A DNA stretch of 64,000 nt from Candidatus Nitrosopumilus limneticus (GTDB taxonomy: Archaea > Thermoproteota > Nitrososphaeria > Nitrososphaerales > Nitrosopumilaceae): assembly GCA_022117465.1 (NCBI GenBank), contig JAHCGZ010000003.1, forward strand, positions 62,001 to 126,000, read 5' to 3'. The translations under genes and the position numbers were made by a program. The notes under the pieces are model-generated. The model saw only the letters and a program-made list of their open reading frames with translations, searched no databases and had not been told where the DNA came from. Of this stretch, positions 1 through 64,000 are shown in pieces (position 1 is the stretch's first letter; the number at the start of each line of letters is the position of its first letter).

Positions 1-589
1 CAACAGGTGTTGTAGGTTTTCTATATTTAATCAGAATTTTTTGTGTATCTTGTAATTGATGAATTCTTTTTTTACTTTTAGGATTATAAATTACAATTAC
101 AAAATCACCTTGTGCAGCTGATTCAACACGTTTTTGAATTATTTCCCATGGTACCATTAAATCACTCATACTAACAACAGCAAAATCAGTCATTAGAGGT
201 GAACCAATAATTGATGCACAAGAATTTAATGCAGATACGCCAGGAATAATTTCTACTTTAAGATCATCAGAAGGATCCCAACCGGTAGTAGCAAGTGTTT
301 CATAGATTAATCCAGCCATTCCATAAATTCCAGGATCTCCACTAGATACTAATGAAACAATTTTTCCTGATCTTGCAAGATCAATGCATTGATGAGCTCT
401 TTCAACTTCTTGTGTCATAGCATATCGATGAATAGTTTTACCAACAATTAGATCTTCAACTAAATTCACATAGGTTTCATAACCGACAATGGTATCACTT
501 TCAGTAATTACTTCTTTCGCTCGAAACGTCATATGATCATGATTTCCAGGACCAACACCAACAATGTAGAGCTTACCAGTCAATTTCAT
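1..589 (-). CDS. cobJ/cbiH: precorrin-3B / cobalt-factor III C17-methyltransferase (partial, runs off left edge)
   Basis: Open frame from the ATG complement at 587-589 to the window edge: MKLTGKLYIVGVGPGNHDHMTFRAKEVITESDTIVGYETYVNLVEDLIVGK...SGDPGIYGMAGLIYE; typical SAM-dependent corrin methyltransferase motifs. Confidence 0.85.
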   Translation of the reverse strand, partial: MKLTGKLYIVGVGPGNHDHMTFRAKEVITESDTIVGYETYVNLVEDLIVGKTIHRYAMTQEVERAHQCIDLARSGKIVSLVSSGDPGIYGMAGLIYETLATTGWDPSDDLKVEIIPGVSALNSCASIIGSPLMTDFAVVSMSDLMVPWEIIQKRVESAAQGDFVIVIYNPKSKKRIHQLQDTQKILIKYRKPTTPV

Positions 590-693
590 AATAATTTTTT
601 TCTTAACTAATTTATCCGTTTAGTGAAATTTACATTGAAACCATGCAGTTTTTCAATAATTTTGACTAATTTTGTTATTTTAAATGATTTGTC

Positions 694-2097
694 TTAATTG
701 ATTTTATCTAATTCAAATGCATCATGTATCGCACGTACTGCTAAATCTGTATCAGAATTTTTTACTACAAATGCAAGATTAAGCTCAGATGAACCTTGAG
801 TAATCATAGATACATTCACTTTATTTTTTTCAATTGCTGCAAAAACTTTTGATGCAACACCAATTGTACCTCTCATTCCAGAACCAATTAATGCTATGAT
901 AGATACGTCGGTAGTAACTTGTAATTCTTTAATCATTTTACCTAAAAGTTCTATCTCCAATACATTAACAGCTTTATGAAGATCGGTATTTTTTATTACA
1001 ATAGTAATACTTGACTCAGAAGGATTTTGAGAAATCATCATTACATTAATTTCAGCTTTTGCTAAAGTAGTAAAAATTTTAGCTGCTGTTCCAGGTGTTC
1101 CAATCATACTGCCACCGATTATATCTATTAATCCGTTATTACGAATACTACTTACACATTTTACAGTATTTTTTACGGAGTCTGAAGGTGAGGATGTAAC
1201 TAAAGTTCCCTCAATACTGGGGGTGGCAGAGTTTCTTATTTTCATTGGTATTTTTTTAGCCAATAAAGGTTCGAATGTTCTTGGATGAATTTGTTTAGCA
1301 CCAAACAAAGCCATCTCAATTGCTTCAATGTAAGACACTTCTTTGAGTAACTTTGCATTTTTAACAATTTTTGGATCTGCTGTCATGAGTCCGTCAACAT
1401 CACTCATTAACCAAATTTCATCTGCTTTAATACAAGATCCAATTATTGTTGCTGAGTAGTCAGAACCACCTCTACCAAAGGTTGTTGTATGCCCATACTG
1501 ATCAGCACCTGAAAATCCACCCACTACTGGAATAATTTTTTTAGAAAATAATGTATCAATATTTTTTGATACTCTTAATCTGGTTGTATCCATTAATGGT
1601 TGCGATTTACTAAAATTGGAATCAGTTACAATTCCTAGTTCTTTTCCAGTTAAAGGAATTGATTTTTTTGTTAAATCATTAATTGCTGCTGCAACGATTT
1701 TTACAGATATTCTTTCTCCAAATGAAATTAAATAATCCATTGATCTTGGTGTAACTTCGCCTAATAAGACTAAACCATCTATAAGTGCAAGAAGTTCTGT
1801 AAAATCATCATCTAGTTTCAATAATAATTTTTTTTGAATATCAGTTTTTTTGATTGTTTGTTTTGCTAATTGTTTATGTCTGTTGGTAATTTTGGATGCA
1901 AGTTGTTCTGCTTTAGATTTATTTTCTTTTTTAATCGATTCAGATATTTCAATTAGATCATCAGTTGTACTACTTGTTGCAGAACAAACTAATACAATTT
2001 CATGTTTTTTAGATAATGTTGCAACATGTTTAGCTACTTCTTGAATATCTTTTGCACTGGAAATTGAGGTTCCACCATACTTTAAAACAAGTTTCAA
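694..2097 (-). CDS. lysC: aspartate kinase with C-terminal ACT domains
   Basis: MKLVLKYGGTSISS N-terminus, GGFSGADQYGHTTTFGRGGSDYSAT motif, ACT repeats. Confidence 0.93.
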   Translation of the reverse strand: MKLVLKYGGTSISSAKDIQEVAKHVATLSKKHEIVLVCSATSSTTDDLIEISESIKKENKSKAEQLASKITNRHKQLAKQTIKKTDIQKKLLLKLDDDFTELLALIDGLVLLGEVTPRSMDYLISFGERISVKIVAAAINDLTKKSIPLTGKELGIVTDSNFSKSQPLMDTTRLRVSKNIDTLFSKKIIPVVGGFSGADQYGHTTTFGRGGSDYSATIIGSCIKADEIWLMSDVDGLMTADPKIVKNAKLLKEVSYIEAIEMALFGAKQIHPRTFEPLLAKKIPMKIRNSATPSIEGTLVTSSPSDSVKNTVKCVSSIRNNGLIDIIGGSMIGTPGTAAKIFTTLAKAEINVMMISQNPSESSITIVIKNTDLHKAVNVLEIELLGKMIKELQVTTDVSIIALIGSGMRGTIGVASKVFAAIEKNKVNVSMITQGSSELNLAFVVKNSDTDLAVRAIHDAFELDKIN

Positions 2098-2132
2098 TTC
2101 AAAGTATCTGAATTATCCAATCTTTAAATGCT

Positions 2133-2879
2133 TTAACTTTCCACGCGTGGAGCAAGATAAAAGTGAATTCTACCTATATTGGCAACTTTAAACTCAATTC
2201 TAAGTGGTTTTGCGCTTGAAAATTCACATGTGATAAATCCTGCATTGCTACCTACTGCTTTTACTACAGGATTAAGATATTCTAGGCTGTATGTACCTGT
2301 ACTGTCAGCTTTTGAAGAAATTTCTTCTATATCCTCTGCATCATTTTCTAGTTCAATTATTACTTCGCCAGAATCACCTTTTCCTGAAAAATTTCCTTTA
2401 GAATTGGATGTATTGATAGTTAAATAATCAGATACAACTTGTACGTCACCAAGAATTTTATCAAATTTTGACGAAGTTAGAATTATTTTTGAATCATAAG
2501 GAATTTTTGGTAATGGTGTATCAGTTGCAGAACTTTCAATAAGACGTATTTTGTATTTTTTATTTTTTCCAACTGTTACAAGTAACATATTTTCTTCAGA
2601 AATGCTAATTTCAATACTATCTTTTTTATCTGCACGTTTGATAAGTTTTGAAAATTCATCTATTCTAACTCCAAATTTAATATCACTGTCACATTCATAT
2701 TTTTCAAATGCTGAATTTGGCCAGGATATATCAATAAGAGCAACATGAGACGGATCCATTCCTCTAAAAGTAATTCCTTCAGCAGTTGCAACAAAAGTTG
2801 CTTCCTCAACTAATGTAGATATTGCAGAAATAATAGCTTTGAGATCATCTGATCCACTTGTTTTAGCTCCAAAAGTCAA
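2133..2879 (-). CDS. pcn: DNA polymerase sliding clamp PCNA
   Basis: 248 aa; FRGMDPSHVALIDISWP and C-terminal IGRIHFYLAPRVES; archaeal PCNA. Confidence 0.95.
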   Translation of the reverse strand: MTFGAKTSGSDDLKAIISAISTLVEEATFVATAEGITFRGMDPSHVALIDISWPNSAFEKYECDSDIKFGVRIDEFSKLIKRADKKDSIEISISEENMLLVTVGKNKKYKIRLIESSATDTPLPKIPYDSKIILTSSKFDKILGDVQVVSDYLTINTSNSKGNFSGKGDSGEVIIELENDAEDIEEISSKADSTGTYSLEYLNPVVKAVGSNAGFITCEFSSAKPLRIEFKVANIGRIHFYLAPRVES

Positions 2880-2913
2880 TTTAATTTTCTTGACTATAAG
2901 TTCCAGTTAAACC

Positions 2914-3231
2914 TTATGCGTAATCACGCCATGTGTATTTACATTTTTGACAACGATAAAATCTAGTTGTTGGTTCATCAGCACTTCTAGTTTGAAACAT
3001 CCAAGCTATTGCTTGATCATGACCACATTTTTCACAATCAATCTTTATTGTAGGATTAGTATCTTCGCCTTCATTCCCTTCAAAAGCAAGAAGTGAAAAA
3101 TCAGGTTCTTCTTCAGCAATAATTTTTTTTTTTTGTGTTATTTTTTGTCCTTCAGCGTATCCACATTTGGAACATTCAAGGCCAGAATCACCATTTTTTA
3201 GTTTAAGCTCACATTTGGGGCAAAATTTCAA
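2914..3231 (-). CDS. tfs: transcription factor S (TFS / RPB9-like)
   Basis: Two zinc ribbons; C-terminal CGHDQAIAWMFQTRSADEPTTRFYRCQKCKYTWRDY matches the TFIIS signature. Confidence 0.93.
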   Translation of the reverse strand: MKFCPKCELKLKNGDSGLECSKCGYAEGQKITQKKKIIAEEEPDFSLLAFEGNEGEDTNPTIKIDCEKCGHDQAIAWMFQTRSADEPTTRFYRCQKCKYTWRDYA

Positions 3232-3237
3232 TCTAAT

Positions 3238-3510
3238 TTACCTTAATTTTGAATTAAATAATTCTTTAAATCCAGCAGCCATTTTTATGGCAGATTCAGC
3301 TGATTTTTTAATTTCAACCAATGGTTTTGTACTAGAATTAATTTTCATCCAACACTCATTTGTTAATGGATGTTTAATGATTACACCTGCAAAATCAACA
3401 GTTGAAGCCTTTAGAAGTTCGTGCTGAATAATGTATAATATTCCAATATCAGTTTCTGTAATAGAAATACTGATTTCTTTGGCTTCTGAACTGATTAATT
3501 GTGCATTCAT
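3238..3510 (-). CDS. rpoL: DNA-directed RNA polymerase subunit L
   Basis: 90 aa RpoL/Rpb11-like; HELLKASTVDFAGVIIKHPLTNECWMKI. Confidence 0.88.
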   Translation of the reverse strand: MNAQLISSEAKEISISITETDIGILYIIQHELLKASTVDFAGVIIKHPLTNECWMKINSSTKPLVEIKKSAESAIKMAAGFKELFNSKLR

Positions 3511-3557
3511 GTATTCAGAAAAAGCACTTATTGCGGATATAAATCATATGAACAGGA

Positions 3558-4094
3558 TTGGCAGAAAGCAAAATATCACAAATTACACTCGTAAAATCTA
3601 AAGAAGAGTATTCATCTGATGAAAATATTGAGATAAATGTACAATTTTCTATTGAAGGAGATCTTAGAAATGCATTCAATGAAGCAAATTGGACTAAAGC
3701 ATACAATAAGAATGATGTTTCAATGAAACTAAAATATGGTATAAAATTGACTTCTGGAGGGTTCAGAAAGAAAGAATTAGGAAAAACAATCGATTCATAT
3801 CGAAAAGCTGCAATTTTTTGGACAAGAAATCCAAAATTAGTTAATCCAATGAAAGATAGAAGAATCTGGGTTCAAATAGCAAAAAACTTTGAACCATTCA
3901 TCAGACTTTCTGAAGAAGAAGTTAGAGAAGAATTTTTAGACTTTAATGAAAAGTTTGTATTCAAAGCATCTGATTTAGGAAAAGGTAAACACAAGATAGG
4001 AGCTGAAGTATTTTCATCATGGCAAAAACATGATTATACTGAACCAGGGAATATCAAAAATAATTCTAATGAAATAGAAATAACAATCAATTAG
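3558..4094 (+). CDS. conserved hypothetical protein
   Basis: 178 aa intact ORF with TTG start. Confidence 0.75.
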   Translation: MAESKISQITLVKSKEEYSSDENIEINVQFSIEGDLRNAFNEANWTKAYNKNDVSMKLKYGIKLTSGGFRKKELGKTIDSYRKAAIFWTRNPKLVNPMKDRRIWVQIAKNFEPFIRLSEEEVREEFLDFNEKFVFKASDLGKGKHKIGAEVFSSWQKHDYTEPGNIKNNSNEIEITIN

Positions 4095-4124
4095 GATATA
4101 AGGAACTTTTTTTATGAATTAGCA

Positions 4125-4277
4125 ATGGCAAAATATGACGGTCTATTAGGACAACCAATTCTTGAAGTCGAAGAACCAGATAAAGAAGGTGGAATTACAT
4201 TCATCTTTAAAGATAACAGATTTATGTTTATCAAACCAGTTGATGGAAAAATTGAGACCATTTCAATTCCAGAATAG
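4125..4277 (+). CDS. hypothetical microprotein (50 aa), tandem paralogue 1
   Basis: Hand translation MAKYDGLLGQPILEVEEPDKEGGITFIFKDNRFMFIKPVDGKIETISIPE*; similar to the next ORF. Confidence 0.65.
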   Translation: MAKYDGLLGQPILEVEEPDKEGGITFIFKDNRFMFIKPVDGKIETISIPE

Positions 4278-4287
4278 GTGATTATGA

Positions 4288-4434
4288 ATGGGAAAATATG
4301 ATGAAATTAAAATGTTAGAATTAGTAAAAGTTGAAGATCCTAATACTGAAGGTGGATTAACTTTACACTTTCAAGAAAATAAGACGTTAAAAATTAAAAA
4401 TGTTGATGGAAAATTAGTTTCAGAATTTCTATAA
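4288..4434 (+). CDS. hypothetical microprotein (48 aa), tandem paralogue 2
   Basis: Hand translation MGKYDEIKMLELVKVEDPNTEGGLTLHFQENKTLKIKNVDGKLVSEFL*. Confidence 0.65.
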   Translation: MGKYDEIKMLELVKVEDPNTEGGLTLHFQENKTLKIKNVDGKLVSEFL

Positions 4435-4941
4435 TTAATTTCTTACATGTTTTTCATAATAACTTATTGCTAATTCTTGCACATCAGATTGAATAGATCC
4501 TGGTCTTTCATCTCTAATTTTTTTAATTGCTTGGACAGCTGAAAATTTTTCATATTTAATAAAATAACATGCAAGTATTGTTCCAGCTCTACCCAATCCA
4601 GCAGCACAATGAACCATAACTGACTGATTATTTTGAATTTGATTTTTAATAAATTCAACTGCAGAATCAATTCCTTCCATATCAGGAGCATGAAAATCAG
4701 CTGTTGGAACATGTAAGTAATCAATTTTATTAGTCCATTCAGCAGGTAAAGCATCTTCAGTCATAGTGACAATAGATTTTATTCCTTGATTTAGTAACCA
4801 CTCAAATTCATCTAGAGATGTAGGAATTCCTGAACCAGCTAATTTATTTTCAATTAACCAAGAAAAATTAGTAGGTTTTTTTGTAATTTTACCATGAACT
4901 TTTCTCCAAATATTACCAGGTTTACTCATCTTATGATTCAA
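4435..4941 (-). CDS. dual-specificity protein phosphatase (cysteine phosphatase)
   Basis: VHCAAGLGRAGT matches the HCxxGxxRxGT signature. Confidence 0.9.
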   Translation of the reverse strand: MNHKMSKPGNIWRKVHGKITKKPTNFSWLIENKLAGSGIPTSLDEFEWLLNQGIKSIVTMTEDALPAEWTNKIDYLHVPTADFHAPDMEGIDSAVEFIKNQIQNNQSVMVHCAAGLGRAGTILACYFIKYEKFSAVQAIKKIRDERPGSIQSDVQELAISYYEKHVRN

Positions 4942-5056
4942 TAAAATTTACTATGTTTTTAGCATTACGAAAAATATTAAAAATATTAGAATTGAAACTT
5001 AAATTAAAAATCAAAGTGAAATAGTTTTTTTATAATTATGAAAAGTTAAATAGTGT

Positions 5057-5326
5057 TTGATTAAAAATAAACCTGTGCCTACGGCTTTTGTATTGTTAAA
5101 TTCAGATTTAGGTACAGATGTGTCAATTATTGCTGAAATAAAACAAATTCTTACTAAGGAAAATGTAAAGTATGAAGTAAGAGGAGTTTATGGAGTTTAT
5201 GACATAGTTTTAAAAATATCAACTGATGATGCTGAAAAATTACGAACAATAATTACAAATAAAATTAGGGGAATTAGCAAAGTTCATTCAACATTAACCA
5301 TGATGGTAATCGAAGAACAAGAATAA
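5057..5326 (+). CDS. stand-alone Lrp/AsnC ligand-binding (RAM) domain protein
   Basis: 89 aa VPTAFVLLNSDLGTDVSIIAEIKQILTKENVKYEVRGVYGVYDIVLKI; no HTH. Confidence 0.85.
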   Translation: MIKNKPVPTAFVLLNSDLGTDVSIIAEIKQILTKENVKYEVRGVYGVYDIVLKISTDDAEKLRTIITNKIRGISKVHSTLTMMVIEEQE

Positions 5327-6478
5327 CTATAATTTTTTAATTTCGTCAATTACTTGTAGCATATCTAATTCAGTATTAAAAAAATGAGGAGATACACGAA
5401 TAATCTTTTTTTCCATTATTTCTCGTACAGCCAAAATAATATTATGTTTTTCAAATTTATCCACAATTTTTTGTGAGTCAAAACCTTTAATGTTAAATGA
5501 TACTATACTAGTTCGTTCATTTGGATCCTTTGGTCCATACAAAATAATATTAGGTATTTTTTCTAATTCTTCTCTAAAAAGATTAGATAAATATTGATTT
5601 TTTTTACGAATATTTTTCATACCAAAATTTAATAAATATTTTACAGAAGATTCTAATCCTACAATTCCAACATAATTTCTAAAACCAGTTTGAAATTTAT
5701 CTGGTAAATCTTTAAAAATTAAATTATTATCACTTTGAATAATTGCAGATTCACCACCAATTGTTTTAGGCTCTAATAATTCACTTGATTCTTTTTTACA
5801 ATAAAATAAACCAGTCCCCATCGGTCCACAGAGCCATTTAGAGCCATTAAATGACATGAAATTACATTTTAATTTAGAAACATCATGTTCACCAATACAA
5901 CCAATTGTTTGTGCACTATCAATAAAAAATGGAATTTTATTATTAAGAACTTTAGAAATTTTTTCTATTGGTAAAATAGCGCCAGTATTATACAGAGCAT
6001 GACTTATAGCTACTAATTTTGTATTGTTGTCGATCTTTGATTCTAAATCTTCTAATTCAAAAAATCCATTAGCATCTATGGAAAGATTTCTAACTGAAAG
6101 TTTATTTTGCAATTTTATCCATGGATAAAAATTTGAATGGTGTTCATGAGACATTCCACGAATTATAATATTTGATGAATTACTATAAGAAAGCCCATTT
6201 GCCACAATGTTGATTCCATCAGTAGTACTTTGAGTCAAAATTACTTCTTCTGGCTTACAACAAATAATTTTTGCAATAATTTTTCTTATATTTTTTAATT
6301 TTTCAGCAACAAATAATTCTGAATCTTTAGAGTCAGGTCCAAGTGAGTTATATGAAATTAAAAAATCCTTCATTGAATCAATGCTTTGAGAAGGCATTAA
6401 AGATACAGATGCATTATTAAGATAAACTTTGTTTGAGGGGGGGAAATCATCAGAAATATCTTTTGATATTAAATTCAT
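5327..6478 (-). CDS. class V aminotransferase (cysteine desulfurase-like)
   Basis: VILTQSTTDGINIVANGL, DSAQTIG, FNGSKWLCGPMGTGL PLP-Lys motif. Confidence 0.88.
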   Translation of the reverse strand: MNLISKDISDDFPPSNKVYLNNASVSLMPSQSIDSMKDFLISYNSLGPDSKDSELFVAEKLKNIRKIIAKIICCKPEEVILTQSTTDGINIVANGLSYSNSSNIIIRGMSHEHHSNFYPWIKLQNKLSVRNLSIDANGFFELEDLESKIDNNTKLVAISHALYNTGAILPIEKISKVLNNKIPFFIDSAQTIGCIGEHDVSKLKCNFMSFNGSKWLCGPMGTGLFYCKKESSELLEPKTIGGESAIIQSDNNLIFKDLPDKFQTGFRNYVGIVGLESSVKYLLNFGMKNIRKKNQYLSNLFREELEKIPNIILYGPKDPNERTSIVSFNIKGFDSQKIVDKFEKHNIILAVREIMEKKIIRVSPHFFNTELDMLQVIDEIKKL

Positions 6479-6504
6479 TATTATATCTGTAAAATCCTAC
6501 TTTA

Positions 6505-7089
6505 GTGTTGGATAAAAATCCTGAGATAATTTTAGACGATAATTTAGAAAATATCTATAATGAATTTAAAAAAAATGTTCCTAGTTTAATATTATGTTCA
6601 AATTCGTTTGATAAAATAGAATTTTTAAATAAATTAATAATTTCTGTAGAAGATCCAATTATTTTTGTAGATATGGATTTGCTATATTCAGGGTATATTG
6701 AATCCAAGATGATTCAAAAAAAAGAAAATTTAGTAATTTTTCAACCAAATAAACTAAATTGGCAACAAAAATTATTAGAAATAATTTCAAAAATATCAAA
6801 AAATCAATTTTTAATTATAATTGATTCATTTAATGGAATTTATAATTTATTTGATGATTTAGAATCTACTAGATTTGTTAATTCATGTATTATGTTACTT
6901 TCGTCATTAGGAAAACAAGCAAATTCTACAATTTTGATCACAGTTATGGCTAGAAAAAAAGAAAATAGTGAATGGATTTTGTCACCAGGTGGAAAACAAA
7001 TAATGCAATCAGGTAAAACAGGAATTTATTTTCTCAAAAAAAATCAAAGTGAATTAGTAATTAGTTCCATAGATCAAAAATTGAATTAA
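6505..7089 (+). CDS. hypothetical protein, possibly a degenerate RecA/KaiC-fold ATPase
   Basis: 194 aa; hydrophobic Walker-B-like strand FLIIIDSFNGIYNL; no clear P-loop. Confidence 0.5.
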   Translation: MLDKNPEIILDDNLENIYNEFKKNVPSLILCSNSFDKIEFLNKLIISVEDPIIFVDMDLLYSGYIESKMIQKKENLVIFQPNKLNWQQKLLEIISKISKNQFLIIIDSFNGIYNLFDDLESTRFVNSCIMLLSSLGKQANSTILITVMARKKENSEWILSPGGKQIMQSGKTGIYFLKKNQSELVISSIDQKLN

Positions 7090-7110
7090 AACTCTTATCG
7101 ATCTAAATAT

Positions 7111-7143
7111 AAACGCCGTTATAATATTTGAAACGCCGTTATA
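7111..7143. promoter_or_regulatory. paired direct repeat AAACGCCGTTATA, period 20 bp, with palindromic core AACGCCGTT
   Basis: AAACGCCGTTATA at 7111-7123 and 7131-7143, upstream of the ferredoxin ATG at 7198. Confidence 0.65.
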
Positions 7144-7197
7144 GCAGTAGAAATTTAGGGAAATTATATTAATGTCAAATTACGAATTCAGTTTGTT

Positions 7198-7497
7198 ATG
7201 CCAGTAGGAATAATTCCAGACATCAGCGAACAAATGTGTATCGGATGCGCACTATGTGTCGAAATCTGTACAACACTTGGTCCAGATGTCCTTAGAGTAA
7301 AACCTGTTGAAGGCTGGAAAAGAGGTAAAGCATTTGTTTTCTACCCAGAAAGATGTATTTCTGATGGTGCATGCATAGGTGTATGCCCAACAAAAGCAAT
7401 CTTTTGGATGAGACCAATGGACTTTACAGTTGGACAACCAGTTCCACTCTACAAAAACTCAGTCTTCGTAAAAGGTTGGACTGAATTAATCGATTAG
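7198..7497 (+). CDS. 4Fe-4S ferredoxin
   Basis: CIGCALCVEIC and C-x-DGACIGVCP cysteine motifs. Confidence 0.9.
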   Translation: MPVGIIPDISEQMCIGCALCVEICTTLGPDVLRVKPVEGWKRGKAFVFYPERCISDGACIGVCPTKAIFWMRPMDFTVGQPVPLYKNSVFVKGWTELID

Positions 7498-7605
7498 ATT
7501 AGTTCAAACAATTTTTAATTTCTTTTTCTTATTTAATTTTTTATCTTGATACATTTCAAGATATCAAAAGAAATCTAACTAATTTTTAGAAAATCCAAAT
7601 ATTGA

Positions 7606-8733
7606 TCATTGATCAGTTTTTTGTTTTGTAATTTGTTTTTTAGAAATATTATTTAGTATATCATATGTTATAGTAAATCCATTTCCAACTAAAGTTGCGT
7701 CTTTAGAATAATTTTCTTTATTAGAAATAAATTCATCAGGTAAATCTTTAATTTTTTTAGTTTTAAGATCAAATAATCTAATTTTTTTACCGTTTTCCAA
7801 TTCTATTATTGCATCACCACTTAATCCTTGAATTGAAAAATCTTCAAAAAATCTAATTGAACCATTTTCTTTTAGTTTAATGATACAATCAAATGTTAGT
7901 TTCGCCCCATAAAATAAAATTTCACGAGCAGATATTATTGAATCCTGTTCAGCATTAAGAATTATAATAGTATCAGCATCAAGTGATACAGTATTTACAA
8001 TATCTTCAGCTATGATTTTACCATTTAGAGCAGAAACAAATGTTCTATGTTCTTGAATTTTAAAAATTCCAACTCTACCATCTTTGTCTTCAACTCTATA
8101 TTTTCTACCATAAATATTACCAACAACGACATTACCATTATCTACAATAATATTTGCACCATTTTCAATTTTATATTTATTTTCTAATGGATTAATAAAT
8201 TTGAAATCACCTTTTGTGAGATGAATATTAGTTTTAAATTTCTGTGTCCAAGAAGGACTAGTAATACTTCCTTGCATAATTATTGGACCATCATATGTTA
8301 AACTTCCAGCCATAAAATTTCCTTTAATAGATAAAGTACCAGTTGCTTTTCGTTCTAATTCAATTTCCCCAAGAGTTTTTGAACCAAATAATCTAGTTGC
8401 TGTAGAATTTGATTCATTTAATGCTTTTACCCATTCTTCAGCACTTTTCATTTCTTTAGATAATTCTTGACCTAAAATTTGATTTTTCCTTCTAACATCA
8501 TCTTCACTTTCATCTGAATAAACTCTAGAATTTTTTATTTTTTCTATATCTGTATCAGGATATTTTTTACCAATTTTTAGATCATCGTATGCCTGTTTAA
8601 TTTTAATAAATTGTTCATTATCTCCACCACGATCAGAATGAAATTGTAAAGCTAATCTTCTAAATGCATTTCTAATGTCCTTCTCTGTTGTTCCTTCTAC
8701 AATACCTAAAATATCATAATTAGATTCAACCAT
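7606..8733 (-). CDS. J-domain protein (HSD variant) with C-terminal repeat region
   Basis: NYDILGIVEGTTEKDIRNAFRRLALQFHSDRGGDNEQFIKIKQAYDDL, then repetitive beta-rich segment (GNFMAGSLTYDGPIIMQGSITSP...). Confidence 0.8.
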   Translation of the reverse strand: MVESNYDILGIVEGTTEKDIRNAFRRLALQFHSDRGGDNEQFIKIKQAYDDLKIGKKYPDTDIEKIKNSRVYSDESEDDVRRKNQILGQELSKEMKSAEEWVKALNESNSTATRLFGSKTLGEIELERKATGTLSIKGNFMAGSLTYDGPIIMQGSITSPSWTQKFKTNIHLTKGDFKFINPLENKYKIENGANIIVDNGNVVVGNIYGRKYRVEDKDGRVGIFKIQEHRTFVSALNGKIIAEDIVNTVSLDADTIIILNAEQDSIISAREILFYGAKLTFDCIIKLKENGSIRFFEDFSIQGLSGDAIIELENGKKIRLFDLKTKKIKDLPDEFISNKENYSKDATLVGNGFTITYDILNNISKKQITKQKTDQ

Positions 8734-9094
8734 ATTTTATCAACCTAGTTAAGATCTGTACTCATTTTACTATACTTGAAGTTTTTTACATTACAACATA
8801 TCAATGATATGAAAAATTCTATTAAATTGCTCATAAAATTAATTTTTTCTTGTTTTTATTAAGCAATTATAGCTATAATTATGACAATTACTCCCAATTC
8901 TGATTCCCAAATATCGTTAATATCTAAAAAAATGAAATATCAAATTCTAATTAGTTTTGTTAGACTTCACAAATTCTATAATATCAATTGCAATTCCAAT
9001 TTATCCAACTCCAACATCAGGCTGTTTCCAGATAGGTAGTGGCGAAAGTGAGTGACCTTCTCAAAACTTAAGAATCCCATTAATTCATATTTTC

Positions 9095-9970
9095 TTGTTG
9101 AGTAAATTATCAGTAATTGCAGGTAAATCCTCTGAAGATTTAGCGAAAAAGCTATCTAGAAAAATAAAGGCAAATCTTGTAAGATCAGAAGTTAGAATTT
9201 TTGATGACGGTGAAAGTAAAATAACTCTAAATGGAGAAATATCGAAAAAACGAGCGATTGTCGTGCAATCAATTTATCCTCCAGTCGATACAAATCTAAT
9301 TCAGGCATTATCGCTAATTTCAAAAGCAAAAGAAACTTCCTCTGAAGTAATTGCCGTAATTCCGTATATGGGATATGCAAGACAAGATAGAGAATTTTTA
9401 CCAGGTGAAATTATTACAATGAAAGTACTTGGAAAATTATTCAAAGGTGCCGGTGCATCAAAAATTATAGTTGTTGATATTCACAGCATGGTAGGTTTCA
9501 AGCATTTTAAATTAAAAACAAAGAATGTATCAGCAATTCCTGAATTTGTACAATATATCAAGAAATTGAGCCTAAAAAATCCTCTCGTTGTATCGCCAGA
9601 CCAAGGAGGAATACAAAGAGCTAAAGAATTTGCAAAAGAGCTAGGTTCAGAATACATTGCTTTAGAGAAAACAAGAGACAGAAAAACAGGAAGAGTGCAA
9701 ATAAAAACAAAGAATATCGATGTAGCAAACAGGGATTTGATATTAGTTGATGACATGATCAGCAGCGGAGGAAGTATTGTCAAAGCTACGCAGTTTCTCA
9801 AAAAGCAAAACTGTAAAAAAGTCTATGTTGCATGTACTCATGCACTTTTAATGAATGATGCTGAAAAAAGAATCAAAAAAGCTGGAGTTACAAAAATTTT
9901 CAGTGCAAATACAATTCCTGGAAAAACATCCATAGTAGACATATCTAATGCTATTGCAAAGGCAATTTGA
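9095..9970 (+). CDS. prs: ribose-phosphate pyrophosphokinase
   Basis: PYMGYARQDREFLPGE; DLILVDDMISSGGSI PRPP motif. Confidence 0.95.
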   Translation: MLSKLSVIAGKSSEDLAKKLSRKIKANLVRSEVRIFDDGESKITLNGEISKKRAIVVQSIYPPVDTNLIQALSLISKAKETSSEVIAVIPYMGYARQDREFLPGEIITMKVLGKLFKGAGASKIIVVDIHSMVGFKHFKLKTKNVSAIPEFVQYIKKLSLKNPLVVSPDQGGIQRAKEFAKELGSEYIALEKTRDRKTGRVQIKTKNIDVANRDLILVDDMISSGGSIVKATQFLKKQNCKKVYVACTHALLMNDAEKRIKKAGVTKIFSANTIPGKTSIVDISNAIAKAI

Positions 9971-10920
9971 TTATGCCAGAAAGTTTTTTTGTTTTATCTA
10001 AAGACTATCTGGAACTTGCAACAGATGAAATCACAGCAATTGCAAAAATGTATGACAGGTTTTCTAAAATTAAAATAATCTCTAATTTAGTGATTGTTCA
10101 ATCAAAAACAAATGGGAATGAAATAGTAAAACGTGCTACATTTGTAAAAACTTCTGGACAAATTTTACGAAAAATGTCGGGATTATTTCTAGATGAAGAA
10201 AATGTAGGAGTTTTGAAAAATGCAAAATCTTTTGTTTGTAGAGTTATTAATTTATCATCAAATCAATTTAACATTCCTGAACTAGAAAGCTCCATGGGAG
10301 ATATGATATCAAAATTCTCTCATGCAAAAGTTAAACTTGAAAATCCAGACATTACAGTATATCTAATTTTTACAAATGAAGAAAATTTTTTTGGTTTTTC
10401 AGAAAAACATGAAGATAAAAAACGTCCTATAAAAGTTAAAAAATATCCACATGAATTAGAATGGAAATTAACAAGAGTTATGATAAATTTGATTGGATTA
10501 AAAAAAGGCCAGACATTATGTGATCCATTTTGTGGTACAGGCACAACATTGCTTGAATCTGAATCTATGGGAATCAATGCAATTGGAATAGATTTTGATG
10601 AAAAAATGTGTGAAATTTCTAAAGAAAATCTTAAGATTAATAATTATAAATCTAAAATTCTAAAATCAGATTTTCAGAAATTAACAAAAATATCCGACGA
10701 TTTTGACGGAATTGTTACAGATTTGCCATATGGTAGATCTTCAAAAGCTTCAGATAAACCTGAAGAGATATTAAAAAAATTTATGTCAATCATGCCTAAA
10801 AATAAAAAAATTGCTATAATGTATAAACAAGAATTAGATCCAAAAATGAAGTTAAAAGGATTGAAGAAATATCAAATCTATAGGCATAAAAGTCTCACAA
10901 GAACTATTTTGATTAAATGA
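9967..10920 (+). CDS. tRNA (guanine-N2) methyltransferase, Trm11/Trm-G10 family
   Basis: DPFCGTGTTLLESESMGINAIGID and TDLPYGRS (NPPY-like) motifs; an in-frame ATG at 9973 may be the true start. Confidence 0.85.
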   Translation: MIMPESFFVLSKDYLELATDEITAIAKMYDRFSKIKIISNLVIVQSKTNGNEIVKRATFVKTSGQILRKMSGLFLDEENVGVLKNAKSFVCRVINLSSNQFNIPELESSMGDMISKFSHAKVKLENPDITVYLIFTNEENFFGFSEKHEDKKRPIKVKKYPHELEWKLTRVMINLIGLKKGQTLCDPFCGTGTTLLESESMGINAIGIDFDEKMCEISKENLKINNYKSKILKSDFQKLTKISDDFDGIVTDLPYGRSSKASDKPEEILKKFMSIMPKNKKIAIMYKQELDPKMKLKGLKKYQIYRHKSLTRTILIK

Positions 10921-11816
10921 AATTAGTATTTTTAGGAACATCGGCAGCACAGCCAACAGAAAAAAGAGGATTATCTTGTATCTGTTTAGAAAGGGAAGGA
11001 GAAATCTTAATGTTTGATGCAGGTGAATCTGCACAAATTTCATATATGAAATCAGGATTAGGTTGGAATAAAAAAATGAAATTATTTGTCACACATTTGC
11101 ATGGAGATCATTGTGTAGGAATTTTAGGATTATTACAATCAATGTCGATGCAAAATAGAACTGAATCTTTAGAAATTTATGGTCCTAAAGGAATTGATGA
11201 GTTTATTGCAGCTAACATTAAAATATTAAATTTTGGATTAACATTTTCTATCTTAATTACAATTGTTAATGTAGGAAAAATCTATGAAAATAATAAATTT
11301 TTAATTCATGCAGCAAAAGCAAATCATTCAATTACTGCATTTTCATATTTATTTGAAGAAAAAGATAAACCAGGAAGATTTAATGTTGAAAAAGCAACAG
11401 AACTAGGCATACCAGAAGGCGAATTATGGAATAAATTACAAAATGGAGAAAAGATTACTAATAATGGAAAAATAATTAGACCTGAACAAGTTTTAGGTAA
11501 AAAACGACCCGGTAAAAAAATAGGCATATCTGGAGATACAATGCCAACAAAAGAACTAGAAGAATTTTTTAAAGAATGTGATTATTTAGTTTTTGATTCT
11601 ACATATCTTGACGAGGAAAAACAAAAAGCACAGGATACATGTCATTCAACAGCAAAACAAGCTGCTCAACTCGGAAAAAATGCAAATGTAAAAAATTTGA
11701 TTTTAACACACTTTTCTGCTAGATATAAAGATGAAGTAGGACATAAAACTGAAGCAGAAAAAATTCATAATTCGGTTATAACTGCAAAAGATCTTTTAGA
11801 AGTCGAAATTAATTAA
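10917..11816 (+). CDS. rnz: ribonuclease Z
   Basis: MKLVFLGTSAAQPT, FVTHLHGDHCVGILGLL, ISGDTMP, LILTHFSARY. Confidence 0.93.
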   Translation: MKLVFLGTSAAQPTEKRGLSCICLEREGEILMFDAGESAQISYMKSGLGWNKKMKLFVTHLHGDHCVGILGLLQSMSMQNRTESLEIYGPKGIDEFIAANIKILNFGLTFSILITIVNVGKIYENNKFLIHAAKANHSITAFSYLFEEKDKPGRFNVEKATELGIPEGELWNKLQNGEKITNNGKIIRPEQVLGKKRPGKKIGISGDTMPTKELEEFFKECDYLVFDSTYLDEEKQKAQDTCHSTAKQAAQLGKNANVKNLILTHFSARYKDEVGHKTEAEKIHNSVITAKDLLEVEIN

Positions 11817-12225
11817 TTTTAAATGTATTTTTTATAAAAGTGAATGGATCTAATTCTGATACTTTATCCCCAATAATTTCTGTAGATAATTCACTTGATT
11901 TTACAATTTCACTTTTTATATTATCTCCAGTTTCAGTAATTCCTTCAGAAATTTTTTCATTAACATTTTCGACCATTTTATCTCCAGTTTTTAGCAATTT
12001 TCCTATTTTACCACTATTACTAACACTTTGTATTGTTTTATCTATTGAAGTATCTAGTCTATTTTCAGCAGAATCAGTTATTTTTGAATTTATTTCATAG
12101 ATATCGTCTTTTAATGAATCAGCTAATTGTACAGATGTACTTGGAAATAATGAAGTGATTTCTGTTGAAAAGATAATACCGCCTAAAACCACTACTGCTA
12201 CAATTATGCCTAATTTAATCCACAT
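11809..12225 (-). CDS. hypothetical membrane-anchored protein
   Basis: 138 aa with N-terminal TM (LGIIVAVVVLGGIIF) and long helical region. Confidence 0.65.
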   Translation of the reverse strand: MWIKLGIIVAVVVLGGIIFSTEITSLFPSTSVQLADSLKDDIYEINSKITDSAENRLDTSIDKTIQSVSNSGKIGKLLKTGDKMVENVNEKISEGITETGDNIKSEIVKSSELSTEIIGDKVSELDPFTFIKNTFKIN

Positions 12226-12305
12226 TTCATTATAATGGATAAAAAATCATTTTAAATTCAAACTAAAAAAAATAATCAATAATGAGTGAATTTTCTTAAC
12301 TAATT

Positions 12306-12704
12306 TTATCTAACAAAAACTATCCAATCAATTATTGCATCAATATTTGATGATGTTAAAGTGACTTTAATTGGTCCTAATGGAGATTCATCAGATTCTT
12401 GACAGATTGCTATTTGTTCAACAAATGCTGCTTGTTTATTGAGATAAAACCATGTTGTATTATTTTTTAAATTATCCTCTAGTGAACGCAAATAACTTTT
12501 TTGTAATTTATTTTTATGAATAAATCTGTAAATTTTTTCAAACGATTGTAATTCTTTTGATTGTGCATTAATTGAAAATTCATCATTATTTATTATAGAA
12601 TAAGGAAAAATATTAGAAATTGCTTTTTTTATTTTTTCTATAGATTCAGAAGGGTTTACTGCACAAAACATTTCTACATTACAATTAAAATTTGGAATTT
12701 TCAT
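12306..12704 (-). CDS. UPF0201-family RNA-binding-type protein
   Basis: Similar to UPF0201 proteins and partnered with the UPF0200 kinase, the usual archaeal pairing. Confidence 0.75.
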   Translation of the reverse strand: MKIPNFNCNVEMFCAVNPSESIEKIKKAISNIFPYSIINNDEFSINAQSKELQSFEKIYRFIHKNKLQKSYLRSLEDNLKNNTTWFYLNKQAAFVEQIAICQESDESPLGPIKVTLTSSNIDAIIDWIVFVR

Positions 12705-13252
12705 TCAATCCATCTTTGAATAATTTCATATGATTTTTGTAGTAGTTCATCTTTTGTTAATCCAATATTAGATATTGCATAGTCAGATAGTGCAATGGAA
12801 TTGCTGATACCTACACTCAATTCACGATTATCTCTTTCATTGAAATGTTCTTTTGTTTGTGGATCATCAGTTCTTCCTCTTTTTTGTAAGAAATTAAAAC
12901 GAGTATCAGTGGATGCATGAATCGCTAATAATTTTACAGTTCCAAATTTTTTTAGTATCTCTATTTCGTCATTAGATCTTACTCCATCAATTAATAATAC
13001 ATTTGAGTTTGATGACATAATTTCGGATTCAACTAATTTAGCTATTGCCCCAGGACCATTTTTTTCTCTTAATTCTAACATTAATTTTCCAAGATTATCT
13101 CTACTTGCTTCTAGATTTCTTGCTTTAGCTTCATTTCTAACTGCATTTCCTAAATTAATTATTTGATAACCTTTAGATTGTAAACCTTCAGCAATTGTAG
13201 ATTTACCAGCACCAGGCATGCCTGTTAAACATACAAGTAATTTACTCAACAT
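12701..13252 (-). CDS. UPF0200-family nucleotide kinase (dephospho-CoA kinase-like)
   Basis: CLTGMPGAGKSTIAEGL P-loop; GVRSNDEIE; 4-nt overlap with the downstream gene. Confidence 0.85.
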   Translation of the reverse strand: MLSKLLVCLTGMPGAGKSTIAEGLQSKGYQIINLGNAVRNEAKARNLEASRDNLGKLMLELREKNGPGAIAKLVESEIMSSNSNVLLIDGVRSNDEIEILKKFGTVKLLAIHASTDTRFNFLQKRGRTDDPQTKEHFNERDNRELSVGISNSIALSDYAISNIGLTKDELLQKSYEIIQRWIE

Positions 13253-13335
13253 ATATCAAAAAAAATACTCGTCTATGAAGTTAACTATTAAAAAATAAGT
13301 AAAAATAATGAAATTAATATAAAATCAATTAAAAA

Positions 13336-14685
13336 ATGATTAGTGATAAAATAATGAAACAAGTTATTTCTAAAATTGTGAAAACAGCAATACCATCCAA
13401 GACAATAAAAAAATCAAAAAAAGAAATAGCGGATATGGTATACAAATTAGTTGAAAAAGAAATTCAAAAATATTCCGAAGTAGTAGAATTAGAATTTGGA
13501 GGTTCATATGCTAAAGATACATGGTTACCAAATAATGCAGATATTGATATTTTTATAAAATTTAAAAAAAATATTTCTGAGGAAAAATTGGAAAATATTT
13601 CAAAAGAAATTGGTTTTAATTCACTAAAAAAATATTCTCCATACGTTAGGTATTCTCAACATCCATATGTTGAAGCTAAAATTAAGAATACGAAAATAAA
13701 CATAGTACCTTGTTATGATGTTAGAATTGGTGAATGGAAAAGTGCTGCAGACAGATCACCATTTCATACAAAATTTATGAAAAAATCATTGACATTAAAA
13801 ATGAAGAATGAAGTTAGAGTTCTAAAGATATTTTTAAAATCCAATAAAATTTATGGTGCAGAAATTGCACAACAAGGATTTAGCGGATATATTTCAGAAG
13901 TTTTGATTTTAGAATTTGGAGATTTTGAAAATTTAATAAAATCTATATCAAAAATTAAAGAAAATCAAATAATTGGAAAAACATCAAAAATTTTTGATAC
14001 ATCAATAATTGTAATTGATCCAATTGATAGTAATAGAAATTTAGCTGCTGCAATATCAAATGAAAATATTGGAAAATTTATTCTTATTTGTAGAGCATTA
14101 AAACAAAAACCAAGTTTAGAATTTTTTAAAACTAAAAAATCCCAAGTGGCAAATAAATTTTGGAATAATCTATTAATTGTAAAATTTGAATTTAAAACTA
14201 GAAGTCCTGATATTATTTGGGGTCAAATTAAAAGAGCAACAACCACATTATCTACACAATTACAATTAGGAGGTTTTACTGTACTAAGAAATAAATCTCA
14301 TACAAATGAGAAAAACGAAGCATATCTAATTTTCTTTTTAGAATCTACAAAAATATCTGAAACTTATCTAAAGAGCGGACCAGAATTTTTTAGAGAGGAT
14401 AGCACCAATAGTTTTATTTCTAAAAATCTTAAAGATGCGGAATTATTATGGATAGGAGATAATAAAAAAGTAATTTCACTTGAAAAAAGAAAACATACTA
14501 GTTCAGTCAGTTTTATGAAAGAATTTTTAGAAAAAAATCTTCAAACTGGCATACCAAAAGGTCTTCAAAATGATTTCAAACGTGGTTTTAAGGTATTCAT
14601 AGGAAATAAAACTCTAAGTAAATCAATTAAAGAGGAAGTATCTGAGTTGATTTCAGTAGATGGCACGCTCCTTCATTTCAATTAA
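13336..14685 (+). CDS. cca: CCA-adding tRNA nucleotidyltransferase (archaeal class I)
   Basis: GGSYAKDTWLPNNADIDIFIKF nucleotidyltransferase motif; PFHTKFM. Confidence 0.93.
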   Translation: MISDKIMKQVISKIVKTAIPSKTIKKSKKEIADMVYKLVEKEIQKYSEVVELEFGGSYAKDTWLPNNADIDIFIKFKKNISEEKLENISKEIGFNSLKKYSPYVRYSQHPYVEAKIKNTKINIVPCYDVRIGEWKSAADRSPFHTKFMKKSLTLKMKNEVRVLKIFLKSNKIYGAEIAQQGFSGYISEVLILEFGDFENLIKSISKIKENQIIGKTSKIFDTSIIVIDPIDSNRNLAAAISNENIGKFILICRALKQKPSLEFFKTKKSQVANKFWNNLLIVKFEFKTRSPDIIWGQIKRATTTLSTQLQLGGFTVLRNKSHTNEKNEAYLIFFLESTKISETYLKSGPEFFREDSTNSFISKNLKDAELLWIGDNKKVISLEKRKHTSSVSFMKEFLEKNLQTGIPKGLQNDFKRGFKVFIGNKTLSKSIKEEVSELISVDGTLLHFN

Positions 14686-15421
14686 AAAATTTATAAAAAA
14701 ACCATATTCAAATATTTTAGGATATCCAAATGCAACTAATCGTCAAATTAAATCAAGAATTAATGAATTAGAAAAATTAAAAATAAAATCAATTTGTTTA
14801 ACAGGTCCTACAACAATTGGGAATTTAGAAATTTTAGGTAAAGGATACGTGGGAGTTGTTGTACTAGTAAAAAAAGGTAATAAGGAATTTGCGTTAAAAA
14901 TTAGAAGAATAGATTCTCAAAGAGAAAATATGAAAAATGAATCAGTGTTACTAAAATTAGTAAATTCAATTAATGTTGGTCCAAAAATAATTGATTCTAG
15001 TAAAAATTTTTTAATTATGGAATACATTGATGGAGAAAAATTTAGTGATTGGATTTCAATGTTAAAAGGTGTAGGTAGTACAAGCCAATTAAAATCTACT
15101 ATAAGGAGTGTTTTAGAAGATTGCTTTAGATTAGATCAAATTGGATTTGATCATGGGGAATTAAGTAATATTTCAAAACATGTTATTGTTGGTAAAAATA
15201 AGGTGACTTTAATTGATTTTGAGAGTTCTAGTACAAAAAGGAGACCTTCAAATGTCACATCAATTACTCAAGCATTTTTTATTGGATCAGGTATTGCAAA
15301 ACAAGTTCAAAAAATTTACAAAAATTCATCTAAAGAAAAAATTATTGGTGCCTTAAAATCATACAAACAAGAAAAAACACGAGAAAATTTTGAGAAATTA
15401 TTAATAATTTTGAAAGTATAA
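14660..15421 (+). CDS. predicted Ser/Thr protein kinase-like protein (COG2112-type)
   Basis: LGKGYVGVVVLVKKGNKEFALKIRR, IMEYIDGEKF, FDHGELSNISKHVIV, VTLIDFESSS. Confidence 0.82.
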   Translation: MARSFISIKKFIKKPYSNILGYPNATNRQIKSRINELEKLKIKSICLTGPTTIGNLEILGKGYVGVVVLVKKGNKEFALKIRRIDSQRENMKNESVLLKLVNSINVGPKIIDSSKNFLIMEYIDGEKFSDWISMLKGVGSTSQLKSTIRSVLEDCFRLDQIGFDHGELSNISKHVIVGKNKVTLIDFESSSTKRRPSNVTSITQAFFIGSGIAKQVQKIYKNSSKEKIIGALKSYKQEKTRENFEKLLIILKV

Positions 15422-15495
15422 TGGGATCAGCAGGATTTGAACCTGCGACCACTAGCCCCCCAGGCTAGTATCATACCAAGCTAGACCACGATCCC
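15422..15495 (-). tRNA. tRNA-Pro(GGG)
   Basis: RC GGGATCGTGGTCTAGCTTGGTATGATACTAGCCTGGGGGGCTAGTGGTCGCAGGTTCAAATCCTGCTGATCCCA; acceptor GGGATCG/TGATCCC, anticodon arm CTAGC-CTGGGGG-GCTAG, T arm GCAGG-TTCAAAT-CCTGC. Confidence 0.96.
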
Positions 15496-15551
15496 TAATT
15501 TCACAGGCATAAAATGAAATTATTAAATTGTCCTATTAACAAATAAAAATT

Positions 15552-15764
15552 GTGAAAATTTGTAATATTTGTCATAAAATTTCAGCTACTGATAAAGATC
15601 ATACAGATTGTATTCAAAAAAGAAGTACAGAAATAGAAAATCAAGATTATAAAAACAGTCTTGGTGAAAAACTAAATTTATCAAAAAATAATCAAGATAT
15701 AGGTATTGAAGTTAAAGCAATACTAGAACATCTAACTAGAGAGACAAATCAGGAAGATAAATAA
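15552..15764 (+). CDS. hypothetical small protein with N-terminal Cys/His cluster
   Basis: 70 aa, GTG start; CNICHKISATDKDHTDC resembles a zinc-binding knuckle. Confidence 0.6.
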   Translation: MKICNICHKISATDKDHTDCIQKRSTEIENQDYKNSLGEKLNLSKNNQDIGIEVKAILEHLTRETNQEDK

Positions 15765-15767
15765 TTA

Positions 15768-16508
15768 TTATTTTTCTTGTGTTGTAGGTCGAATCAAAAT
15801 TTCATTGACATTGACATGTGGTGGTGAATCTACGGCATATAAAATTGCATTTGCAATATCCTGTGCTTGTAGTGTTTCCATCTTCTTTCCATTTTCTACA
15901 AATTGCTGAAGAGATTCATCAGTGATCGTGTCAGTTAATTCTGTTGCAACAATTCCAGGTTCAATACTAGTTACTCGAATATTAGAGCGTACACTAAATT
16001 CTTGTCTTAATCCTTCAGTAAACGCAGCAATAGCAAATTTTGTTGCACAATAAACACTACCAGCAGGAAATACTACTCTACCAGCTACAGATGAAAGATT
16101 AACTATATGTCCTGATTTTTTTTCTTTCATATGAGAAATTACTGACCCTGTACAATACAACACTCCTTTAATGTTAACATCAATCATTCTATCCCATTCA
16201 TCAACTTTGAGATTTTTAAAAAAGCTTAATGGCATTAATCCCGCATTATTTACTAAAATATCTATTGAACCCCATTTGTCTAAAACTGCTTTGGCAAAAT
16301 TATCACATTCCTCACGTCTTGTAACATCTAATTTTTGAAAATAAACTTCCCCACCGTCAGCAATAATTTTTTTTGATAATTTCTCTAATCTATCTACTCT
16401 TCTAGCACCAATTGCAACTTTAACGCCTGCCTTTGCAAGTGTTATTGCAGTGGCTTCTCCAATTCCACTACTTGCACCAGTAATAATTGCAACTTTACCA
16501 TTAATCAT
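15768..16508 (-). CDS. short-chain dehydrogenase/reductase
   Basis: TGASSGIGEA, NNAG, YCATKFA. Confidence 0.92.
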   Translation of the reverse strand: MINGKVAIITGASSGIGEATAITLAKAGVKVAIGARRVDRLEKLSKKIIADGGEVYFQKLDVTRREECDNFAKAVLDKWGSIDILVNNAGLMPLSFFKNLKVDEWDRMIDVNIKGVLYCTGSVISHMKEKKSGHIVNLSSVAGRVVFPAGSVYCATKFAIAAFTEGLRQEFSVRSNIRVTSIEPGIVATELTDTITDESLQQFVENGKKMETLQAQDIANAILYAVDSPPHVNVNEILIRPTTQEK

Positions 16509-16722
16509 TAGTTATCATCTAAATTTTTATCAACAATACTAAAAATGTTTAGAAAATTTGGCGGTAAGGGTTTTAAATTTAAAACAGTTTTTAAAAAAAG
16601 TCACACAAAAAATTTAATTATAAACATTATTACAAATACAACTCCGACACTTGTAAGAATTGTAATAACTCAAACTCAGACTATTTGTTTGCCTATTTCC
16701 CATCTAACTGTACAAATACGCC

Positions 16723-16955
16723 TTACTGCACAAAATACTGAATAATCATTGTAGCCACAAATGCAATGGAAGCAGAACCAGGAATAGTAAGCAGCCAGGT
16801 GAATACAATTCTTTTCCCAACTCCCCAACGTACTGCACGTTTTCTCCTAATTGCGCCAGCACCCATAATTGAGCTGGTAATAGCATGAGTTGTACTAGCA
16901 GGTATTCCAAGGAATGCAAATATTGCCAAAGCAGTTTTAGACAAATGGGGTTCAA
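16723..16955 (-). pseudogene. C-terminal remnant of an inorganic phosphate transporter (PiT family)
   Basis: LSKTALAIFAFLGIPASTTHAITSSIMGAGAIRRKRAVRWGVGKRIVFTWLLTIPGSASIAFVATMIIQYFVQ resembles only the PiT C-terminus; no upstream body visible. Confidence 0.72.
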
Positions 16956-17095
16956 TAGATAAATGATGATGGTAAATAATTTGTAATTGATCGCAATTTA
17001 GAAATTAAAAAATATGTAATTGAAATTAGAAAAAGATTCTAAGCTCTTTTGAGAATAGGCAATACGCTTAAGTTTAAAATTAATGTAAACAGTAT

Positions 17096-17245
17096 ATGGT
17101 AAAACTAACTGGTAAATCTAAAGCAAAACAAAAAAACAAAAACAACAAAACAATTCCAAAAAATTTAGAGAAAAAACAATATGATGAATCCTATGAAGAA
17201 TTAAAGAACTCTATAAAAAATGCCAATGAAAAAGGTTCTTGTTAA
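17096..17245 (+). CDS. hypothetical basic microprotein (49 aa)
   Basis: MVKLTGKSKAKQKNKNNKTIPKNLEKKQYDESYEELKNSIKNANEKGSC*; Lys-rich; not in ORF track because of size. Confidence 0.5.
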   Translation: MVKLTGKSKAKQKNKNNKTIPKNLEKKQYDESYEELKNSIKNANEKGSC

Positions 17246-17557
17246 AACGAGGTACTGTGCACTAAAATTGTATGTGACAACATAACGTCCATTTTATAAA
17301 ATTAGAATATAATTAAATAAATATAGTATTCAACTTGCCATATTATTGAAGCATTTACTCATTATTTTAATAGCGGCGGTTGTCATGATTGGAATTAGTA
17401 TTATTGTAATACAAATTAGAAAACGAAATAACCAAAATTTTAGAAGAAAATTCTAAAAAATTTATTGATCATGTTAATACAAAAAACAGTCGTTAATGTA
17501 TTTAAAAAATCGCTGAATTTTAATAAGTTTTTTAAAAGAAAAAATTTACAGTAATTT

Positions 17558-17776
17558 ATGATATCTGAAAAATGTGCTTATTGCGGAGATTTAACAGATT
17601 TGCCATTTCATTGTAATTATTGTAAAGATCCATTTTGTTCTGAACATAGACTACCAGAAGAACATAGATGCGTAAAATTACGACAAATTAGATCAGAAAA
17701 ATTTGGAGAGAGAAAAGTAATTCGTAATGGAGATAAAGGTAAAGGAAGTATCTTCAAACGATTTTTGCGAAAATAG
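17558..17776 (+). CDS. AN1-type zinc finger protein
   Basis: CAYCGDLTDLPFHCNYCKDPFCSEHRLPEEHRC. Confidence 0.9.
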   Translation: MISEKCAYCGDLTDLPFHCNYCKDPFCSEHRLPEEHRCVKLRQIRSEKFGERKVIRNGDKGKGSIFKRFLRK

Positions 17777-17781
17777 ATAAA

Positions 17782-18066
17782 TCAGTAAGGACTTTTTTCA
17801 GGAGAAATCTTTGCCCTTCTTCCTTGATAAATTAATGCAATTGCTAATGCAAACATAACCATTGCAGTTAATGGAAAATTTTGTGGTGCAGGTAGAATAA
17901 ACCAATAGTAAATACCAAAAGCTATGGATACAACGGCTTGAGTCCAAAGTTTAATCCATTTTGGAATTTTAATTACTCTACAAATAATCTCAACAATAAA
18001 AATTCCAATTACTGGGTAAATTGTATAAAAAAGAAAATCAATAACATCTACTCCAGTATGAGACAT
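17782..18066 (-). CDS. hypothetical membrane protein
   Basis: 94 aa, multiple hydrophobic segments. Confidence 0.65.
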   Translation of the reverse strand: MSHTGVDVIDFLFYTIYPVIGIFIVEIICRVIKIPKWIKLWTQAVVSIAFGIYYWFILPAPQNFPLTAMVMFALAIALIYQGRRAKISPEKSPY

Positions 18067-18097
18067 AATCTGTATAGATAATAGGTATAATTTCTAC

Positions 18098-18655
18098 CTA
18101 ATCTTCCCATCTGACCTTTGTTGCAATATTTTTAACAATTAAGGCCTGTGCATTTTCATATGGAATTGTAGCTATATCTTCAGCATTAAATGGTCCATAT
18201 TTTTCAAGATCTGCACCTACAATTTGATCTACTTTACTAAGAAATCTAACAACTACCTTTTTGATTTTATGATTTTCAGTTAATGATTCAAGAAATTTTG
18301 ATTTCCCATTAATTGTTGCAGACAAAATCATTTCTGTTCTTTCATTTTGTTCTTCTTTAGAATCTAAGATGAATTTTTCTTCATCAAGAAGATGACTAAT
18401 ATCATAATCATTAGAATTAGAAATTTTCTCTAATCGTATATGTATGAGTAATGATGTTAATTCAGATGCCATTTCTATCATTGTATCGTTAATTTTATTT
18501 TCTACACCATCAAATTCTTGTTTTCTTAAGTTACCAATGAAATTAGATAGGTTAGGGTAAAAATTTGATTTAATTTCTAGTAAAGAATCATTTTCAGTTT
18601 CTCGTAAAACTATATTGTGTAATGAATTGATATCAATTTGATTAGATTCCGACAT
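18098..18655 (-). CDS. GINS complex subunit (Gins51/15-like)
   Basis: Helical domain plus C-terminal GPFNAEDIATIPYENAQALIVKNIATKV, the typical archaeal GINS tail. Confidence 0.82.
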   Translation of the reverse strand: MSESNQIDINSLHNIVLRETENDSLLEIKSNFYPNLSNFIGNLRKQEFDGVENKINDTMIEMASELTSLLIHIRLEKISNSNDYDISHLLDEEKFILDSKEEQNERTEMILSATINGKSKFLESLTENHKIKKVVVRFLSKVDQIVGADLEKYGPFNAEDIATIPYENAQALIVKNIATKVRWED

Positions 18656-18708
18656 TTCTACCTAATCCTTAAATGCTGGTTGTATTTGTGTTTGATTGAA
18701 GTATTAAA

Positions 18709-20169
18709 TTGCCATATAAAGTCAGCCAGGGAAAAGCAGTTCAAGTAACACATTCCCCTGACGAGGTATTTGCAAGAATTCAAAATGAAGGAATTCAATT
18801 TATCGATTTACAATTTACAGGTCTTACAGGTCATTTTCATCATACTACAATTTCTGCAAATACGTTTACACCAGAACAAATGAGAGATGGATTACCAAAA
18901 TTAGACGGTTCATCAATTGTAGGTTTTACCACAGTTGATGATTCAGATTTATTGTTAAAACCAGATCCAAATACATTTGCAATTATTCCATGGATGACTG
19001 AGAATAAAACAGCCAGACTTCTTTGTGATATTTATTGGGGTGAAGATAGAGGAAGATTATCTAGAGATCCTAGAGGCATTTCCCAAAAGGCTGAAGAATA
19101 TATCAAAACACAAGGATTTGATTTTAGTAATTGGGGTCCTGAAGTAGAATTTTTTGTTTTTGATAAAGTTCATTGGGATGTTTTAACACCGTATAAGGGA
19201 CAATCGTATTCAATTGAATCAAAAGAAGCACCATGGAGTACTGATGGAACTGGATATCCAATGGGATTACAAGAAGGATACTATCCTTCAACACCTTCAG
19301 ATACTCTGACACCGTATAGAAATGAATGTGTAAATATTCTTAGTAATAGTTTTGGAATTTTATGTGACAATCATCATCACGAAGTTGCAACTGCTGGACA
19401 ATGTGAAATTGATATTATGTATGATCAAATGACAAATGCTGCAGATGCTGCACAAACTTACAAATATGTAATTAAAAATGTGGCACAAAAATATGGAAAA
19501 GTAGCAACTTGTATGCCTAAACCAATTGCAATGGATGCGGGTTCAGGAATGCATGTTAATGTCAGTTTATGGAAAGGAAAGGAAAATGCATTTTATGATC
19601 CTGATGATGAAATTGAATTAAGTCAAATTGGTAGATATTTCTGTGGTGGAATAATTAATCATGCAAAAGCATTATCTGCAATTTGTAATCCTACTACAAA
19701 TTCATATCATAGATTAGTACCAGGATATGAAGCTCCTGCATACATTGCATGGAGTTCAGGAAATCGCTCTGCAATTGTTAGAGTACCTAAACATTTGAAA
19801 GGCAAACAATATTCTAGATTAAAAAGATTAGAATTCAGAGCACCTGATCCTTCATCAAATCCATATCTTGTATTTGCAGCAGTTACAGCAGCAGGTATGG
19901 ATGGAGTCAAAAAGAAAATGGATCCTGGTGAACAAGTGCGTGATGATATATTCAAAATGACAAAATCAGACAGAGCTAAACATGGAATTGGAGTTCTTCC
20001 TAAAAGTCTTGGAGAGGCATTAGATGAATTAGAAAGTGATAGAAAATTCTTAAATCCAATTTATACTAATGATGTGATTGATAAAATTATTGAATTAGAA
20101 AGAAGAGATCAAAGAGAAATTTCAATTAGACCACATCCACATGAATTTTATCTATACTTTGATGTTTAG
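18709..20169 (+). CDS. glnA: glutamine synthetase type I
   Basis: GSGMHVNVSLWK, NPTTNSYHRLVPGYEAP, KRLEFRAPDPSSNPYL. Confidence 0.97.
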   Translation: MPYKVSQGKAVQVTHSPDEVFARIQNEGIQFIDLQFTGLTGHFHHTTISANTFTPEQMRDGLPKLDGSSIVGFTTVDDSDLLLKPDPNTFAIIPWMTENKTARLLCDIYWGEDRGRLSRDPRGISQKAEEYIKTQGFDFSNWGPEVEFFVFDKVHWDVLTPYKGQSYSIESKEAPWSTDGTGYPMGLQEGYYPSTPSDTLTPYRNECVNILSNSFGILCDNHHHEVATAGQCEIDIMYDQMTNAADAAQTYKYVIKNVAQKYGKVATCMPKPIAMDAGSGMHVNVSLWKGKENAFYDPDDEIELSQIGRYFCGGIINHAKALSAICNPTTNSYHRLVPGYEAPAYIAWSSGNRSAIVRVPKHLKGKQYSRLKRLEFRAPDPSSNPYLVFAAVTAAGMDGVKKKMDPGEQVRDDIFKMTKSDRAKHGIGVLPKSLGEALDELESDRKFLNPIYTNDVIDKIIELERRDQREISIRPHPHEFYLYFDV

Positions 20170-20444
20170 ATAGCTCCAATTAGTCGATAAATAAAATATG
20201 TTGAAATTCCAATTAAAGTAAATCCAACTCCAAAAAATATCTCCTTTCTTTTTTGAGATGTAGTAGATCTGTATAATAAAACACCACCTGCTAGACCTAA
20301 AAATAATACCAAAATTCCAGAAATTACAGAATCAAAACTAGTATTAGTAATCAATGGATGAAAAAATCCAGAAAGAAGTGCAAAAAAGATAATTAAATAA
20401 CCATATTTGAAACTTGAAAGTGCTTTAGATGAAATATTACTCAT
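20166..20444 (-). CDS. hypothetical membrane protein
   Basis: 92 aa with three hydrophobic segments. Confidence 0.65.
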   Translation of the reverse strand: MSNISSKALSSFKYGYLIIFFALLSGFFHPLITNTSFDSVISGILVLFLGLAGGVLLYRSTTSQKRKEIFFGVGFTLIGISTYFIYRLIGAI

Positions 20445-20505
20445 TATGATTCGGTGTTATATTTATCAAATAAACTTTTGATAGGAAAAACTTTTTGAAA
20501 TAATC

Positions 20506-22224
20506 TTACATCATTCCGCCCATATCAGGCATTCCACCCATTCCACCCATTCCAGGTGGCATTCCACCCATTCCAGGTGGCATTCCTCCTTCTCCACCGC
20601 CTCCACCACCACGAGAACCTTGGGTAGCGATTACATCGTCTATTCTAAGAAGCATACATGCTGCTTCAGATGATGCTGAAACAATTTGAAGTTTAACTGC
20701 AAGTGGTTCAATAATATCACTTGATTTCATATTTGCAATTTTTCCTTTCATCACATCTATTCCAGTCCATTTTTCACCTTTTTGTTGTTTAGCTCGAAGA
20801 ATTGTAAGAGTGTCAATTGGATCCATACCAGCATTTTCTGCAAGTATTAATGGTATTGATTCTAAAGCATCTGCAAATTTCTCTGCAGCTAATTGTTCTC
20901 TACCGTCTAATGTTTTTGCCCAACTTCGAAGTTTTGTTGAAGCATATGTTTCAGGAGCACCTCCTCCTGCAACAATTTGTGGTTTTTCAATTACATCTTT
21001 TACTACCATTAATGAGTCATGAATAGAGCGTTCAACTTCATCGACTACTCTTTGTGAACCTCCGCGTAAAAGTAAAGTTACTGATTTAGGATGTTTACAG
21101 CCTTCAATGAATACCCATTTGTCTTCTTCAATTTTTCTTTCTTCAACAATTTGTGCACTTCCTAAATCTTTTTCAAATAAATCATCAAGATTTGTAACAA
21201 TTCTAGCACCTGTTGCTTTTGCAAGTTTAGTAAGATCACTTTCTTTAATTCTTCTAACTGCGATGATTCCTGCTTTAGCTAAATAGTGTTGTGCCATGTC
21301 ATCAAGTCCTTTTTGACATAATACTACATTTGCACCAGAACCAATAACTTTGTCAACCATGTTCTTTAGCATTCTATTTTCTTCATCTAAAAATGATTTT
21401 AGTTGTTGAGGATTTGAAATGTTAATTTTTGCATCAGTTTCAGTTTTACTAATTTCTAATGCAGTGTTAATTAATGCAATTTTTGCATCAGTAATTGTTC
21501 TAGGCATACCTCCATGAACAATTTCTTTGTCAAGAACAATGCCCTGAATAATAGTAGAATCTTTAATGGAACCTCCAGCTTTCTTTTCTACTTTAATGTC
21601 ATCAATATCAACAATATATTTCTCGCCTTCTTTTTCAGAAATAGCAGTTACAGCTTTAACAACTATTTCTGCAAGTAAATCAGAATCTTTTCTTACTAGT
21701 TTAGTCTGCATTGAAGTTTTTGCAATTTTTGTTAGCATGATTTTATCAACTGGAGAAACTGTATCTGCAATTTCTTCAAGGAATTCTTTAGTTTTTCTTG
21801 CTGCTTTTTTATATCCATCAACAATTATTGTTGGGTGTACATCTTGATCAATTAAAAATTCGGCATGTTCAAGTAATGCACCAGCTAAAATAACAGCTGA
21901 AGTTGTTCCATCACCTACTTCATTGTCAGTAGTTTTAGCAATTTCAACTAGCATTTTTGCTGCTGGGTGTTGTACATCAATTTCTTTTAAAATTGTAGCA
22001 CCATCATTTGTAATTGTAACGTCACCTAATGAGTCAACGAGCATTTTATCCATTCCTCGTGGACCTAAACTGGTATGAACAATCTCAGCAATAATTTTGG
22101 CAGCTGCAATATTGTTTTTTGTAGCCTCTCTACCTTTTCTTTCTGTACCGCCTTCTTTAAGCAATACAACAGGCATTGTTCCTTTTGAAGTTGCTTGCAT
22201 ACCCATAGTAATCAAACCCCCCAA
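20506..22224 (-). CDS. thsA: thermosome (group II chaperonin) subunit
   Basis: [47 protein letters not shown]-terminal GGM repeat; true start probably at a downstream Met. Confidence 0.96.
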
Positions 22225-22307
22225 TTCCCTTTTTATACCTTCCAGATCAGAATTTTAAAAATAATTGATATCGGTGTTTTTAAATTGGGAAAAAAAAATT
22301 ACAAAAC

Positions 22308-23630
22308 ATGGTCAAATCCCAAAATAAGGAATCTTACAATAAAATATTTACAAACTTAAAAGAGCATCATAAATGGTTTGAAAATTCTATACCACTAATT
22401 GCCAGTGAAAACATTACAAGCCCAGCAGTTAGAGAAGCAATTATTTCTGATTTTGGTAATAGGTATGCTGAAGGCTGGCCTGGAGAAAGAGTCTATGCAG
22501 GATGTATCTACATTGATGAAGTAGAATTTGAGTGTATGAAATTAGCTAAAAAATTATACAAAGTAAAATTTGCTGATGTAAGACCAATTTCTGGGGTGGT
22601 GGCAAATTTAGTAGTATACTCTGCTTATTCAAATCCAGGTGATGTAATGATAGCACCATCTATTCCCGCAGGTGGTCATATTTCACACGGTAAGAAAGAA
22701 CATTCTGGAACAGCTGGATTAGTTCATGGATTAGAAATTGAATTTTATCCATTTAATGCCGAAGAAATGACAATTGATGTTGATAAAACTAAAGATAAAG
22801 TAAAAGAATTAGAAAAAATCAACCGCCTCCCAAAAATGGCAATGTTTGGAGGTTCATTGTTTTTATTTCCACACCCATTAAAGGAATTATCAGATTTTCT
22901 TAAAACATATAATATTCATATTAATTATGATGCAGCTCATGTTGCAGGATTAATTGCAGGTGGTAAATTCCAAGACCCAATGCGAGAAGGTGCAGATACA
23001 ATGACAATGAGTACTCATAAAACATTGTTTGGTCCCCAAGGAGGATTGGTATTGGGTTCTGAAGAACATGAAGAGCCAATTAAAAAAGCAACATTTCCTG
23101 GATTGACTAGTAGTCACCATATTAACAATATGGCAGGAAAAGCTGTAGCATTTGCAGAAGCATTGGAATTTGGAAAAGAATACGCTTCTCAAATAATTAA
23201 AAATGCTAAATCTTTTGCAGAATCACTAAACGATATGGGATTTAAAGTACTAGGAGAAAGTAGAGGATTCACGCAATCACATCAAGTTGCAGTTAATGTT
23301 TTGGATTATTCTGATGGAGGTAAAGTTGAAGCTGAATTAGAAAAAGCCAACATAATTGTAAACAGACAACTTATTCCTGGAGATATTAAAGCTGGAAGAA
23401 ATTATTTCCATCCAGGTGGTATTAGATTAGGTGTATCTGAAATTACAAGATTAGGAATGAAAGAAAATGAGATGAATGAAATTGCCTCATTTATCAAACA
23501 AATTATTATTGAGAAAAAGGATCCAAAGAAAGTTCTTCCAAAAGTAAAATCTTGGAGAAAAGATTATCAAAAAGTCAAATATTGTTTCGACAATAAACTT
23601 GGTGCCTACGAATACGTCAAATTAAGATAA
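22308..23630 (+). CDS. glyA: serine hydroxymethyltransferase
   Basis: PLIASENITSPAVREA, NRYAEGWPGERVYAG, MSTHKTLFGPQGG. Confidence 0.96.
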   Translation: MVKSQNKESYNKIFTNLKEHHKWFENSIPLIASENITSPAVREAIISDFGNRYAEGWPGERVYAGCIYIDEVEFECMKLAKKLYKVKFADVRPISGVVANLVVYSAYSNPGDVMIAPSIPAGGHISHGKKEHSGTAGLVHGLEIEFYPFNAEEMTIDVDKTKDKVKELEKINRLPKMAMFGGSLFLFPHPLKELSDFLKTYNIHINYDAAHVAGLIAGGKFQDPMREGADTMTMSTHKTLFGPQGGLVLGSEEHEEPIKKATFPGLTSSHHINNMAGKAVAFAEALEFGKEYASQIIKNAKSFAESLNDMGFKVLGESRGFTQSHQVAVNVLDYSDGGKVEAELEKANIIVNRQLIPGDIKAGRNYFHPGGIRLGVSEITRLGMKENEMNEIASFIKQIIIEKKDPKKVLPKVKSWRKDYQKVKYCFDNKLGAYEYVKLR

Positions 23631-23632
23631 TT

Positions 23633-26600
23633 TCATGCATAGTCTGTAAGTAGTGATTGATCCCCTTGACTTTTACCAAAAACTAATTCAATTTCATCAG
23701 ATAAAGCATAAATTCGTCCGCGCTGATATTCACCAACATTATATTTGTCAACGAGTCTTTTTGCAAGTTTTAGATATTTTTCAACTGAACCTCTAGTAAT
23801 CGTAGCAATTAATTTGTGGCCACAAACACATGTTTGAATCAGAGGTATTCGACGATATGATTTTCCACATGCAGTACATCTAAAACTTTGTTTTGCATAT
23901 GCTCTAAGATTTCCCATTATATCGGGAATAAGATGTGTTGAAATTACATTTGAAACCAGTTCAGATGGATTCACTACATCAATTAATTCAGCATTTCTAA
24001 CTTGCATATCAAATTTATCAAGCATAGAACCTAATGTTGAATATGCACTTCGAGATTTGGAAGTTGTTAATGATGAAGTTAAATGAGTAAAATGATAATC
24101 ATAAAATTGTCTTTTAGTGTCCAATCTTGATTTAATAATTTCAACTGAAGTAACATCTGAGGCTTTACTTTGTTGAATTGTAGATTCAAAAAATTCTAGA
24201 GGAAGTATTTTTGTTACTTCAAGATTATGTGCCTGAGGTTGAGATTCGTGTGGTAAAACAAGAGGTTGAATTAGTAATGGAGCGTCCATTAATCCTCCTA
24301 TTTTATCAGAAAGAAATTGTCGTGAGAAATTAAGTAAGCTGTCCATGAGTAGCATTATTGAATCAGCATCTCCATCAGCATCACGTCGTTTTGCTGAATG
24401 CCAATTTGGCGTACCAAAACAAACATGTGTTTCAGTGTATCCAATAATTCTGCCTACAATTCCAACAGAAGTATGAGGTGCTAAACCAATTATCAGATGA
24501 CCAATTAATTCTTCTATATTATTTACATTGTAAAATGATGATTTACCATAAAATTTTACTAATAATGTATCAATGTATTTGCAAGTAGAAACTAAATATT
24601 TTCCACTTTCATTTGGAATTATAACATCTTGTATTCTAAGCTCAATAGTTTGATCAATATTTTCAATTGGTTTTCCATCGATATCATGTGAATAACCTAA
24701 TTCCTTTAATTTTTCAATTGAAGTACCTATCCATGACGGTTTGAATTGAGTTAAAGGAGAATTTGTTGCATCAAATCGAATAGTTCCATCTTTGAATGTA
24801 GTTAAACCATAATTTTGGCGCACAAGTCCCTTTTCAAGAGGCTCTGCAATTTTATCTTCACTGATTAATTCTTTGACACCTTTGAAAGGTTCTTTTGCGC
24901 GAAGACCCATTTTTTCTTGAGCTAATAGTAGTCGTGATTTTAATGGGAATTCTTTATGAGAATGTGCTGGAGCTTTTCGTTTACATTTTTCACAAAATTG
25001 TTCTGTTAATACATCCCTACAATTATTACATCTGAAAAAAATTGTTGTTTTTTCACCACATTTAGAACATTTAATCCCAATAGATGGTTCATTACATTTT
25101 AAGCAGTGTCTGTTGTAAATATTTGTAAAAAAGTGCTCATTTTGGGATGCTTTGAGAAGATCTCTTGTTGGACCACCTTTGTCAGAAGTTGGAAATAATA
25201 CATGCGTAGGAGGCTTCATTTGTCGAGGAGCTGCTTTTTCAGGTCTTCCAATTCTAACTCCAATTGAAGTAGAAAATTTATTATTAATTTTAATTTTTGA
25301 TGAATTTGTTAAAATTTGAGGAACGGATAAACCGTTGATAATTGGTTTTGTTACAAATAATAAATTGAAGAAAACTTTTGCTTCATCATTTTCTAAAACA
25401 ATAATTTGATCTTCAACTTTATGTGGCGTCCCTAATTTCTCTAGAATTTTTTTAATTTCAATTGAATATTCAATTTTATTTTCATTAAAATTTCTTGGTT
25501 GTAAAAGTTGAAGTAGTTCTTCTATTGAAATTTTATCCCAATAATATAGATAATGAGGATGTAATGAAAAGTGAAAATCAATTGAAATTTTTAATGCTTC
25601 TTCAATAGAGGGTAATTTTGTTAAGAATTGCTCTAGATATTTATTTTTAGGCTCAGAATTTGAAATAATTTGTTTTAGTTGTTCTATCCAAATTTCTTCA
25701 ACATATCCTGAAGGAATTAGTTGAGCATTGTTTTCAAGAAAATCTCCAAATGTAATTAGTATATCCCCAAGATGCAGAATTTTTTCAATTTTATTTTTAA
25801 TTTTTATCCCATGTTCAACATCTTTAATTTTTACAACATCTCCATTTTGAAGGCGCACTATTGGGGTTTCAATAGAATCAACAAATGCTACAGTTGCTCC
25901 TTTTCCTGGAATATCAATTTTGACTTGTGTGCCAACTGCTATAGTATGATCTAAAATTTCAGCAACAACTGGATGAAATCCTACTGCCGCAAAACCAGTA
26001 TTACATGCTCTTCCATATCTAAGACGAAACCCACCCAATTTGTTAGGCATAGATAATACAGATCTACCTGTAATTACCTCACGCATTCTTTTTGCTGCTG
26101 CATCTTCCTCATTATCACCTGTTTGAACTGCACCTTTAAGATCATTAAGCCACTCCCAGCCATCTAATTTGTACATGTCAATTCTTTGTAGTAATTTTTT
26201 TGATCTTCCAATTAATCCGTCATTTAGTACACGTAAAGCTCCTCCTCTAACTCTATCAGTTTTGATTCGAGTCATTCCTTTATGATTTACAACTTCATAT
26301 GGATCAGTATCAACACCAGCTAATTCAACTGGAAGATTTGAAATTACATGTTCAATATCTTCATCCAAAATATGAAATTGAAAGCTACTAGCTTCTCTTT
26401 CATAAATTCGTAATTCTTCAATAAATCTACCTGTCTCATCATCAAAAGAGTTAGCCTGAAATTTAGATAATCCTGTTATTTTTCTAACATGATCTGCAAT
26501 TAACAAAGTAACTGCAGATTCTGTACCGCCTGCTGAACGCATAGGTCCTGCAATTGAAACTGATAGATAATCAGTTCCATCCTTGTTTTTCTTTATTTTG

Positions 26601-27010
26601 ACTTCACTAATTCCTTGTAAAGGTGCAATTGTAACACCTTCAGTAATTATTGCTAACCCTACACGTACTGCAAGATCTAATTTATCTTCTAATGAAGCAT
26701 TAGGTAAAGAATATTTTCCTAAAGCAATATCTTCTGCTAAAATTAATGCAGAACGTTCTTTACCATTAATTTTTAAAATTTCTCTTAGAGGAGCCGCAAT
26801 ATCAATTTCGTGCATTTTAGCTACTCGATCTGCTAAATCAAATGCAATTTTAGGCTCAATAATTCCTGAGGAGTCTACTAATGTAGATTTTGCTAATGCA
26901 GCATGCTCAAAAATAGAATATGTTTCAGTTGAGAGGTTTGAATAATAATTTAGGTAATAATCTGGCATCTCAATACCACGAATTCTAGAAATTGCATCGT
27001 TTTCAGCCAT
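23633..27010 (-). CDS. polC: DNA polymerase D large subunit DP2
   Basis: 1125 aa; VSIAGPMRSAGGTESAVTLL, NTGFAAVGFHPVVAEILDHTIAVGTQ, HSAKRRDADGDADSIMLLMD, C-terminal zinc finger; no intein. Confidence 0.96.
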   Translation of the reverse strand: MAENDAISRIRGIEMPDYYLNYYSNLSTETYSIFEHAALAKSTLVDSSGIIEPKIAFDLADRVAKMHEIDIAAPLREILKINGKERSALILAEDIALGKYSLPNASLEDKLDLAVRVGLAIITEGVTIAPLQGISEVKIKKNKDGTDYLSVSIAGPMRSAGGTESAVTLLIADHVRKITGLSKFQANSFDDETGRFIEELRIYEREASSFQFHILDEDIEHVISNLPVELAGVDTDPYEVVNHKGMTRIKTDRVRGGALRVLNDGLIGRSKKLLQRIDMYKLDGWEWLNDLKGAVQTGDNEEDAAAKRMREVITGRSVLSMPNKLGGFRLRYGRACNTGFAAVGFHPVVAEILDHTIAVGTQVKIDIPGKGATVAFVDSIETPIVRLQNGDVVKIKDVEHGIKIKNKIEKILHLGDILITFGDFLENNAQLIPSGYVEEIWIEQLKQIISNSEPKNKYLEQFLTKLPSIEEALKISIDFHFSLHPHYLYYWDKISIEELLQLLQPRNFNENKIEYSIEIKKILEKLGTPHKVEDQIIVLENDEAKVFFNLLFVTKPIINGLSVPQILTNSSKIKINNKFSTSIGVRIGRPEKAAPRQMKPPTHVLFPTSDKGGPTRDLLKASQNEHFFTNIYNRHCLKCNEPSIGIKCSKCGEKTTIFFRCNNCRDVLTEQFCEKCKRKAPAHSHKEFPLKSRLLLAQEKMGLRAKEPFKGVKELISEDKIAEPLEKGLVRQNYGLTTFKDGTIRFDATNSPLTQFKPSWIGTSIEKLKELGYSHDIDGKPIENIDQTIELRIQDVIIPNESGKYLVSTCKYIDTLLVKFYGKSSFYNVNNIEELIGHLIIGLAPHTSVGIVGRIIGYTETHVCFGTPNWHSAKRRDADGDADSIMLLMDSLLNFSRQFLSDKIGGLMDAPLLIQPLVLPHESQPQAHNLEVTKILPLEFFESTIQQSKASDVTSVEIIKSRLDTKRQFYDYHFTHLTSSLTTSKSRSAYSTLGSMLDKFDMQVRNAELIDVVNPSELVSNVISTHLIPDIMGNLRAYAKQSFRCTACGKSYRRIPLIQTCVCGHKLIATITRGSVEKYLKLAKRLVDKYNVGEYQRGRIYALSDEIELVFGKSQGDQSLLTDYA

Positions 27011-27022
27011 AATAGAACAGTA

Positions 27023-27772
27023 TTACTTGCTTCTTTGAATTGCTTTTGCTATTTCTTCTAATTTTGTAAGACTACCACCTTTTTCAAGAAACGTCCCAAT
27101 AACTAATGCATCTGCACCAGCTTTAGCTAAATTTTCTGCAGTTTCAACTTCTTTGATACCACCACCAACTATTATGAATCCATTAAATGCATGTCTGACT
27201 GTTTTTACCATTTCAGGAGTCACAGTAGATTTTGCACCAGAACCTGCTTCTAAATATACAAATCTCATTCCAAGAAGTTGTGCTGCCAATGAATAAGCTG
27301 CAGCAATTTTTGGTTTTTCAAATGGAATTCCCCTTGCAGAACCAACAAACCAAGCAGACGTCCCATCTCCTATCACTAAGTAAGCAGTTGGTAATGCTTC
27401 TAAACCAAATTTAGCCACACTTGGTGCAGCTAATGCTTGTGCTTGAGTAATAAAATAAGGATTTTCGGAGTTCATTAAAGAGCTAAATAAGATAGCATCA
27501 GCATCAGGTACAACACCTGTAACATTCCCAGGAAAGAGAATAATTGGAATTTGAATATTTTGTTTAATGCCTTTAACAACTTTAGACATCTCAATTTGAT
27601 CATTTGCAGATGAACCTCCTACTAAGATAGCAGAAGCGCCTATTTTTTCAACATCTTGGGCAAGCTTACTTGACGCCTGTAAATTTGAAACCTCAGAATC
27701 AATTAAGACAAATAGTAATGTATTTTTTTTTTCTAATTCAGATTTTAGAAACGATTCTACTTTTCCAGTCAT
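27023..27772 (-). CDS. geranylgeranylglyceryl phosphate synthase
   Basis: ILFPGNVTGVVPDADAILFSSLMNSENPYFI; YLEAGSGA; IVGGGIKEVETA; ADALVIGTFLE. Confidence 0.93.
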   Translation of the reverse strand: MTGKVESFLKSELEKKNTLLFVLIDSEVSNLQASSKLAQDVEKIGASAILVGGSSANDQIEMSKVVKGIKQNIQIPIILFPGNVTGVVPDADAILFSSLMNSENPYFITQAQALAAPSVAKFGLEALPTAYLVIGDGTSAWFVGSARGIPFEKPKIAAAYSLAAQLLGMRFVYLEAGSGAKSTVTPEMVKTVRHAFNGFIIVGGGIKEVETAENLAKAGADALVIGTFLEKGGSLTKLEEIAKAIQRSK

Positions 27773-27837
27773 AATTATGCTTTGTACATGACACTTTAAA
27801 GTTTAATTGGAGTGGGGTATACAGTATTGTATAGCTA

Positions 27838-28199
27838 TGACAGAATCTAAAGAATCCAATTTTAACAACATTATTAGTAAAATTATCAAAAAATCACTAT
27901 TTACAGAGCGACAAATTGAAATAATTTTAAATCAAAAGAATCTTCTAGAATCAAGTTTTCCAATATCTAAAGGAGCGTATTATAGGCAAGTAAGTCAATC
28001 TAGAGAGAAATTAATTGCATTATTCTATTCAATCATACTTTTACGTGGTTTAGGCATACTTTTGCCTGATGATATTGACGTGATAGCAAAGCTTTCTGAA
28101 CAAATTAGTGTGATTAATCAAAGTGACATATTTCCTGAAAGAGAGGAAGAAGTGATTAGTGTAATAGAGAAATTAATCAGACAGGCATCAAATATGTGA
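27838..28199 (+). CDS. conserved hypothetical protein
   Basis: Open frame begins at 27807; ATG at 27838 (MTESKESNFNNIISKIIKKS) gives the more plausible start; HTH-like helices. Confidence 0.7.
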
Positions 28200-28320
28200 T
28201 TAATGTGATTAAGATAATGAATTATCAATTGTGATTATCAATAATGAGATTGTGATTGTTATTGTGAGATTGTTAATCTAAAGTGTGAAATAATATTGGT
28301 CAATCACAATAAATCACAAC
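28195..28320. promoter_or_regulatory. cluster of TGTGATT / AATCACA heptamers
   Basis: TGTGATT at 28195, 28204, 28230, 28251; AATCACA at 28302, 28312; variants TGTGAGA and TGTGAAA between. Confidence 0.55.
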
Positions 28321-28941
28321 ATGGGCATAGAAATTGTGATGTTAGTAGAAATTCCTGATCCTGAAGTGATTTTAGGAGTGATTTTAGCATTTTTGATAGG
28401 TCTGGGTGGTTTGTATCTATTCATTAAAGTACGTCCATTCATAAAATCTAGTAGTGATATTACTGATCCTACTCAGACAGAGCGCTTAGAGTATTATGAA
28501 AGACAGTTAATTGATATGAAAATACGCCTAGATGCATTAGAAATTCAGGGTGTAGTTGAAAGTCCTGTGGATTCTAATCTAGAATTAAAACAGTTTATGC
28601 AAAGATTGGTTGATAATAATCAAGAGTTTGACAAAGAAATTGAAGTGATAAAAGAGCCTAATATTGTTAAAAAACCTGTTTTTGTGCCTAATATTTCAAG
28701 TATTGAACATGTGAGCCCTACAAATTACGTGTTGCAGTTAATCACAAACAAATCTATGACATCACGTGATATACAAATCACAACAAAACGAAGTAGAGAA
28801 CATATTTCTAGATTGATGAAGAAATTATTTGAAAGTGGATTAGTTCAAAGGAACACACAAACAAAACCATATACATATTCAATTACTGAAAAAGGAAAAT
28901 CCAAAGTTGAATTAGATGTTGCATCTTCAGTTATTATGTAG
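28321..28941 (+). CDS. membrane-tethered winged-helix protein
   Basis: N-terminal TM (VILGVILAFLIGLGGLYLFI), coiled-coil, C-terminal wHTH SPTNYVLQLITNKSMTSRDIQITTKRSREHISRLMKKLFESGLVQRN. Confidence 0.8.
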   Translation: MGIEIVMLVEIPDPEVILGVILAFLIGLGGLYLFIKVRPFIKSSSDITDPTQTERLEYYERQLIDMKIRLDALEIQGVVESPVDSNLELKQFMQRLVDNNQEFDKEIEVIKEPNIVKKPVFVPNISSIEHVSPTNYVLQLITNKSMTSRDIQITTKRSREHISRLMKKLFESGLVQRNTQTKPYTYSITEKGKSKVELDVASSVIM

Positions 28942-28984
28942 ATAATTAAGAAAATTATCTCAAGATGAGTTGTTTGTAATTTTG

Positions 28985-29064
28985 TTGATTTTAGACTAAA
29001 ATCATTATTATTTATTAATATATTATTTTAATAAATTATATATATTATTAATTTATAATTAAAA
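28985..29064. other. AT-only/AT-extreme tract in putative origin region
   Basis: ttattatttattaatatattattttaataaattatatatattattaatttataattaaaat. Confidence 0.5.
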
Positions 29065-29065
29065 T

Positions 29066-29227
29066 ATGTCAGTACAGGAAAACGAAGTGTTGGTAAAGAT
29101 CACATCTGCAGGCACTATTTCGATACCAAAACAATTTAGAAAATTTATGGATATACAAAAGGGTGAATATGTAAAAATAATTCTTGGAAAAGATAGATTG
29201 ATAGTCAGAAAAGTAACTATAATTTGA
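29066..29227 (+). CDS. SpoVT/AbrB-like DNA-binding domain protein (53 aa)
   Basis: Hand translation MSVQENEVLVKITSAGTISIPKQFRKFMDIQKGEYVKIILGKDRLIVRKVTII*; AbrB/MazE swapped-hairpin pattern. Confidence 0.75.
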   Translation: MSVQENEVLVKITSAGTISIPKQFRKFMDIQKGEYVKIILGKDRLIVRKVTII

Positions 29228-29620
29228 TTAGTTTTGTTGTTTTTGAGTAATTTTTAGGGTTTGGTAAGTCCATTCTTTACCAGTTCTAATCCTTTCTACC
29301 CTACCTTTTGAGGCAAAACGTGACAAATATGTTGAAATCACACTAAGTTTTACAGGTTCGTTAAATTCATCTTCATATTTCTCAAGAATGTTATTTGAAG
29401 TAAATTTGCCTATAGGGAAAAATTTATCCACAGTATGCCAAATTTTAGAGCCTGTAGAGTCCATTTTGACTGATTTTTCTTCCTCTTCTTCAATATTCAT
29501 CAAGTCCATCATTTCAAATATTTTAAGGACTTTTTCCCTGGTAACATTTCCTTCTAATTTAATGTCATAACGGGCCCCGTCTGCATCCTCCATATCTATA
29601 CGTATACGTTTTTTAGCCAT
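29228..29620 (-). CDS. conserved hypothetical protein, possible winged helix
   Basis: 130 aa; C-terminal VKLSVISTYLSRFASKGRVERIRTGKEWTYQTLKI looks wHTH-like. Confidence 0.7.
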   Translation of the reverse strand: MAKKRIRIDMEDADGARYDIKLEGNVTREKVLKIFEMMDLMNIEEEEEKSVKMDSTGSKIWHTVDKFFPIGKFTSNNILEKYEDEFNEPVKLSVISTYLSRFASKGRVERIRTGKEWTYQTLKITQKQQN

Positions 29621-29777
29621 GTCTTTGAGATCTAACAGATCAAATATCAGTGGTTAGATTGATCTGATCAGATTTGTTAACATTGTAGTTTGTTAACATT
29701 GACTGCCTAACCTACGCTTAGCATGTTTTGTAATATTAACACCTAGTTTCTTAATTATCCCCCTTTTATGAAAATTA

Positions 29778-29806
29778 TCACGCCTGGAGTGGAAATAAAG
29801 GGGTAA
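29778..29806 (+). promoter_or_regulatory. origin recognition box 1 (ORB-like)
   Basis: TCACGCCTGGAGTGGAAATAAAGGGGTAA; resembles archaeal ORB core (TGGAAA...GGGG). Confidence 0.85.
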
Positions 29807-29838
29807 TTTTGAGATATTAACAGTGTTAATGAGTTTCT

Positions 29839-29867
29839 TCACGCTTGGATTGGAAATAAAGGGGTAA
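29839..29867 (+). promoter_or_regulatory. origin recognition box 2 (ORB-like)
   Basis: TCACGCTTGGATTGGAAATAAAGGGGTAA; same orientation, 61 bp downstream of box 1. Confidence 0.85.
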
Positions 29868-30107
29868 AAACAGGCTTTTTTTTATTTTTCTTCATATAAA
29901 ATTAACAAATTGTTAACCATTTTTTCTAACAATGACCCACACACCAATATTTCTACTCTCATTTTTTAAAATTAATTTTTTTTAAAAAATCTAAATCTAA
30001 CTAAAAATAACTAATCATAAACTAAACTAGAATTACTATTGTGAACTATACTCTTTTTGATAAAAGATGATTAAGATGAAACATAATGGAAATGAAGGTG
30101 TCTGAGT

Positions 30108-31310
30108 ATGTCTGATCCAATTGACAGAATGCTTGATGCAGCAGAATCAGGAAAATCAATAATAAAAAATCGAGAAATTCTTCATTTTACATATATTCCA
30201 AACATAATATTTCATAGGGATTCTGAACAAGAACAAGTCACTCAATCACTACTTCCAATTCTAAAACAATCTAGACCATCCAACTTACTAGTTTATGGTA
30301 AACCTGGAACTGGTAAAACTTTAGTTGTTAAAAAAGTCCTTTCTAAAATTCAAGAAAGAGTAGAAAAATCAAACTTTCCAATAAAATTAGTATATGCAAA
30401 TTCTAAAAACGAGACAACATTGTATGGATTATTAGTCAGTATAGGCAGGCAATTAGGACTAAATGAGAAGGAATTACCTACAACTGGGCTTGCAATTAGT
30501 GAAGTTTTCAAAAGATTGCTAAACAAAATTAGAGAAGAAAAACTTAACGCGATTTTTGTAATTGATGAAATAGACTATCTTGCACAATTAATAGCAAAAA
30601 CTGGCAAAGATATCTTATATCAACTCACAAGAGCAAATGAACAATTAGAGGTTGGTTCTTTAACTATGGTGGGAATTTCAAATGACTTAACATTCAAAGA
30701 AAAACTTGATCCACGAGTAATTAGCAGTCTAGGCGAGGAAGAAATTGTATTTACAAATTATAATGTTGAACAAATTAAAAAAATTCTGAAAGAAAGAATT
30801 AATGAATCTTTTATTGAAAATGCAGTACAAGAACCTGCATTAAACCTCTGTGCTGCACTTGCTGGAGGAGAGCATGGAGATGCTAGAAGAGCAATAGATT
30901 TACTTCGTGTAGCAGGAGAACTAGCTGAAAGACAACAATCTAACCACGTCACAATTGAACATGTTAGAGAAGCCTCTCTTAAAATTGAAGAAAATAAAGA
31001 AGAAGCCTCTCTAAAATCATATCCACTACACGAAAAATTAGTACTTTTAGCCATAATGAAGGCAAACGGATCCTCTACTGGGGAGATTTACTCTTCATAC
31101 AAAAACCTCTGTAAGTCAGTTGGAAAAGACGAATTAACTCAAAGACGAATTACACAAATGTTAAGTGAAATTGAATTATCAGGAATTATTTCTGGACGAC
31201 TAATTCATCAAGGAATTCATGGAAGAACAAAAAAATACAAACTTACAGTTACATCTGAAATGATAAAAAAATCTTTTAAAGACGAATTAACTTTGCAAGA
31301 TATTATTTAA
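30108..31310 (+). CDS. orc1/cdc6: Orc1/Cdc6 replication initiator
   Basis: LVYGKPGTGKTLVVKKVL Walker A, FVIDEIDYL Walker B, GEHGDARRAIDLLRVAGELAE sensor 2, C-terminal wHTH. Confidence 0.96.
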   Translation: MSDPIDRMLDAAESGKSIIKNREILHFTYIPNIIFHRDSEQEQVTQSLLPILKQSRPSNLLVYGKPGTGKTLVVKKVLSKIQERVEKSNFPIKLVYANSKNETTLYGLLVSIGRQLGLNEKELPTTGLAISEVFKRLLNKIREEKLNAIFVIDEIDYLAQLIAKTGKDILYQLTRANEQLEVGSLTMVGISNDLTFKEKLDPRVISSLGEEEIVFTNYNVEQIKKILKERINESFIENAVQEPALNLCAALAGGEHGDARRAIDLLRVAGELAERQQSNHVTIEHVREASLKIEENKEEASLKSYPLHEKLVLLAIMKANGSSTGEIYSSYKNLCKSVGKDELTQRRITQMLSEIELSGIISGRLIHQGIHGRTKKYKLTVTSEMIKKSFKDELTLQDII

Positions 31311-32735
31311 ATTTGAATTATAATTCTCATGAAAAATTTGAAAAGTTTTTAGATTTACAATGATGGCAAGACCTGGATTTGGAATCATTCCAACACTTGC
31401 TTGAAAAGGTGTTTGTTTTTGCCAGGAACCTGAATTAACTAACAAAATTCCTTTGTACATACCTAATTGAGCCTTGTGTACATGTCCTACATGAAAAATA
31501 TCTGGGATATCTTCAATTACTAAGAGATCCTCCATTTCTGGTGCTATTGGTGTTGAGCTACCATAAACTGGACTTAGATGTCTAGCTCTAAGAAGACTTT
31601 TCATAACATCAGTTGGTCTATCATAACTTAACCCAGGAGTAGTCTTTACAATATCATCTATACTTTGGCCATGAAACATCAATACTTTAACTCCATTTAA
31701 TGAAATAAGAGCTGGATTTCCAACCATTTCAATATTTTCTCTTTCCCATAAACCAGAATTATATTTTCGTGGGATTGCAGGTTGAGGCAGGGCTCTTCTA
31801 CCAGGATCATGATTTCCAGGCATGATGATAATTTTAATATTTTTTGGAATCTTATCTAATAGGTTTTCTGCTTTTTGTAATTGCTCTTCAATTGTTTGGC
31901 AAATCAGTTCTTTATTCTGATTTGGGTATATCCCAACACCGTCAACTACATCTCCACCAATTAATATAAAACGAATTTTTCTAGCAACTGCATCCGGACT
32001 GGATAACCAATTTACAAATTCAATTAATTCTTCTTCCATGAAGTATTTACTACCAATATGTAAATCAGATAGAAATACAGCATACACTTCACTTTCTGAT
32101 TTGTTAATTTTTTGATCTGGAATATCAGGTAAAATCAAATCTTTAATAATTAATCCTGAATTTTTAGATGTAGTAACTCGCGCCATAACAAATTGATCAA
32201 TAAGCAGAGTTCCAGCAGACTTTTGTAATTCTTCATCAAAAATAATACCTTCAAATGAGCCTGTAGGATCTTCTAACAATAATTTTGTGACATTTCTTTC
32301 AATATCTCTTGTGGTAACTAATCCACACACATACACGTCATTTTCTAATTTTGTCGTTTTAACAACAGATATTGATTTTATCATTTTCGACTCTGGTCTA
32401 TCTGAGATAATTCGTTTAAGCTTGTTAAAACGACTAGAAAACAAAGCATTGTATCCTTTTACTCCTTCTCCTGATGTAATTTTTTGAGTAGGATCTGATA
32501 ATATCCTCATTTCATTTTGAAGATTAGGGTCATCTTTTATTCCAAGATATGTTTCTAAATCATTTTGATTAATTTGAAATAATTTTTGTTTAGTTTTCTC
32601 TTTAACTACTTCTTTAATGATTCTCTCTAATTTTTTTACATCAGTAATATCATCTAAAATTTTAAATGCATCTGGATGAATTTGAATTCCTTTGGTCAAA
32701 GCATAATTTAATACAAAAGATAACTCCTTTTTCAT
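31287..32735 (-). CDS. polB: DNA polymerase D small subunit DP1
   Basis: FLSDLHIGSKYF, GGDVVDGVGIYPNQ, MPGNHDPGRRALPQPAI, HVGHVHKAQLG phosphoesterase motifs. Confidence 0.95.
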   Translation of the reverse strand: MKKELSFVLNYALTKGIQIHPDAFKILDDITDVKKLERIIKEVVKEKTKQKLFQINQNDLETYLGIKDDPNLQNEMRILSDPTQKITSGEGVKGYNALFSSRFNKLKRIISDRPESKMIKSISVVKTTKLENDVYVCGLVTTRDIERNVTKLLLEDPTGSFEGIIFDEELQKSAGTLLIDQFVMARVTTSKNSGLIIKDLILPDIPDQKINKSESEVYAVFLSDLHIGSKYFMEEELIEFVNWLSSPDAVARKIRFILIGGDVVDGVGIYPNQNKELICQTIEEQLQKAENLLDKIPKNIKIIIMPGNHDPGRRALPQPAIPRKYNSGLWERENIEMVGNPALISLNGVKVLMFHGQSIDDIVKTTPGLSYDRPTDVMKSLLRARHLSPVYGSSTPIAPEMEDLLVIEDIPDIFHVGHVHKAQLGMYKGILLVNSGSWQKQTPFQASVGMIPNPGLAIIVNLKTFQIFHENYNSNLNNILQS

Positions 32736-32811
32736 ATCAAAAAATATAATCTGGTTTAATTAAATCTGCTCTAAACTAACCCTCAAATATTGTTCAATAA
32801 AACAAAACATT

Positions 32812-33348
32812 ATGAATAAAATTCGATTTATTACTTTTTTTGCATTTTTAGCCATATTTACAACTATTTTTCAACTTGGTTCAATGTCTACTGTTAGTGA
32901 AGAAGATGCAAGTTTATTCATGGAAGAATTTAAAAAATTAGTTTTAGATATTGACGGTTTTGGTATTTTTGTACACAACACAACCATTGCATTACCAATG
33001 TTTATTCCTGGTTTTGGTATTTTTTGGGGACTCTTTTCTTCATGGTCGACAGGGTATGCTTTTGCAGCAATTGTAACTTTTATGCCAGAAATAGCTAACA
33101 TTTCACCTCTTTCTGTCTTATTTTTATCTCCGTTTGGATTAATGGAAATTTTTTCATATTCATTAGCAATTTCTAGAAGTTTTATTCTGATTAAAGCAAT
33201 AATTACAAAAACAAAATTGTCTCAATTTATCAAACCAACTATTATTGAAATTGGAATTGTAATAGGTCTTCTTTTAGCCGGTGGATATATTGAATTTTAT
33301 ATGATAGAGTTAATTGAAAATGAAAATATTGAAATGCCTGGATTTTAG
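32812..33348 (+). CDS. SpoIIM/DUF95-family integral membrane protein
   Basis: Multiple TM; FVHNTTIALPMFIPGFGIFWGLFSSWSTGYAF. Confidence 0.75.
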   Translation: MNKIRFITFFAFLAIFTTIFQLGSMSTVSEEDASLFMEEFKKLVLDIDGFGIFVHNTTIALPMFIPGFGIFWGLFSSWSTGYAFAAIVTFMPEIANISPLSVLFLSPFGLMEIFSYSLAISRSFILIKAIITKTKLSQFIKPTIIEIGIVIGLLLAGGYIEFYMIELIENENIEMPGF

Positions 33349-33357
33349 ATTAGATAA

Positions 33358-34074
33358 TTAATTTTCCCATTGCCATCTATAATTCATATAAGAATCCAAA
33401 CTTGTTTGATTAAACACCATTACAGATAAATCAGAAAATTTCCTTCCTTCCAAGTCTTTTACGGTTCCTTCAAAATTAGTTTCATTTTCAGTCGTAATTG
33501 CTTCATAAACATGAACTTTCATCTTTGTTGTTTCAAAACCACTTTCTCGAAGATAAAGAGCTATTTCTGACGGCATAAAGTGTTTGTCTGGTTGTTTGGG
33601 CCAGGGTCTTGGAACTAATACTACACTAAACCCATCAATCAATGCTTTTTGTAATTCTAATTTTTTATCTTCAATAGAAGTTGTTACATGCATTGTAATC
33701 ACTTTAGATTTATCTAAAGGAACTTTAGCTCGTGATGCGGCAACTTGAACTGAACTTATTCCAGGCACAATTTCCACTTCTCCAAAAATCTCTATTAATC
33801 TATCAACTACTTCAGATTCTGAAAAATTTACATCCCCTGTAAATGGAATTACCAATGTCCTGTTACCAAGTTCTGGAAGTATTTTTTGATAAGACTTCTC
33901 TTGGTCATTCATTGTTATTTCATAAATTTCCTTTCCAACAATAAATTTCTCTATTGTTTTTAGAGTGTACTTGTAACCAATTATAACATCACAGTTTTGA
34001 ATAATTTCCTTTACAATTTCTGTCACATATTTTGGTGATCCAGGACCTACACCGACAGCAAAAACTTTTCCCAA
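33358..34074 (-). CDS. cbiE: cobalt-precorrin-7 (C5)-methyltransferase
   Basis: FAVGVGPGSPKYVTEIVKEIIQNCDVIIGYKYTL; VEIVPGISSVQVAASR. Confidence 0.85.
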   Translation of the reverse strand: MGKVFAVGVGPGSPKYVTEIVKEIIQNCDVIIGYKYTLKTIEKFIVGKEIYEITMNDQEKSYQKILPELGNRTLVIPFTGDVNFSESEVVDRLIEIFGEVEIVPGISSVQVAASRAKVPLDKSKVITMHVTTSIEDKKLELQKALIDGFSVVLVPRPWPKQPDKHFMPSEIALYLRESGFETTKMKVHVYEAITTENETNFEGTVKDLEGRKFSDLSVMVFNQTSLDSYMNYRWQWEN

Positions 34075-34076
34075 TT

Positions 34077-34568
34077 TTATTTGGTAAATTTTTGCCTTTC
34101 TTTAATATATTGGACAAATGGTGCCCAATCCACCTTCATAAATTTTGTAGGTTCTTTCATAGGATATTTTACCCAATCTTGGGCAATTGCATACTGAAAT
34201 TTTTCTTTTTTGCCTTCTTTTTCATATTCTAGATACAAAACACTACCCCATGTTTTTTCTTCAGAAATAATTATATCAATTTCATCAAATGTTAATTCTA
34301 CATTTTTATTATTTTTTAGATCATTTGAAAGATCTTCTTTATTATATCCATCATGATGAATCATTGTGTTTTTAGATTTTAGAAAATTAACTACTTGTCT
34401 TTGAGTAATGGCTTTCCACCAATTCATTTTTGATTCTGTTTTATGTACAAACATCAAATGGTTATCAGTCAAGACCAACATTCCTTCTCTTCCACCAATT
34501 GAGAAAAAGTTTTTAGATTCTCTCCATACTGAAACTAGATGTGCTTGAATATTTTCATTAGATTCCAT
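34077..34568 (-). CDS. conserved hypothetical protein
   Basis: 163 aa; GMLVLTDNHLMFVHKTES suggests a PH/GRAM-like fold. Confidence 0.65.
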   Translation of the reverse strand: MESNENIQAHLVSVWRESKNFFSIGGREGMLVLTDNHLMFVHKTESKMNWWKAITQRQVVNFLKSKNTMIHHDGYNKEDLSNDLKNNKNVELTFDEIDIIISEEKTWGSVLYLEYEKEGKKEKFQYAIAQDWVKYPMKEPTKFMKVDWAPFVQYIKERQKFTK

Positions 34569-34640
34569 AACGACAATTTATTAGACTTTATTAAAAAGTA
34601 ATACAATTACCTTTTAAGGGAGATAATATTTTTTTAAACA

Positions 34641-36161
34641 TTGATTAGAGTAGTTTTTACATTTATTTTTATATTATTATCAATTGGATTAGTAAATTTA
34701 GTAGATGCTGCTATATACAATGATCCTGTAATAATAATTCAAACTAATCAAGGTGATATTGTAATAGAATTCTTTATTGCGGATGCAGAGAATCATGTAA
34801 CAAATTTTATTCAATTAAGTAGAGATGGATTTTATGATGGGACATTATTTCATAGAATAATTCCTGGATTTATGATTCAAGGCGGAGATCCTAATACAAT
34901 TAATGGAAATCCAGACACTTGGGGCCAAGGAGGTCCTGATAAAAAATTAAATCAAGAATTTAACTCGATAAAACATAACCGCGGTATTGTGTCTATGGCA
35001 AGATCAGCAGATCCAAATAGTGCAGGCTCACAATTTTTTATTATTCATAAGAATTCAAACTTTCTTGATGGTGAATACACTGCATTTGGAAGAATTGCAA
35101 CAGAAGAAAGTTTTCGGACACTCGATAGAATTGCAGCAGTTCAAACAGAAACTAACGATAGACCTGTAGACCCTGAACAAGTTAGAATTATTAAAACAGC
35201 AATGGTTAATCGTGATTCTGTTTTAGGAATTATTGATTATGTTGAACCTGAACGCACAGGTTCAAGTATAAAAGAAGTAACTGATAATCAAATTTTTGAA
35301 AGTGAAGAACTTGGTATTTCATTTAGTCCACCTGAAGGATGGCTACTACAACAACCAGATCAAAGTACTATAGGGGCACCAGATGTTGCAGCCGTTGGTC
35401 CTAAAACTGACGGAGTCAATCCTGTAATTTCTTTAACGATTGAAAATGCTGCAAATAAAACAATTGATGATTTAATTAAAGAAAAAAATAATCTACTTGA
35501 TGCAGCAATTACTTCAAAACAATTAGAAATACTTTCTCAAAAACTAATCCGTACAAATGTTTATCAAACTGAGGCTATTGGAAATTTTCAAGTAGATGAT
35601 AAGACACTTAAAATTAAATTTATAGACGTAATAATACTTTCAGAAGAAAAATCTTATACATTTGCTTATAATAATTTATTAGATAATTTTGATAATGAAA
35701 TTACAAAATTTAATAAATCATTGGATTCTTTTAAAATACTTTCACAAGACAATACCATAATGGAAATTTCTACAGAAACTTTAGATGAAGAGAAAGGTGG
35801 TGGTTGTCTAATTGCAACAGCCACCTATGGTTCTGAACTTGCACCACAAGTACAACTGTTACGAGAAATTAGAGACAATTCTTTACTAAACACAGAATCA
35901 GGAACTGTATTTATGAAAACATTTAACGAATTCTATTACTCTTTTAGTCCAACAATTGCAGATTACGAGCGTGAAAATCCTGTATTCAAAGAAGCAGTAA
36001 AACTTGCAATTACACCAATGATTTCTACATTATCTTTAATGGAAAATGCAAATTCAGAGTCTGAAGTTTTAGGAATTGGAATTTCAGTTATTGCATTAAA
36101 TTTGGCAATGTATATTGGAGTGCCAGCTATTATAGTAATTGGAATTAAGAAAAAAATCTAA
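34641..36161 (+). CDS. exported cyclophilin-type peptidyl-prolyl isomerase with PsbP-like, CFI-box and TM C-terminal regions
   Basis: FYDGTLFHRIIPGFMIQGGDP...GSQFFIIHKNSNFLDGEYTAFGRI; GISFSPPEGWLLQQPD; GGGCLIATATYGSELAPQVQLLREIRD; terminal TM. Confidence 0.88.
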   Translation: MIRVVFTFIFILLSIGLVNLVDAAIYNDPVIIIQTNQGDIVIEFFIADAENHVTNFIQLSRDGFYDGTLFHRIIPGFMIQGGDPNTINGNPDTWGQGGPDKKLNQEFNSIKHNRGIVSMARSADPNSAGSQFFIIHKNSNFLDGEYTAFGRIATEESFRTLDRIAAVQTETNDRPVDPEQVRIIKTAMVNRDSVLGIIDYVEPERTGSSIKEVTDNQIFESEELGISFSPPEGWLLQQPDQSTIGAPDVAAVGPKTDGVNPVISLTIENAANKTIDDLIKEKNNLLDAAITSKQLEILSQKLIRTNVYQTEAIGNFQVDDKTLKIKFIDVIILSEEKSYTFAYNNLLDNFDNEITKFNKSLDSFKILSQDNTIMEISTETLDEEKGGGCLIATATYGSELAPQVQLLREIRDNSLLNTESGTVFMKTFNEFYYSFSPTIADYERENPVFKEAVKLAITPMISTLSLMENANSESEVLGIGISVIALNLAMYIGVPAIIVIGIKKKI

Positions 36162-36168
36162 AAACTAA

Positions 36169-37527
36169 TTACCAGACATCATCCACTTCATCAAGTAATT
36201 TGTATTCTTTTTCAGTTTCACGTTTAATGTAATTTAATCGTGAAACATCTCTATCAAAAAATAAATCTATTACCCAATCAAGATATACACGTGTTTTTTT
36301 GTCAAATGTTGGTATTTTTGATAAATACACATTTGTCCAAATTAACCAAGCTAAAAACCCTGAAATATTTATTCCAAAAATTGTTGCAATACCAGTTCTC
36401 TTTCCAATAACTGCTAATTGTCCTTTAGAGTGATAAACAAATTTTTCTTTTTCAGAATTTTTTATTAATGAAATTAAATTTTTTGCAGCTAATTTTGCTT
36501 GTGCCTCAGCAACTTGTGCAGTTGAAGGAAATGGTTTATTTGTAATTGGATCTATAAACAGTGCGCAATCACCTATTGCAAATACACCTGGAAATTTTGA
36601 GACCTCAAGAAAATCATTAATTACAATTTTACCTTTTTCAGTATGGAACATTGATCTTTTAATTGTATTAACAGGAGTAATTCCTGCTGTCCAAATCATA
36701 GTTTTTGTAAATATAGAATTAATTTCAGACAGATTAGTAGAATCATTTGACGTTTGTTCCAATGATTTTATGGTAACTTCATTTCCATCAAAACTTGTAA
36801 CAGCTTTATTTAATTGAATATCGATACCTTTTTCTGATAATTTCTTTTTCGCAAATTCTGCTAATTTTTTATTAAATCCAGGTAAAATTTCTCCCAATGA
36901 CTCTAAAACAATTACTTTAAGATCATTTTTTTGGATGCTAGGATAATATTTTTGTACATCTAAAAGTAAGTCCATTAATTCTCCTGCAGTTTCAATTCCG
37001 GCAAAACCACCACCAACTACAACAAAATTCAAAAAACTTTTTCGAAGAATTGGATCAGTTTCATTTTCTGCTTGTTCAAGCATATCAATTATTCTATTTC
37101 GCAGCATTACAGCATCATTTAGTGTTTTTAGTGTGTATGCATTTTTTTCAACATCAGCCATACCAAAAAAATTAGTTTCACTACCAAGTGCAACTACTAA
37201 AAAGTCATAATGAATAGAAATACTTCTTTTGTCTTTTGTTCCCCATAATGTAACTAATTTTCCATACGGATCAATATTTTTGATTCTTCCTTCATAGAAT
37301 TTTGTTTTCTTACAAATAGTTCTAATTGGAAAAACAATGTGCCTAGTTTCAATCATGCCTGAAGCTACTTGTGGTAACATTGGTGTAAATAACAAAAAAT
37401 TATCTTCTCCAATCATTACTAATTCAATTTCAGGTTCATTACCAAACTCTCTTTCTAATTTTTTTGCACATTCTACTGCTGAAAAACCACTTCCTAAAAT
37501 TACAATTTTTTTCTTATTTTTTACCAA
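36169..37527 (-). CDS. NDH-2-like FAD/NAD(P)-dependent oxidoreductase
   Basis: KIVILGSGFSAVECAKKL; FVVVGGGFAGIETAGEL; FAIGDCALF. Confidence 0.88.
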   Translation of the reverse strand: MVKNKKKIVILGSGFSAVECAKKLEREFGNEPEIELVMIGEDNFLLFTPMLPQVASGMIETRHIVFPIRTICKKTKFYEGRIKNIDPYGKLVTLWGTKDKRSISIHYDFLVVALGSETNFFGMADVEKNAYTLKTLNDAVMLRNRIIDMLEQAENETDPILRKSFLNFVVVGGGFAGIETAGELMDLLLDVQKYYPSIQKNDLKVIVLESLGEILPGFNKKLAEFAKKKLSEKGIDIQLNKAVTSFDGNEVTIKSLEQTSNDSTNLSEINSIFTKTMIWTAGITPVNTIKRSMFHTEKGKIVINDFLEVSKFPGVFAIGDCALFIDPITNKPFPSTAQVAEAQAKLAAKNLISLIKNSEKEKFVYHSKGQLAVIGKRTGIATIFGINISGFLAWLIWTNVYLSKIPTFDKKTRVYLDWVIDLFFDRDVSRLNYIKRETEKEYKLLDEVDDVW

Positions 37528-37596
37528 TAATTTTCTCTTATATTTTGAATAATTAAATGGTAGTAGTTAAATATTAAAAAATAGCACTAGTTTTTC

Positions 37597-38259
37597 TTAT
37601 TTTCTCATAATATCTGAATGTAGTATATCATAAGCTCTTGATGAATCTCTTTCATTTAGAATTATTGTAATATTATCTTGGCTAAAAAATGCATTAACTA
37701 ATTCTACACCATTTGCATGTAATACCTCTGCGACATATGACACAACATCTGATTGATTTTGTGAATTTGGTATTGAAATTCTTATTTTTGCAAGACCTGT
37801 ACTAAACATATCTTTTCTTTGTGAAACACTATTGAAAATTTGTCTTATATCTTCCATATCTTCTGTAAGAAATCTAAATGAATCTGACAATCTAAAAAAT
37901 TCATAATTATTAGTTACCTTGGAAAATTTATCTAAAATAGACATCGGATCCATTTCATTTGAATCCTTTACTGAAAACCTAACATCCATAATTCCATCTG
38001 TTAATGCTAATCTAGCATTTTTCAAAACTGATTCATCTTTCATTTCATCCTTAATTTCAAATGAGTCTGCGTATCTTTTGATTGCAACTACCACAGTATT
38101 GAGATTAACCGAATTTCCTAACATTTTTTCTATTTCTGGTTGAATCTTTACTGCTAATGCCGTATAATTGATCAAATCCATTTTCATACAATCATAAATT
38201 GAGCGATTTCTTGTTATGATTTCTCTTACAACTTCAGGAATGGACATGGCTGTTCTCAT
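37597..38259 (-). CDS. conserved hypothetical ACT-like domain protein
   Basis: 220 aa; C-terminal ACT-like SYVAEVLHANGVELVNAFFSQDNITIILNERDSSRAYDIL. Confidence 0.7.
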   Translation of the reverse strand: MRTAMSIPEVVREIITRNRSIYDCMKMDLINYTALAVKIQPEIEKMLGNSVNLNTVVVAIKRYADSFEIKDEMKDESVLKNARLALTDGIMDVRFSVKDSNEMDPMSILDKFSKVTNNYEFFRLSDSFRFLTEDMEDIRQIFNSVSQRKDMFSTGLAKIRISIPNSQNQSDVVSYVAEVLHANGVELVNAFFSQDNITIILNERDSSRAYDILHSDIMRK

Positions 38260-38295
38260 GAAGATTATTATATTATGTCAGTTATAATAGGATTA

Positions 38296-38349
38296 TGTAA
38301 TATTATGATCTATATTTGTAAATATTTATATAATGTCATAAATATTACA
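38296..38349. promoter_or_regulatory. inverted repeat TGTAATATT(T)ATGA ... TCATAAATATTACA upstream of hsp20
   Basis: Arms at 38296-38308 and 38336-38349, immediately upstream of the Hsp20 ATG at 38364. Confidence 0.6.
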
Positions 38350-38363
38350 TATATTAGATTAAT

Positions 38364-38858
38364 ATGACAAGTTTCTTCGAAACCGAAATTGATAGAATCT
38401 TCAAAACAATGTCAAATTCATTTTTTGATACAAATGATATTTTTGAAGAATTCAAAGGTAATTCCAATTCTGGCCCAATTTTTTACGGTTACACAATGAC
38501 TGTTGGTCCAGATGGGAAACCTTCTGTTCAGGAATATGGAAACGTAAAACCAAAACAACTTCCTACTTCAGATACCAGAGAAGCAATTGTTGATACGATT
38601 GTTGATGAAAAGGAAAAAGTAGTGAAGATAATAGCTGAAATGCCAGGAGTTGAAAAAACAGATGTCAAAATTTTTGTTGACAAAAATGTTGTTGATATTT
38701 CTGCAGAACATGGTGATAAAAAATATCATTCCAAAGTTCCACTACAGCATAAAGTTGATGAAAACTCTGCAACAGCATCTTACAAAAATGGTGTTTTAGA
38801 GCTTGTTTTCAAACAAACTGTAGAAAAACAAACTGGTAAAAAAGTGGAGGTTGAATAA
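38364..38858 (+). CDS. hsp20: Hsp20/alpha-crystallin small heat-shock protein
   Basis: Alpha-crystallin domain: VVKIIAEMPGVEKTDVKIFVDKNVVDISAE...ASYKNGVLELVF. Confidence 0.92.
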   Translation: MTSFFETEIDRIFKTMSNSFFDTNDIFEEFKGNSNSGPIFYGYTMTVGPDGKPSVQEYGNVKPKQLPTSDTREAIVDTIVDEKEKVVKIIAEMPGVEKTDVKIFVDKNVVDISAEHGDKKYHSKVPLQHKVDENSATASYKNGVLELVFKQTVEKQTGKKVEVE

Positions 38859-38933
38859 CTTCCTCTTTTTTAGATATTTTTATGGCTAAAAATTGTAGAA
38901 TACTGTAAATACTATGTAAAATGAGTTGAACTA

Positions 38934-39152
38934 ATGAAACTTTATCTTGATTTTGAACCTTGTAAAGAGTGCAAAGAAATGATGAATGAATTAAGTAGTC
39001 CTGAAATGCTTTTTGCTGATGAAAAAACAAGATCTGATCAATCTGCAAAATTTCTAAGACATTTAACTTACAATCACAACGAAGTTGTTCAAGCTGTAAT
39101 GGAGGATCTTCCAAAACAGAAAAAGGATCAAGAACCTGATTTTTATCAATAA
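38934..39152 (+). CDS. hypothetical small protein with CxxC
   Basis: 72 aa; MKLYLDFEPCKECKEMMNEL. Confidence 0.6.
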   Translation: MKLYLDFEPCKECKEMMNELSSPEMLFADEKTRSDQSAKFLRHLTYNHNEVVQAVMEDLPKQKKDQEPDFYQ

Positions 39153-39153
39153 T

Positions 39154-40077
39154 CTAATTTTTTCTTATTTTAGTAAATTCAGCTTTTAAAATTTCTTTTC
39201 GAGTAATTCTTAAAACATCATAAATTTTATCAAAAATATCTTCAGTATTATTTCCTAAAATTTTAACAATGATTCCTGATTCATTTGGTAGAATTGATGT
39301 ACCTATTGAAACTAATTCTGATTTTTGTATTTTTTCATAAATTTTTCCTTCTAGATTCTCTATGTGGGTCTTTTTTGTTAAAACATACATAGTTCCAACA
39401 ATATTGTATTTCCCTAAAACTCCTTTTACTTTCATATTATATTTTTTAGGTTCTATTTTCATATTTTCTAAACATCTAAACTTATTGTTTTGATTTTTAC
39501 AATATGTTCTAAGATAACAAATATCATAATCGAAATTTTCTTTCATTGCTGTTCGTCCAGGTGTTAAAACTTCTGAATAAATTAGAGTTGCATTATCATG
39601 TATATTCAAATTCACTTTTTGATAATATCTAGAATTTTTGTATGGAATTATTTGATCTGGAATATATTCCAAGTAACAATTTTCATCTAATGTAATGTTC
39701 ACTATTTGTGATGCAGAATTCGAATTCATACTATAGATTCTGGTTGCACCTTGTGTAGTAATGTGACTAATTGCTTTATTTTTTAATGTGATATCTGTCT
39801 TGTATCTGTCTCCTTGCAAAATTCCACCTGAAGGCGAAATAATATACAAATATGCCATACCTGGAAGTGAACTTTCAGGATATACGGCTCGTTGAATTTG
39901 TAAAGGAACTTGTGAAAATTGTTTTGTTATGACTGTTTTTAATTCACTATTTTCTTTTAATTCTACATCTAAAATTCCAACTTTACCTGATTTTCCAACT
40001 TCTAATTGTTCTATTTTCATATCATATTTTTTTACTTCTTGTGGAGTTTCATCTGAAATTAATTTTATGTCATTCAA
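39154..40077 (-). CDS. ureD: urease accessory protein UreD/UreH
   Basis: YLYIISPSGGILQGDRYKTDI; TTQGATRIYSM; YSEVLTPGRTAM. Confidence 0.9.
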   Translation of the reverse strand: MNDIKLISDETPQEVKKYDMKIEQLEVGKSGKVGILDVELKENSELKTVITKQFSQVPLQIQRAVYPESSLPGMAYLYIISPSGGILQGDRYKTDITLKNKAISHITTQGATRIYSMNSNSASQIVNITLDENCYLEYIPDQIIPYKNSRYYQKVNLNIHDNATLIYSEVLTPGRTAMKENFDYDICYLRTYCKNQNNKFRCLENMKIEPKKYNMKVKGVLGKYNIVGTMYVLTKKTHIENLEGKIYEKIQKSELVSIGTSILPNESGIIVKILGNNTEDIFDKIYDVLRITRKEILKAEFTKIRKN

Positions 40078-40080
40078 ATC

Positions 40081-40737
40081 TTACACTTTTTTTAAACTTT
40101 TTGATTTAGGTTGAGAATCTAATAATAAATCATGAATAATGTGTTCTGCAATTTTTTTGATTCCTTGGTCTGTTTTGCAATTAATAAATTCAAACGGTTT
40201 TTCTTTTCTTATTTTTTCAGCGTCTGCTTTCATCATTTCTAAATCTGCACCAACTAATTCTGCAAGATCTATTTTATTTATAATCAAAAGATCACAATTG
40301 GTAATTCCTAAACCACCTTTTCTTGGATATTTATCCCCACCAGCAACATCAATTATGTAAATAAAATAATCTGCAAGAATTGGACTAAATGTAGTAGTTA
40401 CGTTGTCTCCACCGCTTTCAATTATAATTAAATCTAATTCTGGATGAGTGTCTTCCATTTCTTCTATTATCGCTAAATTCATTGAAGGATCCTCTCTTAC
40501 TGCTGTATGTGGACATCCTCCTGTAGCAAGTCCAATTACCATATTTTCTGGTAATAATCCTTTTTTTGTTGCTAAATTATTTCTAATTCTATCTGCATCC
40601 TCTTTTGAGATAACATCATTTGAGATAATGCTCATACTGTAACCAACTTTAGCTAGTATAGGCACAAGACATTCAATTAACATGCTTTTTCCAGAACCTA
40701 CTGGTCCTCCAATCCCTATTCTTGGTATATGAGTCAT
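40081..40737 (-). CDS. ureG: urease accessory GTPase UreG
   Basis: [42 protein letters not shown]. Confidence 0.96.
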
Positions 40738-40754
40738 AAAGCGAAAATTAATTT

Positions 40755-41468
40755 TTATGTAATAAACATTTTAGAATCCATTTTTTCATGTGACATTTGA
40801 ATTATATCAAACTCTGGTGCAAATTGCCACATATCAAAAAGTGATTTATTAGAATTTTCTTTTAAAGTTTGAATAATTATTGGTTTTATTTCATGAATAA
40901 TTTTCTGACCTTCCAAATGTTGAATTAATCCTAATCTTAATGCTGCTCCTATAACACTAACTGTAAAACCATATAGTAACATTGTAAGACTTTTTTCTTT
41001 TCTTATTTTTAAAGCATTACAACATATTGCAAATGCAACTGGAAATATACCATGAACCTTTTTTTCTTTAATTGCATTTTGATATTCATTTAACATATCA
41101 TCATCTTTTACAAATTCTGAAACACATTTAATTAATTGAATTCCTGAATTAACTGATGCCTTTCTTATTTCTTTTATTGGTTTCATAATGAAAGCAACTT
41201 CGTCTGCTTGAATAATTTCCTCAAAATCTTTTTTTAGAGCATTTATGTAGGTGTTTGAAAGTGCTACACAATCTAAAGGTCCTATTTGTTGTTCAATATT
41301 TACTTTAATCATATTTTTAATATCTTCCACTCCTTTAATGTCATTATTAGAAAAAAGAAATTCTAATCCGTTAGATGTTGCATAAAGTCCTGTAGGAAAA
41401 AATGAGTCTGAAAGCTGCATAACTGCAAGATCCTCATTACTTTCATCAATGTTCATGTACATCAGCAC
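40755..41468 (-). CDS. ureF: urease accessory protein UreF
   Basis: [20 protein letters not shown]-type N-terminus; position in operon. Confidence 0.9.
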
Positions 41469-41919
41469 TTGTATGAGGCAAAAATATTTGCTCTTCTATT
41501 TTTAATTCTATATGATCAATAATTTCTATGAAAAGTCTTTGAAATATTTCTAATTCTGAATTTTCTTGAATTGGAAATAATATCATTTTATCCTTAATTG
41601 CAATTGGTCTGTGCCTATTTCCAATAATATGGCCTAATAATATGGCTATATTTTGATTATTTTCTTTTAATTTTACTGAAATTACCTTTTCAGGAATTTG
41701 TTCAACAACAATTTTTGTTTCATTATTTCCAATAATATCTCCATGTTGAAGTTTAATGCCTGAATCTAGATTAATTCCTATATCTGTGCCTAAATCTGTC
41801 TTTTTTCTTAGAATTCTTTTTTCTAAGTCAATTCGTGAAATTACTAATTTTTCAAAATTAGTTCGATCAAATTTAGTCGATTCAAAAATACTTCCTAAAA
41901 CTGAATTAATTTTTATCAT
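41446..41919 (-). CDS. ureE: urease accessory protein UreE
   Basis: LLGHIIGNRHRPIAI; GTDIGINLDSGIKLQHGDII. Confidence 0.9.
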   Translation of the reverse strand: MIKINSVLGSIFESTKFDRTNFEKLVISRIDLEKRILRKKTDLGTDIGINLDSGIKLQHGDIIGNNETKIVVEQIPEKVISVKLKENNQNIAILLGHIIGNRHRPIAIKDKMILFPIQENSELEIFQRLFIEIIDHIELKIEEQIFLPHTSADVHEH

Positions 41920-42004
41920 AATTACTTTTTAATTCTGATAAAGTTATAGTTTTGTAATTTATGTTTGAATTATTATATACAGTAATTGAATACTATAACT
42001 ATTG

Positions 42005-42310
42005 ATGCTTACTCCTAGAGAATTAGAAAAATTAAATATTTTTGTTGCAGCCGAATTAGCTCGTAAAAGACAGGGTAGAGGACTAAAATTGAATCATCCA
42101 GAAGCTATAGCTATTATTTCTGATCATATACTAGAAGGCGCAAGAGATGGAAGATCTGTCTCAGAGTTAATGAGTTCTGGAAAACATGTGCTAAAAAAGA
42201 ATCAAGTATTGCCAGGAGTTTCTGAATTAATTCATTCTATACAAGTTGAAGCTACTTTTGATGACGGTACAAAATTAGTTACTGTGCATGATCCCATAGG
42301 TGAAATTTAA
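42005..42310 (+). CDS. ureA: urease gamma subunit
   Basis: [52 protein letters not shown]. Confidence 0.95.
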
Positions 42311-42311
42311 A

Positions 42312-42680
42312 ATGAATCCTGGAGAATATTTTTTGTCTGAAGAACCAATAATTGCAAATGCTGAAAAAATTACAATTTCGCTAGATGTTAAAAATACTGG
42401 AGATAGACCAATTCAAGTTGGATCTCATGCACATTTTTTTGAAGTGAATAAAGCATTAGAATTTCCAAGAAGAAAGTCTTATGGATTTCATCTGAATATT
42501 TCTGCAGGCACATCTATAAGATTTGAGCCTGGAGATAGTAAAAAAGTAGAACTAACAGAATTTTCTGGAAAAAGAATTGTTTATGGATTTAGTGGATTAG
42601 TAAATGGTTCATTAACTGAAAAGAAAAATGAAGCATTTTCTAAAGCAAAGGAACAGGGATTTTTAGGTATGGAATTATGA
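42312..42680 (+). CDS. ureB: urease beta subunit
   Basis: [13 protein letters not shown]...[24 protein letters not shown] at 42312 preferred over the GTG at 42300 in the ORF track. Confidence 0.94.
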
Positions 42681-44389
42681 CATTAACTATTTCTAGAAAA
42701 AATTATGTTGATCTATTTGGTCCTACAACTGGTGATCGAATTCGTCTTGCTGACACTGATTTAATTATTGAAATTGAAAAAGATTTGATAAAGCATGGTG
42801 ATGAATCTGTTTTTGGCGGTGGAAAAAGTATTCGAGATGGAATGGGACAAGCTAGTGGAGTGTTAAGAAGTGATTCACTTGATCTTGTTATTACAAATGC
42901 AATAATTTTGGATCCTGTTTTAGGAATTATCAAAGCTGACATTGGTGTAAAGGATGGAAGAATTGTAGGTGTTGGAAATGCTGGAAATCCAAATATTACA
43001 GATGATGTAGATATGATAATTTCATCTAACACTGAAATTATTGCTGGAGAAAATACAATTTGTACTCCTGGTACAATTGATACCCATATTCATTTTATTT
43101 CTCCACAACAAGTAATACATGCAATTTGTAATGGAACTACAACCATGATTGGTGGTGGAACTGGTCCTGCTGATGGAACTAATGCTACAACATGTACACC
43201 TGGAAAATGGAATATTCATAGAATGATAGAATCTGTAGATAACTTTCCAATGAATTTTGGTTTTCTTGCAAAAGGAAATGATTCTATTGAATCAGCATTA
43301 TTTGAACAAATTGAAGCAGGAGCTTGTGGATTAAAATTACATGAAGATTGGGGAACTACTCCTGCAACAATAAATTCAGCATTAAATGTAGCAGACAAAA
43401 CTGATACACAAGTTGCCATACATACTGATACTCTAAACGAATGTGGCTTTGTTGATGATACAATTGCAGCAATTGCAGGTAGAACAATTCATACTTATCA
43501 TACTGAAGGTGCAGGTGGCGGACATGCTCCTGATATTTTAAAAGTTGCAAGTCTATCTAATGTTCTTCCATCTTCCACAAATCCAACACGTCCATTTACT
43601 GTAAACACATTAGCAGAACATCTTGATATGATGATGGTTTGTCACCACCTTAATTCATCAGTACCTGAAGATATTTCATTTGCTGAATCAAGAATAAGGG
43701 GGGAAACAATTGCTGCAGAAGATGTTTTACATGACATTGGGGTTCTTAGTATGATGTCTTCAGATAGTCAAGCAATGGGAAGAGTTGGTGAAGTTACTAC
43801 AAGAAATTGGCAAACTGCAGATAAGATGAAAAAAATGACTGGAAGTTTATCTGAAGATAATTCTCAAAATGATAATTTTAGAGTAAAACGCTATCTTGCA
43901 AAAATTACTATTAATCCAGCTATCACACATGGAATTTCTAATCATGTTGGAAGCTTGCAAACTGGGAGACTAGCTGATATTGTAATTTGGTCTCCACAAT
44001 TTTTTGGTGTAAAACCTAAAATGATTATCAAAGGCGGTTTTATTGCTTATTCTTTAATGGGAGATCCAAATGCATCTATTCCAACTACAGAACCAATATT
44101 ATACAGACCTATGTTTGGATCATTTGGTAAAGCAGTCCAATCAACATCTATAATTTTTACATCCCAATTAGCAATAGATAATGGTATACAAGAAAAAATA
44201 AATTGTAATAAAAAATTAGTTGCAGTAAAAAATTGTCGTTTTATTGGAAAAAAAGATATGTTGTATAACGATGCAACACCTAACATTGATGTAAATCCAG
44301 AAACATATGAAGTAAAAGTTGATGGAAAAATTGCTACAACTGATCCTGCGACAAAATTATCTTTAGGTAGATTGTATAATTTATTTTAA
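42677..44389 (+). CDS. ureC: urease alpha (catalytic) subunit
   Basis: [29 protein letters not shown] (carbamylated Lys region); [21 protein letters not shown]. Confidence 0.98.
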
Positions 44390-44449
44390 TTTTTAAGTGC
44401 GTAATTTATCATCTATTTAAGAATTATTTATCATAGAATCCTTAAGTAC

Positions 44450-46444
44450 ATGTTACCATCAGTTTTCCTAGTGTCTAAACAAAAATCCATCTATGGGTTA
44501 TCACTTTTAGCTTTAATTGCTATTATTACTATTTCTAGCATTCCTCAATCTGCATACGCAGCAGGTGCAATATCTGAAGGTTTTGCAGTTGGAGAAGCCT
44601 TACCAGAATGGATTGGTTGGGCAATTGTTGTTGGTTTAGGAATGGTATTTGCTGTAATTATTACAGTTGAAGTAAAAATTGAAGAAAAATACCTAGGTGT
44701 TAGTCAAACCTCTGAAATGTTTAACACAGCAGGACGAACTATCAAAACAGGTCTTACAGCAGCAGCAATTGTTTCAGCATGGACATGGGCAGCAACTTTA
44801 CTACAATCATCTACTGTAGCATATCAATATGGTATCAGTGGTCCATTTTGGTACGCAGCAGGGGCATCAATTCAAGTTTTACTATTTGGAATTTTAGCTA
44901 TTGAATTAAAACGAAAAGCACCAAACGCACACACTTTCTTAGAAATTATTCGTGCAAGATATGGTAATGGCACTCATAAAGTATTCTTGGTATTTGCATT
45001 AATGACTAACATGATTGTAACTGCAATGCTTCTACTTGGAGGTTCAGCAGTTGTCAATGGTTTAACTGGTATGAATATTTCTCTAGCCGCTTTCTTAATT
45101 CCAATCGGTGTTATGATTTACACATTAGTTGGAGGATTAAAAGCAACTTTTGTTGCAGATTATATGCACACTATTATCATATTCGTAACAATATTGACTT
45201 TTGTAACAGCAGTTTACATCAACACTGACCTTACTGGTGGTGTAGAGGGAATGTATGAAAAGCTAGTTGCAGCAGCAGAATTAAGACCAGTTGAAGGTAA
45301 TGCTGCAGGAGCATTTTTGACAATGGCATCAGCAGGTGGTTTGATGTTTGGTATCATTAACATAGTTGGAAACTTTGGTACTGTCTTTGTAGATCAAGCA
45401 TATTGGCAACGAGCAATTGCTGCAAAACCATCAGCAACTGTAAAAGGTTTCTTACTTGGTGGAGCATGTTGGTTTGCAATTCCATTTACACTTGCAACTA
45501 CAATGGGTCTGACGGCGGTTGCGCTTGATGTAGATATCACTATGCAACAAGCTCAAATGGGATTAGTAGTTCCAGCTGCAGCAACTGCACTAATGGGTGA
45601 AGTTGGAGCAATTATGGTATTAACAATGTTATTCATGGCAGTAACTTCTGCAGGATCTGCAGAATTAATTGCAGTATCTTCACTGGTAACATATGATCTG
45701 TATAGAACATACAAAAATCCAAATGCTACAGGTAAGCAACTTGTCAAAGTATCAAGAGCAACAATTGTAGGCTTTGGACTTGGTATGGGTGGTCTAGCTG
45801 TTGTGTTACTTGGAATGGGTCTTAGTCTTGGCTTTGTTTACTTGGCAATGGGTATCTTGATTGGTTCAGCAGTAGTTCCAATCGCACTTACAATATTATG
45901 GTCTAAAACCAACAAAGTTGCCGCAACAGCGGGAGCAGTAGTTGGATTGATAATTGCAGTATCTACATGGGCAATTACTGCAGCATCACTACCACAATAT
46001 GGTGGCGTTGTTGATTTGGCTAGTCTTGGTGATAATTACTCCATGTTGTTTGGAAACGTCGCAGGAATTATTTCAGGTGGTATAATTGCAATAATTGGAA
46101 GTCTTGCAGCAGGTAAAACATTCGATTGGAATGAACTTAAAACCAAGATTACTCTTGTCGAAATCTCTAAAGAGCAAACAACTGAAGACGAAGAGACATT
46201 GAAGAAAGCCTACAAGTTTAGTGTTAGAGGTGGAGGTATTATGACTTTGATACTAATCATTGCATGGCCAATGCCATTAATTGCATCAGGATATGTATTT
46301 GATCTTGGTTCTTACAGTATCTGGGTTGGAATCTCAATAGTATGGGTAACAGTTGCAGCAGCATTTATCATATTCTTGCCAATTATTGAAGCAAGAGGCG
46401 GAATCGCAAAAGTCATTAGTGGAAATAAAACAAAAGGAGCATAA
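44450..46444 (+). CDS. sodium:solute symporter-family urea transporter (DUR3-like)
   Basis: SSS-type multi-TM protein; AAAIVSAWTWAATLLQSSTVAYQYGISGPFWYAAG; directly downstream of ureABC. Confidence 0.85.
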   Translation: MLPSVFLVSKQKSIYGLSLLALIAIITISSIPQSAYAAGAISEGFAVGEALPEWIGWAIVVGLGMVFAVIITVEVKIEEKYLGVSQTSEMFNTAGRTIKTGLTAAAIVSAWTWAATLLQSSTVAYQYGISGPFWYAAGASIQVLLFGILAIELKRKAPNAHTFLEIIRARYGNGTHKVFLVFALMTNMIVTAMLLLGGSAVVNGLTGMNISLAAFLIPIGVMIYTLVGGLKATFVADYMHTIIIFVTILTFVTAVYINTDLTGGVEGMYEKLVAAAELRPVEGNAAGAFLTMASAGGLMFGIINIVGNFGTVFVDQAYWQRAIAAKPSATVKGFLLGGACWFAIPFTLATTMGLTAVALDVDITMQQAQMGLVVPAAATALMGEVGAIMVLTMLFMAVTSAGSAELIAVSSLVTYDLYRTYKNPNATGKQLVKVSRATIVGFGLGMGGLAVVLLGMGLSLGFVYLAMGILIGSAVVPIALTILWSKTNKVAATAGAVVGLIIAVSTWAITAASLPQYGGVVDLASLGDNYSMLFGNVAGIISGGIIAIIGSLAAGKTFDWNELKTKITLVEISKEQTTEDEETLKKAYKFSVRGGGIMTLILIIAWPMPLIASGYVFDLGSYSIWVGISIVWVTVAAAFIIFLPIIEARGGIAKVISGNKTKGA

Positions 46445-46968
46445 TGACCTCATGTACTGGGTGCAATACTGCACTAGGCATTAAAAAATATAATTTTCAA
46501 AAACAATGGAGAATTCATGGATATTATTGTAAAGAATGTATGAAAAAAATGGGTCAAGACTTTGATGATAATGGAAAAATAACTATTCCTAAAAGATCAT
46601 GTGATTCGTGTCATCAAGATTTCTATTTTTTAACTACAACATGGCAAAACAAAAAACGTCACCGATGTTGCGATGTTTGTAAGGATCTTGTAGATATTGA
46701 AGCATCATCTGCCAAATATACCGCAGATCCATACTTGCCTCCAGTACCATCTAGAGTTCCAATAATGATGGCTATTTTTGCAGGTTTTGGTATATTGTTA
46801 ATGATTATTGGTCTTGCATATGTTGTTGTAGTTGCACCAACACAAGATGCTAACTTGTTACACATTATTGTTGGAAGTTCTATGACTGGTGGTGGATTTA
46901 TGTTGGCAAGAAAGATGGTTAAAGTTAGAAATATTATTTTAGGTAAGATATCAACCCCTCAAAAATGA
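46444..46968 (+). CDS. zinc-ribbon membrane protein (hypothetical)
   Basis: Repeated CxxC motifs then two TM helices; start overlaps the transporter stop. Confidence 0.72.
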   Translation: MTSCTGCNTALGIKKYNFQKQWRIHGYYCKECMKKMGQDFDDNGKITIPKRSCDSCHQDFYFLTTTWQNKKRHRCCDVCKDLVDIEASSAKYTADPYLPPVPSRVPIMMAIFAGFGILLMIIGLAYVVVVAPTQDANLLHIIVGSSMTGGGFMLARKMVKVRNIILGKISTPQK

Positions 46969-47005
46969 TATAATTTTTAAATCACATAACATTTAGAATA
47001 ATACT

Positions 47006-47098
47006 ATGAGAACAAGTGACCCAAAATATAGAAAATACATGTTTGCTTTAATGGGTATTTGTGCTGCAATTATTGTGCTAGTAAATATGCCAAAATAA
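47006..47098 (+). CDS. single-pass membrane microprotein (30 aa)
   Basis: Hand translation MRTSDPKYRKYMFALMGICAAIIVLVNMPK*. Confidence 0.5.
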   Translation: MRTSDPKYRKYMFALMGICAAIIVLVNMPK

Positions 47099-47115
47099 AT
47101 TTTTAATTAAATTTA

Positions 47116-47307
47116 TTATTTTTTAATTGATTCTAAAGAATGTCCACGATTAGTAATCATTTGTGTAACTGCTTCAATTGTAAAATCAATTCCATGTTTA
47201 TCTTCAAAATGTTCCCTTAATTTTTCAATTAAACCTAAAGTTAATTCTTCATTTATGACAAATTCACATTCATAACCATAATCACCACATCGTAATTTAA
47301 TTGTCAT
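47116..47307 (-). CDS. DUF1059 small protein
   Basis: MTIKLRCGDYGYECEFVINEELTLGLIEKLREHFEDKHGID. Confidence 0.8.
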   Translation of the reverse strand: MTIKLRCGDYGYECEFVINEELTLGLIEKLREHFEDKHGIDFTIEAVTQMITNRGHSLESIKK

Positions 47308-47467
47308 ATTTATTCAAGTTTTCAAAGCTATAAAAACGTCACATAATTTTTTGGCAAGTTATGTAATAAGCCCTAAAAGTAATTTAATATTAATTCAAAG
47401 GTTAGAATTCATTTTCTTGGGTCAAATTGGGGGTAAATCCTTAATGACTCCAATCATTAATAATTAA

Positions 47468-47704
47468 TTGAAAATGGTGTATTCATATCAAGTAATAAAA
47501 TTTCAAACAATTTCATTTGTTCAAGGTATTCATTGGTCTCAATCGGTTGCAGATAAAGGAATTCTTTACAAATCCATTAAAGATCCGTTTTCAAAACTTA
47601 TCGTACAATCACCAAATGGTTTAAAAAAATTATATCATGTTCCAAAGGATAGAACAGTTATTGTAACAAATGATATTATACATTTTCTTGGTGAATCAGC
47701 TTAA
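47468..47704 (+). CDS. hypothetical protein
   Basis: 78 aa ORF. Confidence 0.5.
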   Translation: MKMVYSYQVIKFQTISFVQGIHWSQSVADKGILYKSIKDPFSKLIVQSPNGLKKLYHVPKDRTVIVTNDIIHFLGESA

Positions 47705-47775
47705 AAATTATTTTTTATATTCAATTAACAGATTCTACCAAATTGAATTTATATCACTAATTTGTTGCTAGAATA

Positions 47776-48075
47776 TTGTTAGAATTAAATAAAAAAGTAT
47801 TTGGTGATATTATGACTCAGGAAATTATTGGAGCCGAACCATCAATTTCTGAAATAAAAATAACTTTTGAAAAAGAATTTAAAATTTTAATTGAAAATTT
47901 ACGTTTAATTTCAAAAGAAAATTTAGAGAATTTATTTCAACAACAAAAAATTTGTGAAAAACATGTTAATACCAGACCTGGTGCAATGGCTTTGAATCAA
48001 AGTAAAATTGAACTGTTTAATGATTATAATAACAAATATTTAAAAAAAATTAATGAAAAATTTACTACTTTTTAG
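47776..48075 (+). CDS. hypothetical protein
   Basis: 99 aa ORF, helical. Confidence 0.5.
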   Translation: MLELNKKVFGDIMTQEIIGAEPSISEIKITFEKEFKILIENLRLISKENLENLFQQQKICEKHVNTRPGAMALNQSKIELFNDYNNKYLKKINEKFTTF

Positions 48076-48112
48076 AAAAACATTAAATCCAATATTGTAA
48101 TTATTTTCCTTA

Positions 48113-48655
48113 TTGAGTGCAACTAATTTACTGCGTGAAGATCATAAACAAATTAGACGTTTAGATAAGATTATCATAAAATGTTATACAGATCTATATG
48201 CAGGTAAAAATATTCCAATTTCTGATTTAGAAAAAATCACATTAATTATTGAAGAATTTTTTGATTCAATTCATTATTCACGAGAAGAGAACTCGTATTT
48301 TCCATGTGTTGCCAGTTATGACCATTTAAAACAGGAAATACGTGCATTACTAATTGAACATGAATTTTCAAGAAGAATAGCTCTTCAAATAAAAAAACAT
48401 GTAAAAAAGTGGGAAAATGGTGAGGATGAACGTGAACCAGTTGCCAGATTTTTAAAAACATATTCAATTTATCTTATGGATCACATGAAAAAAGAAGAAA
48501 ATTTCTTTGATAAAGCAGAGGCTGAAATTATTTCTAAAGAAGAAGAATTTGAAATGTATGAACAATTTAAATCAGTTATGACAATTTCAAAAAAAATGGA
48601 AGAAATGATTAAAGAAATTGAATATTTAGAGAATCAGGATTGGGCTAAAAATTAA
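48113..48655 (+). CDS. hemerythrin-like cation-binding domain protein
   Basis: LREDHKQIRRLDKII, FFDSIHYSREENSYFP, LLIEHEFSRRIA, YLMDHMKKEENFFDKAE. Confidence 0.88.
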   Translation: MSATNLLREDHKQIRRLDKIIIKCYTDLYAGKNIPISDLEKITLIIEEFFDSIHYSREENSYFPCVASYDHLKQEIRALLIEHEFSRRIALQIKKHVKKWENGEDEREPVARFLKTYSIYLMDHMKKEENFFDKAEAEIISKEEEFEMYEQFKSVMTISKKMEEMIKEIEYLENQDWAKN

Positions 48656-48677
48656 CGTAAGCTCTTTATTAGTAATT

Positions 48678-49208
48678 TTGGTATTTTTGAATATGAAACC
48701 TTTCATTCTTTGGATGACTGGTCTTCCTTGTTCAGGTAAGACTACCATTGTAAAAGATTTGCAGAAAGATATTCCAAATTTGGCAATGCTTGACGGTGAT
48801 GAACTAAGAGAATGGTTTTCACCTAAAGATTTTTCAAAAGCAGGAAGAGATGAGCATAACAAAAAAGTTGCTCATCTAGCAAAGCTTTTGCTGCGTCATG
48901 GTGTTCCAAGTATTGTCTCTCTAGTTTCACCATATGCTGAAAATAGAGAAAATGCTAGAGAAATTATCAATGCAGGCGATCAATTTGCAGAAGTATATGT
49001 AAAGTGTTCATTAGCTAAATGTGAAGAAAGAGATGTCAAAGGCATGTATGCCAAGGCACGAAAAGGAGAGATTAAAGGATTTACAGGAATTGATGATCCT
49101 TATGAAGCTCCAGAAAAAGCAGATTTAGTAATTGATACTGAAAATGAACCACTTTCAGATAGTGCAAATAAAGTAAAGGACTTTCTTATTAAGAGAAATC
49201 TACTCTAA
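48678..49208 (+). CDS. cysC: adenylylsulfate kinase
   Basis: WMTGLPCSGKTTIVKDL; LDGDELREWFS; FTGIDDPYEAPEKADLVIDT. Confidence 0.93.
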   Translation: MVFLNMKPFILWMTGLPCSGKTTIVKDLQKDIPNLAMLDGDELREWFSPKDFSKAGRDEHNKKVAHLAKLLLRHGVPSIVSLVSPYAENRENAREIINAGDQFAEVYVKCSLAKCEERDVKGMYAKARKGEIKGFTGIDDPYEAPEKADLVIDTENEPLSDSANKVKDFLIKRNLL

Positions 49209-50015
49209 TTTTTTAAATTCTTCTAATATTTTTTTATGAATTAACCCATTACTGACTAAAATACCATTTTCATGACACACATTTTTGTTATTATACGTTA
49301 ATTCATTTCCTAACATATCTGTCATTTTTCCACCGGCTTCTGAAATAATACAATGAGATGCAGCAGTATCCCATTCCTTCATTTTATTTGTTGTAGTAAT
49401 GTAAGCTTCAGCTTCACCTGAGCTAATTTTTCCAACTTTTAACGAACTACCCACACTCAAAAAATCTTTAATTCCAATTTTTTTAATGAAATCTTTTTCT
49501 TTATCTGATAAATGATGTCTCGATCCTACTATTCTACATTTATGAAGTTCATTAATTTTAGTTACTGAAATTTTATCCCATTTGTTATTTGAATATCTAA
49601 AAGCACCACAATTTTTTTGTGCAACAAATAATGTTTTTTCTGTAGGCCATGCAATTACTCCGAGAATTGGTTCTTTATTTTGTATTAATGCAATCATTAT
49701 AGTAAACTCACCAGTTTTATCAATAAAATCAGAAGTTCCATCAAGTGGGTCAACAATCCAAATTACATTCTTTGATAATCTATTTTGATTATCTTCATCC
49801 TCCTCAGAAAGTATTGAATGTTTTGTATCTGATAGAATTTTATTAATTATCTCATTACTTTTAAAATCTGCATCTGTAACTGGAGAATTATCTATTTTTG
49901 TAAATGTATTGTAATCTTTTTGATAAATCTCTAAAACAGCATCCCCAGCTTCAATAGCTGCTTTTATTGCAATATCTAATTCGGGAATTTTTTCAGAAAT
50001 TGGAATATTATTCAA
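49200..50015 (-). CDS. cysQ: 3'(2'),5'-bisphosphate nucleotidase / inositol monophosphatase family
   Basis: SEEDED, WIVDPLDGTSDFI, EWDTAASHCIISEAGG. Confidence 0.88.
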   Translation of the reverse strand: MNNIPISEKIPELDIAIKAAIEAGDAVLEIYQKDYNTFTKIDNSPVTDADFKSNEIINKILSDTKHSILSEEDEDNQNRLSKNVIWIVDPLDGTSDFIDKTGEFTIMIALIQNKEPILGVIAWPTEKTLFVAQKNCGAFRYSNNKWDKISVTKINELHKCRIVGSRHHLSDKEKDFIKKIGIKDFLSVGSSLKVGKISSGEAEAYITTTNKMKEWDTAASHCIISEAGGKMTDMLGNELTYNNKNVCHENGILVSNGLIHKKILEEFKKLE

Positions 50016-50026
50016 TTATGATTTCC

Positions 50027-50236
50027 TTATGTTGTTAATTCTGGTTTTAATGACCAAGCAATACCTAACATGATAAATGGAATTGACATGACTCCAATTA
50101 TGCCTAGTATTGTGTTAAATTGAGCATCTGAAACTGCTGGATTATTAATAATCCATGGTAACGGCAACGTAATTACAATCCAAATTGATCCTAAGAGAAT
50201 TATTAGTTTAACTCTAAATTTTTTCTTATCTTCCAT
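50027..50236 (-). CDS. hypothetical small membrane protein
   Basis: 69 aa with two TM helices. Confidence 0.6.
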   Translation of the reverse strand: MEDKKKFRVKLIILLGSIWIVITLPLPWIINNPAVSDAQFNTILGIIGVMSIPFIMLGIAWSLKPELTT

Positions 50237-50276
50237 AATATTTTATAATTTCGGGTTGTATTAAATTCATGTGAAT

Positions 50277-51020
50277 CTATTTTATTGATTCGCCACCATC
50301 TACTGTAAGTATAGCCCCAGTAATCCAAGATGCATCATCTGATACAAAATATAATACAGCTTTTCCTATTTCTTCAGGTTGACCAATTCTACCTAATGGA
50401 TGTTCATTATTCATAAATTCTATATCTCTTTGATTTTTTAAAAATGGTTTTGTCATATCAGTATCAACTACTCCTGGACAAATACAATTTACTCTAATTT
50501 TGTCTTTAGCATATTCTAATGCCCAACATTTTGTAAGTATGATTAAACCAGCTTTTGATGCAGAATACGCATCAGCATTAAATCCTTGGTATGCTTTTAA
50601 TCCTGAATCTGATGAAATGTTAATTATACAACCAGATGTTTTTTGTAGGTAAGGAATTGCCTCTTTAGTAAATCTAAATTGTCCTGTCAGATTGACATCT
50701 AGTACTTCATTCCATTCTTCTTCATCAATTTCATGTACTTGTTTTATTTTTGGAAATATTCCTGCATTATTTACTAAAATATCTAATTTACCAAATTTTT
50801 CAATTGTTTGATTAATTACATTTTTCACTTCATTCTTTTTTTTAATATCACATGGAACTGCTAATGAATTAGTTATCTCTAATTCAGCTTTTTTTAGTTT
50901 TTCAAAATTTTTTGATGTAATTACAACTGTTGCTCCATTTTCTGATAATATTTTTGCTATGGCAAATCCTATTCCTCTACTTCCACCTGTAACTAGAGCG
51001 ACTTTTCCTGTTAATTTCAA
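50277..51020 (-). CDS. short-chain dehydrogenase/reductase
   Basis: VTGGSRGIGFAIAK, NNAG, YSASKAG, GAILTVDGG. Confidence 0.92.
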   Translation of the reverse strand: MKLTGKVALVTGGSRGIGFAIAKILSENGATVVITSKNFEKLKKAELEITNSLAVPCDIKKKNEVKNVINQTIEKFGKLDILVNNAGIFPKIKQVHEIDEEEWNEVLDVNLTGQFRFTKEAIPYLQKTSGCIINISSDSGLKAYQGFNADAYSASKAGLIILTKCWALEYAKDKIRVNCICPGVVDTDMTKPFLKNQRDIEFMNNEHPLGRIGQPEEIGKAVLYFVSDDASWITGAILTVDGGESIK

Positions 51021-51149
51021 TAGTTTAAGAATTCAAGTTCGTAATTTATAGATCATTTCTTTTAAAAAATCTTGAAATTATTTTAAAAAATAGATATTTT
51101 TAAGTAATTATTATTAAATTTTTTTAAATAAATAAATTTACTATGACAA

Positions 51150-51285
51150 TTAATGTCGAAAGGCACTATTTGTATTGACTAGTTTAAGAGCTCCTCTAAC
51201 AAAAAAGGCATCAAGCGTCTAAATGCTTGACCACAAGAAGAACTTATTGTTCTGCAGTCATGGGGTTTAGGCTTTTTTCTTTATC
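51150..51285 (+). ncRNA. candidate structured small RNA
   Basis: Three consecutive small hairpins (AGAG-ctc-CTCT; TCAAGC-gtctaaat-GCTTGA; AGAAC-ttatt-GTTCT) followed by a T-run; TATA-like sequence upstream. Confidence 0.3.
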
Positions 51286-51710
51286 AAATCTACTGAAACA
51301 GACCCTGATACATTTCCATTTGGATTAATAATAATTGTAATTTCTTGTGATGAATCAATAATAATTTTCTCATTTCCTTCATATTTCCATGTAAAATATT
51401 TTACAGTTTCTGATTCATGAGGAATACCTATGAGAATAAAATTCTCTTCAAATTTATAATTTTGACCAATTAATTTTATTGATAATAATTCTGGGCTACT
51501 TCCATTTGGAACAAATCTAAAAAAATATGTTCCTGCATCAATTGAAAATTTATGACTATAAACATCATTACTGTAAAGTTCAGGATTTGCTAAAGTTACA
51601 TGAAATGCAACATCACTGGATTTCTCTTTTTCATCTAAGTTTATTGAAAATGATACACTAAAAATAATTATTATCAAAATTATTGAAATAACAATAATAT
51701 TCTTATTCAT
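51267..51710 (-). CDS. hypothetical exported/membrane-anchored protein
   Basis: 147 aa, N-terminal TM then beta-rich region. Confidence 0.65.
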   Translation of the reverse strand: MNKNIIVISIILIIIIFSVSFSINLDEKEKSSDVAFHVTLANPELYSNDVYSHKFSIDAGTYFFRFVPNGSSPELLSIKLIGQNYKFEENFILIGIPHESETVKYFTWKYEGNEKIIIDSSQEITIIINPNGNVSGSVSVDLIKKKA

Positions 51711-51824
51711 ATTTTAATCACGAATTTCAGGATAAAAAATATTTTCTCCTAAGTAAACTAAATTTGATACTTTGTTAAGCAATTTTTACACTACAGAGTA
51801 AGTAATAATTTTAGAATCGAAATT

Positions 51825-52466
51825 ATGACTGGTTTACAAGCTAAATGGACAGCACCACCAAAAACTGGTTTATCTGATAAAATTAATGATACAATTAAGC
51901 CTAAAGGTCCATTAAAACCACGAGTTCAGGAAGGAATCAAAAAATTACAATTACAAATTAAAAAATTGGATTCAATGTTAACTAGTTTACAAGAACGTGA
52001 TGCTAAGTTATTTCAAAGAATTGTAACTGCAACACAAAATCATGATGTTCAAACTAGTAAAGTTTTAGGAAATGAATTAGCTGAGATCCGTAAAGTATCA
52101 AAAATTTTAAGTGGCGCAAGAATTGCTTTAGAACAAATTGAATTAAGATTATCTACTTGTAATGACCTTGGAGATACTGTAGTAACTATGATTCCAACAA
52201 TGGGATTAATGAAAAATTTAAAATCATCGCTTGGAAAAATAATGCCTGGAGCTGAACAAGAAATTAGTCAGATGGCAGAAATGCTTGGAGGATTTATGAA
52301 TGAAAGTTTTGCAGGTGATGGAGCTTTTAGTATGGATGAAACTACTAATGCAGAATCTGAGAAAATTTTAAGAGAAGCTTCTGCTGTTGCAGAAAGTTCA
52401 ACAGGTCAAATGTTTCCTTCAGTTCCATTCAATAGTAAAGAAAAAACTAGTAGTAAATTTTACTAG
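51825..52466 (+). CDS. ESCRT-III / Snf7-like CdvB paralogue
   Basis: KGPLKPRVQEGIKKLQLQIKKLDSMLTSLQERDAKLFQRIVTATQNHD...VSKILSGARIALEQIELRLSTCNDLGD; typical CdvB. Confidence 0.88.
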   Translation: MTGLQAKWTAPPKTGLSDKINDTIKPKGPLKPRVQEGIKKLQLQIKKLDSMLTSLQERDAKLFQRIVTATQNHDVQTSKVLGNELAEIRKVSKILSGARIALEQIELRLSTCNDLGDTVVTMIPTMGLMKNLKSSLGKIMPGAEQEISQMAEMLGGFMNESFAGDGAFSMDETTNAESEKILREASAVAESSTGQMFPSVPFNSKEKTSSKFY

Positions 52467-52469
52467 GTT

Positions 52470-52934
52470 TTAATTTTCTAGAGAATCTGTTTTCTCTTTA
52501 ATTTGTTTAACTCTATTTTTTTCTTCGCCAACAATAGCGTCAATACCTAAAAGTTTGTCTCTTAAATTATTAATTATTATAGCTACTTCATCAGCTTCAT
52601 TTTCTACTTTCAATCTTTTTTCTGAAAGTTCTTGAATTCCTCTACTTTCTTCATTGATATATTCACTGACTTTTTGTAATTTTTCTTTAAGATTTTTAAT
52701 ATCTACTGATTCCTCCTCTATGTCTTTTTCAAGCATAGTTCTTTTTTCTTTAAGATTTTTTATCATTAAACCAACATAATCAATCGCTTCTTCTAATTTT
52801 GCACGTTTTCCAATTAATTCACCAATTCCAATGACTGATTCAACATTTTGGGATGATTTCACTTCATTTGTATTCTGGTAATTTCTTTCTTCTACCATTT
52901 CTCCGCCTTTTTCTTCTTTGAACTTATCAAACAT
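52470..52934 (-). CDS. coiled-coil protein
   Basis: 154 aa, heptad-rich throughout. Confidence 0.7.
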   Translation of the reverse strand: MFDKFKEEKGGEMVEERNYQNTNEVKSSQNVESVIGIGELIGKRAKLEEAIDYVGLMIKNLKEKRTMLEKDIEEESVDIKNLKEKLQKVSEYINEESRGIQELSEKRLKVENEADEVAIIINNLRDKLLGIDAIVGEEKNRVKQIKEKTDSLEN

Positions 52935-53096
52935 TTTATGATTTCCTATTGAAATTGGGAATAAAAAGTTATTATAAATCTCAAAACTGACCTTATGAAT
53001 GAATTTTGATACAAATTTCTTTACTTATTTTTCTACTATTTTTGATTAAATTTTCATTTTTGTTAATATTTTGTTATTTTTTTCAGTGAAACATGC

Positions 53097-53116
53097 GTTC
53101 CGCTTTGTGTTCCGCT
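53097..53116. repeat. direct repeat GTTCCGCT x2, period 12 bp
   Basis: GTTCCGCT at 53097-53104 and 53109-53116, upstream of wHTH gene. Confidence 0.5.
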
Positions 53117-53165
53117 ATAAAGTTTCAAAATGTTCCTCATAAACAACCACTTTCTATACTATTGC

Positions 53166-53453
53166 ATGTCAAAACAACAATACAGATCCGAAATGGGAAT
53201 AATGGGTGATATCTTAGACGTAACTGCCAATGGTGGTCGTGATGGAATCATTGTATCTGCAATCTCCCGAAAAGCCAATCTATCTCACTATGCAGTATTA
53301 GACAAATGTGAGAAATTAGTAGAAGCTGGCTTAGTAGAATCAATCAGAAATGATAGAAATAGAGTCTTTCAAATTACTGAAAAAGGGTTAAGCTTTTTCC
53401 AGGAATTTAAGAGATTTCAACAACTTGTAGAAAGCATGAATCTAAGGTATTAA
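53166..53453 (+). CDS. winged-helix transcriptional regulator
   Basis: MSKQQYRSEMGIMGDILDVTANGGRDGIIVSAISRKANLSHYAVLDKCEKLVEAGLVESIRNDRNRVFQITEKG; ORF open from 53130. Confidence 0.85.
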   Translation: MSKQQYRSEMGIMGDILDVTANGGRDGIIVSAISRKANLSHYAVLDKCEKLVEAGLVESIRNDRNRVFQITEKGLSFFQEFKRFQQLVESMNLRY

Positions 53454-53455
53454 GC

Positions 53456-54466
53456 ATGACCTCATTAATTGAACCAATTCAATCGAAAAACCCTCTAGGA
53501 GACGATGGAATACTTTTTGTAAGGAATGGCAGTATGTTTGATACAATGGTCAAAACACCTCTTTTGGTAGCTAGCATGATTATTGTAGCAGCTTTACTTC
53601 CAATCCAATCTTCCTTTAGTTCTCCTAGAGATCTAAATCTAATAATTTACCCAGATGGTACTACCCATGTTAGTATGGAAATTGATATTGATCCTTCTCT
53701 TACTGATTATGAATTAAATCTATTTGGAAAAACTATTGATAATTTTGTTGTAATTGGAGATGAAGAATTTCTACTAGATGTTAATATTATTGATGACTCT
53801 GCCTTGATTCAAACTTTCGGTTCATCTGTAATTAGTGTTGAATATGATATTTATGATTTAGTATCTAAACAAGGCAAACTTTGGACATTTTCTTTAGATT
53901 CGCCAACTGATTTCACACTGCTATTACCAATAAATTCTGCAATTGTTGGAATGAGTAACCTTCCAATCAATATGAAATTAGTTGATGAACAAAATCAAAT
54001 ATCGTTATCCTCAGGTAAAACTGAAATTGATTATTTTTTTAGTACATCTATTGTAAATAATCCAGTATCAGAAATAAAGCCTGAAATTGATTATTTTCCA
54101 TATTTAATAATTATTATAACAATACTGTTTATTTCATTTGGTATTATAATTTTTGTTAGAAATAAACAAAAAAATCTTAATCCAAAAGAAAGTATTCAAA
54201 AATCCCAAAAAATTTTAATTTTAGATATTGAAACAATTTTCACTTTAAAACCTAATCTTCGTGAAGATGATAAGGAATTTGTTAAATTTATTTTTAATAA
54301 TGGAGGAGAAGCTCTTGAAAGTGAATTACGAAAAAAATTTTTACAACCTAGAACTACAATGTGGCGTGCAGTTAAACGATTAGAACGTGAAGGAATAATT
54401 GAAATTGAAAAGAAAGATTTACAGAATTTAGTAAAATTGCGCAAGAATATGGAGCAGGAACAATGA
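53456..54466 (+). CDS. membrane protein with extracytoplasmic domain and cytoplasmic C-terminal winged helix
   Basis: N-terminal TM, beta-rich domain, second TM (YLIIIITILFISFGIIIFV), C-terminal LESELRKKFLQPRTTMWRAVKRLEREGIIEIEKK. Confidence 0.8.
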   Translation: MTSLIEPIQSKNPLGDDGILFVRNGSMFDTMVKTPLLVASMIIVAALLPIQSSFSSPRDLNLIIYPDGTTHVSMEIDIDPSLTDYELNLFGKTIDNFVVIGDEEFLLDVNIIDDSALIQTFGSSVISVEYDIYDLVSKQGKLWTFSLDSPTDFTLLLPINSAIVGMSNLPINMKLVDEQNQISLSSGKTEIDYFFSTSIVNNPVSEIKPEIDYFPYLIIIITILFISFGIIIFVRNKQKNLNPKESIQKSQKILILDIETIFTLKPNLREDDKEFVKFIFNNGGEALESELRKKFLQPRTTMWRAVKRLEREGIIEIEKKDLQNLVKLRKNMEQEQ

Positions 54467-55299
54467 AAAAAGTAGCATTATTTGCAATAACTATTTTACT
54501 TTTTGGTACAATATCACCATCATTAGCAAATCATGCGTATGGGCAAAATGATCCAAGTATTTTGTTACGTATTGCTGTTCAAGCAGATCAACAAATTGTA
54601 AATCAATTAAATTTCAAATATGGAAATCAAATTCCAAATAATATTGAAATTTTATATCAAAAAGGTCATTTATCTGTTCAATCATTAAATGAATCGTTAT
54701 CTAATGATGATATTGAAAAGGCTAAACAAGATTTTCTTTTAGCAATGAATTCATTTATGCAAATTTCCAGAACAATATCTCAATCTTCAGAAAAAATTAC
54801 AATGACTGCAATTGAATCTGATGAATCTGATAAAAAAATTTCTAATGAACTTGATAGATTAGAAAAATCTGTGAAAATGTTAGAAATAATTTCTAAAAAA
54901 CATAATGAAATTATACAAAATCAAGATAAATTTGATAAAGTTTATTCTTTAATTAAAGAAATGCGTAATCAAATTGTTACTGGTGAAAATCTAATTAATA
55001 ATATTATTGAATTACGAGTTCTTATAGATTCAATCAAAAACGATATCCGTGAATCTGTAGCTGAAAAACAATCTAATAATCTTAAACGATTTTTTGAAAA
55101 ATTAATTGATAAAATTGATCAAAAAGTAATGGAAGCAAAAGTTCTTGGAAGGGATGAAATTGAAATTACTAAAGCAAATGATTTAATTTTTGAAATTAGG
55201 GAATTACTTTCACAAAATGAAATTACTAAAGCAAAAACAGTATATTCTGAATTAAAAATTGTATTACAAAATATCGGAATTTCAGTTAAGATAACATAA
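54463..55299 (+). CDS. exported coiled-coil protein
   Basis: Signal peptide (MKKVALFAITILLFGTISPSLANHAYG) and long helical region; ATGA overlap with upstream gene. Confidence 0.75.
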   Translation: MKKVALFAITILLFGTISPSLANHAYGQNDPSILLRIAVQADQQIVNQLNFKYGNQIPNNIEILYQKGHLSVQSLNESLSNDDIEKAKQDFLLAMNSFMQISRTISQSSEKITMTAIESDESDKKISNELDRLEKSVKMLEIISKKHNEIIQNQDKFDKVYSLIKEMRNQIVTGENLINNIIELRVLIDSIKNDIRESVAEKQSNNLKRFFEKLIDKIDQKVMEAKVLGRDEIEITKANDLIFEIRELLSQNEITKAKTVYSELKIVLQNIGISVKIT

Positions 55300-55330
55300 G
55301 CTTCATATACATTTTCTAAAGAGTTTCAAC

Positions 55331-55525
55331 ATGGTATCAAAATCAATTATTGTAGGTGTAGGCACTCCAATGATTATAGTTGGTGCTTTAATGGCTTGGT
55401 TATTGTCTCCTATGGGAGGAGAATTGCAAAATCAAGTTGAATTGATTGGAAGTACTATCGGAATTTTAGGTGTAGTATTCTTTATTTCTGGATTATTTTA
55501 TACAAAAGAACCTAATATGCTATAG
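55331..55525 (+). CDS. hypothetical small membrane protein
   Basis: 64 aa, two TM helices. Confidence 0.6.
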   Translation: MVSKSIIVGVGTPMIIVGALMAWLLSPMGGELQNQVELIGSTIGILGVVFFISGLFYTKEPNML

Positions 55526-55569
55526 ATTAAACTCATTAAATAAATAATGAAAAAAATTAGTATAATTAC

Positions 55570-56283
55570 TTGAACGTAAGATTATTTGAAATATTTACAT
55601 CCGTAGAGGGAGAAGGTATTCTTTATGGTACAAAGACCCTTTTTGTAAGACTTGCTGGATGTCCATTTACATGTTTTTACTGTGATACTAAGGAATCCTT
55701 ACCACTTGATTCTGGTACAGAATATACAATTGATGAAGCAAATAAGTTAATTGATTCTAATTTACAAAATCAAACTTATAAAGTAAATTTTACTGGTGGT
55801 GATCCGTTAATTCAACATCAAGCTGTTGCACAACTTGCAAAACATATTCAAGATAAAAAAATTCCAACATATTTAGAATCATCATGTTTTGATATTGATC
55901 GATTTAATTATGTTTTACCTTTTATTGATATTGTTAAAATTGAATTTAAAACAAAAGATTCTGATTTTGTAGATTCTAAACATTACGACAAATTAATTGA
56001 TCATACAATGAGATGTCTTGAATCCTCTGTTAAATCTAAAAAAATAACATATATCAAAATTGTTGTAAGTTCTAAAACTCAATTAACTGAATTTAAAAAA
56101 CTAGTTGATGATATTTTTTCTATTATCTCAAAGGAGAATATAGATGGTTTTGTAATTCAGCCTACATATGGAATTTCTGAGCCCTCCTTAGATCTTTTAT
56201 TAAATTTGTATGATATAGTATTTCCACATTATATCGATGTTAAAGTTGTTCCACAATTACACAAGTTTATTGGGGCTCCATAA
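55570..56283 (+). CDS. queE: 7-carboxy-7-deazaguanine synthase (radical SAM)
   Basis: FEIFTSVEGEGILYGTKTLFVRLAGCPFTCFYCDT; NFTGGDPLIQ; TTG start. Confidence 0.93.
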   Translation: MNVRLFEIFTSVEGEGILYGTKTLFVRLAGCPFTCFYCDTKESLPLDSGTEYTIDEANKLIDSNLQNQTYKVNFTGGDPLIQHQAVAQLAKHIQDKKIPTYLESSCFDIDRFNYVLPFIDIVKIEFKTKDSDFVDSKHYDKLIDHTMRCLESSVKSKKITYIKIVVSSKTQLTEFKKLVDDIFSIISKENIDGFVIQPTYGISEPSLDLLLNLYDIVFPHYIDVKVVPQLHKFIGAP

Positions 56284-56347
56284 TTTTGGCATTAGTCTAA
56301 AATACAGATTACGTTCAAATACTAGAAAAAATGGATAAAATTACAAA

Positions 56348-56905
56348 ATGGACGAGGAACGCGTAGAAAAACTTGTAAGAGAATTAATTATTGAAGTTGG
56401 CGAGGATCCAACTCGTGAGGGATTAAAAGAAACTCCCAAACGAATTGCAAATATGTATAAAGAAATTTTCGCTGGATATGATACAGATTCACAATTATCT
56501 GTACAATTTTCAGAGGATTCTGATGTAGTAATTGCACGTGATATTCAATTCTATTCTATGTGTGAGCATCATATGTTACCATTTTATGGGAAAATTCACA
56601 TTGCATATTCACCAAATGGTAGAGTTTTTGGAATATCTAAACTAGTCAGATTAGTTGAAAAATATTCAAAGAGACTCCAAATTCAAGAACGTCTGACCAA
56701 AAATATTGCTGATGAATTATATTCTCAAGGAGTAAAAGGAGTAGTAGTTTTTGCTGATGCTGAGCACCTTTGTATGAAAATGCGTGGCGTAAAAAGCGAT
56801 GCAACTCTTTCATCATCTGCATTTAGAGGAATTTATGAGAATAGAGAAGAAAAAGAGAGTGTTATAGCACTTATTAGAAAACGTACTTCAAATGGATCTT
56901 TTTAG
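56348..56905 (+). CDS. folE: GTP cyclohydrolase I
   Basis: EDPTREGLKETPKRIANMY; SMCEHHMLPFYGKIHIAY; EHLCMKMRGVKS. Confidence 0.96.
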   Translation: MDEERVEKLVRELIIEVGEDPTREGLKETPKRIANMYKEIFAGYDTDSQLSVQFSEDSDVVIARDIQFYSMCEHHMLPFYGKIHIAYSPNGRVFGISKLVRLVEKYSKRLQIQERLTKNIADELYSQGVKGVVVFADAEHLCMKMRGVKSDATLSSSAFRGIYENREEKESVIALIRKRTSNGSF

Positions 56906-56946
56906 TATACTCAAAAATTAAATAATCAATATTTTTCATAATCAAT

Positions 56947-57192
56947 ATGGGAAAAGCAAATCCATACGTTCACATTCCAAGAGAATCGTTTCCAAATTGG
57001 ATATGGTATGCAGCAGAGTGTGTAGGTCTAATTATAATTGCTTTTCTATCAGCAGTTACAATTACTGATACATTTGAAGGATTAACTACTGAACAACATA
57101 ATTATGTTATTACAGGAATTTTTGCATCATTCTTTTTAGGTTGGTATGTAGTAATTAGAAGTTTAATTCTGAAAAAGAAAATTCTGAAATAA
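56947..57192 (+). CDS. hypothetical membrane protein
   Basis: 81 aa, two TM helices. Confidence 0.6.
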   Translation: MGKANPYVHIPRESFPNWIWYAAECVGLIIIAFLSAVTITDTFEGLTTEQHNYVITGIFASFFLGWYVVIRSLILKKKILK

Positions 57193-57197
57193 ATAAT

Positions 57198-57872
57198 TTA
57201 TTTAAGATATTTTGTTTTATCTTTAATACCAGCTTTCATAAATGCAATTTTTCTATTATTACAAGATTCACAAATTCCACAATGATATTTTTTATTTTCA
57301 TAACAACTCCAAGTTTTAAAAATTGAATCACCCAAATTTTTTATTCCCGATTTTAATAAATCACTTTTTGATAATCCTTTAAGATAAGGTGACCAAATTT
57401 CAATATTCTTGCGTATTTTTGAATTTATTCCATCAATTTCTCCTTCATTAAAGGCATTTTCTAATTTTTTTGCAAATTTTGGTCGACAATCTGGATAATT
57501 TATATCCCCTGTATGTGCTCCATATGCAACAAGGGATGCATTAAGTGTAAAAGCCCATGCAGATGCTACAGAAAGAAATACTGCATTTCTAATTGGAACT
57601 ACAATTGAATATTCAAATTTTGTTGGAATTTTTCTTTTTGAACTTGTTAAAACATTTGAGTCACCATAGAGATTTTTCATAAAACCAATATCAATAACTT
57701 TATGTTCCTTTAATCCCAGTTTTTTTGCAAAAGATCTTGATGCCTTAATTTCCATATTTGCTTTTTGACCGTATGAAAATGTAATTCCATATAATTCATA
57801 TTTTGATTTTAAAAATGATACCGCACATACAGAATCTACTCCCCCACTAAAAACAATAACTGCTTTTTTCAT
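57198..57872 (-). CDS. queC: 7-cyano-7-deazaguanine synthase
   Basis: VIVFSGGVDSVCAVSFL; SWSCYENKKYHCGICESCNNRK-type cysteine cluster. Confidence 0.94.
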   Translation of the reverse strand: MKKAVIVFSGGVDSVCAVSFLKSKYELYGITFSYGQKANMEIKASRSFAKKLGLKEHKVIDIGFMKNLYGDSNVLTSSKRKIPTKFEYSIVVPIRNAVFLSVASAWAFTLNASLVAYGAHTGDINYPDCRPKFAKKLENAFNEGEIDGINSKIRKNIEIWSPYLKGLSKSDLLKSGIKNLGDSIFKTWSCYENKKYHCGICESCNNRKIAFMKAGIKDKTKYLK

Positions 57873-57881
57873 ATTTTATCC

Positions 57882-58808
57882 TTAAATTATTTTTGTGTGT
57901 ATTGCACCTCTACTTGGTTTACAAATTATTGTTTCACATTCAATATTTGCTGTTTTGAAACCTTTTGACATTGCAATACAAATTTTTTTTAAATCAAATG
58001 AACTTTTTGAAAATGCAATCACTGACGGACCTGCACCACTAATTGTTACTCCATATGCTCCGGCTTTTAGTGCATTTTGCTTTACTTGTTTATATCCTGG
58101 AATCATATGTTGTCTTGCAGGCTCAACAATTACATCTTTAATTGAATTTCCAATTAATTTTGGATCTTTTTTTGTAAACCCTACAACTATTGCTGAAGCA
58201 TTTGATAAATTTAATACTGCATCTGTAAATTTTATTTTTTTAGGAATTACTCCTCTTGAAACTTTTGTTTTCTTTTTTGGAACATCAATTTTTGGAACTG
58301 CAATACACATTCTTAAATTCATTGGCGGATTTATTGCAATTACATTTAATGGATTTGTTTTAACAATAACAAATCCTCCTAAAACTGATGCTGCAACATT
58401 ATCATAATGAATTGTTCCAGCACTAGCTTTTTCACCATATCCAGCAAATTCAACTAGTTGATTAGAATTTAATTTAATTTTAAATAATTTAGCAAATGCC
58501 ACTGCAGTTGCTGCTGCAGATCCAGCACTACTACCCATTCCAAATCCAGCTGGTATTCCTTTTTTAATCTGAATCTGAACACCACTTTTAATTTTTAATT
58601 TCATTTTCATATTTTTTATAACTAATCCTGCAGTATTATTTTCTGGATTTGTAGGAATGTTGTCATCCGTAATTATTGTAATACCATTTTTTGTTTTTGT
58701 TAATGTGATTTCATCATAAAATGCATCAATTGCTAATCCAAATGTATCAAATCCAGGACCTAAATTAGCTGTAGATGATGGTGCTCTAACGGTTATTTTT
58801 TCTACCAT
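57882..58808 (-). CDS. thrB: homoserine kinase
   Basis: GHMP kinase motif GIPAGFGMGSSAGSAAATAVA; AYGVTISGAGPSVIAF. Confidence 0.92.
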   Translation of the reverse strand: MVEKITVRAPSSTANLGPGFDTFGLAIDAFYDEITLTKTKNGITIITDDNIPTNPENNTAGLVIKNMKMKLKIKSGVQIQIKKGIPAGFGMGSSAGSAAATAVAFAKLFKIKLNSNQLVEFAGYGEKASAGTIHYDNVAASVLGGFVIVKTNPLNVIAINPPMNLRMCIAVPKIDVPKKKTKVSRGVIPKKIKFTDAVLNLSNASAIVVGFTKKDPKLIGNSIKDVIVEPARQHMIPGYKQVKQNALKAGAYGVTISGAGPSVIAFSKSSFDLKKICIAMSKGFKTANIECETIICKPSRGAIHTKII

Positions 58809-59566
58809 TAACCTTCTACCTCCTCGCCTAAATTAAGAATTCTGCTTAATGCACTTTCTAGATTGACAATTCCTTCGCCAGTTAAATTTGAAATTGGAAT
58901 TAATCCTTGTGCAAACCCACCTAGATTTAACCCTCGTAGAATACTGGTAGTAAGTGCATAAGTTTCACCGTCTGTATCATTAGATATTGCATTTTCTAAT
59001 GTATTCAAATTTGTTGACCATTGTAGTATGTCTTTTAATTTAGTATCTATTACATCCGTTTTTGTTATTGCATTGACTGTTGGTAAATTAAGTCGTAATC
59101 TTATTGATGTTGCAAGTAATGCAATTGATACAAAATTTACAGGTGTAGTAACTATTGAACCATCAAAAAGAAAGATACTTGTTTTTTCATCTGATGTAAT
59201 ATTATCTATGATGAATCTACCGCTAGAGCGATATGCAAATAATTCAATTTGGCCTGGTGTATCAACAATCAAGTAATCTGGATTTATGTTGTCAACTTCA
59301 TTTTGTATTTCATCTATTTTTGATGCAATCAAATCATTTGCCATTACTAGTGCACCATTTGGTCCCAAAGTATATTCTTGCATTATTGAAACATAATCCA
59401 CATAATCTCTAACATCGATATCGCAATTGTATGGCATACTTTCAACACCAGGATCTAAATTTAGAACTGCAGCAAATGCTCCATTTCGTGAATAATATTC
59501 ATACAATTTTGATGTTAGTGATGATTTGCCAGAACCAGCTGTTCCAGTAACAAAAATTGTTTTCAA
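58808..59566 (-). CDS. GPN-loop GTPase
   Basis: VTGTAGSGKSSLTSKL; LVMANDLI (GPN region GPNGALVMAN); VDTPGQIELF. Confidence 0.94.
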   Translation of the reverse strand: MKTIFVTGTAGSGKSSLTSKLYEYYSRNGAFAAVLNLDPGVESMPYNCDIDVRDYVDYVSIMQEYTLGPNGALVMANDLIASKIDEIQNEVDNINPDYLIVDTPGQIELFAYRSSGRFIIDNITSDEKTSIFLFDGSIVTTPVNFVSIALLATSIRLRLNLPTVNAITKTDVIDTKLKDILQWSTNLNTLENAISNDTDGETYALTTSILRGLNLGGFAQGLIPISNLTGEGIVNLESALSRILNLGEEVEG

Positions 59567-59763
59567 TCTGACTTGCTTCTTTTTCTTTGCTTATATTTTA
59601 AACTAGATGATTATTGAAGAAATTTTTACTAAAATTAATTTTACAATTATTTTAAATTCAGAATTAATTCAAAAATTAATCTCAATTTACTCATCTTTTT
59701 TATGCCTAAATCTAGGCATACAATTGTCAACTTTCATATTTGATTCTTTAAAAAAAATGTCAA

Positions 59764-60777
59764 ATGAATTGGAGAATAGTAGCCGTACCTGCTACACTTA
59801 TCCCAATAATTCTAATTGCCATTCAATTTGATATTAAAATTGAAGATATTCTTGCAATTGGATTTTTTCCATTTATTGGTGCAATTATTGCAATGATGAT
59901 TAAATTAGTTTTACAGGGAATTAAATTTGCATATATTACAAGAAAATATCTTGGTAATACTGATTCATTTTTAAAATTAGTTGGTGTAAGAATTGGTAGT
60001 GAATTTATCAAATTTACAACTCCAATGTTTATTGGAGCAGAATTTGTTGTAATTTATTATCTAAAGAAAAAAGGAATCGAAATTTCAAAAGGCACATGGA
60101 TTGCACTTGTTGATATTGTAACTGAAGTATTAGCAGCAGGTTTATTGTCAATATTAGCAGGAATAATTGCAATATTGAATGGTGCATATGTTGTAGGAAT
60201 AGTAATTTTAGCTATTAGTATTACTATAACGTCATTGTGGGTAGTTATGTTTTTCTTATCTTCTAAACATACATTTCAAGTTCCAAATATTTTAGAAAAA
60301 CTTGTTACAAAATTAGCAAAAGAAAAAGGAATCAAAAGTATTAATCAAACAAATAATTGGATGAAAGAAACATGTTCTATGGTTAGAGAAAATATAAAAA
60401 CTTCAGAATCTAAAAAAATATTTATAATTTCATTCTCTCTCTCAATAGTTTCATGGTCATTTTATGGAATTTCTTTTATGATTATTGCAATAGGAACTGG
60501 TTACATAATCAATCCATTTGATTCAATTATGGCAGTTATGGGTGCAAATGCAATTGGAAATTTACCTATTACAATTGGCGGTTCTGGTTTAGCTGAATTT
60601 GGTATTGTAGCTTATCTAAATAATTTAAATCCATTTGATTTTAGCAACACTGAAGGAATTTTAGCTTGGGATGCAACAATTGGTTGGAGAATTGCAACAT
60701 ATTATGTTCCAATAGCTATTACATGGTTATTATTAGTAAAATTAGCCTTGAGTAAAATTCCCAAAACCCAAAATTAA
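59764..60777 (+). CDS. lysylphosphatidylglycerol synthase-TM/UPF0104-like flippase-type membrane protein
   Basis: Multi-TM; TRKYLGNTDSFLKLVGVRIGSEFIKFTTPMFIGAEF; ITIGGSGLAEFGIV. Confidence 0.8.
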   Translation: MNWRIVAVPATLIPIILIAIQFDIKIEDILAIGFFPFIGAIIAMMIKLVLQGIKFAYITRKYLGNTDSFLKLVGVRIGSEFIKFTTPMFIGAEFVVIYYLKKKGIEISKGTWIALVDIVTEVLAAGLLSILAGIIAILNGAYVVGIVILAISITITSLWVVMFFLSSKHTFQVPNILEKLVTKLAKEKGIKSINQTNNWMKETCSMVRENIKTSESKKIFIISFSLSIVSWSFYGISFMIIAIGTGYIINPFDSIMAVMGANAIGNLPITIGGSGLAEFGIVAYLNNLNPFDFSNTEGILAWDATIGWRIATYYVPIAITWLLLVKLALSKIPKTQN

Positions 60778-60814
60778 TAGAAACCACTTTATGATTAAGT
60801 GATTTTTTTTATTT

Positions 60815-61615
60815 ATGGATTTTAAAAATAAAGTAGTTTTAATCACTGGGGCATCATCAGGAATTGGTAGACAAACTGCAATAGAATTTGCTAAATTAGG
60901 TTCAAATATTATTTTAGTTGCAAGAAGAAAAGATAGACTTGAACAACTTGATAATGAATTAAAACAATTCAATGTAACTACGTTAGTTTGTACATGTGAT
61001 GTTTCAAAGAAGGATCAAGTAGAAATCATGTCAAAAATTGTTCTTGAAAAATTTAATTCCATTGATATTTTAGTAAATAATGCTGGTTTTGCAATTTATG
61101 GTTCTATATTTGATCTTTCAATAGAGGAAATAGAATCTCAAATGGAAACTAATTATTTTGGTATGATTTATTGTACCAAAAATTTTCTTCCTTTGATGCT
61201 TAAGAAAAGATCTGGTCATATAGTTAATGTAGCATCTGTTGCTGCAAGCTTTGGATTACCTGGAATTGCTTCATACTGTGCATCAAAATTTGCTATGTTA
61301 GGATTTTCTGAAGGTCTTAAACATGAACTTAGTGGTACTGGAGTTGGAATAACCGTTGTTAGTCCAATAATGGTAAAAACTGATTTTTTTAATCACATAT
61401 CTTTTGAAAAGATGCCAAAATATTCGTCAACATCTCTTAATTCTAAAACAGTTGCAAAAGCAATTGTGAAAGCTGCAAATTCATCTAGACTTGAAATTAT
61501 CACACCTTCAATAGTTCGTGTTGCAGTTTGGTTGAAACATACATTTCCTTATTTAATTAATCCAATTTTAGGAAAATCTTTTAAAAATCAATTGAATTCT
61601 ACAAAAGTTGATTAG
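60815..61615 (+). CDS. short-chain dehydrogenase/reductase
   Basis: ITGASSGIGRQTAIEFAK, NNAGFA, YCASKFA. Confidence 0.92.
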   Translation: MDFKNKVVLITGASSGIGRQTAIEFAKLGSNIILVARRKDRLEQLDNELKQFNVTTLVCTCDVSKKDQVEIMSKIVLEKFNSIDILVNNAGFAIYGSIFDLSIEEIESQMETNYFGMIYCTKNFLPLMLKKRSGHIVNVASVAASFGLPGIASYCASKFAMLGFSEGLKHELSGTGVGITVVSPIMVKTDFFNHISFEKMPKYSSTSLNSKTVAKAIVKAANSSRLEIITPSIVRVAVWLKHTFPYLINPILGKSFKNQLNSTKVD

Positions 61616-61617
61616 TT

Positions 61618-62019
61618 TTATTCTTCAATATCATCTTCTGGGGCTTGACTAGAACTACCCTCATCTATTAATTTAATTGATTTCAATTTAAAATCATAAA
61701 TTGCATTCATTTCAATTTCTTTTTCTTTTTCTAAAAACTCAGAAACTTTTTTACTTAATGGTGCTTTGTGTTGTTCAAAAACAAATTCATAAACAAGTCC
61801 TTTTTCTAATTCTGAAATTTTAATTTTTTCTGGTAAATCCATTGTGACAATTTGTCTTCCATCTTCTACAGGTTCGTATAATTGTGTATCAATTTTATTA
61901 TCTTTCTGATATATTTCTAAAACATATCCTGATATTTTCAATTTCTTTGGTTTTTCAAATTTAACATTTTCAATTTCATCTTTAACCCAATCAGGAATGT
62001 CATCTTTATTTTTTACCAT
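61618..62019 (-). CDS. conserved hypothetical protein
   Basis: 133 aa ORF, acidic C-terminus. Confidence 0.65.
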   Translation of the reverse strand: MVKNKDDIPDWVKDEIENVKFEKPKKLKISGYVLEIYQKDNKIDTQLYEPVEDGRQIVTMDLPEKIKISELEKGLVYEFVFEQHKAPLSKKVSEFLEKEKEIEMNAIYDFKLKSIKLIDEGSSSQAPEDDIEE

Positions 62020-62032
62020 TACTAGTTCACTA

Positions 62033-62431
62033 CTAATTATCTAAATTTTTGTCTTTTTTACTTTTTGACCACCATTCAAGATAATCATCATTCTTATCAT
62101 CTCGTGTTCTTTCTTTTTGATTTAGTTTGAATTTAATATCAGAAATTTGTTCTCTTGATGCATATAACCCACATTTTTTACACATGAAATTTTTTGTATT
62201 TTTATCCATTTCCATTGGGATTTCAATTTGATCGTATAATTTGTAAAGATCTTGTCTATCTCTGTCTTCTTCAGCAACTTCTTCTTCATATTTAATTAGA
62301 ATTTTCTTTTTTGTTCTTGCTGTACATTCAGGACAATTAGGCACTAAAATTTGGATAAATTTTTTCCATAAAAGCGTTCGCACTTTCTTTATTTGTTCAT
62401 ATTTTATCTGACACGCGGATTTTTTCATCAT
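62033..62431 (-). CDS. zinc-ribbon hypothetical protein
   Basis: PNCPECTARTKKK ... NFMCKKCGLYASREQI: two CxxC knuckles. Confidence 0.72.
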   Translation of the reverse strand: MMKKSACQIKYEQIKKVRTLLWKKFIQILVPNCPECTARTKKKILIKYEEEVAEEDRDRQDLYKLYDQIEIPMEMDKNTKNFMCKKCGLYASREQISDIKFKLNQKERTRDDKNDDYLEWWSKSKKDKNLDN

Positions 62432-62473
62432 CCCTTGCGGTCCGTTCGCCCATCGAAATCCCGCGTGCCAGAT
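62406..62473 (-). promoter_or_regulatory. GC-rich inverted repeat spanning the start codon of the zinc-ribbon gene
   Basis: Minus-strand arms ATCTGGCACGCGGGATTT ... AAATCCGCGTGTCAGAT, about 33-nt loop including GGGATGATG start region. Confidence 0.55.
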
Positions 62474-62497
62474 GACAAAATTCCTAAAAATAACGTA

Positions 62498-63733
62498 TTA
62501 TCTCTTTTCTTCTAATATTTCAGATGCAATTTTTGCTGAATTCTCAGCACCATTAGGAACAAAATTCCTTGAAAATTCCTTTAAATTATCTTCAAAATCG
62601 TCATAATTTTCTTTAATTTTTGAAATTGCTTTTACTACATGTTTAGTTTTGATCGCTAAAATTCCTAGATTTTTCTCTTCAGCCCATTTAATATTATTGG
62701 TATGTTCATCATATATTGGAATTCCAATTATTGGTTTTGATTTTCCACCCATAATTTCACCCATTACGGTGTGTGAACCATTAACAACTGCATATTTAGA
62801 TAAATTCAAAATTGTATCTTTTTCCTGTTCTGATAGAAATCCAATATCAATTTGTATCCAATCAATCTTTTTTTCTAATGCATCTAAAATTGAATATTTT
62901 TTACCATCTATACCTAATACTGAATCAATACTTGATTCATTTCTTGCATGCGAGATAATTCTTTTCTCATTTCTCATTTCATTTTGTTGAAATACTTCTT
63001 CATATCTTTGTCCAGTTGCATCATTTGTAGATTTATTTCCTGTTCTCATCCAATATCCAAAATTATTATTTTTAACTAATTTTTCTAGATCTGTTGTCGG
63101 TGAATTTTGAATGATTTTATTACTTGAAAAATGACCAACATAAATAACTTTATGTTCAGATTCTTTTGTAAAATTTAGATTAAATTCACACATAGTATAT
63201 GGGGGAGGAGAATCCGCAACAAGAATTTTTGTTGCTTTATTAATTTGTTTTGCGATAAAAATTAATGATGGATAAAGATATGATCTTGAATTATATAATT
63301 TTGGTCTAAATTGATTTGTAACAAATAAACTTGGAATATTTCTATTATTTGCTAAAATATTTGATCCCATGTCTCCATCATTTATTACTAAATCGAATTT
63401 TTCTTTATTGTAAAGTTTTCTCTCTTCTCTCAAATAATTAATAATTTGTTTTATGAGTGATGGATTATTTGCAATTGGTAATAATATGTTAATTAATGAT
63501 TTTGAAATACTAGGTCCAAATTTTCCATCAATTGGTGTAGGCATTAGAATTTCATGAATTTTTTCTTTTTTATTAGGAAATTTTTTTAATAATTTTTCAT
63601 ATACATGATCTTTGCTTGAGAAATGAACATCTAATTCATCTTTTATTTCAATTGATAATGCATCATTTAATCTCATCATTCTAGAATAATGACCACTTCC
63701 CCATGGATAGATGAATTCTCCTATTTTGAGCAC
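62498..63733 (-). CDS. glycosyltransferase (MurG/UGT-like, GT-B fold)
   Basis: GEFIYPWGSGHYSRMMRLNDAL; AVVNGSHTVMGEIMGGKSKPIIGIPIYDEHTNNIKWAEEKNLG. Confidence 0.78.
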   Translation of the reverse strand: MLKIGEFIYPWGSGHYSRMMRLNDALSIEIKDELDVHFSSKDHVYEKLLKKFPNKKEKIHEILMPTPIDGKFGPSISKSLINILLPIANNPSLIKQIINYLREERKLYNKEKFDLVINDGDMGSNILANNRNIPSLFVTNQFRPKLYNSRSYLYPSLIFIAKQINKATKILVADSPPPYTMCEFNLNFTKESEHKVIYVGHFSSNKIIQNSPTTDLEKLVKNNNFGYWMRTGNKSTNDATGQRYEEVFQQNEMRNEKRIISHARNESSIDSVLGIDGKKYSILDALEKKIDWIQIDIGFLSEQEKDTILNLSKYAVVNGSHTVMGEIMGGKSKPIIGIPIYDEHTNNIKWAEEKNLGILAIKTKHVVKAISKIKENYDDFEDNLKEFSRNFVPNGAENSAKIASEILEEKR

Positions 63734-63763
63734 AATTTTTTATTAAATATGGTGTTTAAATTT

Positions 63764-64000
63764 TCAATGATTTTCATTTAATGAGTCTAAAATATCATGA
63801 ACATTATTTACTCCTAATTTAACAACAATTTCTTGTTTTGTTTTGAGAGCAGATTCTACAACAGTTTTAGAAAATTTAGGTACATCATTCAAAGTAATAT
63901 TGATCATTTTTTCTAATTTTTTGATATTTCGTTCCAATCCTATTTCTTTTGCTTCTCTAAATAGTTCATTATCTACACCCGTTAACGGAATAATTGGAAT
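63764..64000 (-). CDS. hypothetical protein (partial, runs off right edge)
   Basis: Open frame IPIIPLTGVDNELFREAKEIGLERNIKKLEKMINITLNDVPKFSKTVVESALKTKQEIVVKLGVNNVHDILDSLNENH*. Confidence 0.7.
   Translation of the reverse strand: MPIIPLTGVDNELFREAKEIGLERNIKKLEKMINITLNDVPKFSKTVVESALKTKQEIVVKLGVNNVHDILDSLNENH

Follow-up and report, generated by a model that had tools for sequence, protein, structure and literature searches.

The 487-bp gap upstream of orc1/cdc6 in the 64,000-nucleotide stretch analyzed here (the window) carries the elements of a chromosomal replication origin of the Orc1/ORB type, an assignment in which we place high confidence as regards the origin itself, and the locus is almost certainly the sole start of chromosome copying in this marine ammonia-oxidizing archaeon. 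We read it this way because its origin recognition boxes (ORBs) are unique, orc1 is present once, a four-box plan recurs across the class, AT skew changes at orc1 in relatives, and genes for DNA polymerase D (PolD, identified by Pfam) lie on both sides. The single orc1/cdc6 copy was counted in a genome of 1,189,543 bases (8 contigs) that is 95% complete, such that a second ORB cluster may sit in the missing DNA. As an origin it adds one more example to a known type, a single origin having already been mapped in Nitrosopumilus maritimus, and the locus supplies a near-complete parts list of an origin for ammonia-oxidizing archaea. In addition, a second motif and origin-linked, uncharacterized DNA-binding genes across the phylum point to an unrecognized partner in replication start.

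Boxes and AT-rich DNA upstream of orc1/cdc6

An earlier note on this DNA had proposed an origin from two direct boxes and an AT-rich stretch, and its reading is supported by the uniqueness of that ORB pair, the single orc1, the class-wide conservation of the pair and its spacing, and the AT-skew change in three relatives. The two boxes are real, but the count was incomplete, as the gap holds four boxes, which fall into two sequence classes, and a further repeated motif (Table 1). The 29-mers lie on the plus strand at the reported positions with the reported offset of 61, and they differ at two positions, not three. No copies are scattered around the chromosome: at up to 3 mismatches, ORB1 and ORB2 are the only ones in the whole genome, and a reversed-control 29-mer gave zero matches there. 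Scored with a position weight matrix that was trained on relatives and excluded the window, ORB1 reached 46.7 bits and ORB2 35.8 bits, with the next site in the 64 kb at 0.1.

Table 1. Features of the putative origin and its neighborhood, in window coordinates.
Feature	Position	Strand	Description
DNA polymerase D large subunit (DP2)	23633..27010	-	Pfam PolC_DP2 domains
wH2	28321..28941	+	206 aa; apparent N-terminal membrane helix, coil, winged helix; single-copy
wH1	29228..29620	-	130-aa winged-helix gene divergent from orc1; candidate TGTTAA binder
Second-motif copy TGTTAACA	29675..29682	.	Conserved column block
Second-motif copy TGTTAACA	29691..29698	.	Conserved column block
Second-motif copy TTAACA	29736..29741	+	Conserved
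ORB1	29778..29806	+	Class I box; about -323 from orc1 in relatives
Palindrome TTAACAGTGTTAA	29817..29829	.	Between ORB1 and ORB2; conserved
ORB2	29839..29867	+	Class I box; direct repeat 61 bp downstream of ORB1; about -262 in relatives
ORB2-ORB3 gap	29868..29934	.	AT-rich; candidate unwinding/helicase-loading region; layout as in S. islandicus oriC1, ORB2-DUE-ORB3 (PMC12141716)
Palindrome TTAACAAATTGTTAA	29902..29916	.	Center 29909, about midway in the ORB2-ORB3 gap; conserved
ORB3	29935..29959	-	Class II box AGAGTAGAAATATTGGTGTGTGGGT; inverted, faces ORB2; conserved in relatives and class
ORB3-ORB4 gap	29960..30082	.	AT-rich, with CTAA-rich conserved block; also likely orc1 promoter
ORB4	30083..30107	+	Class II box ATAATGGAAATGAAGGTGTCTGAGT; ends at orc1 start codon; conserved in relatives and class
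orc1/cdc6	30108..31310	+	AAA+, Cdc6 lid, C-terminal winged helix
DNA polymerase D small subunit (DP1-like)	31287..32735	-	Next to orc1; Pfam DNA_pol_E_B and metallophosphatase

ORB3 and ORB4 were revealed by alignment of relatives and share the pattern TGGAAA..(A/T)GGTGTGTG(G/A)GT. They scored 41.4 and 19.7 bits in the corresponding matrix scan, again with the window left out (next site -4), and rank genome-wide as the best and second-best class II matches, with 0 and 1 mismatch. ORB4 overlaps a possible Shine-Dalgarno sequence, AAGGTG, because of which its conservation could be partly translational; however, ORB3, which is inverted and away from start codons, has the same GGTGTGTG tail.

The common archaeal ORB motif from Ori-Finder 2 is TCCA[CG]T[TG]GAAA[TC][GA]AAGGGGT (PMC4164010). 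Its right half, T.GAAA..AAGGGGT, is intact here, with ORB1 and ORB2 matching in full through the G-string (TGGAAA..AAGGGGT), whereas ORB3 and ORB4 end in GGTGTGTGNGT rather than GGGG. The likeness to known ORBs claimed in the earlier note is good in the right half, but in the left half the canonical TCCA reads TGGA or TAGA in Nitrosopumilaceae (CCTGGA/CCTAGA). Relatives outside the family match the published motif in full, their boxes mostly being CTCCAGTGGAAATAAAGGGGT (PMC4164010). The TGGA/TAGA left half is best read as a lineage variant of the same box, because TCCA stands at the same position in most other families of the class; the TCCA half also differs between published lineages and is not required for ORB membership. 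Compared with the other class families (loci L084-L123), the change from CTCCA to CCTGGA/CCTAGA occurred in one family, Nitrosopumilaceae.

As the earlier note had observed, no gene occupies the gap (there is no open reading frame of at least 50 aa within 29621-30107) and an AT-rich stretch precedes orc1, with 29965-30082 being 83% AT. Duplex stability in the region is lowest at 29965-30014, which ranks in the bottom 0.3% of all 50-bp stretches of the window. The interval from ORB3 to ORB4 also contains a strongly conserved block of CTAA repeats, CTAAATCTAACTAAAAATAACTAATCATAAACTAAACTAG (~29990-30040), which may belong to the unwinding region or to the orc1 promoter. Upstream of this, the oppositely oriented ORB2 and ORB3 flank DNA that is 81% AT at 29868-29931.

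This layout resembles Sulfolobus oriC1, where an AT-rich region is enclosed by ORB2 and ORB3 in inverted orientation, each of them needed for activity, and a sequence called ucm, about midway between the boxes, is bound by the protein UBP (PMC12141716). Common to the window and Sulfolobus/Saccharolobus oriC1 are the oppositely oriented boxes around AT-rich DNA, a short element other than an ORB about halfway between the boxes, and the adjacent orc1. From the arrangement we infer a mechanism in which the single Orc1 protein would bind all four boxes, with ORB1 and ORB2 in tandem on one helix face (61 bp, about six turns), and in which the facing ORB2 and ORB3 would bring the MCM helicase onto the AT-rich DNA that they enclose, as described for oriC1. 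Binding at ORB4, over the ribosome-binding region, would probably also let Orc1 damp its own expression, and the interleaved TGTTAA/TTAACA sites would be bound by a second origin protein, most likely wH1, acting in a role comparable to that of UBP at ucm. Published work on relatives supports two of these steps, namely that Orc1 binds ORBs and that MCM is recruited between inverted boxes (PMC12141716).

Conservation and base-composition skew in relatives

Both class I boxes were present in nearly all of 80 loci from Nitrosopumilus, Nitrosarchaeum and kin, fetched with the Orc1 protein, that had enough upstream sequence; the pair mostly lay near -323 and -262 from the orc1 start, 61-62 bp apart. 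The search of related genomes that the earlier note had suggested gave class I matches in 174 of 187 Nitrosopumilaceae genomes, nearly always exactly two, with zero control matches. Farther out in the class, in other genera, families and orders, the same box plan was found upstream of orc1 in most cases, and the offset of the pair (60-62 bp, about six helical turns) was kept across the class. Genomes inside one family are related rather than independent, and the family labels used below (f14-f47) are arbitrary.

Two variations were seen among these loci. In L069, the ORB4-containing stretch is duplicated upstream of orc1, at -248 and -21. Seven complete genomes (G056, G057, G059, G060, G131, G162 and G166) have chromosome records that start 145-160 bp upstream of orc1, which cuts the origin at about ORB3 and parts ORB1 and ORB2 from orc1.

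The locus also agrees with what has been published for the same family. In N. maritimus a single origin was mapped (Pelve 2013, as cited in PMC4010727 and PMC5333045); it adjoins cdc6 and has ORB repeats, and the repeats and the cdc gene have served as an origin landmark (PMC5797428). The inverted ORB3, ORB4, the TGTTAA array and the winged-helix neighbors are absent from the open-paper descriptions of that origin.

Since the source genome is fragmented, skew was computed from sampled stretches of three complete relatives (G130, G088 and G080). AT skew contrasted the two arms about orc1 in all three (p=0.025, <0.0002 and 0.0016, respectively), with the best break point within ~20 kb of orc1 in G130 and G088 and ~80-120 kb off in G080. 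The skew analysis called for in the earlier note came out in part as predicted, as AT skew changes sign at the locus and no consistent maximum lies elsewhere, but GC skew was inconsistent. GC and GGGT skew did not point consistently to the locus among the genomes sampled, and were dropped as origin evidence because their contrasts disagree between genomes. Gene-order symmetry between G130 and G088 was likewise dropped for having too few anchors; in this pair, gene order is mostly the same around the origin, and a few inversions lie toward the opposite end. The AT skew favors a replication landmark either at this locus or at its antipode, and taken alone the signal reads the same at an origin and a terminus.

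A second motif among the boxes

The gap contains 9 copies of TGTTAA/TTAACA, compared to 0.7 expected in 487 bp, and these are interleaved with the ORBs. Across relatives, the motif occurs at 21/kb in origins and 1.2/kb elsewhere, and it persists in GC-rich genomes of the class (six copies in L093, at 60% GC). Apart from the origins, dense TGTTAA clusters turned up only as coding tandem repeats in the 1.52 Mb sampled from three relatives; two clusters of this type, in L172 and L184, were set aside. The sequence TTGTTAACATTG was considered as a genome-wide nucleoid site and rejected, as the origin accounts for two of its three exact copies and its near-matches are no commoner than those of a reversed control.

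Regions with ORBs across the phylum carry the motif as TGTTAA or TGTGAA, and some families have related variants. In 20 orc1-wH1 intergenic regions outside the class, TGTGAA was found 89 times (12.7 expected) and TGTTAA 59 times (24.5 expected), and control hexamers were mostly not enriched, with the exception of TGTAAA (46 vs 27.7). The TGTGAA variant occurs in f14, f19, f29, f34, f20, f25 and f39, as well as in one family of the class. ORB-bearing regions carry TGTATA/GTATAA in f37 and ATGTAA/TGTAAA in f16, two provisional variants chosen after looking at the sequences. In f28, represented by one genome, TGTKAA enrichment was not significant.

The palindrome midway between ORB2 and ORB3 occupies the place of ucm, and its identity with ucm was rejected: it reads TTAACAAATTGTTAA, is palindromic and belongs to a multi-copy array, whereas ucm (ATTATACAAAC) occurs once. 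A near-match to ucm was found only in f37, where GTATAA repeats are accompanied in some genomes by a ucm-like TTATACAAAC. At one f37 locus (L282, genome G360), an ORB cluster and eight GTATAA repeats lie beside wH1. Alba and a gene resembling actin are nearby, the 14-kb neighborhood lacks orc1, and a single CTTATACAAAC next to an ORB is one base off the Sulfolobus ucm over 11. The crenactin and Alba neighborhood suggests that f37 belongs to Thermoproteales.

The winged-helix gene wH1 and its link to the boxes

The gene orc1/cdc6 was identified by profile and structure matches (Pfam Cdc6_lid 1e-24 and Cdc6_C 1e-20; NCBIfam TIGR02928, 372 bits against a cut-off of 181; PDB relatives 2v1u and 2qby, E ~1e-82). 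Its divergent neighbor wH1 is single-copy in the genome and matched no Pfam family. It stands beside orc1 in 113 of 120 loci of the class and in 131 of the 201 genomes of a phylum-wide sample; outside the class, the two genes are divergently adjacent, 587-961 bp apart, in 34 of 79 genomes from 10 families.

Both upstream regions were scored with the published ORB motif against shuffles in 29 genomes that have wH1 and orc1 at non-adjacent positions. ORBs were found upstream of wH1 only in 18 genomes (f16, f35, f37, f42 and f44), upstream of orc1 only in 11 (f20, f25 and f39), and never at both. By this distribution, the linkage of wH1 to the ORB locus does not depend on orc1, and the ORBs are not merely an orc1 operator. 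It also bears on the proposal that the boxes serve only for orc1 autoregulation while replication starts elsewhere, as might be suspected from ORB4 abutting the orc1 start codon and from ORB3 and ORB4 flanking the orc1 promoter region. We consider this highly improbable given the 18 genomes from five families with ORBs upstream of wH1 and none upstream of orc1, the 14-kb neighborhoods of two of them that contain no orc1, the AT-skew change at the locus in three relatives, and the single origin of N. maritimus with its ORB repeats and cdc gene as landmark (PMC4010727, PMC5333045, PMC5797428).

In the 11 genomes of f20, f25 and f39, TGTKAA occurs 81 times at the ORB-bearing orc1 upstream regions and 6 times at the ORB-less wH1 upstream regions (paired p=0.0005). 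Because the motif here goes with the ORBs and not with the wH1 upstream region, it is not simply a wH1 operator. Thus across the phylum the second-motif site and the wH1 gene follow the ORBs, not simply orc1, and an ORB-wH1 pair would help to locate origins in families where orc1 has moved off the ORBs and a search next to orc1 fails.

In a structure model of wH1 (mean pLDDT 79.5), an N-terminal beta-hairpin and a helix precede the winged helix. The folds closest to it are those of MecI, BlaI and Fur, and these matches are all weak (best fold E 5e-3; no Foldseek match below E 1e-3); by profile, the best E was 0.08. The operators of MecI and BlaI are TGT/ACA dyads with half-sites TGTA/TACA, which fits a wH1 that reads TGTNAA by analogy, without proving it. 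While MecI/BlaI repressors are its best weak matches in fold and profile, wH1 differs from them in having no significant sequence match, its own N-terminal beta-hairpin and helix, a single copy, and linkage to the origin. From that linkage we infer that wH1 may be the TGTTAA binder.

This resemblance to repressors of the MecI/BlaI/Fur kind, together with the position of the array between two divergent genes, would also suit an ordinary transcription operator that is uninvolved in replication and serves wH1, or some other regulator, in controlling orc1 and wH1. We think this unlikely: in genomes with the two genes apart, the motif accompanies the ORBs at either gene (81 vs 6 copies in the 11 genomes, although the motif may still control orc1 in f20, f25 and f39), and the palindromes in the window sit between ORB1 and ORB2 and midway between ORB2 and ORB3.

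It is somewhat less doubtful that the array is an origin element read by another protein, either Orc1 or a nucleoid protein of the UBP kind, with wH1 as a mere syntenic neighbor. UBP, the protein at the Sulfolobus ucm, is described without mention of a winged helix (PMC12141716), and f20, f25 and f39 keep the motif although wH1 is encoded elsewhere. However, wH1 stays with the origin in the five families where orc1 has left, two genomes with ORBs upstream of orc1 and no detected wH1 show no TGTKAA excess (a small control, n=2), and the BlaI/MecI half-sites TGTA/TACA are close to TGTNAA.

Taken together, these patterns suggest that the TGTTAA/TTAACA motif is bound by a second origin protein, most likely wH1. 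The fuller proposal, which we offer tentatively as a serious possibility, is that wH1 is a previously unrecognized second origin-binding factor of Thermoproteota, which would bind TGTNAA arrays, differing by lineage, among the ORBs, be linked to the origin independently of orc1, and be a counterpart of UBP in helicase loading or release. Judged by its description, UBP is unrelated to wH1, and the paper on it confines it to Desulfurococcales and Sulfolobales and ends with the question of whether archaea of other lineages possess comparable proteins at their origins (PMC12141716, 2025). The window offers a candidate protein, wH1, and a probable site in answer to this question. A literature search of open papers, with subscription papers outside its scope, found no origin-linked winged-helix gene in these archaea.

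In nearly all genomes of the class where one contig carries both genes, coordinate comparison places the second winged-helix gene, wH2, within ~1-5 kb of orc1. A relative of wH2 (E 3e-10) was found beside wH1 at an orc1-free ORB locus of family f16 (L283, 6934-7428, minus strand). With its apparent membrane helix, wH2 is a possible link between the origin and the membrane. Between the wH1 and wH2 genes, a 53-aa AbrB/MazE-type DNA-binding protein is encoded on the plus strand at 29066-29227.
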